DNA of 64,000 nt, taken from the IMG/VR virus record IMGVR_UViG_3300018080_008375, positions 35,822 to 99,821 of that record; one strand, written 5' to 3'. This document shows positions 1-64,000 of the stretch, one piece after another; position 1 is the first letter of the stretch; each line of letters opens with the position of its first letter. A program made the translations under genes and the position numbers. The stretch comes from a virus. The notes under the pieces are model-generated. The model was not told where the DNA came from and searched no databases. It saw only the letters and a list, made by a program, of their open reading frames with translations.

Positions 1-42
1 TATGACCATGAGCGGTTTCTGGGCGTTCTGACGGAAGTGTAG
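1..42 (+). CDS. C-terminal end of an upstream gene (partial)
   Basis: Reading frame 1 is open from the window edge and ends at a TAG at 40-42, giving the last 13 residues (YDHERFLGVLTEV). It lies 12 bases before the next start, the spacing seen between other genes here. Nothing can be said about function from so short a piece. Confidence 0.55.
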   Translation, partial: YDHERFLGVLTEV

Positions 43-54
43 AAAGGAAAGCGA

Positions 55-618
55 ATGAAGTATATGCTTGCAGTGGACCTGGAGACTACCGGGCTGAATC
101 CGAGGCATCATGAGATCACGCAGATAGGCGCGATCCTGCTGGACAGGGAGTTGAAGGAACTCGGCGAGTTCGAGACGCTTGTTAAGATCGACTATCCGGA
201 GCGCGGGCTTGAGGGCGGCTTTGATGTGTTCAAATACACCGGTATTACGCAGGACAGTCTCAAAGACGCTCCGACGCTGAAGAAGTCCCTGCGCGCCATG
301 GAGGTGTTCGTTAGGTCCAAGATCGGCGGGTTTAGCCTGGAAAGCGTGGCGGTGTTCGGCCAGAACCCGCGCTTCGATGTCGGCTTCCTGGAGGAGGCGT
401 ACAGGAGCCTCGGATGGAAGTTTCCGTTCGATTTCCATGTCATCGGCCTTGAGAGTGCGTATGTGTTCTATAGCCTCAAGAAGAACGGAACGCTGCCGGT
501 CGGTCTCCGCCTGAAGGACATCTGTAAGAAGGCGGGAATCAAGAATGCGCAGGAGCACAATGCCATAGCAGACATTCGTGCTACAGTCGATTCGCTCAGG
601 GCGCTTTTGGAAAAGTAG
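55..618 (+). CDS. DnaQ-like 3'-5' exonuclease (DEDDh family)
   Basis: 187 residues, a single DEDDh exonuclease domain. Exo I is the D8-x-E10 pair in AVDLETTG, Exo II lies in FGQNPRFDVGF, and Exo III is H168-N-A-I-A-D173, the HxAxxD signature. The family removes nucleotides from 3' ends, as proofreading epsilon subunits or as free-standing RNases/DNases. There is no second domain, so it is either a separate proofreading subunit for the phage DNA polymerase III alpha encoded at 45.5 kb (inference) or an oligoribonuclease-like enzyme. An AGGAAAG ribosome site sits 8 bases before the ATG. Confidence 0.9.
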   Translation: MKYMLAVDLETTGLNPRHHEITQIGAILLDRELKELGEFETLVKIDYPERGLEGGFDVFKYTGITQDSLKDAPTLKKSLRAMEVFVRSKIGGFSLESVAVFGQNPRFDVGFLEEAYRSLGWKFPFDFHVIGLESAYVFYSLKKNGTLPVGLRLKDICKKAGIKNAQEHNAIADIRATVDSLRALLEK

Positions 619-653
619 GGTGCTGAAATTGGGGTGATGAAAGGAGTTGTTCC

Positions 654-1079
654 ATGGAAGTTTTTTTGCTTATCGTTGTCGTAGCGATTGCTTTGCTGCT
701 GATGTTTCTGCCGCATTCCGGCAAGAAGAAGTGGGCCGAGTCGCATAGGAGGGGGTTGGAGGAACAATATGCTCCCTGGTCGGCACCACAGGAAGAAAAG
801 GAGCCGGAGGACCTACGGGCAGACTCCGATTTGGAGCCGTCAGAAGGTTTCTGTAACGGTACGCGCGTCGTCGCGCAGGCAGTGTTTCGAGTTGCCAAGA
901 CGACCCGTGGATGGGCTTTGTTCGACGGAAAGAAGACTATCCTCACGCGCAAGAAGAAGCGTGATGCCGTGGCTGAGGCAAGAAGCGTTGCCAATGCGCG
1001 TCAACCGTCACGGCTGGAGATCTACAAGGCGGACGGAGAGTGCCAGGTGTCGCACGAATACGGAAAGAGCAAGGGGTAG
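654..1079 (+). CDS. Membrane-anchored small protein with DUF2188-like tail
   Basis: 141 residues. Residues 4-20 are a strongly hydrophobic segment followed by lysines (GKKKW), which predicts one N-terminal transmembrane anchor with the rest cytoplasmic. A charged linker follows. The C-terminal half (WALFDGKK, then KKRDAVAEARSVA, then L-x-I-Y-K-x-D-G-E and EYG) resembles the DUF2188 pattern of small phage and bacterial proteins of unknown role. An AAGGAG site precedes the start. No enzymatic motif is visible. Confidence 0.65.
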   Translation: MEVFLLIVVVAIALLLMFLPHSGKKKWAESHRRGLEEQYAPWSAPQEEKEPEDLRADSDLEPSEGFCNGTRVVAQAVFRVAKTTRGWALFDGKKTILTRKKKRDAVAEARSVANARQPSRLEIYKADGECQVSHEYGKSKG

Positions 1080-1134
1080 CGCAAGTGCTGGGGCTGGCAG
1101 GTGCGCAATGCTAATGGTTTTGTGTTTTTGTGCG

Positions 1135-1165
1135 CGTGGTTTTGAGTTTCTCGACCACGGCTTTT
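1135..1165 (+). terminator. Possible rho-independent terminator
   Basis: CGTGGT (1135-1140) pairs with ACCACG (1154-1159) around a 13-base loop, followed by GCTTTTA. The stem is short and the T-run only four bases, so it would be weak. It lies in the 104-base gap between the preceding gene and the next ribosome site. Confidence 0.35.
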
Positions 1166-1183
1166 ATCTAGGAGGTTGTTTCA

Positions 1184-1423
1184 ATGTCACAGAGCATTAC
1201 ATGGGACGACACGGCTGTCGGATGGGTTTACAACACCGGCATGTGGGGCGATTTGCTGAACGAAATGCTCGATGACGAAGACGAGGAGAGCGGGAAACCT
1301 TCTGAAGAAGCCGAGCCTGAAAACAACGGCAACCGCGAACTGTGCTGGTGGTGCGGAAGGCGCACTGAAGTGCGCGCTTTGTTCACCGGAACATGCCGCA
1401 TTTGCTCGTCGTGTAACAAATAA
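1184..1423 (+). CDS. Small acidic zinc-ribbon protein
   Basis: 79 residues. The first half is acidic (DDEDEESGKPSEEAEPE); the C-terminus holds two cysteine pairs, CWWC and CRIC, spaced as in a treble-clef or ribbon zinc site, with a final CNK. A strong AGGAGG lies 9 bases before the ATG. The stop codon touches the first base of the tRNA gene that follows, so the two are probably co-transcribed. Function unknown; small zinc fingers like this often bind RNA polymerase or nucleic acid (inference). Confidence 0.65.
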   Translation: MSQSITWDDTAVGWVYNTGMWGDLLNEMLDDEDEESGKPSEEAEPENNGNRELCWWCGRRTEVRALFTGTCRICSSCNK

Positions 1424-1497
1424 GGCTCCGTGTGCTAACTGGCATAGCATCTCGATTTAAAATCGAGCGTTTGGGGGTTCGAATCCCTCCGGGGCCA
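1424..1497 (+). tRNA. tRNA with anticodon UAA (Leu codon UUA) on a class I body
   Basis: A complete cloverleaf can be drawn: acceptor GGCTCCG/CGGGGCC with one T-G wobble, D-stem TGCT/AGCA with GG in the loop, anticodon stem CTCGA/TCGAG with loop TTTAAAA, five-base variable loop CGTTT, T-arm GGGGG-TTCGAAT-CCCTC, discriminator A, no encoded CCA. Loop positions 34-36 read TAA, the leucine UUA/UUG anticodon. Bacterial leucine tRNAs normally have a long variable arm, which this one lacks. The loop differs from the usual Phe loop TTGAAAA by one base, so the amino acid carried is uncertain. Confidence 0.85.
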
Positions 1498-1508
1498 TCG
1501 GAGGAAAG

Positions 1509-1766
1509 ATGGACGAAAACAGAATGGGAAATTACAACCGGGAGAAGAGTAGCCCGAGCGCCAAACAGTTGCTGCGGCAGCTGAGAGAGATGAAAACGCT
1601 GTTCAGGCGCGAGAGGGACACGGTGCGCAAGAACATCGCCCTGCTGACGGCGAACATGGGAGAGTTCGCCGTCGCCATTGACGCCGCCCTGGAAAAGACC
1701 AAAGGCAGCCTGGAAGAGCTGCGGGCGTACAGGAAGGCGATGGAGCGGAGGTCGGACAGGAAATGA
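1509..1766 (+). CDS. Small coiled-coil protein, unknown function
   Basis: 85 residues, highly charged, with heptad-like leucine and alanine spacing from about residue 20 to the end (LLRQLREMKTLF, then IALLTANMGEF), predicting helices or a coiled coil. GAGGAAAG lies just before the ATG, immediately after the tRNA. No cysteine cluster, signal peptide or catalytic motif is visible. I do not recognise the family. Confidence 0.6.
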   Translation: MDENRMGNYNREKSSPSAKQLLRQLREMKTLFRRERDTVRKNIALLTANMGEFAVAIDAALEKTKGSLEELRAYRKAMERRSDRK

Positions 1767-1803
1767 CTTGGGACTACCAGCACTGGAACTAGGGAGATGC
1801 GAT

Positions 1804-2307
1804 ATGGAGCGGACACTGCTCTTGAGCCAATCGTACGAGCCGATTGCGACCATATCCTGGCAGAGGGCCATATGCCTGCTGATGCTGGGCAAGGTGGAGA
1901 TAGTCGAGGAGTACGACCGCAGCGTGCGCTCCGTGTCGGTGGTTTTCAAGATGCCGGCCGTCGTGCGCCTGGTGAATGCTTTCAGGCGCCACAAGAAGGG
2001 CGTCAAGTTCAGCAAGCAGAATGTTTTTGCGCGGGACAGGTGGAAATGCCAGTATTGCGGCATCAAGAAACCAGCAACTGAACTCACATATGACCATGTT
2101 GTTCCAAGGTCTCGAGGTGGCAAGACATGCTGGGAGAACATTGTCACGTCGTGCTCGGAATGTAATTCCAAGAAGGGCAACAGGACTCCGCAGCAGGCCG
2201 GAATGAGGCTGAAGAGGGTTCCGGTCAGGCCTGACTGGGTGCCCGTGTTCGCCGTGCAGGTGAGCCGCGACATGCCCGATGCGTGGCGCAACTACTGCTG
2301 GAGTTAG
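1804..2307 (+). CDS. HNH endonuclease (HNH_5-like)
   Basis: 167 residues starting at the ATG after AGGGAG. The N-terminal half (LSQSYEPIATISWQRAICLLMLGK) is the conserved leader of a widespread bacterial and phage HNH family. The nuclease has the zinc pair CQYC, then the core LTYDHVVPRSRGG, then ENIVTSCSECNSKKG, giving the H-N-H/N layout with a second CxxC. It cuts or nicks DNA with one metal ion. Free-standing phage members can be homing enzymes or packaging-associated nucleases; packaging genes are not adjacent here, so the role stays open. Confidence 0.88.
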   Translation: MERTLLLSQSYEPIATISWQRAICLLMLGKVEIVEEYDRSVRSVSVVFKMPAVVRLVNAFRRHKKGVKFSKQNVFARDRWKCQYCGIKKPATELTYDHVVPRSRGGKTCWENIVTSCSECNSKKGNRTPQQAGMRLKRVPVRPDWVPVFAVQVSRDMPDAWRNYCWS

Positions 2308-2322
2308 TTTTTTACTAGCATT

Positions 2323-2336
2323 TTCTACCAATATTC
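2323..2336 (+). promoter_or_regulatory. Copy of a 14-bp upstream motif (probable phage promoter)
   Basis: TTCTACCAATATTC lies 40 bases before the start of the following HNH gene, in an AT-rich gap. It matches three other copies (7188-7201 minus strand, 36652-36665 and 58986-58999), each just upstream of a gene and pointing at it. Consensus WTCTAYCAATWWTC. Promoter function is inferred from position and orientation only. Confidence 0.5.
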
Positions 2337-2375
2337 CTGTATGTACACACATATGGAATATTGGAGGTTCGAATC

Positions 2376-3110
2376 GTGAAGGGTCAAACCAAGTATGAAA
2401 AGGAAATTGTAGAAAATGCTGTTCAAAACGCGCGATCTTTAAGAGAAGCCATTGAGAATCTTGGTCTAAAACCCAACAATGGCAACTACAGGTTTATTTC
2501 TGCAAAAGTAAGGCTGTACGGCATATCCATAGAGCATTTTGTAAGACACGCAACGCGTGGGTGTACGGCACACAATAGCCAAGCAATAAGGAATGTTCGA
2601 AACCAGTTGCGATGGACGGATGATGAGTTGTTCAGAAAATCGTCTGTATATGTTTCTGGTTCGAGACTGAGAAAACGTTTGTTGGAAAAGGGGTGGGAAT
2701 ACAAGTGTGCCATATGCGGGCATGATCCCATATGGAACGGGAAAAAGCTTACTTTACAAGTAGATCATATCAACGGAGATAGCATTGATAACAGGTTGGA
2801 AAATCTGAGGTTTTTGTGTCCGAACTGCCATTCCCAAACGGCAACTTTCGGGAACAACAAAAATCGTGCTACAAAGCCTGAGAAAACCTGTAACATATGT
2901 GGTCGACCTGTCCATTACAAAAACAAAAGCGGACGGTGTCGAGGCTGTAGCAACAGACTTAGTGGTTGTCAGCGGCGTGGGCAAAACACAAAAATAAAAT
3001 GGCCGCCGCACGCACGGCTTTTGAAAATGGTCGAAAAAACTTCATTTTCGGCTGTCGGAAGAAAGCTTGGTGTTTCTGATAATGCAGTTCGCAAGCATCT
3101 TAAAATATGA
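2376..3110 (+). CDS. HNH homing-type endonuclease with zinc fingers and HTH
   Basis: 244 residues from a GTG 9 bases after GGAGG; an in-frame TTG at 2361 would overlap the ribosome site and is less likely. The centre is an HNH core: CAIC, LQVDHINGDSIDNRLENLRFLCPNCH. A second finger follows (CNICGRP, then CRGC), and the last 30 residues (FSAVGRKLGVSDNAVRKHL) form a helix-turn-helix. This layout fits a free-standing homing endonuclease that binds a long site. The gene is visibly richer in A+T than its neighbours and sits beside tRNA genes, both consistent with independent mobility. Confidence 0.85.
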   Translation: MKGQTKYEKEIVENAVQNARSLREAIENLGLKPNNGNYRFISAKVRLYGISIEHFVRHATRGCTAHNSQAIRNVRNQLRWTDDELFRKSSVYVSGSRLRKRLLEKGWEYKCAICGHDPIWNGKKLTLQVDHINGDSIDNRLENLRFLCPNCHSQTATFGNNKNRATKPEKTCNICGRPVHYKNKSGRCRGCSNRLSGCQRRGQNTKIKWPPHARLLKMVEKTSFSAVGRKLGVSDNAVRKHLKI

Positions 3111-3112
3111 GA

Positions 3113-3186
<74 letters not shown>

Positions 3187-3191
3187 CAGAT

Positions 3192-3211
3192 AGGGTCCTG
3201 GCGCGGACCCT
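3192..3211 (+). other. Perfect hairpin after tRNA-Pro
   Basis: AGGGTCC (3192-3198) and GGACCCT (3205-3211) form a 7-bp stem with loop TGGCGC, six bases after the tRNA. There is no T-run, so it is more likely an RNA-processing or stability element for the tRNA transcript than a terminator. The rest of 3212-3303 shows no gene. Confidence 0.4.
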
Positions 3212-3303
3212 GGCGCAGTTTGCGTACATGGCTTTTTGCGGAGCTAGCCTGCCGGGGCGTTGTACCGGATCGTTTCATCCGCCCATGCTTTCATACGCGC
3301 CAT

Positions 3304-3384
3304 GGAGGGTGCCGCCAAGGTGGCAACGCCGGCTTGAACCCGGTGGGGGCTTGGTCGCTCGGGGTTCGATTCCTCCACCCTCCG
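3304..3384 (+). tRNA. tRNA-Ser (UGA)
   Basis: Acceptor GGAGGGT/ACCCTCC, discriminator G as in serine tRNAs, anticodon arm GCCGG-CTTGAAC-CCGGT with anticodon TGA, a long class II variable arm, T-loop TTCGATT. The stretch between acceptor and anticodon stem is only 17 bases against about 20 in typical serine tRNAs, and the best D-stem is a shifted GCC/GGC with a 5-base loop. The T-stem has one end mismatch. CCA is not encoded. Confidence 0.8.
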
Positions 3385-3399
3385 CCCGAGGAGAAAGAC

Positions 3400-3576
3400 A
3401 TGAAGGAAGCCAGATGCCCCGTGTGCGGGAGAACATGGGAGCTGTCCGTCCGCTCCAAAGACGACAAGCTCCCCCAATGCGGGTGTTTTGACCTGATGTC
3501 GGGCGTATGCTGGACATGCTGTCTCCTACACAGCATGTCATGTCCCGCAGAGGCATCCGAAAGGGAAGAACAATGA
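3400..3576 (+). CDS. Small cysteine-rich zinc-ribbon protein
   Basis: 58 residues with cysteines at 6, 9, 27, 29, 37, 40, 41 and 48, including CPVCG near the start, so one or two zinc ribbons are likely. GAGGAG precedes the ATG 15 bases after the tRNA-Ser. Its stop overlaps the next start (ATGA), indicating translational coupling. Function unknown. Confidence 0.6.
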   Translation: MKEARCPVCGRTWELSVRSKDDKLPQCGCFDLMSGVCWTCCLLHSMSCPAEASEREEQ

Positions 3577-4118
3577 GTTCCGTAGTTCGCCTGGTTCTTG
3601 ACGGACCGGCAAAGCCGGACAGCGGTGTTGATATTCTTCTGGAGGCTTTCAGGCGCTGGCCGAGGGACCTGGAATCCGACTACATGCTAGTCTACATGAT
3701 CACTCCCGGCGGCTTTATGGAGTTTCCCCTGCCAGACTCGTGGAGCGGTTGCTGCGGCTGCCACGACCTGAACATCTTCAGTCCGAGAGCGAAGGCGAAC
3801 AGGAAGCCTGGGTCGCCCAGAAGCAGGCGGGCGATAGAGATGAAGTCCAAGGTGTCATGGAAGGAGCCGGACGTTGTGCTGCACCACCCCCACGCCACGG
3901 ACACGCCCATGGCATGGCAGCTCGGATGGTCGGGGCTGGTGAAAGAATTCGAGCCCGTTGTGTGCGCTTCTGCCATAGGATACTACTCGTACGAGCATTC
4001 GACTCCCAGGTGCACGCTCAAGAGCGTGCTCGACGGAACGCATCCGGGGACCGAGGTGTGCGACATCGTGATCGACACGTCTCCATACCGGTCCAGACCC
4101 GGAATGTACATGAGATAG
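3573..4118 (+). CDS. Conserved-type hypothetical protein
   Basis: 181 residues, start overlapping the previous stop. It opens with SSVVRLVLDGPAKPDSG, has a compact cysteine/histidine cluster CCGCHD near residue 54-59, a basic stretch (RAKANRKPGSPRSRR), and histidine pairs (HHPHATD) in the middle. No signal peptide or membrane segment is seen. I do not recognise the family. The uniform codon usage and coupling support it as a real gene. Confidence 0.6.
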   Translation: MSSVVRLVLDGPAKPDSGVDILLEAFRRWPRDLESDYMLVYMITPGGFMEFPLPDSWSGCCGCHDLNIFSPRAKANRKPGSPRSRRAIEMKSKVSWKEPDVVLHHPHATDTPMAWQLGWSGLVKEFEPVVCASAIGYYSYEHSTPRCTLKSVLDGTHPGTEVCDIVIDTSPYRSRPGMYMR

Positions 4119-4128
4119 CGGAGCCCAG

Positions 4129-4788
4129 ATGAGAGATCCGGAGAGAATACCAGTAATATTGAGCAGGATCGAGGAGATCTGGAAGAAGAATCCGGACATG
4201 CGCCTCGGACAGCTGCTTTCAAACCCGTTTGTAGATCTAACGCCGCTGTTCTATTCGGAGGACGATGCCTTGGTGGGACGGCTTGAGGACCTGTATGTCC
4301 GCGGAAAGCAGCTGGAGAAAAGCCACAGGTGGTGGATGGAAAGGATTCGCACTCCGAAGATAGGGGCGGCCGGCATTGTCGAAAGCAACCGCGGAAACCT
4401 GCTTGTGATAGAGCGCGGAAATCCCCCGCTCGGTTTCGCATTTCCAGGAGGATTCGTGGATATGGGCGAGACGGTTGCCGAGGCAGCCAGGCGCGAGGTT
4501 TTGGAGGAAACCGGCATCAGGACACTTCCTGCCTGCGCCGGCCTGTTGCGCTTGTCATCAAGGCCTTCCGACCATCCCGCGGATCATTTTGTTACTGTGT
4601 TCATGGTGATGTATGCTTTGGGCGAAAGCGATCCGCAAGCTGGAGACGATGCCTTGGACGCATGGTGGATGAGCCCTGACAACTGCATGTCGTCGATAGG
4701 GGAGTTTGCGCCTGTGTACGGAGATGCTCTGAGGATGTATATGGGCTGGACTAAAAGCGGTCGTCCGAGGCTTCCAGAGGCGGCATAG
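4129..4788 (+). CDS. NUDIX hydrolase with N-terminal helical domain
   Basis: 219 residues in two parts. Residues about 1-60 (RIPVILSRIEEIWKKNPDMRLGQLLSN) match a small phage/bacterial domain that often stands alone. Residues 75-210 are a NUDIX fold; the box at 107-129 reads GGFVDMGETVAEAARREVLEETG, the full GX5EX7REUXEEXGU signature, so metal-binding glutamates are present. Such enzymes hydrolyse nucleoside diphosphates linked to another group, such as NADH, ADP-ribose, capped RNA or oxidised dNTPs. The substrate cannot be read here. Confidence 0.88.
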   Translation: MRDPERIPVILSRIEEIWKKNPDMRLGQLLSNPFVDLTPLFYSEDDALVGRLEDLYVRGKQLEKSHRWWMERIRTPKIGAAGIVESNRGNLLVIERGNPPLGFAFPGGFVDMGETVAEAARREVLEETGIRTLPACAGLLRLSSRPSDHPADHFVTVFMVMYALGESDPQAGDDALDAWWMSPDNCMSSIGEFAPVYGDALRMYMGWTKSGRPRLPEAA

Positions 4789-4796
4789 GAGGATAC

Positions 4797-5255
4797 ATGG
4801 GAAACAAGCCGTGGTACGGAGACTGGCACCTGCTGTACGAGCTTAGCAACAGCGGGGGACCGTATCCCTCCCCGCCCGCGCCGGGCGCCAAGGCGGTCCC
4901 GTTCGGATTCGAGGTTCCGAAGCATCCGTGGCCCGAGTGGCTGGACGGCAACTACAAGGTCCTGTCCAACCCGGCGTACAGGTCGTCGTACGACAGCAGC
5001 TCAGCGAGCGGCTCGATCGGAATATACAGCTTCGAGATCCGGGTGGTCCTCAAGGACGGCGTGAGCGAGGAAGCGGCCGTCGAGCGCCTGTACGCGTCGG
5101 GATGCGACGACGCACTGTTTGCCGTGTGCGACGGGGGCGTCAGGCTCGATTTCGACAGGGAAGCCGATTCTTTAAGCGAGGCGCTGGATTCGGCCTGCGC
5201 CGATATCATGAAATCCGGCGTTGCGCTGATGTGCGGCAGCAAAAAGATACGATAG
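4797..5255 (+). CDS. Hypothetical protein
   Basis: 152 residues. The N-terminal 60 are rich in Trp, Pro and Tyr (GDWHLLYELSNSGGPYPSPPAPG). The C-terminal 80 residues follow a recognisable pattern: a strand (FEIRVVLKDG), then RLYASGCDDALFAVCDGGVRLDFDREADSLSEALDSACADI, which resembles small alpha/beta proteins found next to toxins and in phages, with no assigned activity. AGGAGGAT precedes the ATG. Confidence 0.6.
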   Translation: MGNKPWYGDWHLLYELSNSGGPYPSPPAPGAKAVPFGFEVPKHPWPEWLDGNYKVLSNPAYRSSYDSSSASGSIGIYSFEIRVVLKDGVSEEAAVERLYASGCDDALFAVCDGGVRLDFDREADSLSEALDSACADIMKSGVALMCGSKKIR

Positions 5256-5266
5256 GAGGTTTCAAA

Positions 5267-5990
5267 ATGACAAACACAAGGAGGTCTCTTTGACAAGGCT
5301 CTTGTCGAGATAAGGGCCGCAGAAGGTGGAGACGACGCGAAGCTGCTTGTCTCGGACCTGTTCCAAGTCTACATGAAGTGGTGCCGCCGCCGCGGCTTCG
5401 AGGCTGACATGTCGTTCAGCGCCGAGGCTGGAGGCGGTTTTTCTTTGGTTGAATTCGTGGTGTCCGGAGACGGCGCGCGCGATGCGTTCATGAACGAAGC
5501 CGGAGGCCACAGGTTCCAGAGGGTGCCGCCAACAGAAAAGCGAGGAAGGAGACAGACATCCACGGTGACGGTGGCAGTCCTGCCGATAGCGTCCGAGACA
5601 GAAATGAGAATAGACCAGTCAGAGTTGTCATGGGAGGTGAAGCGCGGGAATGGAGCCGGAGGCCAGCATCGCAATGTTACCGAAAGCGCCGTTAGGGTGA
5701 CGCATGTTTCTACAGGCATTTCAGCCACATGCCAAGACGAGCGGTCCCAGCACCGCAACAAGAAGAGGGCGCTTGAGATACTGCGCGCCAGGCTTTTTGA
5801 CAAGGTGGAATCGGAATCCGCAGCTGAGGAAAATGCCAGGAGAAAGAAGCAGGTTGGGTCAGGAATGCGCGGGGACAAGATCAGGACCTACCGCTACCAG
5901 GACGGAAGGGCGGTGGATCACAGGACTGGCAGGAAGGTGAGGCTGGAAGATGTTTTGTCTGGAAACCTGGATGTTTTTCGAAAGGGCTAG
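5267..5990 (+). CDS. Truncated RF1-type peptide chain release factor, +1 frameshift at codon 9
   Basis: Translation starts at the ATG 5267 after TAGGAGG and reaches CTT TGA at 5288-5293 after eight codons; slipping +1 to GAC at 5292 opens a frame to 5990, giving 240 residues. The frame carries EIRAAEGGDDAKLL (start of the release-factor codon-recognition domain), the RF1-type PxT motif P87-P88-T89 in QRVPPTE, and the catalytic G131-G132-Q133 in GNGAGGQ. Normal RF1/RF2 have about 360 residues; the N-terminal domain is missing. PxT predicts recognition of UAA and UAG. The product should release nascent chains at stop codons and is the only phage termination factor seen. Confidence 0.88.
5279..5294 (+). 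promoter_or_regulatory. prfB-like programmed +1 frameshift site
   Basis: AGGAGG TCT CTT TGA C: an internal Shine-Dalgarno-like AGGAGG three bases before CTT, then an in-frame UGA followed by C. The bacterial prfB (RF2) site is AGGGGG TAT CTT TGA C with the same spacing. Without the shift the product is the eight-residue MTNTRRSL. Confidence 0.88.
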
Positions 5991-7150
5991 TTGTCCACTT
6001 TTTTGCCGGATCTCCACTGATAGCATGACCAGTACTTCGCCTTTGTCTTGTCTTTGGCGGATTCGCTGTCGCATTTGTGCCGAGAACGGAAATTTCTCCT
6101 GCGTTCCGGGTCGTCGCGCCTGATTTCCATTTCCGGGTCGCCAAACTGTATTTTGCGCACCTTCTTGGTTTTCGGGTCCTTTACAAAGACATGAAACTTT
6201 TTCTTGTTTCCTGGCGGGTTGCGAACCGGGTCGTTCAGCTTGATCTTTTTTCCTTGGTATTCGGCAGCCGACACATGTAGGCTGCTCTTTTTGGGTTTGG
6301 AGAATTCCTGGATCTTCCTGAACGATGCCTCGAATTCTTTTTCCATATCGATGATGGCTTGTTTTTTGTCGGTAATTTCTTGTTCAAGTTCTTCCCATCT
6401 GGGAGAGAGCCTGGAGCGTATCTCCTGGATCTCTTTGGCGCGCGGGTTTTTTCTCTCTATGCGCAGCATGCGCGCGTATTCGGGACGCATTTTTTCCCTT
6501 TCGATGTTGAGCGTTTTCAGCTCCTGCCTGGCTCTTGGAATCATCTCCTCGCTAAGCTGGCGGGCGGCGTCTATTTCGCGCTCGAGCCTTGACCCCTTGG
6601 CCATTTTGGCGATGTCGGATATTTTCCAGGCGGCGTAGTGAAGCTCGTTGTCGAATGCGTGGAACGGCTTGAGGCCTTTTGACATGACATAGTTTATGAA
6701 CGACTCCTTGTCCGTGAAGCCTAGGAGGCGCGTGGCGGCATAGGTGGTCGTGTATATCTTTTCTCCATTTCGGGTGTTGCGCTGGACAAAATCGCGCAGG
6801 CGCCCTGACACAGAGCGCGGAAGCTCTGAGAGGGGCATCTTGTACAGCTCCTCTTCCACGAGTTTGACCTCGTGAGGGGACAGCGGTTCGCCTCGGTTCA
6901 TTTTCTCTTTTAATTCCGCAGCTCTCCTGGCACATTTTGGACATTGCGACATATTGGGCGGAATTTCTTTTCCGCATATGCGGCATGATGGTCTTTTTTC
7001 AGGTTTTTTTTCTTTGCGTTTTGTTTTGTGTGCGGACATCGGTCTGTCCGGGCAGTTTGGGCAGGTTGAAAGGTTTGCGGAAAACTTTCCGCCGCATTTC
7101 GGGCAGATGCGCCATCTGCCGGCTCGTTTGAACATGGGGCGTGTTGTCAT
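5987..7150 (-). CDS. Zinc-finger/coiled-coil protein with conserved phage C-terminal domain
   Basis: 387 residues, the only minus-strand gene, ending 4 bases inside the release-factor stop region. Residues 16-73 hold two four-cysteine zinc ribbons (C16/C19/C30/C33 and C56/C59/C70/C73). Residues about 150-290 are charged helices, likely coiled coil. The last 95 residues (RNPPGNKKKFHVFVKDPKTKKV, FGDPEMEIRRDDPERRRNFRSRHKC, YWSCYQW) resemble a C-terminal module I recall from many phage virion or head-associated proteins, without a proven function. A copy of the 14-bp motif lies 38 bases before the start. Confidence 0.75.
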   Translation of the reverse strand: MTTRPMFKRAGRWRICPKCGGKFSANLSTCPNCPDRPMSAHKTKRKEKKPEKRPSCRICGKEIPPNMSQCPKCARRAAELKEKMNRGEPLSPHEVKLVEEELYKMPLSELPRSVSGRLRDFVQRNTRNGEKIYTTTYAATRLLGFTDKESFINYVMSKGLKPFHAFDNELHYAAWKISDIAKMAKGSRLEREIDAARQLSEEMIPRARQELKTLNIEREKMRPEYARMLRIERKNPRAKEIQEIRSRLSPRWEELEQEITDKKQAIIDMEKEFEASFRKIQEFSKPKKSSLHVSAAEYQGKKIKLNDPVRNPPGNKKKFHVFVKDPKTKKVRKIQFGDPEMEIRRDDPERRRNFRSRHKCDSESAKDKTKAKYWSCYQWRSGKKVDN

Positions 7151-7187
7151 GTCGCACTCCTACTGATGGTCAGTTATATCTATTCGT

Positions 7188-7201
7188 GATTATTGATAGA
7201 A
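7188..7201 (-). promoter_or_regulatory. Copy of the 14-bp upstream motif, minus strand
   Basis: Read on the minus strand this is TTCTATCAATAATC, 38 bases before the start of the only minus-strand gene. The same bases on the + strand include GATAGAAT, which could also serve as a -10-like element for the divergent thg1 gene. Its orientation towards the minus gene is what makes the promoter reading persuasive. Confidence 0.5.
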
Positions 7202-7224
7202 TTTTGCCTAACAAGGATGGGACA

Positions 7225-7992
7225 ATGCTGTTCAAAGAGTTTGATGCGCGGATGCGCGTATACGAGACGGCGCACGACCAATGTGTTCTTCCTGGGGTAT
7301 ACATGGTTGCACGCCTTGATGGAAGGTGTTTTACGCGCCTTACAAAGGTACAAAGGTTTGAGAGGCCGTTTGACGTCGATTTTCGCGACCATATGGTCGC
7401 CGTTGCGTGCCACTTGATGCGCTGTGGATTCAACGCAACATACGCTTACATACAGAGCGACGAAATTTCGCTGCTATTTGATTTGGCAGAAAACACTTTC
7501 GGTCGCAAGCTGCGCAAGTTAAATTCCGTGCTGGCAGGGGAGGCAAGCGCTAAGTTCACAAAATGCCTCGGCGGAGGGGACATGGGAGTGTTCGATTGCC
7601 GCATTTCCCAGCTGCCGCGCACAGGCGATGTGGTTGATTACTTTCGCTGGAGGCAGGAGGACGCTTATCGCAATGCGCTACATGGTCACTGCTATTGGAT
7701 GCTTCGCGGCGATGGCAGGAGTGCTTCCGAAGCTACGAGCTTGTTAAGCGGCAGTTCGTCCTCCGACAAGCAAGAGCTGCTGTTTTCCAATGGGACGAAC
7801 TTCAACGGCATTCCATTGTGGCATAAGCGCGGAACTGGGATATATTGGGAAACATACAAGAAGAAAGCTGCCAATCCAGTTACCGGCGACAAAGTGGATG
7901 TCGAGCGCAGGCGCATTAGAGTTGATTTTGAGTTGCCGATACATGATGAATATGCGTTGTTCGTGCGCCGTCTGATCGGCGTTTTGACATGA
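7225..7992 (+). CDS. thg1: tRNA(His) guanylyltransferase / Thg1-like protein
   Basis: 255 residues from the ATG after AAGGATGG. Thg1 signatures are present: ARLDGRCFTRLT with metal-binding D32, and YIQSDEISLLF with D79-E80, the second acidic pair of the reverse-polymerase palm. Thg1 adds G-1 to tRNA-His, and the bacterial/archaeal Thg1-like branch repairs 5'-truncated tRNAs by 3'-5' templated addition. No tRNA-His is visible in this window, so repair of other tRNAs is possible. The sequence is somewhat more A+T-rich than its neighbours. It starts a divergent transcription unit. Confidence 0.88.
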   Translation: MLFKEFDARMRVYETAHDQCVLPGVYMVARLDGRCFTRLTKVQRFERPFDVDFRDHMVAVACHLMRCGFNATYAYIQSDEISLLFDLAENTFGRKLRKLNSVLAGEASAKFTKCLGGGDMGVFDCRISQLPRTGDVVDYFRWRQEDAYRNALHGHCYWMLRGDGRSASEATSLLSGSSSSDKQELLFSNGTNFNGIPLWHKRGTGIYWETYKKKAANPVTGDKVDVERRRIRVDFELPIHDEYALFVRRLIGVLT

Positions 7993-8010
7993 AGGAGGGT
8001 TAGGGGATTG

Positions 8011-8544
8011 ATGGAAGTTCACTGGATAGCCGCTATTTCCGCCATCTTGCCCATGGCGTTTCTGCAGAGCGTCATACACCAGCTGTCGCACGGACTGGCA
8101 ATGCGGATTGGATGGAAGTGGGGGTTTAAAATACATCCGCTCCCATCCAAGGGGGCGTCTGGCGTTGTATGGCCGCATGTGACATACAGGATGTGTAGTA
8201 AATCGTGCGATCTGGACATGTTCGGAAAGGCTATCGCATCTATTGCGCCAAAAATAGCGAATGTCGTCTTGGTCATGGCATCTGGCATTGCCATAACTCA
8301 GTTGCTTAATCCAACGCTTCTGACCCTTCTGCTCATGTTCGCCTTGGCGAACACAGTCGACTTCATGTCTGCGTTGTCAATATTTCGCAAAAGCGGCACT
8401 TCGGACATATGGAGGTTTTCCAACTACACCGGAATCGAAACCAGTCATGTAAGATGGTTCGTGGCTGCAATTTCATTTTTGCTGCTGCTGCTAGTTGTCG
8501 TGTCTTTTTTCGGTCGGGTGCTTCCACAGACGGGAATATTATGA
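8011..8544 (+). CDS. Polytopic membrane protein, M50-like with HQxxH
   Basis: 177 residues with about four hydrophobic segments (residues 4-22, 78-100, 103-120 and 150-168). Within the first lies VIHQLSHGLAMRIG, placed like the HExxH zinc motif of M50 site-2 proteases (HELGHALAA) but with Gln in place of the catalytic Glu. A later APKIANVVLVMASG resembles the second M50 helix. It may therefore be an inactive relative or an unrelated membrane protein. AAGGAGGG precedes the start. The stop overlaps the next ATG. Confidence 0.65.
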   Translation: MEVHWIAAISAILPMAFLQSVIHQLSHGLAMRIGWKWGFKIHPLPSKGASGVVWPHVTYRMCSKSCDLDMFGKAIASIAPKIANVVLVMASGIAITQLLNPTLLTLLLMFALANTVDFMSALSIFRKSGTSDIWRFSNYTGIETSHVRWFVAAISFLLLLLVVVSFFGRVLPQTGIL

Positions 8545-9650
8545 ATCGCATCATTAGGTCGAGAGTGCGCGGCGCCATTGTCGGAACGGCGATAGGCGAT
8601 GCGCTCGGGATGCCCGCGGAGGGCATGACGCCACAAGCCATAGCCCAGATGTACGGTCGCCTTCGTTCTTTTGCGAATCCTAAAGGGGGGACCTGGGCGC
8701 ATACACATCATCAGCTTGGGCGAGGGCAGTGGACGGACGACACGCAGCTTATGCTCGCCATTGGCGAATCGCTTTTGGCAAAGAAGCATGTCGATTTCCG
8801 GGACATCGCGGACAGGCATATATCCGCGATGGCGGAAAAGCGCGGATGGGGCGGATCGACGGTCACCGGCGTTTCCAAGATACGCGCCGGAGTGAATTGG
8901 TGGAACTCCGCCAAGCCGGAAGGCGCAGGCAACGGAACGCCCATGAAGATTGCGGCTGTCGGAGCGGTTGCCGGATTAGGTTTCCTCAAGCCGTTTGACA
9001 TGGCGTCGACGGTGATCAACATTTCTCGCATGACGCACGGCGACCCGCGGTCTGCGATAGCCGGCATCATCCAGGCTGAAGCCATCGCCATTGCAATCAA
9101 GGGAGGACCAGCGGCCCTCCGCTTGTATCTTGCCCAAGCCGATCAGAGAGCCGAAAGCTGGGAGCGCTGCGTCGGCTCGCAGGCTCCGCTTCTCAGCGCC
9201 AATATGTCTGCCGGTCAGAGTATCATCATGCGCGGCGGCGATCTTGAAAACCTTAGGTCCGCGCTGCGAGCCGGATGCTTCGTGGTGCAGTCGTTCCCAT
9301 TCACAATTTCGGCCGTTCTCCTGATGTTCGACCTGCCGCCCGACGAATGCCTGTCCAGGATCGTCGAGCAGGGGGGCGATACCGACACTACCGGCGCCAT
9401 GGCTGGCGCGGTGCTTGGGGCGGCGCATGGCATGGCGTCGTTCCCGGCGCGGCTCAGGCGCGGACTTGAGGGCTATAAAAGGCTTATTGCTCTTGCTGAC
9501 GGACTGTGCGCGATGACGGACATGTCGGAGCGTCCATGCGTAAGCGGGAAGTCGTTTTCCAGACCAAAGATTTCCTTTTCGCGCGGCAACGAAAAGCCAA
9601 AGACCTGCCAGCCTTTGGCTGACCTGGCGTTGTCAGCGGAGGGGATGTGA
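8541..9650 (+). CDS. ADP-ribosylglycohydrolase (DraG/ARH family)
   Basis: 369 residues, full family length. It begins with GAIVGTAIGDALGMPAEG; the metal site WTDDTQ is at residues 64-69; then GNGTPMKIAAVG and THGD; the second metal motif is GGDTDTTGAMAGAVLGAAHG near residue 280-300. The family removes ADP-ribose from proteins or nucleic acids using two Mg ions. In a phage, a plausible role is reversing ADP-ribosylation made by host defence or toxin enzymes (inference). Coupled by ATGA to the membrane protein before it and by a one-base overlap to the next gene. Confidence 0.92.
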   Translation: MNRIIRSRVRGAIVGTAIGDALGMPAEGMTPQAIAQMYGRLRSFANPKGGTWAHTHHQLGRGQWTDDTQLMLAIGESLLAKKHVDFRDIADRHISAMAEKRGWGGSTVTGVSKIRAGVNWWNSAKPEGAGNGTPMKIAAVGAVAGLGFLKPFDMASTVINISRMTHGDPRSAIAGIIQAEAIAIAIKGGPAALRLYLAQADQRAESWERCVGSQAPLLSANMSAGQSIIMRGGDLENLRSALRAGCFVVQSFPFTISAVLLMFDLPPDECLSRIVEQGGDTDTTGAMAGAVLGAAHGMASFPARLRRGLEGYKRLIALADGLCAMTDMSERPCVSGKSFSRPKISFSRGNEKPKTCQPLADLALSAEGM

Positions 9651-10453
9651 TGTACCATTACGATCTTCAGCTCAAGCGCGGCGGCAATCTCGTATGTATG
9701 GAATGGTCGCGCGAAAATGAAAGGTACGAAGAGCGCATCCTGGATAGCGAGGAGATTCCGTTTCACCTCACGAGCACATTGTGCACCGAGCGTGGGGCGA
9801 CATTGCGCGACATCCTGCGCGTGACCGGAAGGCACCCTGAAATTTTTGCCGCAGTGACCGACTGTCCGGCGTTACAGATGTTCGTGGACGAGGCTTTCGA
9901 GGACAGGGGCGAGGACGAGTGCTGCTGCGGCAGCCTGATGGCGCTGGAGCTGGGATGGGTTGCGTTGGCGGACGCTGAGAACGGGGAGATCGTGCTTTAC
10001 GAGCATATGAATTTTCAAGGAAGGGCGCACGACGGAGACGCCATAGGTTTGGAATTTTCGCATGTCGGCGACCTGGCCGATGTGCCGATAGAGATAGACG
10101 ACACCATGATGGTTCGGGAGGGCAGCAATGCCGAAAACATACTGTTTTCGGCAAGAAGGCCAATGACGCTCGAAGAGGTTGCCAGAGGCATCGTGGGCGA
10201 GCTGGCGTTTTTCGGAACGCCGGAAAACAGGGCGAAAGAGGCGGAAGGCTTGAAAAGAGCGGTTGAGGAGGTTGACTCGGGCTCCGCCAAGCTATATAGT
10301 TTGGAAGAGGTAATGAGCAGGATTGAGGCAAGGGCTGATGGGGAAAAGCGTAAGTTTCCGTGCCGCAAGTGCGGGAAAGATTCGCGCTGCGCTTGCTTCG
10401 GCAAGCCTGCCGACATTTGCCACGAATGCTTTACAAAAATGGAGGAAGACTGA
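9650..10453 (+). CDS. Hypothetical protein with C-terminal zinc finger
   Basis: 267 residues. Three parts are seen: an N-terminal 110 residues with a CCCG cluster, a middle acidic beta-rich region, and a helical segment (RGIVGELAFFGTPENRAKEAEGLKRAVEEV) of the kind seen in small phage proteins. It ends with a cysteine-rich finger (CRKC, CACF, CHEC). No catalytic motif is recognised. Its start overlaps the stop of the ADP-ribosylglycohydrolase, so the two are translated from one message. Confidence 0.6.
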   Translation: MYHYDLQLKRGGNLVCMEWSRENERYEERILDSEEIPFHLTSTLCTERGATLRDILRVTGRHPEIFAAVTDCPALQMFVDEAFEDRGEDECCCGSLMALELGWVALADAENGEIVLYEHMNFQGRAHDGDAIGLEFSHVGDLADVPIEIDDTMMVREGSNAENILFSARRPMTLEEVARGIVGELAFFGTPENRAKEAEGLKRAVEEVDSGSAKLYSLEEVMSRIEARADGEKRKFPCRKCGKDSRCACFGKPADICHECFTKMEED

Positions 10454-10935
10454 TGAGCAACAAGGAAAAGACAGAAGGGTTGGGAATCAAAGAAACTTTC
10501 GATGTACTGCTGGTGGACGCCATCAAAGCGAACGACACGAAGACAAAAAATTTTATTAGGCAGATGCGCGCCAAGGTGTCCGAGCACTGCCTGGCAAACA
10601 ACCTTCCGCGAGACTCGGCTGACCAGGATATCTGGCTCAAGGTCATGAGCGTTTACAAAAAGTCTATCGCAAAGGCGTTGGAACTGATGGAACGCCGCGG
10701 GGCGGGAGACAGCGAACTGGCTGAAGAGTACAAGTTCGAGGTGGATTTCTGTAACAAGTACCTGCCCAGGCCGCTCGGCTATGACGAAGTGCTTGGGCTT
10801 GTCAAGCAGGCTGTGTCAGATATCGGTCCAAACGCAAAGGTTGGTCAGGTTGTGGGCGTTGTGGTGAATGGTTCCGTACCTGGCACCGTAGATGCTGTTC
10901 TGGCAAAAAGGGCGGCAACGGAAATTCTAGGCTGA
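10453..10935 (+). CDS. yqeY: GatB/YqeY domain protein
   Basis: 160 residues, close to the usual YqeY length of about 150. The helical tail domain is visible: LLVDAIKANDTKTKNFIRQMRAK at the start, ELAEEYKFEVDFCNKYLPRPLGYDEV in the middle, and VGQVVGVV near the end. YqeY resembles the tRNA-binding tail of the GatB amidotransferase subunit and is thought to act on tRNA, with no defined reaction. The start is coupled (TGATG) to the previous gene. Its presence adds to the other tRNA-related genes here. Confidence 0.8.
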   Translation: MSNKEKTEGLGIKETFDVLLVDAIKANDTKTKNFIRQMRAKVSEHCLANNLPRDSADQDIWLKVMSVYKKSIAKALELMERRGAGDSELAEEYKFEVDFCNKYLPRPLGYDEVLGLVKQAVSDIGPNAKVGQVVGVVVNGSVPGTVDAVLAKRAATEILG

Positions 10936-11405
10936 TGGGCGACGAGCTTACTCGTAAAGAAGCGAAGAGGGTAAGGGCTTTCCGCAAGGAGCTTGAGCAC
11001 TGGAAAGAGATCCTTATGATGGATCCTCTTTGGGACATACGCTTATCGGTCGTCAGCGACGACAGTAAAGCGTTCAGCAAGTCGGCCGTCGAGCGAAGTG
11101 GCAAAAAATTCATTAAGAGATCGTTCTGCGATTTATCCAAGACGGAATACTATTCCGGCGACATAGGGCTAGCCAGAAGTGCGCTGTCCGTTCCGGAATC
11201 CGAAGCCGAGCATATGAGGCGTGACACGATGTCGCACGAGATGATCCACTTCCTGACCGCAGACTATCATCGGGCAGCCCTGGCGGCCGCTGGAGGCGAC
11301 CAGAGGGTGATAAACGAGCTGGCATACAGGTACGAACAGCTGGTTGTGCGCATTGCCGCGATAGTCTGTGCCTTGGATGCCGAAATACGCGACGAGGGCA
11401 AGTAA
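10935..11405 (+). CDS. Putative phage zinc metallopeptidase (HExxH)
   Basis: 156 residues. SHEMIHFLTADYH at about residue 98-110 gives the HExxH zinc motif; the preceding MDPLWDIRLSVV fits the usual strand of SprT/phage metallopeptidase-like proteins. No signal peptide, so it would act in the cytoplasm. Substrate unknown. Start overlaps the YqeY stop. Confidence 0.7.
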   Translation: MGDELTRKEAKRVRAFRKELEHWKEILMMDPLWDIRLSVVSDDSKAFSKSAVERSGKKFIKRSFCDLSKTEYYSGDIGLARSALSVPESEAEHMRRDTMSHEMIHFLTADYHRAALAAAGGDQRVINELAYRYEQLVVRIAAIVCALDAEIRDEGK

Positions 11406-12079
11406 TGGACGACCATCCGATATATAGTTTGCGCCAGGCGTGCTATGACTGTCGCGACTGTCCGCTGGGAAACCGTCTTGTGAATGGCTTGGATCCGCAT
11501 GTGTTCGCGGGCGGAAACATACATGCCAGCATAATGTTCGTGGGCGAGGCTCCGGGAGCGGAGGAGGTCAGGCAGAAAAGACCTTTGGTGGGGCGGTCCG
11601 GATGGTTTTATGAGAACCACATACTTGCCGGAGCAGGTTTGTTCAGACGCAGTGTATATACCACCAATGCTGTGTTATGTCGACCCGACGAGAAAAACCG
11701 CACGCCGAATTCGTCGGAAATAGACGCATGCCGCAGGCATTTGGACGCCCAGGTGCTATTTGTGAGACCCAAGCTGATTGTGACTCTCGGTAACGCGCCG
11801 CTGTACGCCCTGTGCGGAATAGGCGGCATAACCAAGTATCGCGGAAAGCTCCGCAACTCGAACCCATGGTCTGACGGAAGCATTACCAAGGTGTTTCCGA
11901 TGTTCCATCCGGCATACTGCCTGAGGGGGAGCGGTCTGAAGGAGACCAAGGAGGACTACGAGGCGCTGGGCAGGATGGCGCTGGAGTTCGAGCAAAGCAT
12001 AGCCGGCAAAGAGGACGTCAGGTGCGTGCAGGAGTTGTACCGGGTCGCAGAGGAAGGCAAAGGCAATGGGAGAGCATGA
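11405..12079 (+). CDS. Uracil-DNA glycosylase, family 4 type ([4Fe-4S])
   Basis: 224 residues. Cluster cysteines C13-x2-C16 and C92-x16-C109 fit the family 4 spacing. Motif GEAPGAEE (residues 47-54) is the water-activating loop, and HPAYCLRG near residue 175-182 is the DNA-binding loop. It should excise uracil from DNA. With dCMP deaminase and ThyX encoded nearby, it helps keep uracil out of phage DNA (inference). The ATG follows the upstream stop by a one-base overlap. Confidence 0.9.
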   Translation: MDDHPIYSLRQACYDCRDCPLGNRLVNGLDPHVFAGGNIHASIMFVGEAPGAEEVRQKRPLVGRSGWFYENHILAGAGLFRRSVYTTNAVLCRPDEKNRTPNSSEIDACRRHLDAQVLFVRPKLIVTLGNAPLYALCGIGGITKYRGKLRNSNPWSDGSITKVFPMFHPAYCLRGSGLKETKEDYEALGRMALEFEQSIAGKEDVRCVQELYRVAEEGKGNGRA

Positions 12080-12482
12080 TCAAAAAAGCGGAAAATTTGT
12101 TGTAAAGGTTTCTGGTGACAAACAAAAGTTTGCTACAGGGGCGCAGCGCGACCGGCAAGAAGGCAAGGGAAGGTATGACTTGGTGAGCATATTTGCTTTG
12201 AGAGAAATTGCGCATGTTTATGAAGCCGGAAGCCTTGCGTATGGCGAGCGCAATTGGGAAAAGGGCATGAATCTCAGCAGATTTTTGGACAGCGCACTTC
12301 GTCACACTTTTCAGGTGATAGAGGGCAAGCGGGATGAAAATCATGCTGCGCAAGCCGCCTGGAATCTCATGGCTTTTATTCATACGCGCGAAATGATAAG
12401 CCGCGGCATTCTTCCAAAGAGCTTGGACGACCTTCCGGACTATATGCCAAAATCTGTAGACGAGGATGAAGGGTGCGGATGA
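12066..12482 (+). CDS. dATP/dGTP diphosphohydrolase-like protein (DUF5664)
   Basis: 138 residues. The phage family pattern is clear: KFATGAQRDRQEGKGRYDL, then LAYGERNWEKGMNLSRFLDSALRHTF, then NHAAQAAWNLMAFIHT. Members carry the PF18909-type domain, related to dATP/dGTP diphosphohydrolases that remove purine dNTPs; I name it from memory of the motif. It overlaps the end of the glycosylase gene by 14 bases. It fits a role in shaping the dNTP pool. Confidence 0.75.
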   Translation: MGEHDQKSGKFVVKVSGDKQKFATGAQRDRQEGKGRYDLVSIFALREIAHVYEAGSLAYGERNWEKGMNLSRFLDSALRHTFQVIEGKRDENHAAQAAWNLMAFIHTREMISRGILPKSLDDLPDYMPKSVDEDEGCG

Positions 12483-12634
12483 TGTATGTTTTCTTTATAC
12501 TTGTGGTGGCCTATGTATACGCATGTGCTCTTGCTACAATGTGGTTTTATGACAAGCGGTGGTGGGGAAAAAGTAAAAGGGGTAGAGCCAGGCTTAGGCT
12601 TTGTGTCCATTTGTTTTCGCCATCTCTTCCATGA
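12482..12634 (+). CDS. Small single-pass membrane protein
   Basis: 50 residues starting with an ATG that overlaps the previous stop (TGATG). Residues 2-22 are hydrophobic (YVFFILVVAYVYACALATMWF), followed by a strongly basic tail (DKRWWGKSKRGRARLRL), the classic inside-positive arrangement for an N-out or signal-anchor protein. A competing reading frame at 12486-12683 covers the same bases but lacks the coupling and charge pattern. Function unknown; holin- or spanin-like size, but no such claim can be made. Confidence 0.45.
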   Translation: MYVFFILVVAYVYACALATMWFYDKRWWGKSKRGRARLRLCVHLFSPSLP

Positions 12635-12691
12635 TTTTTCTATTTTGCTGGCTCAAAAGGAATATTTCCGACGCTTTCGGTAAAGAATGAC

Positions 12692-13081
12692 ATGGGATAT
12701 GTTCAGTACATCATAGTCCGCAAGGACCTGGTTACGGAGATGGGAATTGGAAAGACGGCCGCCCAGGTAGCCCATGCGTCGTTGGGCGCGATCCTGGACA
12801 AGGGGAAGCTGGTTGACGACCCCGCAGTGCGCGGGTGGCTGACCGGAGCTTTCACCAAACTGGTGGTGTACGCCAAGACCAGGCAGAAGCTCTTGAATCT
12901 TATAGGGAAATGCCGTGAAGCAGAACTCCGTGTTAAGCCGATTTACGATGCGTGCCGCACCAAGTTGGAACCGGAGGAGCCTGACGGCACCACGCTGACT
13001 TGCGTGGGGCTGTCTCCAGTGCGCGCCGATGAGGTGCCAAAGTTTCTCAAAAAGCTCAGGTTACTGGATGGTGAAAAATGA
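12692..13081 (+). CDS. pth2: Peptidyl-tRNA hydrolase, PTH2 family
   Basis: 129 residues, the full PTH2 length. YIIVRKDLVTEMGIGKTAAQVAHASLGA is the diagnostic N-terminus with the catalytic-site Lys/Ala/Gln/His set, and the end (TTLTCVGLSPVRADEV) matches the family's last strand. It cleaves the ester between peptide and tRNA, recycling tRNAs from stalled or aborted translation. PTH2 is typical of archaea and eukaryotes, and rarer in bacteria and phages. Start and stop overlap the neighbours by coupling (ATGA with the deaminase). Confidence 0.85.
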   Translation: MGYVQYIIVRKDLVTEMGIGKTAAQVAHASLGAILDKGKLVDDPAVRGWLTGAFTKLVVYAKTRQKLLNLIGKCREAELRVKPIYDACRTKLEPEEPDGTTLTCVGLSPVRADEVPKFLKKLRLLDGEK

Positions 13082-13743
13082 ATGACAGCGAAAGACCAAG
13101 GTGGGACGACACATTTTTGAACATTGCGAGGGAGATTGCCAGGAGGTCCAAGGACCCGTCCACCAAAGTTGGATGCGTCATTGTCGGTCCGGACAATGAG
13201 GTCCGCTCAGTCGGGTACAACTGTTTTCCCAGAGGCATTCGCGACAGTGAGTCAAGGCTTAACGACAGAAGGGAAAAGCTCCTCTTTGTTGAGCATTCCG
13301 AAAGAAACGCCGTGTACAATGCTGCTAGGGCGGGCATTTCTCTAAAGGGCTGTAGGATATACCTTCCTTGGCTTCCGTGTTCCGACTGTGCCAGGGCTAT
13401 AATACAGTCCGGAATAGTAGAGGTTGTTACTGACAATCCCAATGTGCCAGCCAGGTGGCGCAGGGATTTTGCCGTATCGCTGACGATGTTACATGAGGCT
13501 GGCGTGCTGATCAGACGGCCCGGAGGCCGGCCTGTAAATATCTGCGCAGTTATGGGGCGAGCATGGGTAGGCAAAACTATAAAAACGCGCGATGGAGAAA
13601 AGCGTACGATCAAGTATGTTTATTTTAACGCTAGTGGCGAGATTATTGTGTCGTTCAAAGAAGTTGCCCTGCTTGAAACAGCCAGGTCTTTCGCCGACGT
13701 CGAGCGGCGCATTGTCGAACCGGAGGCGGCTATTGTCCCTTGA
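13078..13743 (+). CDS. Deoxycytidylate (dCMP) deaminase family protein
   Basis: 221 residues. The zinc and proton-shuttle motif is H73-S-E75 within EHSERNAVYNAARAG, and the second zinc motif is P100-C101-S-D-C104. KDPSTKVGCVIV at residues 25-36 is the standard dCMP/CMP deaminase lead-in. It converts dCMP to dUMP, the substrate of ThyX encoded 4 kb downstream. The C-terminal 60 residues extend beyond the core domain and could carry allosteric control. Coupled to pth2. Confidence 0.9.
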   Translation: MNDSERPRWDDTFLNIAREIARRSKDPSTKVGCVIVGPDNEVRSVGYNCFPRGIRDSESRLNDRREKLLFVEHSERNAVYNAARAGISLKGCRIYLPWLPCSDCARAIIQSGIVEVVTDNPNVPARWRRDFAVSLTMLHEAGVLIRRPGGRPVNICAVMGRAWVGKTIKTRDGEKRTIKYVYFNASGEIIVSFKEVALLETARSFADVERRIVEPEAAIVP

Positions 13744-13759
13744 AAAGGGTGTGAGATGA

Positions 13760-14110
13760 ATGCGCGTTGTTTTGTGTCTCGGATGCTGGGGAGCTGTTCA
13801 TGGCGACGGATTCGTCATGTGCCCCGGCGTTTCCAATGAAATATTGGATATAACTGGCGGAACAAAGAGGAATGCGGATATAGTTGACCATCTGGACTCG
13901 CATTACGGTTTGTTCGACAAGCCGCTGCTCAACAATGTGCACACTGCTCTGTTCGGGCTGAAGGAGAAGTTCAGCACGGCGTCCAGCCCGCTGTTCGGAG
14001 AAAAAGAGTTCCGAAGGCTGGAGCGGTTCTGCGTGGCGCATGCAAAATGCGGCCTGTTCCTGCGGCTTGAGATGAAAGGAAACGGGGATGAAGAAGGTCC
14101 TGGTGGTTGA
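13760..14110 (+). CDS. Hypothetical protein
   Basis: 116 residues beginning RVVLCLGCWGAVHGDGFVMCPG. An overlapping ATG at 13756 opens a different short frame and is not favoured. No recognised motif; 23 bases overlap the HAD gene that follows. The coding assignment rests on position, length and codon usage. Confidence 0.5.
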   Translation: MRVVLCLGCWGAVHGDGFVMCPGVSNEILDITGGTKRNADIVDHLDSHYGLFDKPLLNNVHTALFGLKEKFSTASSPLFGEKEFRRLERFCVAHAKCGLFLRLEMKGNGDEEGPGG

Positions 14111-14582
14111 TATTGACGGAACCATGGTTGACAACGATCACAAGGTCAGGGAGTTGTCGGACAGGTTCGGAAAAGGTCCGAACCATTGGGATGAGAAAAT
14201 GTGCGACGAGTTCTTCTCCGAGTGGTTCTATCCGTTTGCCGGCGCTTTGCTTCTGCCACAGACGGCGAAGCGGATGGGGGCGGAGTTTGTCTTTCTGACA
14301 GGAAGGTCCGAATGCTACAGGGGGCAGACGGAGCAGATGCTCGACAACGATTTTAAACTCGACTGCGACCGGACCCCCCTGTTCATGAGGTCCGACGGAG
14401 ACCGGCGGCCGAGCCATGTCGCCAAGACGGAGCTTGCCGAGCGGACCGTGGTGCCGATATACAGGGACAGCGTGCTCGTGTTCCTGGACGACGACGAAGC
14501 GTGCCTTGGGGAGTACAACAAATACGGGGTCGCCCTGAAGGCACCAAGATGCTGGGACGCCTTGGCATTCTGGACGGACTGA
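14088..14582 (+). CDS. HAD-superfamily phosphatase
   Basis: 164 residues. Motif I is D8-I-D10-G-T (nucleophile and acid), motif II is FLTGRSE near residue 65, and motif IV is LVFLDDDEACLGEYNKYG. The layout matches small HAD enzymes such as phage polynucleotide 3'-phosphatase domains and 5'-nucleotidases. There is no kinase domain. It probably dephosphorylates a nucleotide or nucleic-acid end (inference). Confidence 0.82.
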   Translation: MKKVLVVDIDGTMVDNDHKVRELSDRFGKGPNHWDEKMCDEFFSEWFYPFAGALLLPQTAKRMGAEFVFLTGRSECYRGQTEQMLDNDFKLDCDRTPLFMRSDGDRRPSHVAKTELAERTVVPIYRDSVLVFLDDDEACLGEYNKYGVALKAPRCWDALAFWTD

Positions 14583-14592
14583 GAGGGAGCAG

Positions 14593-14946
14593 ATGCAGTC
14601 AAAGCTGACAGACAGAAACATAGATGTCAAAAACATCACAAAAGCCGTTGTAAAGGAGCTGGGACTGCTTGCCGCCCAGCAGGACGGCAGCCTTACGCTG
14701 ATCAACAAGCTGCAAGCCATGTCCTCGGATGGTCTTGAGCATCTGGACAGCCGCGAAGCTGTCATGCAGCTGACGCATGCTGTCGGCAACCTGTCGTTTG
14801 ACACCCTTGGCAACAGGGTTAGCGAGCGAATGATCGCTCCGGTGGCCATATGGCTGCTAAGGCTGTGCTCGGCCAACAGCATCAGGTTCGAGAATGTCCT
14901 GAAGGTTACGAGGGATTGCCTGGGGAGCAAAAAAGTGTCGACCTGA
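14593..14946 (+). CDS. Hypothetical helical protein
   Basis: 117 residues, mostly helix-forming (LINKLQAM, HLDSREAVMQLTHAVGNL, MIAPVAIWLLRLC). GAGGGAGC lies before the ATG. No cysteine cluster, signal or catalytic motif. Family not recognised. Confidence 0.55.
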   Translation: MQSKLTDRNIDVKNITKAVVKELGLLAAQQDGSLTLINKLQAMSSDGLEHLDSREAVMQLTHAVGNLSFDTLGNRVSERMIAPVAIWLLRLCSANSIRFENVLKVTRDCLGSKKVST

Positions 14947-14949
14947 GCG

Positions 14950-15040
14950 TCCCGGCACAATGGTAATGGGTACGGCCTCCTGGAGCCGGACCAGGGAATA
15001 ACCCGGATTTGTGGTTGACGCGTAGCTGTCCGGGAGGCCC
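14950..15040 (+). other. Structured intergenic leader
   Basis: The 104-base gap before the next gene holds nested inverted repeats: TCCCGG (14950-14955) with CCGGGA (15030-15035), and GGCCTCC (14974-14980) with GGAGGCC (15033-15039), which are mutually exclusive because they share bases. CGGC/GCCG forms a small inner hairpin near 14973-14988. A tRNA cannot be built because no T-loop is present. It may be an untranslated leader structure. Confidence 0.3.
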
Positions 15041-15050
15041 ATCCAAAAAC

Positions 15051-15284
15051 ATGAACAAACACGCCGACTTCCTGATTGCCTTGGCGGACGCCCTCGACGA
15101 GGAGGGCGAATTCGAAAAGGCCGACATAATCGACAAGGATTTCGAGGAGTTTTTGAAGCTTCTCGAAAGCGGCGAGCTTGTGTTCGACGAGCAGTTCTCC
15201 GGAGGCGCAAGGGACCCGAGGGGTCCCTATAGTTCCTGGGGGCGTACCGACACGCCAGTCTTCGGAATATCCGGACCGCAGTAG
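15051..15284 (+). CDS. Small acidic helical protein
   Basis: 77 residues. The first 40 (FLIALADALDEEGEFEKADIIDKDFEEFL) follow a helix-turn-helix-like pattern hxxLAxxLDxxGxxxxADxID that recurs twice in the protein encoded at 62103. The C-terminus is Gly/Pro-rich. Start chosen at the ATG that leads directly into this pattern, although no strong ribosome site is seen; upstream RNA structure may matter. Confidence 0.55.
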   Translation: MNKHADFLIALADALDEEGEFEKADIIDKDFEEFLKLLESGELVFDEQFSGGARDPRGPYSSWGRTDTPVFGISGPQ

Positions 15285-15294
15285 AAAGACCATC

Positions 15295-15309
15295 CCGCCT
15301 TCATGGCGG
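15295..15309 (+). other. Hairpin before RNase HII gene
   Basis: CCGCC and GGCGG flank TTCAT, a perfect 5-bp stem. No T-run follows. It may affect the start of rnhB: an alternative ATG at 15303 lies in its loop. Confidence 0.35.
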
Positions 15310-15326
15310 TCCGTGAAAGACAACCA

Positions 15327-16097
15327 ATGAAAATTTGTGCAATAGACGAAGTGGGCTGTGCTTCCCTATCTGGGCCGGTATTCGTCTGCGCTGTCATAGT
15401 AGACAGTTGCGTGAAGCCCGTCCCTGGTATCGCTGATTCCAAGCAGCTTACAAAGAAGAAGCGTGAAGTCCTATTCCCAGCTATTGAAGAAGCTGTGGAC
15501 GACTTCGCGTACGGAGCGGCAGGTCCGAGAAAGATTGAGGAGCTGAACATCCACCACGCCAAGCTCCTGGCCATGAGGCAGGCCGTCGAGAAGCTTCTTG
15601 CGCGCGGTCACCATCCGAAGCGCACCATAGTCGATGGCGGCTTCACGGTGCCGGGACTGCCCCTCTACATCAACCAGGAAGCCGTACCGAAAGCCGACAG
15701 GGACTTTTGGGAGGTTTCTGCCGCATCAATATTGGCCAAGGTCACGCGCGACCGCCTGATGGCCAACCTCGCTTCCCGCCCTGGTCTGGGGCATTACGAT
15801 TGGGAGAACAACGCCGGATACTACACCGCCAAGCACCGGGACGGCATCGTTCTTCACGGACTCACCGCATACCACAGAAAAACATTCGACATGGTGAAAT
15901 ACTGCGCGTTTCTGCGCGCGGAATACAAGGAATGCCTTGAAAAAGGCGACCCCGAGGAATACTTTGAGGAGGAGTCCCGCAGGATCGAGCGTTTCGGAAG
16001 CGGTCCGTACTGCGGCTACAGGGCCTGGAAGCGCGGGGAGTTCAACACCTGGAAGCCGGTAATGGCAGGGAGCGAAGACAATGAAGAAGAAATCTAG
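15327..16097 (+). CDS. rnhB: Ribonuclease HII
   Basis: 256 residues from the ATG at 15327; an ATG at 15303 is in frame but inside a hairpin loop. Catalytic D7-E8 lie in AIDEVG, and the other Asp residues lie in TIVDGGF and PKADRDFWEVSAASILAKVTRD, all as in RNase HII. It cleaves RNA in RNA-DNA hybrids, here probably primers and misincorporated ribonucleotides. The conserved GRG loop after D-E, which reads the 2'-OH at the junction, is G-C-A here, an unusual change. The C-terminal 60 residues extend beyond the core. Confidence 0.9.
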   Translation: MKICAIDEVGCASLSGPVFVCAVIVDSCVKPVPGIADSKQLTKKKREVLFPAIEEAVDDFAYGAAGPRKIEELNIHHAKLLAMRQAVEKLLARGHHPKRTIVDGGFTVPGLPLYINQEAVPKADRDFWEVSAASILAKVTRDRLMANLASRPGLGHYDWENNAGYYTAKHRDGIVLHGLTAYHRKTFDMVKYCAFLRAEYKECLEKGDPEEYFEEESRRIERFGSGPYCGYRAWKRGEFNTWKPVMAGSEDNEEEI

Positions 16098-17211
16098 TAT
16101 TGTTGCGGCTCTTTTGGTCGCGCTTTTTCTGGCGTCTTGCGCCGTCGTTGTCCGCATGGGCGTCTGGGACGAGTACGAGCGACAGGCAGCCGCCAACCCC
16201 GAGATGACATGTACGCCCAGCATGTTTGGCGAGGCGTGGCACAGGCTGAAATCAGACCACCTGACCAAGATGACGGACGCTCAGCTCATGAGGGGTGCCA
16301 TGGGCGGTCTTGAGAGGGCGGCGGAGAAGTCGGTGGAGATGACTGACCGAGCCCTGTACAATCCGTCCGCCAACGCGTTTCTCGATATTCTGCGTGTCAT
16401 CAGCTTTGAGGCGTCGACATACGAGGCGCTGTGCTATTCTTCGATCAGGGGGATGCTGAAAGCCGCCCAGGACAGGTACTCTTATCTGGTGGAGGCCAGG
16501 CTGGGCAGGCAGTGGCTTGAAGACTCGCTCGGTGGCAAATGGATCGCCGGCAAGACCGAGCGGTCCATTCCATCCTGTAGCATGAAGCATGGCGTGCCGT
16601 ACTGCTGGATACCCGCTTTCGGCGCAGGAATGGCGGACATGCTGGCAGACAGAATGCGCAGCACTTTCGGCGTGTGGCCGGGAGCCATCATAATCGACCT
16701 GCGGTCCAACGGCGGCGGCTTCATAGAGTCGGCGGCGGCGGTGGCGAGCAGGTTCTGGCTAGGCAGGAAAACCTCCGCGTACCTTGTCGGTCGCAAGGTG
16801 ACAAGGGCTACGAACGGCGGGGTCATCGCGGTGAGCGGAAAGTATCGCAGGCCGCTCCTCAGAAGTTCGCGCACGGTCGTGCTGGTGGACGGGAACACCA
16901 TGTCAGCAGCCGAGATGCTTGCTGCCGCGCTCAGGGCGTACGGCATGGCGACTCTGGTTGGGCGGACCACCGGCGGCAAGGGGGAAATCCAGACCCCCGA
17001 GTTTATCGAGGGGGCCGTGATGGTACATACGACGATGCGCTTTCTGGACCCCCTCTACAACGAGGTTGGGGGCACGGGCGTCCGGCCGCACGTGCGGTCC
17101 GTTCTGAGGCTGGGCGACCTTCAGTTCTACGGGCATGACAGTCAGTTGGCTGAGGCAGCCAAGATACTCAGTGATGGACATCAAGATAATCTCGAACGGC
17201 AAGGAGCATGA
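16081..17211 (+). CDS. S41-family (C-terminal processing) protease, lipoprotein
   Basis: 376 residues. A signal peptide ends in the lipobox L17-A-S-C20, so it should be lipid-anchored and exported. The S41 core has IIIDLRSNGGG, the nucleophile S275 in GNTMSAAE and the base K300 in GRTTGGKG, the 25-residue Ser-Lys spacing of CtpA. A PDZ domain is not evident. It would cut exported proteins in the periplasm or cell envelope of the infected cell; the target is unknown. It overlaps the end of rnhB by 17 bases. Confidence 0.85.
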   Translation: MKKKSSIVAALLVALFLASCAVVVRMGVWDEYERQAAANPEMTCTPSMFGEAWHRLKSDHLTKMTDAQLMRGAMGGLERAAEKSVEMTDRALYNPSANAFLDILRVISFEASTYEALCYSSIRGMLKAAQDRYSYLVEARLGRQWLEDSLGGKWIAGKTERSIPSCSMKHGVPYCWIPAFGAGMADMLADRMRSTFGVWPGAIIIDLRSNGGGFIESAAAVASRFWLGRKTSAYLVGRKVTRATNGGVIAVSGKYRRPLLRSSRTVVLVDGNTMSAAEMLAAALRAYGMATLVGRTTGGKGEIQTPEFIEGAVMVHTTMRFLDPLYNEVGGTGVRPHVRSVLRLGDLQFYGHDSQLAEAAKILSDGHQDNLERQGA

Positions 17212-17467
17212 GGCAAAAGCCGTTCCGGTGTCTGACCTGGAAAATCAGATGGTGGTGATCAGAGCCAGGTCGGCGGAGGACGCAGAAAAGATACAGGAGG
17301 CGCTGGAAGACATTGAGGTGCTGAACAGCTGCAACAATGTCAGTTTTCTGATCCTGGATGGAAAAATCGAGATCGAAACCGTCCGTCCGACGGACTTCAG
17401 GTCAATCCCGAAGCCGGTCTTGCGCAAAAGGCTGTCCAGGGCATGGCAGGTGTTGAAAGGATATTGA
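17174..17467 (+). CDS. Small hypothetical protein
   Basis: 97 residues starting inside the last 38 bases of the protease gene (MDIKIISNGKEHEAKAVPVSDLENQMVVIRA...). It looks like an alpha/beta fold with alternating charged and hydrophobic residues, with no recognised motif. One base separates its stop from the ThyX start. Confidence 0.5.
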   Translation: MDIKIISNGKEHEAKAVPVSDLENQMVVIRARSAEDAEKIQEALEDIEVLNSCNNVSFLILDGKIEIETVRPTDFRSIPKPVLRKRLSRAWQVLKGY

Positions 17468-17468
17468 A

Positions 17469-18419
17469 ATGGTCGGAATCAAGATAGTCGAGCCGCACGC
17501 TGAAATCATCACCCCGCGTTTTTGGCCCGATTGGAAGCAGGGAAGCCTGCGCATGATCGAGGAGTGCGGAAGGGTCAGCCACAAATCCGAGGGGCGCATC
17601 AAGGCAGACTCGGCAGAGCCGTTCATCGACAAGGTGGCGCTAGGCATGGGGCACGAATCAATTATTGAGCATGCGAACTTCACCGTGTGCTTTGTAGGTT
17701 CGAGATCCATGAGCCACCAGCTTGTTAGGCACAGGCTGGCCGCTTATACCCAGGCCTCACAAAGGTATTGCGATTATTCGTCCGAAAAGAAGTTTAATGA
17801 TATCCTCCAAGTAATCATGCCGCCCACCATCCTTGGATCGAAGATCCTGTGGGGCAAAACCGTGACGGTAAATGGCGATAACCTGGTCATCTCTGGGAAT
17901 GATGGCAAGGACGCTCCTCTTCTTTCCTATTTGTCCGAAAGGTTTTCGGATGAGTGGGCGCGCGGTGGGTATGACTGGTGCCACGATCAGATTAGATCAT
18001 ACCAGTCGTACAGGCGCGAGCGCGTTCGTGGAGTTCCGTCCGAAGATGCCCGGTCGCACCTGACGAACGCCTGCAAAACCGAGGTATACACGACCTACAA
18101 CCTGCGCACCTGGAGGCATGTTCTGGAGATTCGCACGGACAGCCACGCCCAGTGGGAGATTCGCATGATCATGAACCAGGCGCTTGATTTCTTCATGGAG
18201 CATGTTCCGTTCATGTTCGACGACATCGGCAAGCGCGTAACCTTCAGGCCCAAGGAGTTGAGGGTGCTACAGGATCTTTTCAACTCGTGCTATATCCAGC
18301 TGTCCGGCAAAAGCCACAAGGATCTGGGGCTTTCCAAGACGGAATTCAAAACTTTGGAAAAGAAGATCTCCAAGGCGGTTGTGGCAGCCGGAGAATGTCG
18401 CTGGCCGGGACCGTTTTAG
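17469..18419 (+). CDS. thyX: Flavin-dependent thymidylate synthase
   Basis: 316 residues. The ThyX motif R87-H-R-x-x-A-Y-x-Q-A-S-Q-R-Y100 fits RHRxxSxNxxSxRY closely, and the C-terminal RTWRHVLEIRTDSHAQWEIRMIM is the usual FAD/dUMP-binding end. It methylates dUMP to dTMP with methylene-tetrahydrofolate and reduced FAD, making phage thymidylate synthesis independent of host ThyA. Together with dCMP deaminase it completes a dCMP-to-dTMP route. An insertion of about 60 residues separates the motif from the C-terminal core. Confidence 0.95.
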   Translation: MVGIKIVEPHAEIITPRFWPDWKQGSLRMIEECGRVSHKSEGRIKADSAEPFIDKVALGMGHESIIEHANFTVCFVGSRSMSHQLVRHRLAAYTQASQRYCDYSSEKKFNDILQVIMPPTILGSKILWGKTVTVNGDNLVISGNDGKDAPLLSYLSERFSDEWARGGYDWCHDQIRSYQSYRRERVRGVPSEDARSHLTNACKTEVYTTYNLRTWRHVLEIRTDSHAQWEIRMIMNQALDFFMEHVPFMFDDIGKRVTFRPKELRVLQDLFNSCYIQLSGKSHKDLGLSKTEFKTLEKKISKAVVAAGECRWPGPF

Positions 18420-18429
18420 GAAGCGCTGG

Positions 18430-19038
18430 ATGATTAAGATCTACACCTTGGATGGTCCTCTGAATGTTGACAGGACCGACGAGCTCATAAAGATGCTTGA
18501 GAGCGTGCGTTTCCATCCTGAGATGGGAAAGTCACTGGACCATGCCCTCTCCGTACAGAGGGTGGTGTTCTACCTGAAGAATCCGGCCATGTGGTGGCGC
18601 GACCAAGGGGTCGGAATACTGGAGCGCAGGCTTGCCGGCGCAAGGAACCATGTGGGCGATCTTCTTGAGCACGAGGACATGAGGGACAGCATATTCTACG
18701 GGCGGCTCCGGAATGCGCTAAAAGCGACCGCCGACCTGCTGCGGAATCCCGCCCCCAGGGCATGGGACACGTCCTCGGACAGCGATGTGCTGAGATGCCC
18801 GCTATGCCTCGCGAGAGTGCCGGGCTGTAACCCTTGGAGGACGGACAAGGACACCGTCGAACCCATGAACGCCTTCGCCGTTCATGCGGACAGCATCTAC
18901 AGCTGCGGCGTCGCTTACCAGTGTCCCGGATGCCATGCCATGCATTCGGCGGTCAACATGGATGGCAAGCCGCCGGCAAAGACCTACAAGCCGGGCGAGA
19001 AGCGCGACGAGGTTGTGCTGATGCCAGTGGAAGGGTGA
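18430..19038 (+). CDS. Zinc-ribbon hypothetical protein
   Basis: 202 residues. The N-terminal half is helical (RFHPEMGKSLDHALSVQRVVFYLKNPAMWWRD). The C-terminal half has a zinc ribbon made of CPLC near residue 123 and CPGCHAMH near residue 161. No activity can be read. It starts 11 bases after thyX. Confidence 0.6.
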   Translation: MIKIYTLDGPLNVDRTDELIKMLESVRFHPEMGKSLDHALSVQRVVFYLKNPAMWWRDQGVGILERRLAGARNHVGDLLEHEDMRDSIFYGRLRNALKATADLLRNPAPRAWDTSSDSDVLRCPLCLARVPGCNPWRTDKDTVEPMNAFAVHADSIYSCGVAYQCPGCHAMHSAVNMDGKPPAKTYKPGEKRDEVVLMPVEG

Positions 19039-19041
19039 ATT

Positions 19042-19650
19042 ATGGCACGCGAAAAACACACGAAATGCGACAGGTGCGACAGGTGCGGGTTCGGCCTGGA
19101 GGACGGTCGGTCCGTACAGTGGTTCAGTAAGGACGGCTCGCTGATAGAGACGGTGTGCGAGGAGTGCGATTCGGACGAGAGGAAGCTGGAGTACCGCAAG
19201 ACCGGTCGCATCACCAGCAGGCTGCATTTGGACGCCGTCGTAAGGCGCGGCATAACCAGGGAAAACTGCCGCATCGACAGGACTTACCAGGCTGTGCTGG
19301 ACGACATGGAGAAGGTTGGGGAGGTCGCCAAAGGCTTCAACAAGAATGTGTGGCTGTCCGGCCTGCGGAAAAGGTACATGGATGCCAAGGAGAACGGGCA
19401 CAGCGCCAAGGCGGGCACCACGAAGTTCATGGTGTTCTGTATGGCTGGCAGGATACTGCTGACATTCGAGCGCGAGGGAGGGGACTACCTGACGCTCATA
19501 ACGTCCGACGAGGAGCCGCCGCGCGGTCTGGGGGTGCAGGGCATCGGATGCCGCGAGTATGTTGCCAGGGACATGATTTGTGATGTGTCCGTGGCATGGG
19601 AGGTTGGAAAGTTGGATTTTAAGCCTGATTCTGAGGTCAGTCTTATCTGA
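19042..19650 (+). CDS. Zinc-finger hypothetical protein
   Basis: 202 residues. The N-terminus has C9-x2-C12-x2-C15 and later CEEC near residue 39, a compact zinc site. The rest is alpha/beta without a recognised motif. It is only three bases from the previous gene and overlaps the next (TGATG), so the three are one unit. Confidence 0.6.
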   Translation: MAREKHTKCDRCDRCGFGLEDGRSVQWFSKDGSLIETVCEECDSDERKLEYRKTGRITSRLHLDAVVRRGITRENCRIDRTYQAVLDDMEKVGEVAKGFNKNVWLSGLRKRYMDAKENGHSAKAGTTKFMVFCMAGRILLTFEREGGDYLTLITSDEEPPRGLGVQGIGCREYVARDMICDVSVAWEVGKLDFKPDSEVSLI

Positions 19651-19964
19651 TGGGCAAATCCTGGGCGGATGCCGCCATTGATAAACTGGCTGGCGGCGAA
19701 TCGGCGGATATCAGGCCGCATGGTAATTCCATGAAGGGAAAGGTCGAGAGCGGGCAGCAGGTAACGGTATCCCCGTGCGACGAGAGCGGGCTGGCTGCCG
19801 GCGACATGGTGCTCGTGCGCGTGAAGGGGCGCGTGTACCTTCATCTTGTCAAAGCCGTTCGCGAAGGCAAGGACGGAAAAAGGAGGTTTCAGATAGGCAA
19901 CAATTGCGGTGGTATAAACGGCTGGGTTGGAGCCAAGGCGATCTACGGAAAAATGGAGGGATGA
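19650..19964 (+). CDS. S24/S26-like peptidase-fold small protein
   Basis: 104 residues. RPHGNSMKGKVESGQQVTV and GDMVLVRVKGRVYLHLVKA match the LexA/signal-peptidase fold, with the Ser in GNSM at the nucleophile place; FQIGNNCGGINGWVGAKAIYG is the conserved end. No DNA-binding domain or membrane anchor is present, so it is not a repressor or leader peptidase. Similar short proteins are common in phages and bacteria, with unproved activity. Its last codons are shared with the acceptor stem of the tRNA gene. Confidence 0.72.
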   Translation: MGKSWADAAIDKLAGGESADIRPHGNSMKGKVESGQQVTVSPCDESGLAAGDMVLVRVKGRVYLHLVKAVREGKDGKRRFQIGNNCGGINGWVGAKAIYGKMEG

Positions 19965-20041
19965 TCCATAGGGGTTGGTGCCGGATACGGTCCGGGAGCC
20001 GCTGCGGCGGTTCAGGGGTTCGATTCCCCTTCCCTCCGCCA
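19955..20041 (+). tRNA. Class II (serine-like) tRNA with anticodon read as ACG
   Basis: Acceptor GGAGGGA (19955-19961, inside the end of the preceding CDS) pairs with TCCCTCC (20031-20037), then G and an encoded CCA. T-arm AGGGG-TTCGATT-CCCCT is perfect, and a long variable arm with CCGC/GCGG stem is present. The anticodon arm is CCGG-ATACGGT-CCGG; a seven-base loop gives anticodon ACG (arginine CGU). Serine tRNAs, not arginine tRNAs, have long variable arms and G73. Alternatively an A-T pair closes a five-base loop. The isotype is therefore unsettled. Confidence 0.75.
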
Positions 20042-20085
20042 ATCGGGTCATGATGGTCCGAAAAATGGCCCAAAAGGAAACAATA

Positions 20086-20400
20086 ATGCCGTACACGGAA
20101 AGGATCAAGAAGATAGCTCGGGCGGCGTACCACGGTCTTATTGACAAGGAGTGCGGTCCCGAATGGCTCATCGAATGCATGACCGATCGTTATTGGGACG
20201 ACATGGTACTTTGGAAAGAGAATGGCGTGGATCCCCCGCCTGACAGGCATGAGGCAATGGTGGCGATAGGATGCATGCTGCGCGACGGAAGGCTTGTCGC
20301 GGACGAGGAAGGAATGCTGTGGGCTCCGGCCTACTATCCCAACACTGTGGCGGATATCCGCAAGCGCAAGAGGCGCCCGAGGCGCAAATTTGAATGGTGA
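20086..20400 (+). CDS. Hypothetical protein
   Basis: 104 residues from the ATG after AAAAGGAAA; several upstream ATGs are in frame but lack a ribosome site. The sequence RIKKIARAAYHGLIDKECGPEWLIECMTDRYWDDMVLWKENGVDPP is helical and ends in a strongly basic tail (RKRKRRPRRK) that could contact nucleic acid. Family not recognised. Confidence 0.6.
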   Translation: MPYTERIKKIARAAYHGLIDKECGPEWLIECMTDRYWDDMVLWKENGVDPPPDRHEAMVAIGCMLRDGRLVADEEGMLWAPAYYPNTVADIRKRKRRPRRKFEW

Positions 20401-20403
20401 TTC

Positions 20404-20934
20404 ATGGAATGGTTTACTTCTGATACGCATTTCGGTGCTCAGCGTACGCTGGAGCTGAGCAGGCGACCCTTCGATTCCGTGGCGTGCATGGACTGGACCA
20501 TCGTGCGGAACTGGAACAGTATTGTGGGGCGCTCGGATACGGTCTATCATCTCGGAGATTTTGGCAACTGGTCCATGCTGGGCTATCTCAACGGCAACAT
20601 TATCCTTCTTCCAGGAAATTATGACGAGCCGATAGACGTATACCGGTCCGGAGTCAGGACGATCAAGAGCGGTCATGTCCAGTGGTTCAACGACGTGCGG
20701 CTCAAGATGGTGCATGATCCGCTGTCGGCCAAAAAGAGTCTGCCGGAGCAGTCGACGATGGATGAGGACCCGTTCTATCTGTTCGGTCACATACACAAGC
20801 TGCAAATGGTGAAGGAGAACGGTCTCAACGTGGGCGTGGACTGTCACAACTTCTGCCCCATAGACTTGGATACGGTACTGTTTTATCGCAATGCCATCAT
20901 CAATCATTACGACGAGAACGTGTTTTGCCCATGA
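20404..20934 (+). CDS. Metallophosphoesterase
   Basis: 176 residues, the compact calcineurin-like fold. Metal motifs: SDTHFG (D7, H9), HLGDFG, GNYD in place of the usual GNHD, and FGHIH near the C-terminus. Similar short phage and bacterial enzymes hydrolyse cyclic nucleotides or phosphodiesters. Cytoplasmic, since no signal peptide is present. Coupled by ATGA overlap to the exported phosphoesterase that follows. Confidence 0.85.
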   Translation: MEWFTSDTHFGAQRTLELSRRPFDSVACMDWTIVRNWNSIVGRSDTVYHLGDFGNWSMLGYLNGNIILLPGNYDEPIDVYRSGVRTIKSGHVQWFNDVRLKMVHDPLSAKKSLPEQSTMDEDPFYLFGHIHKLQMVKENGLNVGVDCHNFCPIDLDTVLFYRNAIINHYDENVFCP

Positions 20935-21794
20935 GAAATGCGACAGTGAAGATCATGAAGTTTCTGGTTGTCCTGGCTGTGCTCCTGTATTCCGTGAGCG
21001 CATCGGCGGAATTCACGCCGTTCTTTTTCATACAGCTGTCGGATCCGCAGTTTGGATGCCACGGCAAATCCCTGGAGAAGGAGACGAGAAACGCCGAGCT
21101 GGTCGTCAAGGTCATGAACAAGCTCGGACCTAGGTTTGTCGTTATCACCGGCGACCTCGTCCACGCTTTTCCTGGCCACAAAGGGAGGAAGGAGCAGGTC
21201 AGGCGCTTCTGGAAGGTGTTCTCCAAGCTTGAGCGCCCGCTGTACCTGGTGCCCGGCAACCACGATGTCGGAAACTATCCCACGGCGCGGAGCATAGCGC
21301 AGTACAAGCGCGAGTTCAGGACCAAGGACAGGTACGTTTTCACGGAGAGCGGCGTGAAGTTCATGGCGCTCAACTCAAGCCTCATATGGATGAACAGGGG
21401 CGCTGAGTCCAAGAGGCACGAGAGGTGGATGAAGAAGAACATCGACGATGTGCGGCTGGTATTCCAGCACCACCAATGGTTCATCTATAGTCCGCACGAA
21501 AAGAATGGGTATTTCAATCTGCCCAAAAGAAAGAGGTGTTGGCTGCGGGTTTTCGGCAATGCCGGCGTTGATGCCGTTCTGGCAGGTCATTTTCATCACA
21601 ACATAGCACAGACCATTGACCATACATGGGTGATATCAACATCGTCTTTGTCGTGCCCTCTGAAGCGGCGCGGTCTGGACAGCAAGAGGAGAGTGTACAA
21701 GCCCGGTTTCAGGGTTGTGACTGTGCGCCGTGACGGCATGGAGCACATGTTCTACGATCTGTGGAACTATCCGGAGGAAAGTGATTTCATATGA
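20931..21794 (+). CDS. Exported metallophosphoesterase
   Basis: 287 residues. A signal peptide (IMKFLVVLAVLLYSVSASA, cleavage before EFTP) predicts export. Metal motifs: QLSDPQFG, TGDLVHA, PGNHDVGN, a long spacer, QHHQWF and AGHFHHN, as in calcineurin-like phosphoesterases. A phage enzyme of this kind in the cell envelope is unusual; it may act on a phosphorylated envelope component or nucleotide (inference). ATG 20955 would also fit the signal peptide. Confidence 0.82.
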   Translation: MRNATVKIMKFLVVLAVLLYSVSASAEFTPFFFIQLSDPQFGCHGKSLEKETRNAELVVKVMNKLGPRFVVITGDLVHAFPGHKGRKEQVRRFWKVFSKLERPLYLVPGNHDVGNYPTARSIAQYKREFRTKDRYVFTESGVKFMALNSSLIWMNRGAESKRHERWMKKNIDDVRLVFQHHQWFIYSPHEKNGYFNLPKRKRCWLRVFGNAGVDAVLAGHFHHNIAQTIDHTWVISTSSLSCPLKRRGLDSKRRVYKPGFRVVTVRRDGMEHMFYDLWNYPEESDFI

Positions 21795-22249
21795 GTGATA
21801 TCAAGAGAATGTGCGTCGGATTTGCGTTTGACAAGGAAACGCACGATCGAGTCCTAATGATTAGGAAAAACAGACCAGAATGGCAGAAGGGCAAGCTCAA
21901 TGGAGTGGGCGGGCATATAGAGGATGGGGAGAAGGAGCATGATGCTATGGCGCGCGAGTTTATGGAGGAGACCGGCTTGTCCGTGCCCGCTGAAAATTGG
22001 CAGCTTTTTGTCACCATGGCGGGAAAAGGGTGGGTCCTGTACACCTTCTGTGCTGAAATCAGCTATAAGAATATGCTGGGTGCTAGGACGACGACAGACG
22101 AGGGGGTTGATGTGTGGCTTCTGGAAAGCCTTTTGTTGGGTGGAACAGCTCGGGAGTGTGTACCGAACTCGGCATGGTTATTGCCTATGGCGCGCGACTT
22201 CCTGACTAACAAATACGGTCCCATGTATGCCAGGGTGTATTATGGATGA
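21791..22249 (+). CDS. NUDIX hydrolase (MutT-like)
   Basis: 152 residues. NUDIX box GGHIEDGEKEHDAMAREFMEETG at about residues 39-61 has all catalytic glutamates. The strands before it (VGFAFDKETHDRVLMIRKNRPEWQKGKLNGVGG) are MutT-like. Nucleotide sanitation or RNA decapping are both possible. Coupled to the phosphoesterase (ATGA) and to yacG. Confidence 0.88.
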   Translation: MSDIKRMCVGFAFDKETHDRVLMIRKNRPEWQKGKLNGVGGHIEDGEKEHDAMAREFMEETGLSVPAENWQLFVTMAGKGWVLYTFCAEISYKNMLGARTTTDEGVDVWLLESLLLGGTARECVPNSAWLLPMARDFLTNKYGPMYARVYYG

Positions 22250-22520
22250 AAAAAAGATGCGAAAATGGAGCGAAATCAGGAAGTCGATAGCTGAGGCGGA
22301 ACGGCAGGGGTTGTACGAGCTTTCTGAGCACGCCACATGTGACTTGGATATATGGGACCGGGAGTTCGTATGCTCCATATGCGGAAAGCCCTTGGTTTCA
22401 GATAAGCACAATCCGTTCTGCTCCGAGAGATGCCGGATGGTGGACCTTTACAACTGGCTCAACGACGAATACTCCTTGCCTGTCGCAGAGCACAAGGAAT
22501 GGAGCGGAGAGGATGTCTGA
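22242..22520 (+). CDS. yacG: YacG-like zinc protein (DNA gyrase inhibitor family)
   Basis: 92 residues. Residues 44-80 match the YacG signature: C44-S-I-C47-GKP, then NPFC60-SERC64-RMVDLYNWLNDEYSLP, like CPTCGK...RPFCSKRCQLIDLGEW...IP of E. coli YacG. YacG binds the GyrB C-terminal domain and blocks DNA binding by gyrase. The N-terminal 40 residues are extra and helical. A phage gyrB lies 4 kb downstream, so it may restrain the host enzyme or tune its own (inference). Confidence 0.82.
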   Translation: MDEKKMRKWSEIRKSIAEAERQGLYELSEHATCDLDIWDREFVCSICGKPLVSDKHNPFCSERCRMVDLYNWLNDEYSLPVAEHKEWSGEDV

Positions 22521-22878
22521 CGCCAAATGTCCGGATTGCTGGAAAAGCGCGGTCGTCACCAGCACGGTTGACCGCCTGCAGAAGCAGCTCAAGCTTCTGG
22601 CGGACAGGGGATACGGCGACCGCGACCGCCTGTTCCGCAAAATGGTCGAGGAGTTCGGAGAATACGCGGAGGCAATAGAGTACTACAACGGATCCACCAG
22701 GAAAAAGAAGAAGCTAGGGGGCCTGGATCCGGTGGCGAAGCTGCGCGAGGAGGTGGCGGACATGCTGATGATCACCTTGGCGCTCGCCAAGGTTGAGGGC
22801 ATGGACATCGTCAGGGCGTGCGACATGGCGGCGTCAAAGCTGGAGCAGCGGACGAAGGAGCACAATGAGCGCAAGTAG
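22513..22878 (+). CDS. MazG-like nucleotide pyrophosphohydrolase
   Basis: 121 residues. RLFRKMVEEFGEYAEAIEYYNG and KLREEVADMLMITLALAKVEG give the ExxE and ExxD helix pairs that bind Mg in all-alpha NTP pyrophosphatases. Such phage enzymes degrade (d)NTPs or lower ppGpp. A short CPDC at the N-terminus is additional. It overlaps the neighbours on both sides. Confidence 0.82.
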   Translation: MSDAKCPDCWKSAVVTSTVDRLQKQLKLLADRGYGDRDRLFRKMVEEFGEYAEAIEYYNGSTRKKKKLGGLDPVAKLREEVADMLMITLALAKVEGMDIVRACDMAASKLEQRTKEHNERK

Positions 22879-24097
22879 CAAGAGGTTCGTCAGCCTGTTT
22901 TCGGGAGCCGGAGGCCTGGACCTGGGCTTCATGGCCGAGGGGTGGTCCCCGGTGATGATGGTTGACAACTGGGATCCTGCGGTGCGGACGCTGGAGGCCA
23001 ACCATTCGAAGGCGCTCGTGGTGAACTGGGACCTGGCGACTGTGTCTGGGAGCCTGATCAAGGACGCCGCGGAGAGCCAGGGGGTCGGGTTTTACGAGGT
23101 CGATTGCGTAATGGGCGGGCCGCCGTGCCAGCCATTCTCCCGCCTCAACCAGAACCAGCTGTTCGATGGCGGGGAAAACACGGAAACGAACATGAACGAT
23201 CCGAGGCGCAGCCTGTTCATGTCTTTCATCAGGATTGTCAGGCTGATCAAGCCGAAGTTCGTCGTGATGGAGAATGTGTTTGACCTCGCCAACCGAAGGC
23301 TGGGAGGAAGCGGGCCGGAGAAGGACCGCATGATCGTCGGAGTGATAGCCGAGCAGTTCGAAAACGCCGGATACAATGTCTCGTTCGGGGTTCTCATAGC
23401 CGCGCAGTACGACGTTCCCCAAATGCGCAAGAGGCTGGTTTTCATCGGTGCGCGCAAGAACCTTGGAGTGACGCCGTCAATGCCGGAACCTGTGACGCTA
23501 AGGACATCGGTGGCGACGGAGTTTTCCAGAATACAGCCACATCACCCGAATCAGGACAGAAAAAAGCATACGAAAACATGGGTTGAGCGGGCGCGGCATG
23601 TTCCGAAAGGCGGGTACTACAATGATCTGCCGCTTGAGCACAAGGTACTGAAGCCGGTCGACCTGGATTTTGTCGGCTCCTATGACGGTCAGGCGCGGCA
23701 CTACGCTATCAGTCGCAAAGACGGGTCATGGGACGAGTTCAAGTGGGACCTCCGCAGGGAGATTGCCGTGTTCTCCGGCAGGTACGAGGGGTGGGAGCTG
23801 GGCATGGCGCAGCTTGAGTGCGACACGGATGGATGCCAGATATACCGGGTGATGCCGCGCATGGGGACGTACCTGCGGCGCATCAGGTGGGGTATTTCCC
23901 ATACGGTCACGCGCAATCCCCTGATCCACCCCGACGAGCATCGGGAGATCACCGTGCGGGAGAAGGCAGCCATACAGACGTTTCCACCTGAATACGAGTT
24001 CGTTGGCAAGCTCCAGGACCAGCATGTCCTGGTGGGAAATGCGGTTCCAGTCAACCTCGGGCGTTCGATTGCCAGGCACGTGGGAGGGATGCTCTGA
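22865..24097 (+). CDS. DNA (cytosine-5) methyltransferase 1
   Basis: 410 residues. Motif I FSGAGGLDLGF (residues 12-22), motif IV GGPPCQPFS with the catalytic Cys, motif VI MENV, motif VIII QMRKRLVFIG and motif X VGNAVPVNLG are present in the usual order. The target-recognition region, about residues 210-340, is large and gives the site, which cannot be read here. It methylates C5 of cytosine in phage DNA, as protection from restriction or as half of a restriction system. Start overlaps the MazG-like gene. Confidence 0.95.
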   Translation: MSASSKRFVSLFSGAGGLDLGFMAEGWSPVMMVDNWDPAVRTLEANHSKALVVNWDLATVSGSLIKDAAESQGVGFYEVDCVMGGPPCQPFSRLNQNQLFDGGENTETNMNDPRRSLFMSFIRIVRLIKPKFVVMENVFDLANRRLGGSGPEKDRMIVGVIAEQFENAGYNVSFGVLIAAQYDVPQMRKRLVFIGARKNLGVTPSMPEPVTLRTSVATEFSRIQPHHPNQDRKKHTKTWVERARHVPKGGYYNDLPLEHKVLKPVDLDFVGSYDGQARHYAISRKDGSWDEFKWDLRREIAVFSGRYEGWELGMAQLECDTDGCQIYRVMPRMGTYLRRIRWGISHTVTRNPLIHPDEHREITVREKAAIQTFPPEYEFVGKLQDQHVLVGNAVPVNLGRSIARHVGGML

Positions 24098-24993
24098 TGT
24101 ATGAAACGACAAACCTTCTTGTGCGGCTGTGTAACATAGCGGATGAGGGTCGCAGGATGCCGTCGGCCAACATGTCACTTCCCCTATTCAGAAGGGGAGA
24201 GAGTCTTGAAAAAGAACTGGGGAGATTGTCCGTCCGCCCGGAGCGTCCGGACTACGATCCGGTTGCCTACATATCCGAAAACTCCAGTCCAATAGACCTG
24301 ATATGCTCCGGATCAGACGCGGAGGAGATGAAGGCTCTGCGTGGCAGCCCGAGAATGATAGCGTGGAACAGCAGCCATATCGTCCCGATGGTTGGTCTGG
24401 ACTACCCAAGCCTTACGAAGCGTGCGGCGGAGTCGTGCTCGGAATGGCCAAAGCCGTTTCTGATAAACTCTTTGGAAGGCGGGGTTCTGTGGTCCGTGTA
24501 CGGGGAGACGTTTCTGGCCGCCTCCAGGTCGGACGCAGTGCCGGTGTCGATGGTGAAGAGGGCGCTGGAGAAGCTCATCAGGCAGCATGGACTGGAGGCT
24601 ATCAGGCGCGAGATTGTTTCGAAATGCGGTGCTGGCGCATGGGAGTCCTACAGGAAAGACATTTTCCTGCTGCCGAAAAAGAATACCCTCGGGGAGCTTG
24701 CGCGCTTTTCCGCGGGCGGCAGCACCAGGGTGAGGATGCGCGCCATGACCGAGGAAGAGTCCATGTCCAGCAGGTTTGCCGGCAAGTTTAAAAAGATGTT
24801 CGGCATGAAGGGCGGATGGCTGGCATGCGCAATGGTTCCGGAAAGGATATATTCCATGTATCCGCAGAAGGACAAGGAGCGCCTAGTTTCCTATATCGAC
24901 CGCAGGGGTGTGCGATTCAGGTGGTGTCGCATCAGGGGAAAGATACATGCGGCCATCGCCGTTTTGGGGAGTTGTAAAGGAGAGTGCGCATGA
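24097..24993 (+). CDS. Unknown protein between two methyltransferases
   Basis: 298 residues. No known fold is recognised. It starts on the stop of one methyltransferase (TGATG) and its stop overlaps the start of the next (ATGA), so all are translated together. It contains IAWNSSHIVPMVG, FLINSLEGGVLWSVYGETF and a basic C-terminal third (FKKMFGMKGGWLACAMV, RRGVRFRWCRIRGK). By position it could be a restriction enzyme or accessory factor for methyltransferase 1, but no PD-(D/E)XK or HNH motif stands out. Confidence 0.65.
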   Translation: MYETTNLLVRLCNIADEGRRMPSANMSLPLFRRGESLEKELGRLSVRPERPDYDPVAYISENSSPIDLICSGSDAEEMKALRGSPRMIAWNSSHIVPMVGLDYPSLTKRAAESCSEWPKPFLINSLEGGVLWSVYGETFLAASRSDAVPVSMVKRALEKLIRQHGLEAIRREIVSKCGAGAWESYRKDIFLLPKKNTLGELARFSAGGSTRVRMRAMTEEESMSSRFAGKFKKMFGMKGGWLACAMVPERIYSMYPQKDKERLVSYIDRRGVRFRWCRIRGKIHAAIAVLGSCKGECA

Positions 24994-25975
24994 GGATAGT
25001 TTCCTTGTTTTCCGGATGCGGCGGTCTGGATTTGGGATTCAAGCGCGCCGGCTTCAAGATCGTCTGGGCAAACGAGTTCGACAGGTCGATCATACCCACC
25101 TTCAGGAAGCAGTTTTCGAAAACGGAACTCGATTCCAGGAGCATATCGGATATAGATATTTCCGACATTCCCGATGCTGACGGGATAGTCGGAGGTCCTC
25201 CATGCCAGTCCTGGAGCGAGTTCGGGTCAAAGCGCGGCATCGACGACGATAGGGGAAAGCTGTTCCTGAGGTATGTAGATATCATAGAAGAGAAGAGACC
25301 GAAATTTTTCCTGGCGGAGAACGTTTCCGGAATACTTGCCAAGAGGCATTACGATGCGCTGGACAGGATACTCGCCAGCCTGTCCTCGGAATACGAGGTT
25401 CGGATGGAACTTCTGAACGCCGCGGATTTCGGCGTGCCGCAGGACAGGGAGCGCGTCATTTTCATCGGATACAGGCGCGACCTGAAAAGGGCGTTCGACT
25501 TCTCCGGAGTCAGGAGGACCAAGAGGACGACCCTGCGCGACGCCATCTGGGACCTGCGCAAGTCGGCTGTGCCGGCTGCCGTTGTCGGCGGGCGGAGGAA
25601 TCGCGCAAACGCGTCGTTGGCGGTTCCCAATCACGAATACTTCAAGGGCACGTACTCGCCGCACTACATGTCGCGCAACCGTGTGCGCGGATGGGACGAG
25701 CGCTCCTTCACGATCCAAGCGGGGGCGCGCCACGCCCCTATGCATCCGCAGGCCCCAAAGATGGTCAGCGTCGGAAAGGACAAGTTTGCGTTCGACGGCG
25801 ACGAATCGCTGTACCGCAGGCTTTCCGTGAGGGAATGCGCCAGGGTGCAGACGTTTCCGGACAGTTTTGTGTTTGTTTACGATGATGTCGCATGCGGGTA
25901 CAAGATGGTTGGGAATGCCGTCCCAGTTAGGATGGCCAAGGCTCTTGCGGGGGCGATAAAGAGGGATTTTTCCTG

Positions 25976-25976
<1 letters not shown>
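24990..25976 (+). CDS. DNA (cytosine-5) methyltransferase 2
   Basis: 328 residues, start after AAAGGAGAG. Motif I SLFSGCGGLDLGF, motif IV GGPPCQSWS with catalytic Cys, motif VI AENVSG, motif VIII PQDRERVIFIG and motif X MVGNAVPVRM are all present. Shorter and different in its recognition region from methyltransferase 1, so probably another sequence specificity. It directly precedes a candidate restriction enzyme with a TGATG overlap, the usual arrangement of a type II system. Confidence 0.95.
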
Positions 25977-29735
<3,759 letters not shown>

Positions 29736-29736
29736 A

Positions 29737-30126
29737 ATGAGAGCGAAAGGTTTTTTCATGGCGCTTCTGGCTGCGCTGATCATGGCGTTTTCGGGATGCG
29801 CGACGACTCTGTCGCAGAGCGAGACCGAAAGCCTGGCTGGTTGGGTGGGCATTGTTGACATATGGGGCGGGCATGACAGGACGATTGGCGAACGGCCCGT
29901 TTTAGGCCTTTCGGATGTTACGCCGCTCAGGGGCGTTACGGTTGTGGTTGCCAACCCCACGAAAGCGGACAGTACTGTTACTATATCGTGCAAGTTCAAG
30001 TCCGACGGCGTAGTGTTCGGTAGTGCGTCCAAGGTTGTCAAGGCCGGGCACAAGAGCAGGATTCTCGTCAGGGGATTTGCGCGCATCATGGATAATGTTG
30101 TAACCTGCGAAGCCTCGTCTAAGTAG
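29737..30126 (+). CDS. Small lipoprotein
   Basis: 129 residues with a signal peptide ending in the lipobox AFSGC, so lipid-anchored after export. The mature part has beta-rich repeats (RGVTVVVANPTKADSTVTISCKFKSDG) resembling a YcfL-like or Ig-like fold, but no assignment is safe. AGGAGGATG precedes the ATG. A strong terminator follows, closing the operon. Phage lipoproteins often block superinfection (inference). Confidence 0.7.
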   Translation: MRAKGFFMALLAALIMAFSGCATTLSQSETESLAGWVGIVDIWGGHDRTIGERPVLGLSDVTPLRGVTVVVANPTKADSTVTISCKFKSDGVVFGSASKVVKAGHKSRILVRGFARIMDNVVTCEASSK

Positions 30127-30162
30127 ACGCGGTTGACTACTGGCGCAGGGAAAGAACTAACG

Positions 30163-30198
30163 GGGCTGCCGCTCGCACGGGCGGCAGCCCTCTCCTTT
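30163..30198 (+). terminator. Rho-independent terminator
   Basis: GGGCTGCCG (30163-30171) pairs with CGGCAGCCC (30182-30190) around a 10-base loop, followed by TCTCCTTT. Nine GC-rich pairs make a strong stem; the T-run is interrupted. It closes the gyrB-iscS-lipoprotein unit. Confidence 0.7.
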
Positions 30199-30211
30199 AG
30201 CAAAGGTCAAC

Positions 30212-30799
30212 ATGTCCAAGCAGAGACGCAAGGCGGCAAAGAAAAAGCGCAAAAAGAAAAGAACCAGGAAGCCCAGCCTGCCAAGGGCCACTTTGTCGGC
30301 AATACACAAGTGCTGGAAGGAGACGGACACCCGCAAGGAGTGTCTTGAGCTGCTGGCTGAAAGGGTCCCTGACATCCCCCCCCCGAAGGCTTGGGGGATT
30401 ATACGGAAGCTGTCGAAGACGGAAAGGCAGTGGGTCCTAACTGCGCGGGAAAAGGAAAGGGCCAAGGAGGCTCTTGAGAAAGAGAAGGAGCGCAAGCGGA
30501 AGGAGCGCGTTCGCAATCGCGAAAAGCGCGAGAAGGAAAAAGCGCGCAGGAGCAGGAGTGGCGAGATAGGCGACCGGCTCAAGCCAGAGCATTTTCCGCT
30601 GCTGTCGGATTCGCTGGGCAACGACTTCTTTTTCTGCCCGGATGTGCGTCAGCATGTGACGGTTCCGTCATGCGTTTTTCGCGTGTTTTATGTGGACGAG
30701 GCGTACGGCTTCTCGCCCGGCGGTCCGTGCCTGAAATGTAGGCGAATGGACAAGCACATACCTGAGATAGAGAAGGCAATCGGAGGTGCGGAACAATGA
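30212..30799 (+). CDS. Very basic coiled-coil protein
   Basis: 195 residues. The first 25 are almost all Lys/Arg (SKQRRKAAKKKRKKKRTRK), and residues 75-120 are a long charged helix of E/K/R repeats, probably coiled coil and nucleic-acid binding. A CLKCRR element lies near the end. It is the first of a run of small genes leading into the FtsK-like ATPase. Function unknown. Confidence 0.6.
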   Translation: MSKQRRKAAKKKRKKKRTRKPSLPRATLSAIHKCWKETDTRKECLELLAERVPDIPPPKAWGIIRKLSKTERQWVLTAREKERAKEALEKEKERKRKERVRNREKREKEKARRSRSGEIGDRLKPEHFPLLSDSLGNDFFFCPDVRQHVTVPSCVFRVFYVDEAYGFSPGGPCLKCRRMDKHIPEIEKAIGGAEQ

Positions 30800-31314
30800 C
30801 AGACCAACCGCCCAAGCGCAAGAAGTTGGAAGACATCCGGCCGGCGAATGTCGGTGTGAAAGTAAAGCCCAGAAGATCAAGGAGAAAGGAGCCGCCAAAG
30901 CAGAAGCATCCGCCCATCATACGGCGAAATGCGGCCCCCCCCGAAACTCCAACCCCCCCACCTTCCGACGAGGCGCTTAAGACCGCAGTGCGCAGCAACA
31001 AGGCGCAGGAGCGGCTCATGGAGGCGATAAAAGAAATCAACCGGCTCATGAATGTAACGGTGTTGCCGGAGAACAAATCGGTCGCCGAGAAGGACCGCGA
31101 CCGGGCTGCCGTTGCGAGTCTGGTTTCCGCGGTGCAGGATGTGGAGGCGATCAGCCCCGGCGAGGGGATCCTGGCGATGGCCATTCTGACCGTCAGGCAG
31201 GGAATGTCCCTTCGCGATGCGGGAAACCGTTTGGCTTACATGGGACAGCAGATGGAAGACAGGCTGAGTGCGGTAGAGGCAGTCGTTGCGGAGGACAGTG
31301 ATGGCGAAAAGTGA
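30796..31314 (+). CDS. Basic, proline-rich hypothetical protein
   Basis: 172 residues. The first 60 are basic and Pro-rich (disordered); the rest is helical (NKAQERLMEAIKEINRLMNVTVL, and a C-terminal helix QQMEDRLSAVEAVVAED). Coupled by overlap to both neighbours. Not recognised. Confidence 0.58.
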   Translation: MTDQPPKRKKLEDIRPANVGVKVKPRRSRRKEPPKQKHPPIIRRNAAPPETPTPPPSDEALKTAVRSNKAQERLMEAIKEINRLMNVTVLPENKSVAEKDRDRAAVASLVSAVQDVEAISPGEGILAMAILTVRQGMSLRDAGNRLAYMGQQMEDRLSAVEAVVAEDSDGEK

Positions 31315-31531
31315 AAGCCGCATTCTGACGCAGTGCGCTGCCAAGCAGGCGGTGGACCATGTTGTTGCCCAGGTCATTGCCAGGCTCAACAGCCAGCTTG
31401 CGGAATACCGCAATGCGCGGTCCCGTTACCATGGAAAAAAGGATGTCATGGCTGAGATAATGCACAGAAACATGCGGGAGCTGTGTACGGAGATCGGGGA
31501 GGAGATAAAAAGGGAGCTGGACAAAGCATGA
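31301..31531 (+). CDS. Small helical protein
   Basis: 76 residues, start 14 bases before the previous stop. Mostly charged helix (HVVAQVIARLNSQLAEYRNARSRYHGKKDVM). The last bases overlap the FtsK-like start. Could be a partner of that ATPase; no motif supports more. Confidence 0.55.
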   Translation: MAKSESRILTQCAAKQAVDHVVAQVIARLNSQLAEYRNARSRYHGKKDVMAEIMHRNMRELCTEIGEEIKRELDKA

Positions 31532-32589
31532 GCGCGGAGTTTCTGCAGGGCGTTCTCGATCAGCTTAAGCTGAAGTGTAAGGTCTGCTGCTGCAGGCGCG
31601 AGGGTGCGTTTCTGATATGCGATATGGCGCTTAAGCCGGGAGGGACGGTGTCAAGGATAGAACGCCACGGGATGGAGATGGCGCTTGCCATGATGGCGCT
31701 TGATGAGCCGCTCATATATCCGGTGCCGTCCAAGGGAATCGTGCGCATGGAACTCATGATGGAGGAGCAGGGCGATGTTCCGTTTGGCGAGGTGTCGTCA
31801 AGTCCGGAGTTTCTGGGTAGCGGGCAGATGCTTCCGCTTGCCTTGGGCAAAACCAGGCGGGGTAACATCATGGTTGCCGACCTTGCCGCAATGCCGCATC
31901 TCCTAGTTGCTGGAACCACCGGCTCCGGAAAGTCGGTTATGCTGCATTCGTCCATATGTAGCCTTCTGATGCGGCGCCAACGGCGCAAGGTGTTTGTGGC
32001 GCTGATAGACCCGAAGCGCGTCGAGTTTTCCCATTATGAGGGCATACCGCAGCTGTGGGCGCCCATAGCGCACGACGCCGAGGAGGCGCTAGGACTGCTT
32101 TCCGGGCTTGCCGGCGAAATGGACAGGCGATTTGGCATTTTACAGAGAAGCAAGTGCCGTGACATTACATGCTATCGCGGGCGCATGCCGTACATAGTGC
32201 TCGTAATGGACGAGCTGGCAGATCTTATGATGACTGCCAAGAAGCAGGTGCAGGATCTTGTGTGTCGCCTGGCGCAGAAGTCAAGGGCATGCGGAATACA
32301 TCTGATCGCAGCAACGCAGCGTCCGTCGGCGGACATTGTGACCGGAATCATCAAGGCGAACTTCCCTTCCAGGCTGAGCTGCCAGGTAAGTTCGGCAACC
32401 GACAGCCGCGTCGTGCTCGACCGGAACGGGGCGGAGAAGCTCGCGGGAAACGGAGATGCCATACTTGATGCGCCTGGATATCCGTTCGTGCGGTTAAAAG
32501 GCGCATACCTGTCCGAGTCAGACATAGCGTCTGTGGTTAGGCGCCATGCCGGTCGCCCGTGGTGGAGCAGGATATGGATTGGTTCCTGA
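31528..32589 (+). CDS. FtsK/SpoIIIE-type DNA translocase ATPase
   Basis: 353 residues, the motor part only. Walker A is GTTGSGKS (129-136), Walker B is IVLVMDELADL, followed by LAQKSRACGIHLIAATQRPSADIVTGIIKANFPSR, the FtsK signature. The N-terminal membrane domain and the gamma DNA-reading domain are absent; residues 15-32 contain a cysteine run (CKVCCC). It should pump double-stranded DNA using ATP, for genome segregation, packaging or conjugation-like transfer. In this position, next to primase and SbcCD, replication or recombination is likely. Confidence 0.88.
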   Translation: MSAEFLQGVLDQLKLKCKVCCCRREGAFLICDMALKPGGTVSRIERHGMEMALAMMALDEPLIYPVPSKGIVRMELMMEEQGDVPFGEVSSSPEFLGSGQMLPLALGKTRRGNIMVADLAAMPHLLVAGTTGSGKSVMLHSSICSLLMRRQRRKVFVALIDPKRVEFSHYEGIPQLWAPIAHDAEEALGLLSGLAGEMDRRFGILQRSKCRDITCYRGRMPYIVLVMDELADLMMTAKKQVQDLVCRLAQKSRACGIHLIAATQRPSADIVTGIIKANFPSRLSCQVSSATDSRVVLDRNGAEKLAGNGDAILDAPGYPFVRLKGAYLSESDIASVVRRHAGRPWWSRIWIGS

Positions 32590-33215
32590 AAGATGACCCG
32601 GACATGCTGTGGCGGTGTATTGATATCGTCAACCGAAGCGTTCCGATAGTTGACATATTGCGCGGATGGGGCATCGGTCTCCAAAAAAGCTCCGGAAAGT
32701 TCGAATGGAAGGCGAAATGTCCGCTTCCTAGTCATGTTGGAAAGGGGACCGGGGGGCAGGAGCGCACTCCGTCATTCTGTGTGTCCAGCGACAACCGCTT
32801 CTACTGCTTCGGCTGCTCAGGTTTCGGAGGACCAGCCGACCTTGTAAGTTCGGTCCAGGGCATTCCCATGACCGAGGCTATCAGGGCACTTGCCGTGCGT
32901 GCGGGAATACTGGACGGCGATGGCAACTGGAACGAAGATGTGCTGGCTAGCGTTCCGGAGAAGGCGAGGCACCGGTGCGATCCCGAACAAACGGTTGAGC
33001 CCCACATTCTCAGGGCGTCTGCCGCCCTGCGCGACCATGTGAGGTCGTTTGCCGGGACCTGCTCGTTCGATGGGGAGTTTGGCTGGGCGGAGCTGATGGG
33101 GGAGAAAATGGATGAACTGATCGATCATATAGGGCACGAGGACTGGGAATATGCCAAAAACATGTGCGACAAGGTGCTGGAAAGCATAAGGCGCAGGAAG
33201 GAGAGGCTCGCATGA
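32574..33215 (+). CDS. Primase zinc-binding domain protein (CHC2 type)
   Basis: 213 residues. The CHC2 zinc site is C49-P-L-P-S-H54 and C78-F-G-C81 in RFYCFGCSGFGGPADLV, as at the N-terminus of DnaG. There is no TOPRIM or RNA polymerase core here; those are encoded separately at 56.2 kb. The rest is helical. It probably recognises template sites for primer synthesis together with that core. Start ATG overlaps the FtsK-like gene by 16 bases. Confidence 0.85.
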   Translation: MDWFLKDDPDMLWRCIDIVNRSVPIVDILRGWGIGLQKSSGKFEWKAKCPLPSHVGKGTGGQERTPSFCVSSDNRFYCFGCSGFGGPADLVSSVQGIPMTEAIRALAVRAGILDGDGNWNEDVLASVPEKARHRCDPEQTVEPHILRASAALRDHVRSFAGTCSFDGEFGWAELMGEKMDELIDHIGHEDWEYAKNMCDKVLESIRRRKERLA

Positions 33216-34432
33216 AGCTCGTTGTCCTGGGAGACCCCCATTTTGGAGGCGGATACGCGCTTGGAAGGATAGATCCGTATAGGCGCGTGAATTCGAGGCT
33301 GATGGACCACGAAAACACAATGGGCCATGTGGTGGACTTCTGCGCCGATCATGACGTGTCGGCGCTTGTGATCACAGGGGACATATACGAGCACAGGCGC
33401 CCTGATGCTTCACAGATTTCCGCGTTTTCAGAAAAGCTGGCGGTTCTTACCGACATCGGGGTCGACACTCACATAGTGGTAGGAAATCACGATTTGGTTC
33501 GGGCGCACAAGACGACGACGATAGACATGCTGAAGCATCTGAGGCTTCCGAATGTACATGTCTGGTCGGAAATTGATAGCGTGTATTGCGAGGACCCTCG
33601 CGGCGGAACCGGGATCAACCTTGCCTTTATGCCGTTCAGGACGCGGCAGATGCTTGATTGCTCAGACAATGCGTCGGCGGTGGAAAGGCTGAAGGACAGG
33701 CTACAGTTCGAAGTGCTTGGCATGGAGAGACCTGGTCCGAAAATAGTTGTTGGCCACCTGGCGCTGGAGGGGGCGCGCAACAAGGGCATCCTGCTGGACC
33801 AGTACATGGTTTCAGAGATTGTGCTGCCTGTGTCCATGTTCGGGGGAATGGATCTGGACGCAGTTGTCATGGGCCACATACATCAGCACCAGGTGCTTTG
33901 TAAAGATCCGCTTGTGGTCCATGTGGGAGCGATGGAGCGGTCGGATTTCGGAGAGGCCAGCCAGCCGAGGTACTTCCTGGTTGTGGACACTGATACGGAC
34001 CCGCCGTCGTACAATTTTAGGCCGCTTCCGGTGAGGGGGCTGTATGACATCGCGGTCAACAGGTCGTCCGTTTCGCCGGACGACAGCAGCATCATGGACG
34101 GTATCCTGGACGAGATAAGGGGATATGCGTCGCAGCGAAAGCTCTCGGGATGTATAGCGCGGGTTGACATCTCAGTAAATGACGCTGTTGTGGGGCGCAT
34201 AGATTCCGAACGCATAAAGAGCCTTTTAATGAAAGAGCTGGGCATCCATCACTGTACTGGTGTGTCGGTTACGGTTGTGTCGAAACGGCAGCTTCGAAGC
34301 TCAGAGATTACCGAAAGGGTCAAGCCGAAGGAGGCGTTTAACAAATGGCTGGAGCTTGTGGACGACGACGGGCTGCGCGAAAGGCTGCGCAGGCACGGAA
34401 ACAAGATAATAGACGAGTTTGGGAGCGTGTGA
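33212..34432 (+). CDS. sbcD: SbcD/Mre11-like nuclease subunit
   Basis: 406 residues. Calcineurin-like motifs: GDPHFGGG, ITGDIYEHR, VGNHDLVRA, VVGHLALEG and MGHIHQHQ. This matches SbcD and phage T4 gp47. With the next gene it forms the Mn-dependent nuclease complex that trims DNA ends and hairpins during replication and recombination. ATGA overlap with the primase domain gene; one base separates it from sbcC. Confidence 0.92.
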   Translation: MKLVVLGDPHFGGGYALGRIDPYRRVNSRLMDHENTMGHVVDFCADHDVSALVITGDIYEHRRPDASQISAFSEKLAVLTDIGVDTHIVVGNHDLVRAHKTTTIDMLKHLRLPNVHVWSEIDSVYCEDPRGGTGINLAFMPFRTRQMLDCSDNASAVERLKDRLQFEVLGMERPGPKIVVGHLALEGARNKGILLDQYMVSEIVLPVSMFGGMDLDAVVMGHIHQHQVLCKDPLVVHVGAMERSDFGEASQPRYFLVVDTDTDPPSYNFRPLPVRGLYDIAVNRSSVSPDDSSIMDGILDEIRGYASQRKLSGCIARVDISVNDAVVGRIDSERIKSLLMKELGIHHCTGVSVTVVSKRQLRSSEITERVKPKEAFNKWLELVDDDGLRERLRRHGNKIIDEFGSV

Positions 34433-34433
34433 T

Positions 34434-36638
34434 ATGATTCCTGTTTTCCTTCGCCTTGAAAACTTCATGTCCCATGCCAGGTCGGTGGTAGACTTCAGTC
34501 AGTTTGATGCGGCTCTGATAGTCGGCTCGCACGACGGTGATACGGATGTTTCCAACGGCGTGGGCAAGACCGCAATCTTTAGCGCAATAGTGTGGTGTCT
34601 GTACAATAAATGTAGGTTCCGCAAAAAGGAAAAGGTTGTCAAACGCGGTCGGAACGGATGTGCTGTGGAATTCGTTTTCAATCTCGACGGAACGCAGTAC
34701 AAGGTTGTGCGCAAGCTCGGCAAAAGATCAGGCTCAAGCGAAGTGACATTCCATGAGTCCGGTTCCGGCGGCTGGAAGGATATCACATGCGACACGCCAA
34801 CGCTGACCAGCCGCAAAATCATGGAAACAGTGGGGGTCAATTACGACACGTTCGTCAATTCGGTGTATTTTAGGCAGAACGACCTGTCGCTGTTTGCGAC
34901 TGCAACTGCGTCGGAGCGCAAGGAGGTTCTAAAGGATCTGCTGCAGATAGGGATATGGGACAGGCTCAAGGACAATGCCAAGGCAAAGGCCAAGGTATTT
35001 TCCGACAAGAAGGATACTGCCGACGAGAGGATAAGGGCGCTTGGAGATGTTGCGTCAGAGGAAGATGTAAACAGAAAAGCCATGGCGGCACTCAACTTGC
35101 GCATAAACGATGCGGAAAGGGAGCTTGCGGGCGCCGAAGGCATCCTGGATGCGGCAAGGGACGAGCTGAGCAAAGTCCGCGCAGCGGAATTGCGCAGCGG
35201 GGCGGACGAGATTCGCAACATCAGAAGGAGGCTGTCCCAGATATCGTCCAGGGGAAGGGAGATAGTCGGCAGGCGCGATGTCATCAAGGGGGAGTTCGAG
35301 GCAAACGAGCTGGTTGTTAAAGAGGCCACAGCGCAAGCTGTTGTCGCAGAGAAAGAAGCGGAGAGGCATGCGAGGGAGGTGCTTCGCGTCGAAAGCCATT
35401 CGGAAAGGAAGTATGCCGAACAGGTTGTGAACGATCAGGACAGCATTGATGAATGCCTTGACGCGTATTACGGGGTTGACTCTGAGGTTGCCAACAAAAG
35501 GGAGGCGCTTGAGACGGCTGAAAGGGCACGCATGTCGTACAGCCAGAGGATTAGTCAGCTGGAGGCGCTTGAGCCGGGAAAAAAGTGTCCAACATGCTTT
35601 CAGCAGGTTGGCAATTTGGAAGATGTTCTTCGCGATAGGCGCAGCTTGATTGCAAAATCCCGCGCCGGCTTTGACGATTGTACAAAAGCAATAGCAGAAA
35701 TAAGGGGATGGCTGGCGGAGGCGGAAGCCGTCCGCAAGCGGGCGGACGATTCCGCAATAGCCATGAAGCGCTCCGAGCTTCGGTGCAAGGAGTGCGCGCA
35801 GCAGCGGCTTGCCGCCAATAAGGCTAATGTGCGCCTGAGGGACGAGCTTGGCCTGCTGGCGCGCGAATGGGGCGACCTGAAGAGCGAAAAGGACTGGTTG
35901 GTCAAAAAGCTGGAACTCTTAGGCGACAGTGTGGATTGTCAGGATGCGCTGTCCAAGGCCGAGAAAGCCGCGGAGTTGGCTGCTAGCCGTGTTGAGGAAC
36001 TGCGTAAGTTGCGCATGGATCTCGGCGTCGAGTATGGAAGTTTGCAAGGCCGCGCCGAAGTCATACAGAGAAAACTGTCTGAGCGCACTGCGCTACTGTC
36101 CAGGAAGAAGGCCATGGCCGACAGCCAGGATGTTCACAAGAGGCTTGTCAAGGCTTTTGGAAAAAACGGCGTCCAGGCGATCATCATGGAAAATGTAACC
36201 GAGGACCTTAGAAACTATGCGAACGGCGTGCTGTGCCAGATATGTAACGATCAGATGAGCGTGGATTTCTTAACGCAGAGGCAGACGGCTTCCGGTTCAT
36301 GGTCAGAAACATTCGATATCAGAGTGTGCATGTCGGACGGTGTCGTAGACTTTGAGGATTTGAGCGGTGGTGAGCAGGTTCGCGTGTCGATAGCCATTAG
36401 GCTTGCTCTTAGCAGAATACTCATGCGCAGGGTCGGAAGCCAGCTCAGAGTTCTTCTGCTGGACGAGGTCGACCAGGCTCTCGACCGCAAGGGTTTACAG
36501 GCGCTTGCCGATGCGATACATATTCTGTCCAGCGAGTTCAAGATTCTTGTAATCACTCACAATGAAAACATGAAGGACCGGTTCGACCATGTTCTGACCG
36601 TCCAGAAGGGCGCCGGCGGCAGCACGGTTACTCAATAG
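34434..36638 (+). CDS. sbcC: SbcC/Rad50-like ATPase subunit
   Basis: 734 residues. N-terminal ATPase lobe: FLRLENFMSHARSV and Walker A NGVGKTAI. Two long coiled coils flank the zinc hook C385-P-T-C388. C-terminal lobe: signature DLSGGEQVRVSIAIRLALS and Walker B VLLLDEVDQALD. Shorter than bacterial SbcC (about 1000) and closer to T4 gp46 in size. It clamps DNA and controls the SbcD nuclease. Confidence 0.94.
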   Translation: MIPVFLRLENFMSHARSVVDFSQFDAALIVGSHDGDTDVSNGVGKTAIFSAIVWCLYNKCRFRKKEKVVKRGRNGCAVEFVFNLDGTQYKVVRKLGKRSGSSEVTFHESGSGGWKDITCDTPTLTSRKIMETVGVNYDTFVNSVYFRQNDLSLFATATASERKEVLKDLLQIGIWDRLKDNAKAKAKVFSDKKDTADERIRALGDVASEEDVNRKAMAALNLRINDAERELAGAEGILDAARDELSKVRAAELRSGADEIRNIRRRLSQISSRGREIVGRRDVIKGEFEANELVVKEATAQAVVAEKEAERHAREVLRVESHSERKYAEQVVNDQDSIDECLDAYYGVDSEVANKREALETAERARMSYSQRISQLEALEPGKKCPTCFQQVGNLEDVLRDRRSLIAKSRAGFDDCTKAIAEIRGWLAEAEAVRKRADDSAIAMKRSELRCKECAQQRLAANKANVRLRDELGLLAREWGDLKSEKDWLVKKLELLGDSVDCQDALSKAEKAAELAASRVEELRKLRMDLGVEYGSLQGRAEVIQRKLSERTALLSRKKAMADSQDVHKRLVKAFGKNGVQAIIMENVTEDLRNYANGVLCQICNDQMSVDFLTQRQTASGSWSETFDIRVCMSDGVVDFEDLSGGEQVRVSIAIRLALSRILMRRVGSQLRVLLLDEVDQALDRKGLQALADAIHILSSEFKILVITHNENMKDRFDHVLTVQKGAGGSTVTQ

Positions 36639-36651
36639 CTAATATGCTAAG

Positions 36652-36665
36652 ATCTATCAATTTTC
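36652..36665 (+). promoter_or_regulatory. Copy of the 14-bp upstream motif
   Basis: ATCTATCAATTTTC lies in the 49-base gap after sbcC, 23 bases before the dNMP kinase start. It differs from the 58986-58999 copy at two positions. See the entry at 2323-2336 for the consensus. Confidence 0.5.
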
Positions 36666-36687
36666 CAGCATTCTTGAAGGAAGGCGC

Positions 36688-37275
36688 ATGGCAGCTAAGA
36701 TAGTCATGGGAATAGTCGGTCCCACAAGGTCCGGAAAAGACACAGTTGCGGAATGGCTGGTAGAAAATCGCGGATACAGGCGGTTTGCCATTGCCGACCG
36801 CATAAAGGATGAATATTTCAGCAAAATAGCAATAACTTCACAAAAGTTCGAGCAGTTCAAAGGTACGGACCGCGAACAGGAGCTGAGGGACGGGCTGTGG
36901 CAATACAGCGACAGCGTAAAGGCTAAGCATGGCAAGGATTGGTTTGTCGACCGCGTGTTTGACGAGATATCCGGATGCGAGGACCATGCCATTATCACGG
37001 ACATCAGGACGCAGACTGAACTGAATGTCGCAAGGTGGCGCGGGGCAGCCATACTTCTGGTGTTCGGAAAGCAGCATGCGCCGCCAGGAGATAGGAGTGA
37101 GACCATTCCGGGCTCGCGCTTGTTTTGGAACCAGGTCAAGCCGCACTTCCAGATAGCTAACACGGGAACGATTGAAAGACTGTACGAAAAGGTAAAGAAT
37201 CTTCATGAGGAGATCGATAATGTCCGAAATGTCCGAAACGGACGAGAGCTACCCATCGATATCGCACATACTTAG
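36688..37275 (+). CDS. Deoxynucleoside monophosphate kinase
   Basis: 195 residues. P-loop GPTRSGKD at residues 11-18, a helical lid (YSDSVKAKHGKDWFVDRVF) and TDIRTQTELN fit phage dNMP kinases (T4 gp1, T5). It phosphorylates dNMPs, here linking the dTMP made by ThyX to DNA precursors. GAAGGAAGG is the ribosome site. The preceding motif suggests its own promoter. Confidence 0.85.
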   Translation: MAAKIVMGIVGPTRSGKDTVAEWLVENRGYRRFAIADRIKDEYFSKIAITSQKFEQFKGTDREQELRDGLWQYSDSVKAKHGKDWFVDRVFDEISGCEDHAIITDIRTQTELNVARWRGAAILLVFGKQHAPPGDRSETIPGSRLFWNQVKPHFQIANTGTIERLYEKVKNLHEEIDNVRNVRNGRELPIDIAHT

Positions 37276-37306
37276 GGGCTGTCCGGTATAGGTCCAAGCG
37301 CGATCG

Positions 37307-37331
37307 CCGGGTGGTCCGAGGAGGTGCCCGG
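37307..37331 (+). other. Hairpin covering a ribosome site
   Basis: CCGGG (37307-37311) and CCCGG (37327-37331) enclose GGTCCGAGGAGGTG. The ribosome site GAGGAGGT lies in the loop and the first G of the GTG start is in the stem. It may lower translation of the following small gene. The rest of this 55-base gap holds no gene. Confidence 0.3.
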
Positions 37332-37513
37332 TGATAGAGCGCGAATTCATCGGCAGAGACAAGGCCAGAGCAGTCAGGAAAGCCATGGATTTCTGGTACC
37401 GTCACTTCAGGGACAGGATGACGCTCAGAAAGTTCCTGTCGCACTGTACATGGAGACAAGAAGAAAGAGGCATCATTGTCAGATGCAACATTACAACGAA
37501 GGAGCTGATTTAG
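37331..37513 (+). CDS. Small basic hypothetical protein
   Basis: 60 residues from a GTG after GAGGAGGT: IEREFIGRDKARAVRKAMDFWYRHFRDRMTLRKFLSHC. Basic and aromatic, possibly nucleic-acid binding. The GTG overlaps a hairpin. No known family. Confidence 0.45.
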   Translation: MIEREFIGRDKARAVRKAMDFWYRHFRDRMTLRKFLSHCTWRQEERGIIVRCNITTKELI

Positions 37514-37520
37514 CACAGGC

Positions 37521-38429
37521 ATGGCAGTCATCTCGATAACAGCCACCGGGCTCGGACCTGAGCTGGTTGCGGGCATACCGCAGCTGGTCGGGCTGTCAAC
37601 CAACATTCCGGCACTGGTATTCTATACGCTGGACGGCTCGGAGCCGGACTCGGAGTCGCCAGTGTATGTCAGCCCGATTGAGATGCCGGGTTGCTCCACG
37701 CGATTGCGCGTTCTTGCCGTAAGCGGACCGGACAGGGGTGCGCTGGACATTACATTCTATGTGGACGCCCTGCCTGAGTTTCTCGTGTCGCCGCGTGGCG
37801 GCAGCGCTGTGTACGCGGACGCGTACGATGTTGTCAATGCGGTCGAGGACGGGTACGGTCCGGACGCCCATGGCGTCCTGGATGTCGTGGTGCGCGGCAC
37901 GGACGACGAACTGATTGACTATGATTTTAGGCAGTCGCCGTCTGACAGGTTCGGAAACCCGCCCGGCCTGTTGATATCCATAGGGTTTCCAGATGCAGAG
38001 GCGTTTTCCAGGGAGAAGAGGCTCGGGGTCGATTTCGAGCCCAGTTCTCCGAACAATCAGAATGTGTTTTTCAACCCGCGGTCGCTGTACATAACAATCG
38101 ACGCAAGGGACGGGTACGGGGACCAAGTACAGGACGGATACAGGATTCTCAACAGGACATTCATGAGCACCATGGATGTGACGCGCTATCTGGGCGGCAA
38201 GATTATGTACGAGCCGCACCCGTACATATCCGGAGGTTTCGTGCGGTCTTTTCGCAATCCGGCAACAGGCGTGGAAGTGTTCTATTATTTCGACCACAAC
38301 GAGACGCGCTGGATAAAAAGCATACAGCGGTACGACCCTTCAGCGCTGCCGGTCGGAGTCGGACTGCAGGCCCCTGGCGGCTTGCCGCGCGTCATTCCGT
38401 GGATATACAACAAGCGCAGCATGATTTAG
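37521..38429 (+). CDS. Probable virion or surface protein with chitobiase-like repeat
   Basis: 302 residues. Residues 15-75 (PALVFYTLDGSEPDSESPVY, then I-E-M and RLRVLAVSGPDRG) match the CHB_HEX_C/Fn3-like repeat often found in phage baseplate and tail proteins and in surface enzymes. The remainder is beta-rich with many Gly, Tyr and Asp. No signal peptide. A structural role is inferred only from this repeat, and the neighbours are not structural genes. Confidence 0.6.
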   Translation: MAVISITATGLGPELVAGIPQLVGLSTNIPALVFYTLDGSEPDSESPVYVSPIEMPGCSTRLRVLAVSGPDRGALDITFYVDALPEFLVSPRGGSAVYADAYDVVNAVEDGYGPDAHGVLDVVVRGTDDELIDYDFRQSPSDRFGNPPGLLISIGFPDAEAFSREKRLGVDFEPSSPNNQNVFFNPRSLYITIDARDGYGDQVQDGYRILNRTFMSTMDVTRYLGGKIMYEPHPYISGGFVRSFRNPATGVEVFYYFDHNETRWIKSIQRYDPSALPVGVGLQAPGGLPRVIPWIYNKRSMI

Positions 38430-38437
38430 GGAGATGT

Positions 38438-39235
38438 ATGACGAAAAGGGAAAGGCGGTGCGCATCGCGCAGGTTCACAGATCTTGTCGGTCAGACGAAG
38501 AAAACGAGAGAGCATGTTGCCAGCGGCGCGAGGTTTTTCAGGCGACAGCCGACTGTTGCAGAAGCAGACGAGGCGTGTCTTTACGCGATTGAGCGCGCAG
38601 AGTATGTGCGTATCGGGTCGTGCGGTTTGGTTTCGGACGGCAAATGGAATAAAACTGTGAGTGCGTGCTTCGACCTGCATGAAAAAGTGAAGGAATGCGG
38701 CAGGCTTGCCATGTTCATGGGCGACGACAAGCGTTCTGGGGCAAGGTATTATTTGAACTGGCTCCAAGGGCGTTTCATGGAGATTGCGTTTTGCGAGATG
38801 TTTGCCCAGCATATGTTTCCTGGCGCGCTTTTCAGAATGGCTGGGGCTGACGCCGACCCAAGCTCCTTATTGTTTTCAAGAGATCATTCTGCGGACATTG
38901 AAGTTTCTGTGGAAGAGTCGACAATTATGGTGGAAGTACAGTCCGGAAGCCAAAGCCGGTTCAGCGACGTCAAGGGCGGCAAAATAGAAGAGGCTGTCAA
39001 GAGGGCTGTTAGCGGAGTGGAAACGGTTCTTGTACATTTCGACATTGTTGGAAATTCTGTTGCCGTGGTGCGAAACCTGGCAAATGCCAGGTGCGGATCC
39101 AGAAGGGCGCAGTGGGGAGGTCGCGCTGTGTGGGAAATACCAGACAGGTTTTTTCACGAGTTGTGCTCGCATCCTTTTCCCTCATGGCCCAGCATTCCGT
39201 CTCCAGGAAAGGAGAAGCAGTTGTGTACAGGGTAG
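38438..39235 (+). CDS. Candidate nuclease beside methyltransferase 3
   Basis: 265 residues. D153-I-E-V-S-V, then VE166-V-Q168 form a D...E-x-Q pattern like the active site of BglII-type restriction enzymes, where Gln replaces Lys. The core FSRDHSADIEVSVEESTIMVEVQSGSQ looks like the beta hairpin of the PD-(D/E)XK fold. The start ATG follows AGGGAGATG. It overlaps methyltransferase 3 by 13 bases, as restriction genes often do. No second line of evidence; a different protein with this pattern by chance is possible. Confidence 0.6.
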   Translation: MTKRERRCASRRFTDLVGQTKKTREHVASGARFFRRQPTVAEADEACLYAIERAEYVRIGSCGLVSDGKWNKTVSACFDLHEKVKECGRLAMFMGDDKRSGARYYLNWLQGRFMEIAFCEMFAQHMFPGALFRMAGADADPSSLLFSRDHSADIEVSVEESTIMVEVQSGSQSRFSDVKGGKIEEAVKRAVSGVETVLVHFDIVGNSVAVVRNLANARCGSRRAQWGGRAVWEIPDRFFHELCSHPFPSWPSIPSPGKEKQLCTG

Positions 39236-40311
39236 CTGACCTTTTTGCTGGTGCCGGAGGGCTGTCTTTGGGCTTTTCGGAATGCGGGGGGTTCGAGGTT
39301 GTGTTTGCGAACGACATAGACCAGGACGCCGGGCAGACATTCGCGTACAACCACCCCGGAGTTGCCACATATGTGGGCGACATAAAGAAACTCACAAAAA
39401 AAAGAGTGGAATCTGACATTGGGCGTTCCGACATCGATGTGGTGGTGGGCGGTCCTCCATGCCAGGCATATTCAACAGCTGGAAAGAGGCTTCTGTCTGA
39501 CGGCAGGGCATGGATGTTCCGGCAGTATCACCGGATTCTTGAGGAATTCAGGCCAAAAGTGTTTCTGTTCGAAAATGTGACTGGCCTTTTATCTATGCGC
39601 GCCAAGGATGGTGGAGAGAAGTTGTTCGACCATATCGTGGGCGTTTTGGGCAATTTGGGATACGATGTGTCGTGGAAGGTGCTTGACGCCTCTGAGCACG
39701 GTGTTCCGCAGAAGCGCCGCAGGGTTTTTGTGGTTGGCACCAGAACAGGGGCGGGCTTCGAGTTTCCACCACCCCTTTCTGAAAGAAAGCTGACCTTGCG
39801 CGATGCGCTAGGAGATCTTCCTGTTAACGCACCGCCGCGCGGAAAGCGTGCGGGGTACGCATCTGGACCTTCCAACGCGTTTCAGGAATCCATGCGCAGG
39901 GGGGCTCCAGGCAGTATACTGTACCACTCAGGAAGTTCGCACGGCGAAAGCCTCATGAAAGTTATTCGGGCCATACCCAAGAACGGAGGAAGGGCTGTTG
40001 ATGCGCCTGGCACCATAAGGCCGTCCAGCGGGTTTGGAAACTCGTATGCCAGGCTATGGTGGGACCGCCCGTCAACGACCATTACGAGAAACCTTGGAAC
40101 TCCGTCGTCGGCAAGGTGTATACATCCGGAAGCCGACCGTGCGCTTACGACACGGGAGGGGGCTAGGCTCCAGTCTTTTCCCGACAGGTACAGGTTTTTC
40201 GGAACTCCGTCTTCAAAGAACCTACAGATAGGAAACGCAGTGCCTCCGGTTCTGGCCGGCAGGATGGCCGAGGCGGTGCTCAGGCACCTGGAAGGGAGAA
40301 AGAATGTGTAA
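39223..40311 (+). CDS. DNA (cytosine-5) methyltransferase 3
   Basis: 362 residues from a GTG after AAAGGAG; ATG 39184 is in frame but lacks a ribosome site. Motif I DLFAGAGGLSLGF, motif IV GGPPCQAYS, motif VI FENVTG, motif VIII PQKRRRVFVVG and motif X IGNAVPPVLA are present. Its recognition region differs from the other two. It methylates cytosine C5 at an unknown site. Confidence 0.95.
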   Translation: MYRVADLFAGAGGLSLGFSECGGFEVVFANDIDQDAGQTFAYNHPGVATYVGDIKKLTKKRVESDIGRSDIDVVVGGPPCQAYSTAGKRLLSDGRAWMFRQYHRILEEFRPKVFLFENVTGLLSMRAKDGGEKLFDHIVGVLGNLGYDVSWKVLDASEHGVPQKRRRVFVVGTRTGAGFEFPPPLSERKLTLRDALGDLPVNAPPRGKRAGYASGPSNAFQESMRRGAPGSILYHSGSSHGESLMKVIRAIPKNGGRAVDAPGTIRPSSGFGNSYARLWWDRPSTTITRNLGTPSSARCIHPEADRALTTREGARLQSFPDRYRFFGTPSSKNLQIGNAVPPVLAGRMAEAVLRHLEGRKNV

Positions 40312-41068
40312 ATTCGAAAAGGCAAGGAAGCCGAAGCTAGTGCTGTCGCCAAGCAGGGTGGACATGTTCAAACAGTGCCGCAGGAGGTACTACAACCGCT
40401 ACATAGCGCGCATGCCGCTGAAGCAATGGCCGCACTTCAGGCTCGGAACATTTGCCCACGGCGCTTTGGAGAACTTTCACCAGTATCTTCTGGACGGCGA
40501 AAAGGATGGCGCGCCGAAGCTGATGAAGCGGGCATGCCTCAGTTTTCACCGGCAGATGGAGAGGGAAGGCAGGCAGCTTCTGGACGGCGACCAGGCAAAA
40601 GAGGCGCATGCAATGCTGGCTGCCTACCTTAGGCAGGCGGACCTTGAAGGGAAGCAGTCGAAGGTCCTGGAGCTGGAGAAAAAGTTTACGATCAGGCTGA
40701 ACAACGACTACGATCTCACAGGAATCGTCGACAGGCTAGACATGGACGCCGACGATGTCTATCACATCAAAGATTACAAAACAAGCAAGAACGCAAGGTA
40801 CATGAAGCCGTTCCAGCTGAACGCATACGGCATTTGGCTCCTAGAGGAGCATCCCGAGGTAGAGCGATTCCGAGGGTCGTACATCATGTTGAGGCTGAAC
40901 AGCGAACTGGTTTCGTACGATTTTACGCGCGAGGATGTGGACAAGTGCAGGCAGGAGCTGATAAAGACGGCAGACGACATCATGTCTGAGGAACGGTGGA
41001 TACAAAACCAGGGAAAGCTGTGTAACTGGTGCGATTTCCAGGAAGTGTGCTTCAATTCATGGTGCTAG
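40304..41068 (+). CDS. RecB/Cas4-like PD-(D/E)XK exonuclease with Fe-S site
   Basis: 254 residues. LSPSRVDMFKQCRRRYYNRYI, GTFAHGALENFH, GIVDRLDM, HIKDYKTSKN and KPFQLNAYGIWL follow the RecB-nuclease motif order (H, D, D-x-K, Q-x-x-x-Y). One cysteine near residue 25 with CNWC-x5-C at the end gives the four-Cys Fe-S layout of AddB/Cas4. It should degrade DNA from ends, in recombination or host-DNA breakdown. Overlaps methyltransferase 3. Confidence 0.88.
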   Translation: MCKFEKARKPKLVLSPSRVDMFKQCRRRYYNRYIARMPLKQWPHFRLGTFAHGALENFHQYLLDGEKDGAPKLMKRACLSFHRQMEREGRQLLDGDQAKEAHAMLAAYLRQADLEGKQSKVLELEKKFTIRLNNDYDLTGIVDRLDMDADDVYHIKDYKTSKNARYMKPFQLNAYGIWLLEEHPEVERFRGSYIMLRLNSELVSYDFTREDVDKCRQELIKTADDIMSEERWIQNQGKLCNWCDFQEVCFNSWC

Positions 41069-41080
41069 GAGGCTTGTAAT

Positions 41081-41626
41081 ATGGCCAGTCGCGAGTATTT
41101 CGCGGGTAAAGTCATGGTGTACGGCGACGAGGTGTTCATCAACACGCGCGACGGAACCGGATTCGTAGAGGTGCTTGAGATGATGTCGGGATTTCTGGAC
41201 AAGTTCTCAAGACGGCGGTCGCATGAAGATACATCGGTTGAGGACTGCGATATCAGGCAGGACGCGCGCCTTGCCGCAATAGAGGGGATTTTGGCATACC
41301 GGCCGCGCGATGGAGCGCGGCTGTCGACATTCTTACACGGGCATGTGCGCAATCGCATGATAGACTCCGGTCGCAAGCGCCGCGTACAGTGCATTCCGTT
41401 TGAAGAGGGTGCTGACGCCTTGCTGACCAGGGGAATCGCTCCTGAGGACCGCATAGCCGTAATGCGCGTGGTAGAGTCGTGGAGTCCTAGGTGGCGGCGC
41501 ATCATGTTTCGCATTCTGGTCAAGCAGGACCGCGTCAAAGATGTGGCGATGGATGAAGGCATGTCCGCATGGGGGCTTACCAGAGCAGCAAAAAAGCGCA
41601 TTGAACGCGCCCGCGAAATGATCTGA
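41081..41626 (+). CDS. Sigma-70-family RNA polymerase sigma factor
   Basis: 181 residues, the size of small two-domain sigma factors. Region 2 is visible in RQDARLAAIEGILAYRPRDGARLSTFLHGHVRNRMIDSGRKRR, and region 4 in WRRIMFRILVKQDRVKDVAMDEGMSAWGLTRAAKKRIERA, a helix-turn-helix. It would direct host RNA polymerase to phage promoters, perhaps the 14-bp motif seen here (inference). Confidence 0.78.
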   Translation: MASREYFAGKVMVYGDEVFINTRDGTGFVEVLEMMSGFLDKFSRRRSHEDTSVEDCDIRQDARLAAIEGILAYRPRDGARLSTFLHGHVRNRMIDSGRKRRVQCIPFEEGADALLTRGIAPEDRIAVMRVVESWSPRWRRIMFRILVKQDRVKDVAMDEGMSAWGLTRAAKKRIERAREMI

Positions 41627-41639
41627 CAGAAAGAGGAAG

Positions 41640-43607
41640 ATGAAAAACCTCGACGAAGAAGCTAGGCGTTGGCTGGAAACATATGCCGACGAGTTCGATT
41701 TGGAAGAACTGCCGTCAGAAAGTAAAAAGGCGGAATCATCGTCCGCTGTCATGTGGCCGAATCCGGAAATAGTCCCTGGACTTGGGAAGCTGAGAGAAGT
41801 TTCGTCCGAAGACGGCTTCAATCGCATTGTGGGAAACCCCTCAAACTGGTCGAGGATTCTCGGAGACAAGGCGGCTCTTGACAGATGGGTGAGTCCTAAT
41901 GCCGTCGTCATTTTCGGCAAGAGCTGGTTCGACTGCATGAAGTGGAAAAGCACGATCCAGCGGTCTGCCGAGCTTCCTCTTTTTTCCGCCGAGGAAAAGG
42001 AGGCGGCGCACTCCTCTGGCGTGCCCTTGGAAAACACGCCGTCCGGCAAGTCCAAGATTGCAAGAATCATATCCCGCGTCGATCATGCTGTGCGCATGTA
42101 CCTGAATGGCGGCGGCCTGTCGTCTTCCGGTCGGATCAAACGACCCGGCGGATACATTATCAACTCCATAAAAAACGAATTCATATCGGACATAGGAGCC
42201 GATGAGGGGTACAAGCTCATACACGAGCCGGTGTGCCCGTACTGCCTTGGGGCATATGCCGGGCGGGGAATGCGCTGCAAGGTTGTAATGAAGTCCCTGG
42301 GCGACGGATTCTATGAATGCGAAAGATGCTCCGATGTGGCTAGGTCGATTGAAATGTCTGGAGAGCCGGATCAGGCCGAGCTGAGGCGGCGCAGGTGTTT
42401 CTCAAGAGTCAGCCATACCACCATCGTGTGTCCGTCAGACAGATGCCGAGGCAGGTTCGTTCCTGTTGGGTTCGTTTCCGACAGGGAATGGCTGCTGACG
42501 AAAAAGGGGCGGGCGGCTTTGTTTGCAGCATCGCGCATTCGCCCTCCCAGAAGCGTCCGCAGCTTTCAGGACCCGCCGGATGAGATGCTTGACATGCCGC
42601 TCGAATGTCCGCATTGCGGTGAGAATTTCACGCCGAGGTCTGCGCTAGCTAGGAAGTCTGGATTCAAGGGTCGCGGGGGAATGGTTACGGGGTTGCCTAC
42701 TATGGCGGTTTGGTGGAGACCAGAGGTTATGTCCGGGTCCGCCATCGCAAATTTCGTCCAAGATGGGGACGATGATCCGTCTTTAAGCATAGAGCATGAG
42801 CAGCATGTGGGGATTTTGAAAGGCGAATTGCTTGTCAGGATAGCCGACTTGGCATGCCGCAACACGGAGCACTCCTTGATCCTGAGGTATTTTTACGAAG
42901 CTGCGGCAGAATGGATGGAGAACAACAAGGGCGATGCGTCAAGATACTTTTTTGGGTGGCGCGCGGTGGAACGGGCTACGACGAAGAAGGAGCAGGCTGC
43001 TGGGCGGTCCGGATCTGTTTTGTTCACAGAAGTGGAAAGAGGTCAGGAGTCAGCGGTTCACCAATCGATTTTTTATGCCTGGATGCGAAAAATGTCTGAA
43101 AATATTGGAAAAATACGCGCCACTGGAGGGACTGTCAGGCGTCTGGACGATTTGGCGTGGTTGTGCAGAAAGCCCAAGCACAGCAGCGGTCCAAGGTCGC
43201 TGTTTACATCGGCAGTCGAAAGCGACATGTCCGTGCCGAACCGCAGCGCGATAAGCGGCAGTCCAAAACCGCGAATAGCATGGGTGCTGTCGGCCACACA
43301 TGCGGACAGCGGCATGGATGTTTTGCCGCTCATAAGCTCTTGCGAATGGCAGGCTGTGAGGATAAGTAAGCATCCGAATATATGTGTTGGTGACATGATA
43401 CGCATCAAGGCGCTAATGATGCCTGGTCACCACAGCCATGCGCCCATCAGGAGGATAATGCGCCTGCGTACGGACATTTTGGCTGGCGTGATAGGCGCCG
43501 TCAGGAAAGAGGAGCAAAGCGGAGAGACAAACGCCAGGTTCTGGAGCGCTTGGAGAAAGCGCGTCGGGGAGGCCAAGGCAATGCTTGAAAGTAGAGAGGT
43601 ATCATGA
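41640..43607 (+). CDS. Large zinc-finger protein, unknown function
   Basis: 655 residues. Four cysteine pairs (CPYC, CERC, CPSDRC and CPHC) in residues 198-330 suggest two zinc ribbons. The N-terminus is acidic and helical. The rest has no recognised domain. It follows the sigma factor gene closely and overlaps the trigger factor start (ATGA). Possibly a transcription or DNA-binding protein by its zinc ribbons and position (inference). Confidence 0.65.
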   Translation: MKNLDEEARRWLETYADEFDLEELPSESKKAESSSAVMWPNPEIVPGLGKLREVSSEDGFNRIVGNPSNWSRILGDKAALDRWVSPNAVVIFGKSWFDCMKWKSTIQRSAELPLFSAEEKEAAHSSGVPLENTPSGKSKIARIISRVDHAVRMYLNGGGLSSSGRIKRPGGYIINSIKNEFISDIGADEGYKLIHEPVCPYCLGAYAGRGMRCKVVMKSLGDGFYECERCSDVARSIEMSGEPDQAELRRRRCFSRVSHTTIVCPSDRCRGRFVPVGFVSDREWLLTKKGRAALFAASRIRPPRSVRSFQDPPDEMLDMPLECPHCGENFTPRSALARKSGFKGRGGMVTGLPTMAVWWRPEVMSGSAIANFVQDGDDDPSLSIEHEQHVGILKGELLVRIADLACRNTEHSLILRYFYEAAAEWMENNKGDASRYFFGWRAVERATTKKEQAAGRSGSVLFTEVERGQESAVHQSIFYAWMRKMSENIGKIRATGGTVRRLDDLAWLCRKPKHSSGPRSLFTSAVESDMSVPNRSAISGSPKPRIAWVLSATHADSGMDVLPLISSCEWQAVRISKHPNICVGDMIRIKALMMPGHHSHAPIRRIMRLRTDILAGVIGAVRKEEQSGETNARFWSAWRKRVGEAKAMLESREVS

Positions 43608-44077
43608 ACACCGAAGAGAAGATGGAAGAGCAAGAGGCTCTCGAAGAGCAGCAGTGGCACCATGTTGCAAAGGTTGAGAACTTGGGCGACCTTCGCCGCA
43701 GGATCAATGTCACATACGATGCTGAGGCGGTCAAGATGGCGATGGACAAAGCCACAGATCTTGTTGGAAAAAAAACGGCCGTTAAGGGGTTTCGAAGGGG
43801 CAAGGCGCCCGGCCGTTTGGTTCGCGCGTTTTGCAGCAAGGAGATAGAGGCCACAGCCAAGACCATGCTAACCCAGGAGGGATATCTGCACGCCTTGTTC
43901 GAAAACAAACTACAGTCCCTGACAGAACCAGATGTGGACCGCGCAGAGTTCAACCGGGATGGCACATTCGAATGTTCCATAGAGGTGGATGTCCGACCGA
44001 AAATTGAGTTGTCCGATATGTCGGCCTCGCGCTTACAGAGCCGGACTTCGATACCGAGGGGGTGGAGGTTCGGCTGA
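43604..44077 (+). CDS. tig: Trigger factor, N-terminal (ribosome-binding) part before frameshift
   Basis: 157 residues in this frame. Residues 20-125 match the trigger factor ribosome-binding domain: VKGFRRGKAPGRLVRAF carries the FRxGxxP signature loop, then TMLTQEGYLHALFENKLQSL and ECSIEVDVRPKIELSD. From about 44017 the frame leaves the family: the homologous continuation (YVGLALTEPDFD) is in the -1 frame. The last 20 residues are therefore off-frame. See the next entry. Confidence 0.8.
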   Translation: MNTEEKMEEQEALEEQQWHHVAKVENLGDLRRRINVTYDAEAVKMAMDKATDLVGKKTAVKGFRRGKAPGRLVRAFCSKEIEATAKTMLTQEGYLHALFENKLQSLTEPDVDRAEFNRDGTFECSIEVDVRPKIELSDMSASRLQSRTSIPRGWRFG

Positions 44078-44958
44078 TCGAGGAGTTGCGCGGCAGGTTT
44101 TCCGAAACGGAGGAGCGCGACGAGGTACAGGTTGGTCGCACGGCGATCATAGATTTCGAGACGCGCGTGGGGGACGAGGTGGTCATTTCTCAAGAGGGCC
44201 AGCCATTTATGATAAGAAGCGGCCAGCCGCTTCCGTTCGGGGAAAACCTGTGCGGGCTGAAAGTCGGAGAGGAGATTGATGAAAGGATAACACTGCCGGG
44301 CGATTTCAAGAAGCACGGCGGCAAGGAAGCCGTGGTGTCGATAACCGTGCGCAAAGTGACGGAGCAGGTGCCAGCCACGGACGAGCAGCTGGTGGAAAGG
44401 ACAGGTCTGGAGTCTTTCAACGAGATTGCGGCGCAGGTGCGGGAGCAGGCTGTGCTGCTAAAGGACCAGAATGCCAGGCAGTATCTGGAGGAGCAGGCTG
44501 TAGACGCACTCCTTGAAATGCATGACTTTGAAGTTCCGAAAAAATGGATTGACAAGGAGCAAAAATACATTTCCTCGCAGCTCGGGTTCTCTGGAACGGA
44601 CGCGGAGACAGAGGAGGAGCTGAAGAACATGGCTTTAAGGAATGTCAGGCGTGCTTTTATCATGGATGCCCTCCAGGACGCCGAGCCGTCGCTAGCAGCT
44701 ACGAAGGAGGAGCTGGACGACTTGATCAGGACCGAAGCGAAGCGCTTGAAAACTCCGGCGGTTAAACTTCGCAAGCAGCTTCAGGCGCAGGGACGCCTGG
44801 ACGAGGTACTGACGACGATCAGAAACAAGAAAATGATGGATTTTCTGCTTGCCAGCGCCAGAATAGAATCTCCGGCGCAGCAGCAGGACGGCCAGGATTC
44901 AGGCGCGGAAGAGGTGACCCATGTCGAATTCGAGCCGATGCCGATAGAAGAGGAGTAG
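44062..44958 (+). CDS. tig: Trigger factor, PPIase and C-terminal parts after frameshift
   Basis: 298 residues in the -1 frame, from a GTG with no clear ribosome site. It continues trigger factor with LIEELRGRFSE, the FKBP-like domain (RTAIIDFETRVGDEVV, GQPLPFGENLCGLKVGEEIDERI) and the helical C-terminus. The homologous stretch in this frame begins at 44017 (YVGLALTEPDF). Joined with the upstream part at codon GAT 44015-44017 it gives a full trigger factor of about 451 residues. A single missing T would also explain the break. Confidence 0.8.
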   Translation: MEVRLIEELRGRFSETEERDEVQVGRTAIIDFETRVGDEVVISQEGQPFMIRSGQPLPFGENLCGLKVGEEIDERITLPGDFKKHGGKEAVVSITVRKVTEQVPATDEQLVERTGLESFNEIAAQVREQAVLLKDQNARQYLEEQAVDALLEMHDFEVPKKWIDKEQKYISSQLGFSGTDAETEEELKNMALRNVRRAFIMDALQDAEPSLAATKEELDDLIRTEAKRLKTPAVKLRKQLQAQGRLDEVLTTIRNKKMMDFLLASARIESPAQQQDGQDSGAEEVTHVEFEPMPIEEE

Positions 44959-44963
44959 GAAAA

Positions 44964-45176
44964 ATGGCGAAGAACCCGAAGGTGCAGCCCGTACAGGGCT
45001 TCAAGGTCAAGGATTTCGTGAGCAAAAAAGATACGCTTGAACTAAAGCTGATTGCCGACAAGGAAGATGTGAGGGCCGGGACCATGGATCTTGGAGATGT
45101 GCTTGGAATGCTTGAGCTACACCAAACATCGGACTATACGGTCGAATTGGCTTTGGTGAAACGGGACGAGGAATGA
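44964..45176 (+). CDS. Small hypothetical protein
   Basis: 70 residues, six bases after trigger factor: KNPKVQPVQGFKVKDFVSKKDTLELKLIADKEDVRAG. Charged alpha/beta pattern with no motif. Its last bases overlap the next gene (ATGA). Confidence 0.55.
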   Translation: MAKNPKVQPVQGFKVKDFVSKKDTLELKLIADKEDVRAGTMDLGDVLGMLELHQTSDYTVELALVKRDEE

Positions 45177-45481
45177 CGGGCGGATGGAGGCGCCGCCGCG
45201 GGCGGTGCGCCTCCGGATGCCAGTCGTTCGCTTACGATCTGGATGAAAGGGTCGGAGAGGATATCCTTCCGTTTCTTGAGCGTTTTGGAAAGCCGGTCCT
45301 GCCTTTTGGGAGCACATCGCTCCTGAAAGTCAGGGGACCGGCTTTTTTCATTACCGGCATAAAGCATCTGAAGGAAATCAGGCTTGTGGCGGATCGGGGG
45401 ATCGATCCGGAGACATACCTGACTGAGTTAGAGGAAGCGTTGACCGAATGGGTAGGATTTAGGAAAGGCACAGTTGAATAA
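45173..45481 (+). CDS. Small hypothetical protein before DNA polymerase
   Basis: 102 residues. The N-terminus is basic (RRRRGRC); the middle has FLERFGKPVLPFGSTSLLKVRGPAFFITGIKH; the C-terminus is helical and acidic. The stop shares a base with the polymerase start (TAATG), so both are translated together. No family recognised. Confidence 0.52.
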   Translation: MTGGWRRRRGRCASGCQSFAYDLDERVGEDILPFLERFGKPVLPFGSTSLLKVRGPAFFITGIKHLKEIRLVADRGIDPETYLTELEEALTEWVGFRKGTVE

Positions 45482-48400
45482 TGGCATTCGCAAACCTGCA
45501 TGTTCATACGAGCATGGGGTCCATGCAGGACTCTCTGATAGAAATAGGCGCACTTTTCGACCGGGCGACCGAAATGGGGCAGGATTCCGTGGCCGTTACG
45601 GACCACGGGACAATGGCTGCGGTTTATGACGGGTGGAAGCAGTGGAAGCGCACCGGGGTAAAGTTCATACCGGGCTGCGAGGGGTACTTCGTACATCATT
45701 ACGGCAAGTCGGAAAAGGATTTCGGCGGACGGAAGAAGATGGCTTTCGAGACCAGGAAGCATATCACGCTGCTTGCTTCGAACCAGGAGGGGTACCGCAG
45801 CCTGCTGAAGGCCAGCTATGAGGCGTACAAGCAGCGCGAGGTAAGCATGGGACAGGTGTTTCCGCGCCTCGGCTGGGAGATCCTGGCGAACCATAACAGA
45901 GGAATAATATGCCTGTCGGGCTGCGGCGCCGGCATTGTTGCCGAGAAGCTGATGCTGGGCGACGCGGAAGGCGCCGAGGAGATGGTGTCGCGCCTGTCAG
46001 AGCTGTTTCCGGGCAGGCTGTACCTGGAGCTGCAGCCGCATCACATCAAAGATGTCCGCATCGACCAGGAGCTGATCAACGAGGGCCTGATAGAGATATC
46101 GCGCAAGCTCGGAATACCCTTGGTGGCGACCGCCGATTCTCATTACCTGACGCGCGACGAGTACAAGTACCACGAGATGCTTCTCGCCATCAGGTCGAAA
46201 AAGGCGCTGGGCGACGACAGGAGGCTTTCGTACGGCGTCGACGAATTCTATCTGAAGTCCGAAGAGGAGGTGTTCTCGTTCCTGGCCGAGCACTACGGCA
46301 GGGACGTAGCTGTTGAAGCCGTCGGAAACGCCCAGGAGATTGCCGACAGGTGCGAGGAGCCGACCTATCTTGAGCCGTCCGGCAACCATCTTCCGGTATT
46401 CCCGTGCCAGGACGAGCCGGACTACCAGGAGTTCTTGGAATGGAAGTCGAAAAGCGGGTCCGACAGCCTCGACGAGGCGGCCGCCTTCATGCGCTTCAGG
46501 TGCTTCAAGGGGTTCCGGGACAGGTTCTCGCACCTCGGCGCGGACGACCGGAGGAAATACTGGGACCGCATAAAATACGAGGTTGGCATACTTGAGAAGA
46601 ACAGCTTCTCAAGCTACATGCTGGTGGTGTCCGACTACATACGCTGGGCCAAGCGCAACGGGATTGTCGTCGGGTGCGGGCGCGGAAGCGTCGGCGGGTC
46701 GCTTGTTGCGCATCTTCTGGACATCCACGGCGTCGATCCGTTCGAGTACGGGCTGCTGTTCGAAAGGTTCCAGAACGCCGAGAAGAAAAGCCTGCCGGAC
46801 ATCGACACGGACTTCGCCTCTGCCGGAAGGGACGCGGTCGAGGGCTATGTCAGGGAGAAGTACGGCTACGACAACTGCGCTCTCGTCTCCAACCTCACCA
46901 CCTACAAACCAAAGAACACCATAGACGATGTCGCCAGGTCCCTGCGGATAGGCGACGATCCGTCGAACCCGGACAAGAAGAACTACTTTTTCATCGCCAA
47001 GCTGATCAAGGACTCGATTCCGGAGGACGCCGACGATTACGACGAGGCGCTGGAAAAGTCCCCCAAGTTCAAAGAGTACATGGAAAAGTACCCGGACCTG
47101 CTGGACTATTCCAGAAGGCTCCTGGGCGTGGAGAAGGGCTATTCCACGCACGCCGCCGGCATGGTGGTGTCCAACATTCCGATAGCCGAGTTCGCCCCGC
47201 TGAGGATCGACAAGAACGGCATCGTTGCCGTGCAGTTCGAAAAGGAGCGATGCGAGGAGAACGGCCTTGTCAAGATGGATTTCCTGGGCCTGTCGACGCT
47301 CGACGTGATCGGCGGTGCGCTGAAGAACATAGAAAGGCTTGGCGAGAACGGACCGTCCTGCGTCGACGACATTCCAATCGACGATGCCGAGACGTACGAG
47401 ATGATCTCCGGCGGGCAGACCAAGTGCGTTTTCCAGCTGGGTCAGACATCCATGATGTCCGCGCTGTGTAAGAGGGTCAAGCCGAAGAACATCTTCGACA
47501 TCGCCATAGTCAACGCGCTGGGCAGGCCGTCGTCCGGCGAGCGCGTCCTTCCGGACGGGACGGTCTACAGCGAGCGCATAGAGTATGTTGCGCGCAGGGA
47601 CGGCGAGAAGCCGGTGACGTACATCCATCCCAGCCTGAAGTGCCTGGAGGAGACGTTCGGCCTCTGTATCATGGAGGAGCAGCTGATGGGCGTTGCCCAG
47701 CACTGCGCCGGGTGGGACCTGAACAAGACCGACAAGCTGCGCAAGTTCACAAAGAAGAAGGACCCCAAGCTGGCCGCCAAGATCTCCCCGGGGTTCATCG
47801 AGGACGTTAGAAAACACCTCGGCGTGGACGAGGAACTCGCATCGCGCATCTGGAAGGACATCGTCGAGATGTTTTCAGGATACGGCTTCAACCGCTCGCA
47901 CGCTGTGTTCTATTCCATCAACGGATACTACACGGCCTACCTGAAGAAGCACCATCCTGCCGCCCTCCTGGCATCGAAGCTGTCCGTTGAAATCATGCGC
48001 AACAGCATTACAAGCAACGACGAGATTGCTCGCGCCAAGCAGGAGTGCCGCAGGTTCGGCATCAAGATCGTGCCGCCGGATGTCAACCAGAGCGGAGCCG
48101 GATACGACGTGCTGGACTCCAAGACCATTGTGATGGGTTTGGCCGCCATCGGCGGCCTGGGAGAGAAGGCCGTGTCCAACATCGTAGAGAACCAACCGTA
48201 CGAGTCGTTTGTCGACTTTCTTGTGCGGACGAACGCAAGGATCGTCAACAAGTCGAAGATCGAGGCGCTGGCCAAGGCCGGCTGCTTTTCATGCTTCGGC
48301 GTGACGCGCAAGTTTGCGCACGACGAGGGAAAGAGCACCAGGGAGAAGGTAGGTAGGTTTCTAAAGAAGCGCGAGAAGGATGGTTACGATGTTGAAAGCT

Positions 48401-48867
48401 CTATTGCCGAGTTTCCCTTTTATCCAGGTCAGAGCGAATGGAGCACGAAAGAGCTGCTTTCGCACGAATGCGATGTTGTTGGCGAATGCCTGTCCGGAAG
48501 CCTGAACGATCTGTACAACGGTTTTTTCGGGGGGTACAATGTGACGCCACTGTCGAAGCTCGTCGCAATGCCAAACAGGGCGCACCTTGTTGTTGAGGTT
48601 TTGGTCAAGTCGGCAACCAGGGAGTTCACAATCAAGAAAAAGGGCAGGAACTTTGGGAAAAAGATGATTAAATACAATGTTGAGGACATTGAGGGCACGG
48701 CGACGGAACTGACGGTGTGGCCGCAGCAGTATGCGGTCGCCAAGAAGCTGCTGAAGGATAACACTCCGATCAGGGCAACATGCCAAGTGAGCGACTTCAA
48801 CGGGCAGAAAACGCTGATGCTGATGGGATTTCAGGCGATTTACGGAGTGAAAGATGGAATCAAATAA
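45481..48867 (+). CDS. dnaE: DNA polymerase III alpha subunit (DnaE type)
   Basis: 1128 residues, full DnaE length. PHP domain starts with N-L-H7-V-H9. The polymerase palm has GCGRGSVGGSLVAHLL and the catalytic pair D440-I-D442 in LPDIDTDF; FGLCIMEEQLM, MFSGYGFNRSHAVFYS and a C-terminal OB-like region follow. It replicates phage DNA as the catalytic C-family polymerase. Phages usually carry family A or B enzymes, so a C-family copy is notable. No clamp-loader genes are in the window. Confidence 0.96.
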   Translation: MAFANLHVHTSMGSMQDSLIEIGALFDRATEMGQDSVAVTDHGTMAAVYDGWKQWKRTGVKFIPGCEGYFVHHYGKSEKDFGGRKKMAFETRKHITLLASNQEGYRSLLKASYEAYKQREVSMGQVFPRLGWEILANHNRGIICLSGCGAGIVAEKLMLGDAEGAEEMVSRLSELFPGRLYLELQPHHIKDVRIDQELINEGLIEISRKLGIPLVATADSHYLTRDEYKYHEMLLAIRSKKALGDDRRLSYGVDEFYLKSEEEVFSFLAEHYGRDVAVEAVGNAQEIADRCEEPTYLEPSGNHLPVFPCQDEPDYQEFLEWKSKSGSDSLDEAAAFMRFRCFKGFRDRFSHLGADDRRKYWDRIKYEVGILEKNSFSSYMLVVSDYIRWAKRNGIVVGCGRGSVGGSLVAHLLDIHGVDPFEYGLLFERFQNAEKKSLPDIDTDFASAGRDAVEGYVREKYGYDNCALVSNLTTYKPKNTIDDVARSLRIGDDPSNPDKKNYFFIAKLIKDSIPEDADDYDEALEKSPKFKEYMEKYPDLLDYSRRLLGVEKGYSTHAAGMVVSNIPIAEFAPLRIDKNGIVAVQFEKERCEENGLVKMDFLGLSTLDVIGGALKNIERLGENGPSCVDDIPIDDAETYEMISGGQTKCVFQLGQTSMMSALCKRVKPKNIFDIAIVNALGRPSSGERVLPDGTVYSERIEYVARRDGEKPVTYIHPSLKCLEETFGLCIMEEQLMGVAQHCAGWDLNKTDKLRKFTKKKDPKLAAKISPGFIEDVRKHLGVDEELASRIWKDIVEMFSGYGFNRSHAVFYSINGYYTAYLKKHHPAALLASKLSVEIMRNSITSNDEIARAKQECRRFGIKIVPPDVNQSGAGYDVLDSKTIVMGLAAIGGLGEKAVSNIVENQPYESFVDFLVRTNARIVNKSKIEALAKAGCFSCFGVTRKFAHDEGKSTREKVGRFLKKREKDGYDVESSIAEFPFYPGQSEWSTKELLSHECDVVGECLSGSLNDLYNGFFGGYNVTPLSKLVAMPNRAHLVVEVLVKSATREFTIKKKGRNFGKKMIKYNVEDIEGTATELTVWPQQYAVAKKLLKDNTPIRATCQVSDFNGQKTLMLMGFQAIYGVKDGIK

Positions 48868-49252
48868 GATTTTGGAAACACTGATGAAGGCAAGGCTAAA
48901 CGGGAGACAGTGCTCGAATTTTCTGCGGTTTTTGTCTGCCGCGCGCAAGCATCATCTGGAAATGCGCGGTCTTAGGTACTATGATGCGTCATGGATGATA
49001 TCGTATTGGAACGGCAAGGTCCTGGCAGATCTTCAGATTTTTGAAAAAGCAGCAACACTAGTGATTACAAGAATTTCCAGCGATATGATGGTCGATATTG
49101 AGCTTAGCAGGCGTTTCGACAGCATAGACTGTATGAACCTGATTGCCGGCACGATTGCCAAACATATCAAAAAAAAGACCTTGACATTACAGCAGCCTCC
49201 GCATAACTTGTCTTCAGGAGGAGACAGATGCGTTGCGCAAATTGTGACATAG
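48854..49252 (+). CDS. Hypothetical protein
   Basis: 132 residues, start inside the end of dnaE. Contains SNKILETLMKARLNGRQCSNFLRFLSAARKHHLEMRGL and a beta-rich middle. Overlaps the following zinc-finger gene by 25 bases. No family recognised. Confidence 0.52.
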   Translation: MESNKILETLMKARLNGRQCSNFLRFLSAARKHHLEMRGLRYYDASWMISYWNGKVLADLQIFEKAATLVITRISSDMMVDIELSRRFDSIDCMNLIAGTIAKHIKKKTLTLQQPPHNLSSGGDRCVAQIVT

Positions 49253-49848
49253 AGATATCCCCAGAATTTTCGCATGCTTTCAGGCGCAACGAGTGCCCGG
49301 CATGCGGCGAGGAGATCCTCGACGAGGAGTCCCTGGCTATGATGGACGACATCAAGGAAACGATCTTGTCCGAAGTGCGCCTGAGGGACGAAGCAGTGGC
49401 GCGCATAGCGCTTGCGCTCGTCACCAACTATTCCGTTTCTCCGCTCGGGAGCGCAGCTCCCATGGCAAAGCGGGTGGCAAAGCATGCTCCGGCGGCCAAA
49501 AGGCCGCCCAACGAGGGCGTGATACGGCAGAAGGATCTTGTCGACGAAGGCGGCTCGCTCCTTTCGGAAGAGGAGCAGATGCGCATTTTCGAAGAGCGCG
49601 TAAAGGCGAGATACAATGTGGAGCTGGCTGGAGACAATGTTGTCAGCGCAAAGAAGAAGGACCTTTCTCCCGAACTGAAGCAGCTCAGCAGCGCCCTATC
49701 AAAGGAGCTTGTGAGCGATTCAGAAATGCTCAACAGCCCCGTGCTTGAGGCGCACAGGGCGGAGCGCCTTGCCAAGCAGCAGCGCAACCAGGTGAGCGGT
49801 CCGCCAAGCGCCAGGGCTGGCGCGATGGTGAGCCGGGCGGAGCCCTGA
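49228..49848 (+). CDS. Zinc-finger hypothetical protein
   Basis: 206 residues. C3-A-N-C6 and C23-P-A-C26 form an N-terminal zinc ribbon (RCANCDIEISPEF...ECPACGEEIL). The rest is helical, with an Ala/Pro-rich linker and a C-terminal stretch rich in Ser, Pro and Arg. AGGAGGAG lies before the ATG. It sits in a run of small genes between dnaE and the ssDNA-binding protein, so a replication role is possible. Confidence 0.62.
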   Translation: MRCANCDIEISPEFSHAFRRNECPACGEEILDEESLAMMDDIKETILSEVRLRDEAVARIALALVTNYSVSPLGSAAPMAKRVAKHAPAAKRPPNEGVIRQKDLVDEGGSLLSEEEQMRIFEERVKARYNVELAGDNVVSAKKKDLSPELKQLSSALSKELVSDSEMLNSPVLEAHRAERLAKQQRNQVSGPPSARAGAMVSRAEP

Positions 49849-50135
49849 TGCCATTCAGGATCGTCGACCACAAGAAGGTCGACATGACTGATGAGGAGCA
49901 TGCCTATTACAGGAAGCTGGTCAACGCTTTCGAGGACGGACCGTCCAGCTTCCGCGACCTGTTCGATGTCGATGCCGACGGGTGTATAAGCTTCATCAGG
50001 CCTCCGGTGGGAAGGCAGGTGCCGTGGGCCGTGATAATTTTCCTGCAGAACCTTATGATCAACCAGCACGAGCGCCGGAGAGACGCGATACTTGAACAGC
50101 GCTTGGCGGAAATCGAGAGGAGATTGTCGGAATGA
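49848..50135 (+). CDS. Small hypothetical protein
   Basis: 95 residues, coupled to both neighbours (TGATG and ATGA). FRIVDHKKVDMTDEEHAYYRKLVNAFEDG and VGRQVPWAVIIFLQNLMINQHERRRD show one moderately hydrophobic helix, then a charged C-terminal helix. Similar short proteins occur in phages; no function known. Confidence 0.55.
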   Translation: MPFRIVDHKKVDMTDEEHAYYRKLVNAFEDGPSSFRDLFDVDADGCISFIRPPVGRQVPWAVIIFLQNLMINQHERRRDAILEQRLAEIERRLSE

Positions 50136-50635
50136 CCAAACTGGGAGACGTTCTTGAGTTCGGCACGTTCGATCCAGAGGGCATGGACGTGTCGGAGCTT
50201 CAAGAGCTTTCGAAAAACATACCCAAGGACGGCCATGTGGATGTGGCGATCGCCGAGAACCTGGCGGTGCAGTTCCTGCGCGGAGCTGACAGGTGCTCGG
50301 AGATGATAGGGAAGCTCACCTGGTGGCTGGCTAGAAAAAAAGACGCCAGCCGCAGGGAGTACCAGATGGCGGCGCTTGTGCGCGCCAAGGGTCAGGGGTA
50401 CAAGTCCGCCGCGGAGAAGAAGCTGTACGCCGACGGCGACGATAAGTATCTGGACGCCTGCGCCGACGTCAGCAAGGCCGAGGCGATGCTGCAGTGGTGC
50501 AAGAACAAGCATTCAAGCCTCGTGAGCGCGCATTATCTCATGAAACAGATCGCCAGGGGCGAAGAGGGGCACGGACGCGCGTCTAATGTGACCGTGGGCA
50601 GCGGACCACTCTCGCACGGCGAGCAGCAGTGGTAG
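50132..50635 (+). CDS. Hypothetical helical protein
   Basis: 167 residues, mostly alpha-helical and charged (LTWWLARKKDASRREYQMAALVRAKG, ADVSKAEAMLQWCKNKHSSLVSAHYLMKQIARGE), resembling small recombination-mediator or replication accessory helices (weak analogy). It is translated with the previous gene. Confidence 0.55.
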   Translation: MTKLGDVLEFGTFDPEGMDVSELQELSKNIPKDGHVDVAIAENLAVQFLRGADRCSEMIGKLTWWLARKKDASRREYQMAALVRAKGQGYKSAAEKKLYADGDDKYLDACADVSKAEAMLQWCKNKHSSLVSAHYLMKQIARGEEGHGRASNVTVGSGPLSHGEQQW

Positions 50636-50646
50636 GAAGAAAAAAA

Positions 50647-50943
50647 ATGCCAATCATAGAAGCAAACAAGTCGGACATCCTTAACCCGCGCGTGCCGGTG
50701 GCGCCAGCGCACCTGTATGCGGCGCACATGGCGTCGAAGAAGTTTCCGGGCCAGTATTTCGTGGTTGTTAAGAAGCAGGTGGACTGGCATCAATCGTATT
50801 TCCACGGCGTGGGCTACTGGACCGACACACATCCCAACAAGGAGGGCGCATCGCCGCCGGACCACGGCGAAGTTAAGGACGCCTACATCCCGTGGCACAA
50901 CATTACATTCATCGAAAACACACAGTACCGCTACCACGGGTAG
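50647..50943 (+). CDS. Small hypothetical protein
   Basis: 98 residues after GTAGGAAG: PIIEANKSDILNPRVPVAPAHLYAAHMASKKFPGQYFVVVKKQ. It has histidine- and tryptophan-rich patches (VDWHQSYFHGVGYW, YIPWHNITFIENTQYRYHG). No assigned family. The 99-base gap after it (50944-51042) shows no gene. Confidence 0.52.
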   Translation: MPIIEANKSDILNPRVPVAPAHLYAAHMASKKFPGQYFVVVKKQVDWHQSYFHGVGYWTDTHPNKEGASPPDHGEVKDAYIPWHNITFIENTQYRYHG

Positions 50944-51042
50944 CGGGGCGGGCAAGTTCGACGCCGAAAAGCAGGAAGAAAAATCCATCAGGCGCCCGAT
51001 AGAGCCCAAGAGAGGCCAAGGGCAATCACGGAGGAAAAAAAA

Positions 51043-51705
51043 ATGACAGAGTACAAGTACGGAGAACTGGCAGACTGGAACGACGCGGATACCAAGAGCC
51101 GCAGCGATTTCATGAGGCTGACGCAGGGTGACAACATCGTCAGGATTTTCACCCTTCCATTCCAGTTTCATGTGTGCTGGGTGAAGGACGCATCGGGAGC
51201 GAACCGCAAGCTCAGGAGCGCACTCAAGGATTGCCCGCTCATCAAGCGCGGTGAGAAGCTCCAGACGCGGTGGATGCTCGGCGTTATCAACCGCGAGACC
51301 AACAGCGCCGAGATTCTTGAGATCGGAAGTCAGATTTACAACGGAATTAAGAAGCTGATCAACGACGGCGCGTGGGGCGACCCGCGAAAGTACGATCTCA
51401 ATATCGTGCGCGGAAAGCCGAACGACAATCCGCTGTACACGGTCCATCCGCGTCCGCCAACGGAGCTTTCAGACGCCGACAAGGCAATGGTCGAGGAATT
51501 CATGGGCAATACCGAACTCGGCAAAATGACCCAGCCGCCCACTGCTGAGGAAGTTTCACAGCGGCTGGCCGAGATCGACGGTCTTCAGCCGCCGCAGCGG
51601 GGAGGAAACGGCTCCCAGCAGCAGCGGCAGCAGCAGGACAATCAGTCTCAACAGCAGCCCCCGATCGACGAAAATACATTCAACTTCGATCAGGACCAGT
51701 TGTAG
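51043..51705 (+). CDS. Single-stranded DNA-binding protein (gp32-like)
   Basis: 220 residues. An OB-like core contains FMRLTQGDNIVRIFTLPFQFHVCWVKDASG and LQTRWMLGVINRETNSAEILEIGSQIYNGIKKL, the pattern of phage ssDNA-binding proteins. A Gln-rich linker (QQQRQQQDNQSQQQ) and an acidic tail (IDENTFNFDQDQL) match the usual SSB tail that recruits partners. It coats ssDNA in replication and recombination. A perfect terminator follows. Confidence 0.75.
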   Translation: MTEYKYGELADWNDADTKSRSDFMRLTQGDNIVRIFTLPFQFHVCWVKDASGANRKLRSALKDCPLIKRGEKLQTRWMLGVINRETNSAEILEIGSQIYNGIKKLINDGAWGDPRKYDLNIVRGKPNDNPLYTVHPRPPTELSDADKAMVEEFMGNTELGKMTQPPTAEEVSQRLAEIDGLQPPQRGGNGSQQQRQQQDNQSQQQPPIDENTFNFDQDQL

Positions 51706-51714
51706 CCAGAACGA

Positions 51715-51750
51715 CCCGCCGGCGAAGTGGTCGTCGCCGGCGGGCTTTTT
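51715..51750 (+). terminator. Strong rho-independent terminator
   Basis: CCCGCCGGCGA (51715-51725) pairs perfectly with TCGCCGGCGGG (51734-51744) around an 8-base loop, followed by CTTTTT. It ends the ssDNA-binding-protein transcript; the next gene starts only 5 bases later, so read-through or a separate message is needed for what follows. Confidence 0.9.
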
Positions 51751-51754
51751 CAAC

Positions 51755-52387
51755 ATGGAGAAGACTATTTCAGCCAATCTTGTGGACATCGGACCGAAGT
51801 ACAAGGCATGGTACTTCGAATCCAGCCCTCCGCGCCTCGAAGTGGCGATCACATTCGATGCTGACAATTACAGCCGCAAGCTGCTGTTCCGGCTTATGGA
51901 CATTACGCATAGCCACGGATTCGCCTGCGCCGCCCCCCGCTTCGTAGAAGATGCCGAAGGAGAGCAGCAGATGCTCTTCAGCATAGGCACCAACCTTCCA
52001 TCATCAAGGTCACTCAAAAAATACTCCAAAAAGCTGTGCGCGTGCCTGGACGATGTGTTTGCGTTCAATGACGAGTTTGTTCGCCAGCTAGACTTTTCGC
52101 TTCTGGACATGTCCATGTTCGACGGCGTGGACCTGTACGAGTTCGATCCAATGACAATGGCCACGATTCGCGACCAGCACTACAGCGGATCGTGGGACGA
52201 GTTCAGGCAGGACATGCTTGATGACGACCGGAAGGACGACGCGGAGCTGATAGACAGGTGCGAAAAGTTCGAGAAGGTCAACGAAAAGGACATGGCGCTT
52301 GTGGGGGCGCATCTTGAGCATCTTCTGGACCACATGCTGGTGCGCGATGCGGAGGAGCAGGAGTCCGGAGAGAGAGAAGTAAACTGA
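51755..52387 (+). CDS. Hypothetical protein
   Basis: 210 residues, start 5 bases after the terminator. The N-terminal 80 residues are beta-rich, and the C-terminal third is acidic and helical (DDDRKDDAELIDRCEKFEKVNEKD). No family recognised. Coupled to ruvC by TGATG. Confidence 0.55.
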   Translation: MEKTISANLVDIGPKYKAWYFESSPPRLEVAITFDADNYSRKLLFRLMDITHSHGFACAAPRFVEDAEGEQQMLFSIGTNLPSSRSLKKYSKKLCACLDDVFAFNDEFVRQLDFSLLDMSMFDGVDLYEFDPMTMATIRDQHYSGSWDEFRQDMLDDDRKDDAELIDRCEKFEKVNEKDMALVGAHLEHLLDHMLVRDAEEQESGEREVN

Positions 52388-52980
52388 TGATGGCGCGCAA
52401 TGTGGGGCGGACGGTTGAGCTGCGCAGTGTAACTTCTGGGGAAAAGAAAGTTCTTGGTCTGGATGTAAGTTCACAGACTGTCGGATGGGGTCTCGTAAGA
52501 GCGGGTCGCCGACCTGCCCTGATTGCGTACGGTCACATTCGCCCCCTTCCGTCCAGCAGAGGTCTCATGGAGCGGCTTGACAGCTTGTACGACGACATAA
52601 AGCGCCTGTGCGAAGAGTTGAGTCCCGACGTCGTGGCTGTGGAAGACTGTGCCCTGTTCATGCATGGGCGGAAATCCAACGCCAAGACCATGATGACGCT
52701 GGCTGTGTTCAACAGGGTGGTTTCGTTGGCGGCGTACCGCAAGACCGGAGATGTGAGGTTCTATCCGGTAGGCAGCATCAGGAAGGCGGTTAGGATGGCG
52801 TCGGCCCTTGATCATGCTCCGCACAAAGAAGAGATTCCCGGTATCATACGCCGGTGTCTGGATGGTGAATTTTCAGATGTGGAAAAGCGCGGCGGCGGAA
52901 CAGCCGTGCAGACGTATGACGAAGCGGACGGTATTGCTGCGGCATGGTGCGCTGCGTTGGATTGTGGCAAGGGAAAATGA
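52387..52980 (+). CDS. ruvC: RuvC-like Holliday junction resolvase
   Basis: 197 residues. RNase H-fold motifs: VLGLDVSSQTVGWG (first Asp), VAVEDCALF (Glu), and YDEADGIAAAW (last two Asp). RuvC length is about 170; the extra residues are N-terminal. It resolves four-way junctions by symmetric nicks and would process replication or packaging intermediates. Its stop overlaps the dnaJ start (ATGA). Confidence 0.85.
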   Translation: MMARNVGRTVELRSVTSGEKKVLGLDVSSQTVGWGLVRAGRRPALIAYGHIRPLPSSRGLMERLDSLYDDIKRLCEELSPDVVAVEDCALFMHGRKSNAKTMMTLAVFNRVVSLAAYRKTGDVRFYPVGSIRKAVRMASALDHAPHKEEIPGIIRRCLDGEFSDVEKRGGGTAVQTYDEADGIAAAWCAALDCGKGK

Positions 52981-53984
52981 AAGATCCGTACGAAGTGCTT
53001 GGTGTTTCGCACGATGCGACTGACGACGAAATCAAGAAGGCATATAAGAAAATGGCCCTTGAATGGCATCCGGACCGGCACGGGGGCAGCAGCGAAGCCG
53101 AAGATAAGTTCAAGGACATAAACGCCGCATTTCAGGCGATTGGGGACCCCGAAAAACGCGCCAGGCACGACATGGGCGGAAGGTCTAACGGATTTCCCAG
53201 TTTCCACGATGTTTTCGTCCATTCTTCGTTCGAAAGCATGTTTGGGGGACAGTTTGGGGGTTTTCGCGTACATCGGTCGTCCGCTGCTTCGAAAAGGATT
53301 GTGGCATCCGTGTCGCTTGAGGAAGCGTATGCGGGCACTGAAAAGGTGCTTGTGGTTCGGGAGAATCGCAAATGCGCCGCCTGCGGCGGCCTTAGCGCGA
53401 AGCAGAAGAACGAGCCGTGCCCGGCGTGCGGCGGAACCGGGCACATCAGCTCCACCTCCAGCACCGCAGCTTTTGTGTCCATAATGTCAACATGTATGGC
53501 ATGCAGGGGAAGCGGGCGCAAGCTGGGGGACCAGTGCGCCGCCTGCGGCGGCCGGGGGAGCGCAGTTGAAGAAAAGCGCGTGAGAGTTGTTGTTCCCCCA
53601 GGCATGCCGGATGGCGCTACGATTCAGGTCGCCGGCTTCAGCGTGGAGATACGCCATGAGCCGCATGACGACCTGACTCAGATGCCGATGAGCCTGGACA
53701 TCACGAATGAGAGGACGGTAGATGTGTTTGATGCAATCCTGGGGGGCAGGATTGCCGTAAACACTCTGGCCGGGGAAATGGACGTCAAGGTGCCTCCGGG
53801 TTTCAAGCCGGGGATGTATCTGCGCATCAAGGGCGCCGGAATGCGCGACAGGAACGGACGGCGCGGTGACCATTTGGTCCAGGTGAATGTTTTCGTTCCA
53901 AAGCTGAATGAGGAGCAGACCAGACAGCTCGAACTCCTCAGAGACGAAATAAGGAGACCTGATGAAGAGGACGACAATGATTAA
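52977..53984 (+). CDS. dnaJ: DnaJ-like co-chaperone
   Basis: 335 residues. J domain 1-70 with H31-P-D33 that stimulates DnaK; a Gly/Phe-rich linker (GGQFGGFRV); four CxxCxGxG-type zinc repeats (CAACGG, CPACGGTG, CMACRGSG, CAACGGRG); and C-terminal substrate-binding domains. Complete type I architecture. No dnaK is in the window, so it would use the host DnaK, perhaps for phage assembly or replication-complex remodelling (inference). Confidence 0.93.
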   Translation: MKDPYEVLGVSHDATDDEIKKAYKKMALEWHPDRHGGSSEAEDKFKDINAAFQAIGDPEKRARHDMGGRSNGFPSFHDVFVHSSFESMFGGQFGGFRVHRSSAASKRIVASVSLEEAYAGTEKVLVVRENRKCAACGGLSAKQKNEPCPACGGTGHISSTSSTAAFVSIMSTCMACRGSGRKLGDQCAACGGRGSAVEEKRVRVVVPPGMPDGATIQVAGFSVEIRHEPHDDLTQMPMSLDITNERTVDVFDAILGGRIAVNTLAGEMDVKVPPGFKPGMYLRIKGAGMRDRNGRRGDHLVQVNVFVPKLNEEQTRQLELLRDEIRRPDEEDDND

Positions 53985-54738
53985 GGCGCTTTTGCTTTCG
54001 CTGCTTTTGGTGCTTGCAGGATGTTCGACAGCCGGGCAAGTTCGTTACGGCCAGGCAAGCGGAATGAAGGCGCAGGCTTCTTCCATACAAAAAAAGGTTG
54101 ACATAATGGACATGGTTTCGTCCACTGTCGTTGTCAACAGGGGCGGAAGCGGAGTGGTGATACGGAAGGACAATGAAGGCACATGGATACTGACGGCCTG
54201 GCATGTCGTCAACAAGCTCGTCGGAACTCCCCAGTTTACCAAGGAAGGAGTCGTTTTTCCAAAGATGAAGCCCGTTCCCGTGTCGTACGGCGTCATGGAC
54301 AGGTACGGCGGAAGGCTAACAACTATCAGCTACGAGGGGAAAATACATACCTCTTCGGCTTTGGGCGATCTTGCCATCGTGATTGTTCCGGACAGGATAC
54401 CGGCCAAGGTCGCGGAACTGGGCAGCGTTCCCTTGGCGTTCGGTGACGGGGTGGTCGTGGTCGGGCATCCCCTGAGCCTATCGTACACTGTCACAAACGG
54501 AATCGTCAGCAATCCCATGAGAATAGTTCCTAAGATTACCGGCGTGTTCATGCAGTTTTCGGCTCCGGTCACTTTCGGAAACAGCGGAGGCCCGATATTC
54601 AATGAAAGGGGTCGGGTCGTCGGCATCGTGCTGATGGGCTTCAAGCACATAGCGCTTTCCCCTACGCTGGGCTTCATGAAGGCGTTTGTCAAGGTGTCTC
54701 TTCCCGAGGGAAAAAATGGCAAAGAAAAAGACAAGTAG
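53962..54738 (+). CDS. Trypsin-like serine protease, lipoprotein
   Basis: 258 residues. Signal peptide with lipobox LVLAGC21. Catalytic triad H81 (TAWHVV), D136 (GDLAIV) and S208 (FGNSGGP) in the trypsin order. No PDZ domain, unlike DegP. A lipid-anchored protease would act outside the cytoplasmic membrane. It overlaps dnaJ by 23 bases and the recA start by 23. Confidence 0.85.
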   Translation: MKRTTMIKALLLSLLLVLAGCSTAGQVRYGQASGMKAQASSIQKKVDIMDMVSSTVVVNRGGSGVVIRKDNEGTWILTAWHVVNKLVGTPQFTKEGVVFPKMKPVPVSYGVMDRYGGRLTTISYEGKIHTSSALGDLAIVIVPDRIPAKVAELGSVPLAFGDGVVVVGHPLSLSYTVTNGIVSNPMRIVPKITGVFMQFSAPVTFGNSGGPIFNERGRVVGIVLMGFKHIALSPTLGFMKAFVKVSLPEGKNGKEKDK

Positions 54739-55900
54739 CAACCCGGTAGCTGACATTTTCGCGGAAGTCGACAAGGAGTTCGGTCCTGACGGGCTGTTCA
54801 ACGGCGACGACGACTTCATAGCCAATGTGGAGACGATTACGAGCGGAAGCGCGTCGCTTGACGACGCGATGGGTCTGTGGGGGCTGCCGAAGGGCAGGGT
54901 CGTGCAGTATGCCGGACCGGAAAGCAGCGGCAAGACCCTCATGGCGTTCATGGCGATCAGGGAGTGGATGAACGCCGCTCCGCATCATTGGGCCGCCTTC
55001 TACGATGTCGAGGGGACATACGACGGCACTTGGGCTTCCGCCCTAGGAGTCGACACCAGCAGGCTGAAGGTGTCGAAGAAGACGATGGCGTCGGACATTT
55101 TCAACAACCTGTGCGGAATCAAGGCGGCGAACAAGAAGACAGGAAAGGTGACGCAAAAGAAGCGAGGCCTGCTGGACATCATCGAGGACCGGGGCGGGGC
55201 TGAGAAGTCGGGATGCGGCATTATCGTCGTCGACAGCATTCCGTCGATGCAGGCGCCGATCGAGGAGGTCTCCGCCGCGGGCAAGATAAATGTCGCTCCG
55301 ATGGCGCGCTTTCTGCCGCCAGAGCTTCGGAAGATCACCCCCAAGCTCGGACGCACGGGAGTGGTTCTGCTGGCCATCAACCAGATACGCGTAAAGATCG
55401 GAGCCATGTACGGGAATCCCGAAGACACTCCCGGCGGGCGCGCATGGAAGCACGCATGCTCCATGATGGTGAACTTCGGTGCGGTTTACAACAGCGAGTC
55501 GTTCATCACGGACGACCTGGATGAGAAGATCGGTCACAAAATCAAGGCCAAGATAGTGAAGAACAAGGTGGCACCCGCGCACAGGAACGCCGAGTTCGAG
55601 ATCAAGTATTTGTCCGGCATCGTCAACAGGCACCGCGAGGTGTTCGAGCTGGCGGTCAAGTACGGCGTCATTGAGCGCCCGAGCACGGTGTCGTACGCGC
55701 ACGGCGGAAAAACCGTGGCCAAGGGACGCGACAATGCGATTGAATGGTTTGCAAACCAAGGGTCTGCGTTTCATGAGCAGGTTATGCTCGAAGTCATGGC
55801 GGCAAAGGCGGAGAGAGTGAAGATCGTCAGCGCCGGCGAGCTGGAACGGATGAAAAAGGACGACGCGGCGGAAGACGACGACGATTGGAGAGAGAAATAA
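54716..55900 (+). CDS. recA: RecA/UvsX recombinase
   Basis: 394 residues. Walker A GPESSGKT (67-74), Walker B IIVVDSIPSMQ, loop AINQIRVKIGAMYGNPEDTPGGRAWKHACSMM. The C-terminus is acidic (DDAAEDDDDW), like the regulatory tail of RecA. It forms filaments on ssDNA and drives strand exchange with the phage SSB, RuvC and SbcCD. Start ATG lies within the protease gene's end, after CCCGAGGG. Confidence 0.92.
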   Translation: MAKKKTSSNPVADIFAEVDKEFGPDGLFNGDDDFIANVETITSGSASLDDAMGLWGLPKGRVVQYAGPESSGKTLMAFMAIREWMNAAPHHWAAFYDVEGTYDGTWASALGVDTSRLKVSKKTMASDIFNNLCGIKAANKKTGKVTQKKRGLLDIIEDRGGAEKSGCGIIVVDSIPSMQAPIEEVSAAGKINVAPMARFLPPELRKITPKLGRTGVVLLAINQIRVKIGAMYGNPEDTPGGRAWKHACSMMVNFGAVYNSESFITDDLDEKIGHKIKAKIVKNKVAPAHRNAEFEIKYLSGIVNRHREVFELAVKYGVIERPSTVSYAHGGKTVAKGRDNAIEWFANQGSAFHEQVMLEVMAAKAERVKIVSAGELERMKKDDAAEDDDDWREK

Positions 55901-56241
55901 TGCTTATACGGTGCAGTTCAAAAGGGTGCTACAAGGAGTCGCACGCGCAAATCAACAAGCAGACCGGCGAGGTCGTGTGCCTGGAGTGCGGAAAGCCCAT
56001 TGGAAATGTGTCGGACTATACGAAGCGCACGCTGCTGTCCATCGGTCAGACGCTGCGCAGCGCCGAGCAGAAGGCGTTTCAGGTCCATTGTCCGGACTGC
56101 CGGGGAAAGCGCAGCGTGTCGCTGGTCGATGGCGGCAAGGGCGGAGCCGTGTGCTCCGCGTGTGGGCGCGAGCTTGAGGTGTCTGCGGCGCTCCTTCATG
56201 CCATCAAGGTGTTCAGCCAGGAAGAAGAAAAGAAGGAATGA
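55900..56241 (+). CDS. Small double zinc-ribbon protein
   Basis: 113 residues from an ATG overlapping the recA stop. Cysteine pairs: C5/C10, CLEC, CPDC and CSAC, giving two zinc ribbons, with HCPDCRGKRSVSL and VCSACGRELEV. It lies between recA and the primase core with overlaps, suggesting a replication-linked, DNA- or protein-binding factor. Confidence 0.65.
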   Translation: MLIRCSSKGCYKESHAQINKQTGEVVCLECGKPIGNVSDYTKRTLLSIGQTLRSAEQKAFQVHCPDCRGKRSVSLVDGGKGGAVCSACGRELEVSAALLHAIKVFSQEEEKKE

Positions 56242-57005
56242 ACAAGCCGGAGATTCTGCAAAGAGTGGCTCAAGAATGCCACAATAGGCTGTGGGACGAC
56301 GAGGAAAAACTCTCGTACCTGAAAGAGCGCGGAATTTCACATGAAACGATCTCACGGTTCATGCTGGGGTCGTTTCCGTCGGACCTGCGGCATCTGTTCA
56401 AGGTCGTGCCGGCGGGAGATCTCAGAAGCGCCGGCGTAATCAAGAACGCCACGAAAAGCATGTTCAGGACATGGAATCTCCTGATACCGGTAGCAGACGT
56501 ATGGGGAAAGACCGTTGCCCTTGCCGGCAGGACGCTCATGCCGACCGAGAAACGCGAAAAGCGCGGCCTGCAGAAGTATGTTAACACGATCTATACCAAG
56601 TCGCATCACCTGTTCGGTCTGTATTTGGCAAAGAGAGCGATAGCGGAAAGCGGTACGGCACATGTCGTCGAAGGGTACATGGAGATACTTGCGGCGCACC
56701 AGGCTGGTATGGACAATGTGGTGGCGAGCTGCGGGACAGCCTTCTCGAACCGCCAGCTGGCCCTTTTGGCCAGGTATGCGGAGAGGATCGTGTTTTTGTA
56801 CGACAACGACGAGCCCGGTCAGAAGGCCGCCGCGAGGCATGTGGAAAGCAAACAGTGCCCGGAGGTATCGGTGTCCGCAGTCAATCCGTTTCCGCCGGCT
56901 AACGACCTCGACGAGTTTCTTCAAAGCAGGACGGTTGGGGAACTGAAAAGGATCATGGGGCATGGTGGCAATGGATACGAGCATGTCGTCGCTCCATCAT
57001 GGTGA
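56238..57005 (+). CDS. dnaG: DNA primase catalytic core with TOPRIM (split DnaG)
   Basis: 255 residues. The N-terminal part has YLKERGISHETISRFMLG and the DnaG-like GRTLMPTEKREKRGLQKYVNT, followed by the TOPRIM domain: AHVVEGYMEILAAHQAGMDNVVASCGTAFSNRQLALL and VFLYDNDEPGQKAAAR. There is no zinc finger or helicase-binding C-terminal domain. The separate CHC2 protein at 32.6 kb likely supplies the zinc-binding part. It makes RNA primers for the phage polymerase. Confidence 0.88.
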   Translation: MNKPEILQRVAQECHNRLWDDEEKLSYLKERGISHETISRFMLGSFPSDLRHLFKVVPAGDLRSAGVIKNATKSMFRTWNLLIPVADVWGKTVALAGRTLMPTEKREKRGLQKYVNTIYTKSHHLFGLYLAKRAIAESGTAHVVEGYMEILAAHQAGMDNVVASCGTAFSNRQLALLARYAERIVFLYDNDEPGQKAAARHVESKQCPEVSVSAVNPFPPANDLDEFLQSRTVGELKRIMGHGGNGYEHVVAPSW

Positions 57006-57015
57006 GGTGACAATC

Positions 57016-57486
57016 ATGGCAAGGAAGAGGAACAAGTCCGATTCCTACCAGTACAGAATGGTCGAGATAGCCGTCGATCCGCATGTTCTGTCAGACTTTT
57101 CCGACGAGGACGGGTTTGCGGAACAGGTGCGCATGTCCGCATATTCAGAAGCGGTCCTTGAGCTTAGGAAGCAGCTGATGAAAGAGGTCAGGCGCATGAT
57201 AGAGACAGTCCTGACCGTTCGCCAGCGAGAAGTGATAAATTTGCGCTTGGAAGGGCATACGCAAGTGGAGATAGCCGATTTCCTCGGCATTCATCAGACG
57301 ACTGTGCACAAGACGATAAGCGGCAACATAGACTACAAGAACAATGCCGCAAAATACGGTGGGGCGATAAAGAAGCTGCGCAAGGCATGCCTAAAGGACC
57401 AGAGGGTACTTACGATCCTTAAAAGAATTTCCGAAGCCAAGGCGGAGGCGATGGGTGAGGGGGATGATGAAGCCGAAAATGAATGA
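57016..57486 (+). CDS. Sigma-region-4-like HTH transcription protein
   Basis: 156 residues from the ATG after GAGGTG. LTVRQREVINLRLEGHTQVEIADFLGIHQTTVHKTISGN is a sigma region-4 / LuxR-type helix-turn-helix with a strong Lx5EIA core. A region-2 domain is not evident. It may redirect or co-activate RNA polymerase with the sigma factor at 41.1 kb (inference). Other ATGs upstream are in frame, but lack a ribosome site. Confidence 0.65.
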   Translation: MARKRNKSDSYQYRMVEIAVDPHVLSDFSDEDGFAEQVRMSAYSEAVLELRKQLMKEVRRMIETVLTVRQREVINLRLEGHTQVEIADFLGIHQTTVHKTISGNIDYKNNAAKYGGAIKKLRKACLKDQRVLTILKRISEAKAEAMGEGDDEAENE

Positions 57487-58834
57487 TCGGCTCGCATTGC
57501 GGCAAAACTGGCCGGAGCCGGAGTACAAAGACATCATACTTAGGCGGATACGCCAATGCAATGCGCGCGTGCTCGTGGTGGGTGCCGGATATGTCGGGCT
57601 GCCGTTGGCATGCCGCTGCGCCGCATCGGGGCACAGGACGACCGTGCTGGATCCCGATACAAAAAAGGTGGAGTCGATCAGGAGGGGCGAGTCGTACATC
57701 AGCGACATTTCCAGCGGTGTTCTGGAATTCCTGGTAAACACCGAACCTGAAAAAGGGACAGGACACAACCTGAAAGCTGTCAGCAAGTGGTCTGACGCCC
57801 CGTGCCCCGATGTCGCGATCATATGCGTTCCGACGCCGCTGAACAAAGCCAAAGAGCCGGACATATCAATCGTCATGGATGTCGTCGACCGCCTGCCGGA
57901 CACATGGCCCTGCGGATGGAATCCGCTTGTGGTCCTGGAGTCAACGGTCTATCCAGGTTTTACGCGCGAAATGGTACATGATAGGCTGCGTGTTCCCACT
58001 GCGTTCTCTCCAGAAAGGGTGGATCCCGGAAACAGGAAGTACGGAATCAGGAACACGCCGAAGCTGGTCGGCGGAGTTGACGCCGTTTCCTCTCTCCTTG
58101 CGAATGAGTTTTACAGAACGATTGTCAACGAAGTTGTGCCCGTCAGTTCGTGCGAGGTTGCCGAAATGACTAAGGTTTTTGAGAATACATTCCGCATGGT
58201 GAATATTGGGCTGGTCAACGAGGCTGCTCTTATGTGCCGTGCGCTGGGCATAGATTCCAATGAGATGATAGATGCGGCGGCAACCAAGCCTTTCGGATTT
58301 ATGCCTTTTCGTCCCGGACCGGGCGCTGGCGGAAATTGCGTTCCTTTGGATCCGCACTATCTCGCATGGAAGCTCAGGACGGTGAAGTATCATTCTCGCT
58401 TCATTAGCCTGGCTGACCAGGTGAACTCCTCAATGCCGCGCCATGTGGTTGACCTTATCGTGCGCGCGCTGAATAAGAATGAAAAATCCGTTAAAAATTC
58501 AAAAGTTCTGATTGATGGCGTATCTTACAAGCCCGGAGTTGGTGACCTTAGCGAATCTCCAGCCTTGGATATCATTGAAATTCTTTGTTCTGAATACAGC
58601 GCGGATGTGTGGTATTTTGACCCGTTCGTTGACAGCATGACTTTGAGCAGCGGACGCGGAATACCGCGCATTACGAAAATGCCCGAACCTGGAGAATTTG
58701 ACTGTCTCGTGATAGCGACAAACCATCCGAATGTGGACCATGGCGAGCTTTGCCGTCTTGCTGGCGCAGTCGTGGATACCCGCAATGTAACCAAGGATTT
58801 TCGCAAAGATATTAGCAATATCGAAGTTCTATAG
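57467..58834 (+). CDS. Nucleotide-sugar dehydrogenase (UDP-Glc/UDP-ManNAc type)
   Basis: 455 residues. NAD fold: VLVVGAGYVGLPLAC. The middle has VVLESTVYPGFTREMV. Catalytic loop PGPGAGGNCVPLDPHYLAWK carries the oxidising Cys. C-terminal domain KVLIDGVSYKPGVGDLSESPALDII is complete. It oxidises a UDP-sugar C6 alcohol to an acid, as in capsule or O-antigen precursor synthesis (WecC-like). In a phage it may alter host surface polysaccharide. A terminator follows. Confidence 0.88.
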   Translation: MKPKMNDRLALRQNWPEPEYKDIILRRIRQCNARVLVVGAGYVGLPLACRCAASGHRTTVLDPDTKKVESIRRGESYISDISSGVLEFLVNTEPEKGTGHNLKAVSKWSDAPCPDVAIICVPTPLNKAKEPDISIVMDVVDRLPDTWPCGWNPLVVLESTVYPGFTREMVHDRLRVPTAFSPERVDPGNRKYGIRNTPKLVGGVDAVSSLLANEFYRTIVNEVVPVSSCEVAEMTKVFENTFRMVNIGLVNEAALMCRALGIDSNEMIDAAATKPFGFMPFRPGPGAGGNCVPLDPHYLAWKLRTVKYHSRFISLADQVNSSMPRHVVDLIVRALNKNEKSVKNSKVLIDGVSYKPGVGDLSESPALDIIEILCSEYSADVWYFDPFVDSMTLSSGRGIPRITKMPEPGEFDCLVIATNHPNVDHGELCRLAGAVVDTRNVTKDFRKDISNIEVL

Positions 58835-58908
58835 CATCCCGCCTTCCATTCCCGCCTTCTTTCCTTCTTTTCACCATAAAAATCCAGTTTTTACCTGGCA
58901 TTGAACGC

Positions 58909-58934
58909 CGGCGGACACATGCGTCCGCCGTTTT
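58909..58934 (+). terminator. Rho-independent terminator
   Basis: CGGCGGAC (58909-58916) pairs with GTCCGCCG (58923-58930) around ACATGC, followed by TTTTC. It closes the long replication operon. The region 58835-59070 holds this and the motif copy but no gene. Confidence 0.75.
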
Positions 58935-58975
58935 CGCAATCATCTTCCTTCCTGGCATCGGCTGTGCTGCGCATG

Positions 58976-58999
58976 TATTGATTTATTCTATCAATATTC
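58976..58999 (+). promoter_or_regulatory. Motif copy with inverted repeat upstream of the right-end genes
   Basis: TATTGAT (58976-58982) and ATCAATA (58990-58996) form a perfect 7-bp inverted repeat. It overlaps the 14-bp motif TTCTATCAATATTC (58986-58999). The start of the next gene is 72 bases downstream. It lies right after a terminator, where a new transcript must begin, so this is the best single promoter candidate in the window. Confidence 0.55.
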
Positions 59000-59070
59000 G
59001 CGTATTGTCTTGAACAGCCCGACCTGTAATGTTCCGGGTTGCACGCTTCAGCGCAAGGAGGGTGTCCGAA

Positions 59071-60294
59071 ATGGACGAGTTCAAGCTGGATTTTTCCTAC
59101 CTTCAGAAAGCGGTCGAACGCAGTCAGGACCGCATTTATGTCAAGGGCAACGAGCATATGATCAAGCGGTTCGCATTCGACCTTGTCCGCATGGACAGCG
59201 AACCCGAAACGCTTTGGAAAGTGCAAGCCGACGACGACGGCAACGAATTTCTTGTACGCACATACACGATGCCGGAGGACAAGGAGGCCGCCGCAAGCGA
59301 CTGGTCGGTGGACGCTGACAAGAAGCAGGCAAACCTCACGGTGTCCTACAAAGGCGCTCCTCTTCACAGGCTGGTGGCTGCCGAATACGGTGCCTGCTCG
59401 CCCGACGAAGCCGACCTCCTAGCCAAAGTCCTTCGCCGCAAGCTGGCCGTCGATTCGGAATTTGCCGGAAAGCTGCTTGCCTCCCTCCCCGTTCCCAAGC
59501 TGCGCGCTGTCGCCGCAGCGTTTCCTGAACTCAAGATAGCGGCAAAGGCAAGGTCGAAAGAAGAGAGGGCAAAGCTGTGCCTGCCCATGTGGAAGCTTAT
59601 TCCTGACGACAGGCGCGACATGATTCTGCCCGATTGGGAAAAAATGACGGTTCGTCAGATAATGGAAGGCCTTGTCGGTCTGGACGACATAGGATGGCTT
59701 GATTTCGAAGAAACGGCCTGGAAGCACGGGCATCGGATTCCGAGCGAGGGTTTGTTTGGATCGGAAAGCAAGTCCGAACTGAAGGTCGAAGCGTGGGATC
59801 CGGAAGAGCCGCGCCGCCAGCGCCCCACCGAGGAGATTTCTCAGGAGCAGCTTGACGAGCTGCTACATCAGACCCGCCATACCCGCCCAACCGCCACCTA
59901 CCTTGCCGTAGGGCATCCCGAGACCGAAGAAAAAAAACAGAAGTTTATGCAGTCTCCCGAGTTTGCCGACGCGTTCGCAAAGTGGCTGTCCGAGACCGCC
60001 GGTGCCGAGGAAATGCCCGGCGAGGAGGCTGTAGCTGCGTTCATGGCGGTTTTGGAGAAACAGGGGCAATTCGATCCTGAAGACGGATGGAGAACTGCCG
60101 TCGACGGCGGCGATATTGTGATAGCGCGGGGCAAGGCGCAGGTCGTCAGGCTTGCCGCCTCGAAATACGGCGCGGAAATGCCTGAGGATGTGGAGCTGTT
60201 CAGGCTTCTCGTACAGTCAAAGCTCGATTCGCAGGACGAGGATTTCCTGCGCGCGGCCATCGTGAGCGTGGCGGCAGAATCTGACAAGGAATAA
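59071..60294 (+). CDS. Unknown protein, first gene of the right-end operon
   Basis: 407 residues from an ATG after AAGGAGGG. Acidic, mixed alpha/beta. Some internal similarity is visible: LHRLVAAEYGACSPDEADLLAKVLRRKLAVDSEFAGKLLAS near residue 110-150 and VRLAASKYGAEMPEDVELFRLLVQSKLDSQDEDFLRAAIVS near 360-400, suggesting a repeat. No known fold. It could be a virion or scaffold protein by its position (inference). Confidence 0.6.
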   Translation: MDEFKLDFSYLQKAVERSQDRIYVKGNEHMIKRFAFDLVRMDSEPETLWKVQADDDGNEFLVRTYTMPEDKEAAASDWSVDADKKQANLTVSYKGAPLHRLVAAEYGACSPDEADLLAKVLRRKLAVDSEFAGKLLASLPVPKLRAVAAAFPELKIAAKARSKEERAKLCLPMWKLIPDDRRDMILPDWEKMTVRQIMEGLVGLDDIGWLDFEETAWKHGHRIPSEGLFGSESKSELKVEAWDPEEPRRQRPTEEISQEQLDELLHQTRHTRPTATYLAVGHPETEEKKQKFMQSPEFADAFAKWLSETAGAEEMPGEEAVAAFMAVLEKQGQFDPEDGWRTAVDGGDIVIARGKAQVVRLAASKYGAEMPEDVELFRLLVQSKLDSQDEDFLRAAIVSVAAESDKE

Positions 60295-60324
60295 TGGCCG
60301 CCAAGGCCTTCGGAGGAGAATCTC

Positions 60325-61989
60325 ATGAATAAGTACACCGAACTCAAGCGTCAGGCGGAAGCGCTGCTGTCGCAGATGGACCGCGGCAAAGAGTTCATCA
60401 TCGGTCATGTCAGCGGAAGGCTCGCGAAGGCGGCGGACGAGAATCCGCAGGACAAGGTCATTTGCGCAGTGTCCCATGTGGTTGAAAGAATGAGTCGCAA
60501 GGACCCGTCGCGCGTCATCAGTCAAGCAGAGCTGGAGAGCGTGTACCAGAAGCTGGCGGGCATCGACCGAAGCGGAACAAGATTCAGGGAACTGCTTGGC
60601 GACCTGCTGATAACGGCTGGACCGCAGCCAGTGCGGACAGGAAAGGAGTATGCCGAAGCCAAGCGCGACATTTTCGACGAGGCGGTGTCCGAAATCAAGC
60701 CGGAAACGCGCGATGGGCTGTCGCAGCTTTTCGAGCATGCCGAAGACAGGCTTGATCCCAAAGCCGCAACAGATGCTCAGGGGCGCGTAGAGCTGGAGCT
60801 GAAGTCTATGGGCTTCAGGTCGAAAGCAAAGCTGGAAGGCGGCAATGCGAGGCATCTGGTGTTCGCAGCGCAGGTGCAAACAAATCGCGGACAGGTCACA
60901 TTCCATGTGCCTGTCGAGGCGTCCTCCGGACGCCTGCCGAGCGTTTTCGTGTCGCAGGGCAGGTTTCTTCCGCTGAGCCGTCAGGAGCTGTCGAAGCAGG
61001 CGGAAGAGATTGCTGGGTGCAGGCTGGATCCGCCAAGCGTTCCGGCGATCCTGGATGCTCTCGACAAGCTGTCCGGATCGGAGGCGAAATCCGCAAGCGA
61101 CGAACAGGTGGAGAGCATTGCCGGGTCCCTGCCTCAGGACGACGGCAGCGGCGGCCTATCGGCCGCACAGCTGTATGCTTCAATAGCGCAGAAAGAGGAT
61201 GCCATCAGGGACATCGAAGTGCCGCGGACCGAAGTTCCGGAGCCGCTTAGAGCAATTGCTTCGGAAGTCGAGGAAAGCGTGGCGGAAGCTGGCATCGGAT
61301 ATCCGCAGGCAGCGGTTAGGCTTGCCAAGCGTATGCTGAATGCCGAGCTGGTGTCCATGGGATTCAGGAGCGCCCAGGTGCGCGCCGTGTCGCCCACGGG
61401 CGACGGCATGCTGTGCCAGGCCGTTCTGGACACTCCGAAGGGCAAAGTGGCTATTGAGGTGCCGATTGAGATGAAGGGCGACAGGCCTCTTATGCCGTCG
61501 GTTTTTGCGCACGGCGACATTGTGGACGATTTCACGGCTGACAAGCTGAAAGCTTTCGTGTCGCGGGATCTGGACACGCTTCCGACTGCCGTAAGGCGCG
61601 ATAGCGCCCTGCTGTCTAAGAGTTGGGGCGAGCTTAAAAGCGACCTTATAGATGCGGTGGCGCGCGACGACCACGATGCGTGTCACGAGATTATCGAAGC
61701 AATAGCCGAGCAGTTCGGCAGCGATATGCACAAGCAGGCGATCCAGGGGTACAAGGAGCTTCTCAAGCACAAGGCGGCATGGCACGAAAGCCGCAAAAGC
61801 CGGTGCAGCATGGTTATAAAGAGCGCCAATTCAATATATGACATGTGCGGGCACCTGATGGTGCCGCTTCATAAGGTGGTGCAGGACGAGATGGGCAGAT
61901 GCCATCTGGCTTCGACATACCGGGCAAGGCAGAGCCAGGATGAGGAGGGCGCCTTCTTCAGCAACGCCAAGGTGCTTGTCAACGACTGA
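60325..61989 (+). CDS. Unknown repeat-containing protein
   Basis: 554 residues. An internal duplication spans about residues 157-225 and 340-408: both contain (L/V)xSMGFRS, a strand, A-Q-V or Q-A-V, then V-P and a PSVF-(V/A)-(S/H)-x-G pattern. The rest is helical. GGAGGAGAATC is the ribosome site. Followed by a structured intergenic element. No domain recognised. Confidence 0.62.
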   Translation: MNKYTELKRQAEALLSQMDRGKEFIIGHVSGRLAKAADENPQDKVICAVSHVVERMSRKDPSRVISQAELESVYQKLAGIDRSGTRFRELLGDLLITAGPQPVRTGKEYAEAKRDIFDEAVSEIKPETRDGLSQLFEHAEDRLDPKAATDAQGRVELELKSMGFRSKAKLEGGNARHLVFAAQVQTNRGQVTFHVPVEASSGRLPSVFVSQGRFLPLSRQELSKQAEEIAGCRLDPPSVPAILDALDKLSGSEAKSASDEQVESIAGSLPQDDGSGGLSAAQLYASIAQKEDAIRDIEVPRTEVPEPLRAIASEVEESVAEAGIGYPQAAVRLAKRMLNAELVSMGFRSAQVRAVSPTGDGMLCQAVLDTPKGKVAIEVPIEMKGDRPLMPSVFAHGDIVDDFTADKLKAFVSRDLDTLPTAVRRDSALLSKSWGELKSDLIDAVARDDHDACHEIIEAIAEQFGSDMHKQAIQGYKELLKHKAAWHESRKSRCSMVIKSANSIYDMCGHLMVPLHKVVQDEMGRCHLASTYRARQSQDEEGAFFSNAKVLVND

Positions 61990-61993
61990 TCCG

Positions 61994-62088
61994 CGCGCCT
62001 GAAGGCGCGACACGGCCGGCTGATGCTTCGCAACAAGGCTGCGGCTCCCGTCGGGAGCTCGGTCGGCAAGCGCAGCCGGCTGTTTTTT
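61994..62088 (+). other. Multi-stem RNA element ending in a T-run
   Basis: Hairpin CGCGCC-TGAA-GGCGCG (61994-62009); an outer stem GCCGGCTG (62015-62022) with CAGCCGGC (62073-62080); an inner hairpin GCTCCC-GTC-GGGAGC (62044-62058); then TG and TTTTTT (62083-62088). It could act as a terminator with a large branched loop, or as an attenuator. The following gene's ribosome site starts directly after the T-run. Confidence 0.55.
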
Positions 62089-62102
62089 AGGAGGGCACTC
62101 AC

Positions 62103-62768
62103 GTGAACATGCGCAGGGAAGCGGCGCTGTGGCCGTCGGCCAGAGAGGCGCGGGAGGAAGTCAAGGCGGAATACGAGGCGAAGCTCAGAGCCGCTCTCGA
62201 AGAACTCAGGCAGCTGAAGGCAGACAATGAAGCGCTGAAAAGCAAGCTGGGCATGAGTCTTGATAAAAGAAGGGATGTCGAGAAGCTGGCTTCTTTGGCC
62301 GGCATGATGGACGATTTGGGGGCGCACGCCACTGCCGACATCCTGGACATGGCCGCGCTACAGGTCAGGGACAGGAGCGCAAGGGGGTCGCTGATGAGCA
62401 GGATTGTCGGAATTGCCAACGATTTCGACAGCCGCGGCGACCATCTCATGGCAGATGCCATGGACAAGGCGGCTGAAGTGGTGTCTTCCGAGGAAGCGGC
62501 GACTGTTGTAAAGCCTGGTAACATGATTCCGCTGTCTTCCAGGTACTGCCCGGATCATCGCGGCGTTCAAACCTTTAGGGTCGACGAGAATGCGCGCCAA
62601 TGCCCGATTGACGGGCGCATATACAACTACGAAACGGGATATTCTGACTATGCCGGAATGATAGTTCCAGGAGGCAGCGTCGCCGGGCAGACGGAGTCGG
62701 CCACTCCGTACGCCGTTCCGCACAGGATATTCGACACGCGCGAGAATATCCTGAACGCCATACACTAG
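62103..62768 (+). CDS. Coiled-coil protein with two AD-xxD helical motifs
   Basis: 221 residues from the GTG 8 bases after AGGAGGG. Residues 10-50 are a coiled coil (EEVKAEYEAKLRAALEELRQLKADNEALK). Two copies of the pattern hxxLAxxhDxxGxxxxADhhD follow (KLASLAGMMDDLGAHATADILDM and RIVGIANDFDSRGDHLMADAMDK), also seen in the protein at 15051. The C-terminus has CPDH and CPIDG, a possible zinc site. Similar motifs occur in phage virion proteins (from memory), so a structural role is possible. Confidence 0.6.
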   Translation: MNMRREAALWPSAREAREEVKAEYEAKLRAALEELRQLKADNEALKSKLGMSLDKRRDVEKLASLAGMMDDLGAHATADILDMAALQVRDRSARGSLMSRIVGIANDFDSRGDHLMADAMDKAAEVVSSEEAATVVKPGNMIPLSSRYCPDHRGVQTFRVDENARQCPIDGRIYNYETGYSDYAGMIVPGGSVAGQTESATPYAVPHRIFDTRENILNAIH

Positions 62769-62778
62769 CAGAGGTTAC

Positions 62779-63510
62779 ATGGCTTTTCCAAAGGTTCTCA
62801 CCCACCCAAACAAGGACATGATCGTAAAGCTGCTGACTGACGGGAAGGGCGTGCGCTATGTTTCCAAGGTGCTGAAGGAGATGTATCCGGAAGAGCCTTC
62901 CAAAAGGATATCCGTCCAGACCCTGCAGGCGTTTCGAAAAGAGCACCTGAAGCTGGAAGGGGATGTGCTGGAGGACATCAAGAAAACAAAGAGGCTCAAG
63001 GAGAGAAAGAGGGAGTCGAAGAAGGAGCACACGCTTGTCAAGCATCTTCCCAGCTACAAAAGGAAGCTCGAGGAAGTGGCAGACATGCATCTCGACATTC
63101 GCACAAGCCTGGCGCAGGTCGATACGCTCATCAAGGCGAGGCTTGAGAACTTCTTTGACATGGCGCAGGCTGGTCAGGCAACAAGGGACGACGAGAAGCT
63201 ATTGCAAGGATACTTCGACAGGTATTTCACCGTCATCCAGCACTGGGCGAAGTATGTTGAGAACATGGCGGACCAGCGCATAGACCACAACATAAATGTC
63301 ACTGTCGTCAACGAGCAGATGGACATGCTGAGGACCGCTGTAGTTCGCGTGCTGCAGCGCATGGATCCGCAGGAGGCGCTCAAGTTCATGGAGGAGTTGG
63401 ACAAGGAAATGAACAGCCTGTCGTACCGGCCGGACGGCGCGCCGTCCCTGCAGGAGCTGAGCGTTGGAGCTCTTCAGATCGCTTCGGCAGAGGACGCGGA
63501 GGTTTCATAA
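62779..63510 (+). CDS. Helical HTH protein, possible terminase small subunit
   Basis: 243 residues. Residues 10-55 (KDMIVKLLTDGKGVRYVSKVLKEMYPEEPSKRISVQTLQAFRKEHL) look like a DNA-binding helix-turn-helix; a basic coiled coil follows (KKTKRLKERKRESKKE), then long helices. This arrangement resembles phage small terminase subunits that bind pac/cos sites. The evidence is the fold guess and position near the right end; a large terminase gene is not seen in the window. Confidence 0.5.
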   Translation: MAFPKVLTHPNKDMIVKLLTDGKGVRYVSKVLKEMYPEEPSKRISVQTLQAFRKEHLKLEGDVLEDIKKTKRLKERKRESKKEHTLVKHLPSYKRKLEEVADMHLDIRTSLAQVDTLIKARLENFFDMAQAGQATRDDEKLLQGYFDRYFTVIQHWAKYVENMADQRIDHNINVTVVNEQMDMLRTAVVRVLQRMDPQEALKFMEELDKEMNSLSYRPDGAPSLQELSVGALQIASAEDAEVS

Positions 63511-64000
63511 TGCCTTATGTAGAAGACATGCTTTCCGAATGCTATGACGGTCTGAACATGGAACTCAGGCAGATGGCTTTGGACGACGCAGAGATGCTGG
63601 AAAACCTCGGCGTTGAGAGCGATAGGGAACGCAACCTGGTATTTTACATAGATAATTTTCTTGACGACCTGTGCGACGAAATGGGCGTTCCGGTTCCGGA
63701 AAACAGGGGCGAAATCGTACGCGGGGCGTTCCGCAATCTTCGCAGCACCGACGAGCCCGGTCTTGCCGATATCAGGCGCGCAGTTGCATTCTCCTTGGGA
63801 ATTCTCGGGAAGAGAAAAGTTGCATATCCGAACATATCTGGAGCCATGGAGTCGAACAGAAAACAGGTAAGGGACATAGACAAGTGGGTCAGGACGCTCG
63901 GAGACATATACGCGGCGGCGCGGGCGGGCGAAGGTCCGCTGCAGGCAACCAACAGGCTAACGGAGGGATGGGATCCCGTGGAGCAGCATGAATTCCAGCA
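63510..64000 (+). CDS. Hypothetical protein, cut by the window end
   Basis: Open from ATG 63510 (TAATG overlap with the previous stop) to the last base, 163 codons without a stop. PYVEDMLSECYDGLNMELRQMALDDAEMLENLGVES and then GLADIRRAVAFSLGILGKRK are acidic helices. The product continues beyond the window; no domain recognised so far. Confidence 0.6.
   Translation, partial: MPYVEDMLSECYDGLNMELRQMALDDAEMLENLGVESDRERNLVFYIDNFLDDLCDEMGVPVPENRGEIVRGAFRNLRSTDEPGLADIRRAVAFSLGILGKRKVAYPNISGAMESNRKQVRDIDKWVRTLGDIYAAARAGEGPLQATNRLTEGWDPVEQHEFQ

Follow-up and report, generated by a model that had tools for sequence, protein, structure and literature searches.

Among the closest described counterparts of the gene reported here is bacterial prfB, in which Shine-Dalgarno (SD)-like purines, a spacer of 3 nt, the slippery codon CTT and a stop codon, usually followed by C, bring about a +1 slip that gives the full factor (PMC12421855, sections available). 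The same sections of this 2025 survey report no UAG in the prfB motif, and no convincing programmed shift in prfA (PMC12421855). The accessible part of a 2016 review by Atkins and colleagues states that among sequenced bacterial RF2 genes none carries an early UGA in frame after which reading goes on, and that the UAG counterpart in RF1 genes is likewise not known (PMC5009743). Every CUU-stop shift in the RECODE set of PRFect is prfB, and GeneTack discusses RF2 with no mention of prfA or RF1, both according to the portions of text available; the available text of a huge-phage paper reports RF1 and RF2 in huge phages with no mention of ‘frameshift’ (PMC7162821), and that of a jumbo-phage paper mentions a release factor a single time, naming RF2. 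None of the titles and abstract openings in the literature searched, which was covered partially, describes RF1-type genes gated in this way.

A viral release factor behind a recoded stop has been described in Mimivirus and Megavirus, where the gate of the class-I factor (R726, mg280) combines UGA-C readthrough, probably as Trp, with a shift at CUU UAG C or CUU UAA C (PMC3521657, sections available). This factor is of the eRF1 type, belongs to a eukaryotic virus and has only GGQ in common with bacterial release factors (PMC3521657, same sections); the protein is set apart here by that description, and its likeness to the phage genes below is one of the gate only. Both events occur in one Mimivirus gene, whereas in the phage family slip and in-frame stop are alternatives found in different members; since an unrelated protein has both devices, the resemblance looks like convergence. 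RF-H (PrfH), finally, is a class-I release factor without domain 1, according to the accessible part of its description (PMC1586002), and in this it resembles the phage protein.

The window, by which we mean the whole stretch of DNA analysed (64,000 nt), corresponds to G000:C1:35822-99821 in a virus record of 99,821 bases. Its release factor gene (5267-5990) is interrupted by an early stop codon, here called the gate, and has the following features.

5254..5259, + strand: AGGAGG ribosome-binding site serving the start ATG (sequence).
5267-5269, + strand: start ATG of frame 0 (sequence).
5267..5293, + strand: frame 0, ATG ACA AAC ACA AGG AGG TCT CTT TGA, encoding MTNTRRSL and a stop (sequence).
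5279..5284, + strand: internal SD-like AGGAGG, 3 nt 5' of the slippery codon (sequence; anti-SD duplex).
5288..5291, + strand: slippery CTT T, with CTT at 5288-5290 (sequence; CTT in 54/54 internal-shift relatives).
5291..5293, + strand: gate stop TGA, next base C (sequence).
5292..5990, + strand: +1 frame, a 232-aa RF1-type release factor without domain 1, from GAC at 5292 to TAG at 5988-5990 (Pfam, NCBIfam, model, Foldseek).
5526..5534, + strand: Pro-Pro-Thr, which we take to be the codon-recognition tripeptide of RF1 type, PxT (translation, alignment).
5658..5666, + strand: GGQ catalytic motif (translation, alignment).

The original prediction saw here a release factor expressed through a prfB-like +1 site and forming the classic self-regulating loop of RF2; the first part of this reading stands, and the second is not supported. 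The start ATG indeed lies behind a normal ribosome site, every element of the prfB site (SD-like purines, 3 nt, CTT, TGA, C) is present at canonical spacing in AGGAGG TCT CTT TGA C, and a +1 slip does open the frame that bears GGQ. Pairing of the internal AGGAGG with the anti-SD has a computed duplex energy of -12.1 kcal/mol. A search of both strands finds the pattern AGGRGGNNNCTTTGAC once in the 64 kb, and 100 shuffles give none; the relaxed pattern AGGNGGNNNCTTTGAC (2 mismatches allowed) gives 4 matches in the window against 5.49 expected, so that the weight rests on the perfect match where the two frames meet. Upstream, a TGA at 5268-5270 closes the +1 frame, whose earliest ATG, GTG or TTG is the ATG at 5373 (ORF 5373..5990); a protein started there would lack strand 2-9 and the greater part of helix 14-34 in the predicted fold.

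The encoded protein is of RF1 type by profiles, fold ranking and Pro-Pro-Thr, which sets it apart from the RF2 of the classic autoregulatory site. Its NCBIfam scores are 268.6 bits for RF1 (PRK00591), 189.9 for prfB and 98.4 for prfH, the RF1 model beating prfB by about 79 bits, and they lie under all curated cut-offs (RF1, 268.6 vs 400 and 264.2 vs 423.25; prfH, 98.4 vs 166.65). Pfam matches RF-1 over its entire length but PCRF only in its second half (positions 101 onward of 194), and domain 1 is thus missing. A profile of 20 family members scores 253 bits against RF1 among PDB sequences, 169 against RF2 and 90 against RF-H. The AlphaFold2 model of the window protein (mean pLDDT 86.7) matches ribosome-bound RF1 in Foldseek with a TM of 0.92 (by query length), RF1 being closest in the fold ranking. 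PxT is the tripeptide that recognizes UAA and UAG. Comparison shows the family to be of RF1 type, and the window's product is a phage-encoded factor of this type that should read UAA and UAG, closest to bacterial RF1 (prfA) in sequence and fold and sharing its PxT and GGQ, but differing from it in lacking domain 1, in its recoded-stop gate and in belonging to a separate phage family.

The members of this family were collected by likeness to the window protein and by patterns that favour EGGDDAK- and PPTE-like members and do not span the gate, so the 148 loci obtained are not a random draw. A tblastn search of phage records found huge phages with similar short factors amid many records that are apparently bacterial contaminants. 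Two phage-labelled records, OQ572403.1 (L009) and CAKLQH020000004.1 (L191), carry an ordinary bacterial prfB or prfA and are probably host DNA. In IMG/VR, a search with the window protein alone found no relative, and an earlier alignment (A1) was too diverse; scans with the small alignments A2 and A3 gave L010-L150, these being the best 80 of 82 and the best 80 of 375 relatives. The 148 loci comprise the window gene, six genes found in named phage records (L002-L007) and a further 141 from IMG/VR; L008 (Lak RF2) and L009 (the bacterial prfB, whose record is labelled Pseudomonas phage Y1) had been set aside before this count. The partial L089 was left out of clustering, the short L057 out of the tree, and L144 and L147 out of the counts of shift-site context; the eight 5' sites and the three intact genes were classed by eye.

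An early stop interrupts 145 of the 148 sampled genes, most of them from large phages, and the proportion is similar among representatives (119/122 at 90% identity, 88/91 at 70%, 58/61 at 60%). The layouts are a +1 shift inside domain 2 (54 loci), an in-frame stop (83: 72 with one TGA, seven with two, three with TGA and TAG, one with TAG) and a 5' shift (eight); L010, L016 and L119 are uninterrupted. Seventeen further viral loci include seven +1 genes, four with two in-frame TGA codons and six that could not be classed (L204, L206, L208, L209, L211, L212); among the 17, L199 is on the same contig as L095, and L207 has CTT TAA C. A search of 52 records for the RF-1 domain gave a single match in each. 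In this sample the early gate stop is shown to be kept in nearly all members through several layouts, and on sequence grounds the gate is strongly supported. An uninterrupted relative had been named in advance as grounds for rejecting the site, and L010, 52% identical and the closest relative found, is indeed intact; with 145 of 148 family members interrupted, this one sister does not refute the gate.

The recognition motif is variable across the family (PPTE in 121/146, PPN in 14, a shortened loop in L002, L023 and L086), so some members may differ from RF1 in the codons that they recognize. At a position usually occupied by His the window has Gln (GRRQTS), in common with 36 of 121 readable members, the other 85 having His. 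The shortened PxT loop of the family release factor at L002:1601-2143 (LR745208.1) reads QRTSNGR; those of L023 and L086 are similar.

The kind of site seen in the window, which was to be looked for in related phage genes, is present there. All 54 internal-shift loci have CTT before the stop, which is TGA in 44 and TAG in 10 and is followed by C in 38, G in 11, A in four and T in one; in 50 of them the gate stop lies 25 codons past the motif GG[DE]DAK. Among 47 representatives, 28 have GGAGG with a spacing of 3 nt to CTT, and 41 have some SD-like core. The mean anti-SD energy in these 47 is -7.94 at shift sites and -2.76 at positions chosen at random within the same genes, with -6 or lower reached at 36 shift sites vs 11.7% of the background. 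The position of the slippery codon, 24 codons past the motif, is Trp (TGG) in two of three bacterial RF1 rows and in L010, Phe in the third RF1 and the window, Leu in L016 and L119, and Tyr in L213 and L214. Of 5' sites, the window has CTT TGA C, as have L072, L075 and L076 (one stretch in three contigs), and L094 has CTT TAG C; three loci have tandem 5' pairs, namely L004 (CTT TAA C, then CTT TGA C), L115 and L121 (two CTT TAG C). The pair at L115:2390-2510, before one release factor, consists of AGGGGG CGG CTT TGA C and AGGGGG TGT CTT TGA A, two consecutive prfB-like +1 sites, so that two slips are needed. The window's exact 5' site was not found at close identity in any sampled gene, and the site of the window itself therefore rests on one sequence.

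A quick tree without bootstrap (90 family rows and five rows of bacterial RF1, RF2 and Lak RF2; 36 of 92 inner branches below 80) places the family on one side of a branch with SH-aLRT 99, apart from three RF1 and two RF2 rows. The window groups with the uninterrupted L010 (93, not starred), and the remaining 5' sites form a separate group (96), which makes two or more origins of the 5' site probable. On this tree the layout has changed at least 10 times, and within the internal-shift class TGA and TAG have been swapped at least 9 times.

In representatives with in-frame gates, 70 of the 73 gate stops are TGA and three TAG; 40 stand at the Trp position and the others 1 to 15 codons further 3'. 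The next base is A in 46, C in 19, G in seven and T in one, a U at +4 being a strong termination context. As a prediction only, position and context would fit readthrough by tRNA-Trp in a leaky context. Taken over all layouts, the 131 gates of 122 representatives use TGA 114 times, TAG 16 times and TAA once, whereas the terminators of the same 122 genes are TAA in 94, TGA in 18 and TAG in 10 (Fisher p about 1e-42, uncorrected for relatedness). These genes thus favour UAA, a codon recognized by both host factors, as their terminator but avoid it at the gate.

We regard it as probable that the window gene encodes a phage RF1-type factor without domain 1, made through a +1 slip, which reports on UGA termination and frees RF2 by acting at UAA and UAG. 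While the ribosome waits at the UGA at 5291, peptidyl-tRNA-Leu would slip +1 on CUU U, aided by the upstream AGGAGG; prompt termination at UGA by host RF2 would leave an 8-residue peptide, and slow termination would yield a 240-aa factor. The gene would in this way report the quality of UGA termination in the infected cell, chiefly the supply of host RF2. Its product, being of RF1 type, would take over termination at UAA and UAG and so free RF2, and would not close the UGA gate directly. We infer the efficiency of the slip, the UAA/UAG specificity and the sensing role from the features above. Points that weigh against this reading are the repeated interchange of TGA and TAG, which would be odd if the gate reported RF2 alone, the variable recognition motif, the scores under the RF1 cut-offs, and the uninterrupted genes (L010, L016 and L119, and L213-L215 in bacterial records).

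An unlikely alternative is that the gate senses nothing and is a constant attenuator that holds a harmful factor at a low level. Tandem gates and double in-frame stops, which would yield very low output, are in keeping with this, and so is the reduced fitness of B. subtilis on overexpression of RF1, a smaller effect than that of RF2 (PMC12421855, sections available). But a weak start site would attenuate more simply, and the restriction of the gates to UGA and UAG, each read by one host factor, with UAA avoided, suggests sensitivity to one release factor.

True self-feedback, in which the phage factor also reads UGA and its own level closes the gate, strikes us as distinctly unlikely. It could draw on the near-exclusive use of UGA or UAG at the gates, and on the variable recognition loop of the family with the window's Gln for the usual His; against it, PxT is intact in the window and most members, and the RF1 profiles win clearly. 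Because the product is of RF1 type, the UGA of the window should be read by host RF2 and not by the product, and because the product should read UAA and UAG, a UGA gate is not simple self-feedback in the manner of prfB. Feedback by an ordinary RF1 fits the TAG-gated members, in which the product would close its own gate, but not the UGA-gated ones.

Beyond the release factor, the following genes of the phage record bear on translation.

7168..7992, + strand: Thg1-type tRNA guanylyltransferase (Pfam).
12692..13081, + strand: peptidyl-tRNA hydrolase PTH2 (Pfam).
G000:C1:34615-34963 (L172:14615-14963): tmRNA gene with the tag ANEQFAMAA (Rfam, 107.9 bits), ending about 860 bases before the window.

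The record also has 30 tRNAs (13 and 13 in the outer regions, four in the window), among them Trp-CCA and a Leu-GAG that should read CUU. A megablast of 24 kb against phages matched 29 records, and all 20 matches listed are tRNA-sized and lie at one tRNA-Pro. The tmRNA, the 30 tRNAs, Thg1 and PTH2, and the lack of domain 1 shared with RF-H, would suit a factor that mainly rescues damaged or stalled ribosomes in the manner of RF-H, its gate detecting failed decoding, and yet this reading is improbable. The protein has an RF1-type motif, and RF-H gives the lowest of the three profile scores, 98 bits and under the cut-off. RtcB is the partner of RF-H; it is absent from the record of the window and occurs in 7 of 43 records searched, never beside the release factor gene.

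It is very improbable that members with in-frame TGA come from phages in which TGA encodes an amino acid in all genes, although huge phages with recoded stops exist (PMC7162821, available text) and in 9 of 41 regions the coverage under code 4 exceeds that under code 11 by at least 0.10, five of these regions being from the 20 in-frame-class records. Dropping any stop lengthens frames, and code 15 also gains 0.10 or more in 2 of the 41. TGA ends genes picked under code 11 in the window and in all of 40 regions except L175 and L186, including all 20 in-frame-class regions, and TGG is used throughout. With a recoded TGA, the nearby gene that follows on the strand would share its frame more often, and such sharing is least frequent after TGA (46/221, vs 72/241 after TAA and 32/94 after TAG), so TGA is a real gene stop in the sampled regions; in the 20 in-frame-class regions summed, 10 genes following TGA are in the same frame and 67 in another. 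Two control genes were matched in 51 records, DnaB_C at 32 places in 30 of them and the RNR large subunit at 35 places in 23, and none of these matches contains a stop; the window's own record has neither gene. No opal-suppressor tRNA (TCA anticodon) was found in the window or in 40 regions scanned, which cover most of the records only in part. Use of code 4 was considered for L003 and L005-L007, and 20-kb samples make it unlikely for the records of L005 and L064, the gate of L064 being that of L003. The phage record of L012 has a tRNA with a CTA anticodon (L176:5653-5726; Pyl according to ARAGORN), a possible amber suppressor.

Copies of the gene are also found in bacterial records. Among 46 loci from a scan of genome_contigs, 30 have a +1 gate, five an in-frame TGA, three are uninterrupted (L213-L215) and two unclear (L251, L256); the remaining six lack the motif and resemble ordinary RF1 (five Patescibacteria-type, one uncultured bacterium). 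The gate of L238 is CTT TAG C. Isolates with copies include Nannocystis exedens DSM 71 (L250), N. poenicansa (L253, complete chromosome), Minicystis rosea DSM 24000 (L223, complete chromosome), Pyxidicoccus fallax (L219, TAG) and, with in-frame TGA, Thalassospira xianhensis (L239) and Rhodovibrio sodomensis DSM 9895 (L231); interrupted copies are thus present in genomes of cultured myxobacteria. An RF-1-domain search of seven genomes gave as best matches, among others, two longer release factor frames (356 aa or more) in six and one in Pyxidicoccus, these being lengths of frames, not of genes, that do not assign RF1 vs RF2. Most of the other genome_contigs loci are on MAG contigs and may be misbinned phage, and a plasmid search (blastn) with the Nannocystis gene gave no match. 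In L251, from Nannocystis pusilla Na p29, apparent indels at the gate (CTTGAC vs CTTTGAC in its sisters) are either assembly error or real.

For the family as a whole, these copies in isolates, two of them on complete chromosomes, disfavour the extremely improbable view that the gates are sequencing or assembly errors or mark pseudogenes, a view that could point to the single metagenomic contig of the window and to the indel-bearing appearance of L251 and L204. Recurrence in 145 of 148 genes and an invariant CTT in the internal-shift class also stand against it, as do dN/dS values of about 0.1 on both sides. Six close pairs of the shift class give a pooled dN/dS of 0.08 in the N-part and 0.10 in the C-part, and 38 close pairs of the in-frame class give 0.06 and 0.09, all rough values with synonymous sites near saturation; judged from these pairs, purifying selection is shown to act on both sides of the gate. 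That the C-terminal frame is a separate, internally started protein is scarcely credible: 22 of 47 internal-shift representatives do have an ATG, GTG or TTG in the second frame no more than 60 nt 5' of the gate, but the window has none there, its first start falling inside the fold. Purifying selection also acts on the N-part as protein, and the slippery codon never varies.

The original prediction had seen one instance of a family-wide design. A wider reading of that design, which we hold as plausible but short of probable, is that large DNA viruses of bacteria and those of eukaryotes came independently to place their release factors behind recoded stops, and that a family of RF1-type factors of huge phages is switched on when termination at UGA or UAG fails, the gene acting as a cross-sensor of host RF2. 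In this family there appear to be RF1-type genes that use +1 shifts at UGA, at UAG and in rare cases at UAA, together with in-frame UGA, a few in-frame UAG and tandem shifts, in parallel with the unrelated protein of Mimivirus, and gene callers may split or miss such proteins. If the wider reading is true, the codon sensed would differ in most members from the codons that the factor reads, making the circuit something other than a self-limiting loop, and single or tandem +1 slips and single or double UGA readthrough would be interchangeable devices. The genes of Nannocystis and Minicystis offer cultured organisms for tests, and the family makes testable both viral monitoring of termination capacity and the question of why phages carry release factors at all.
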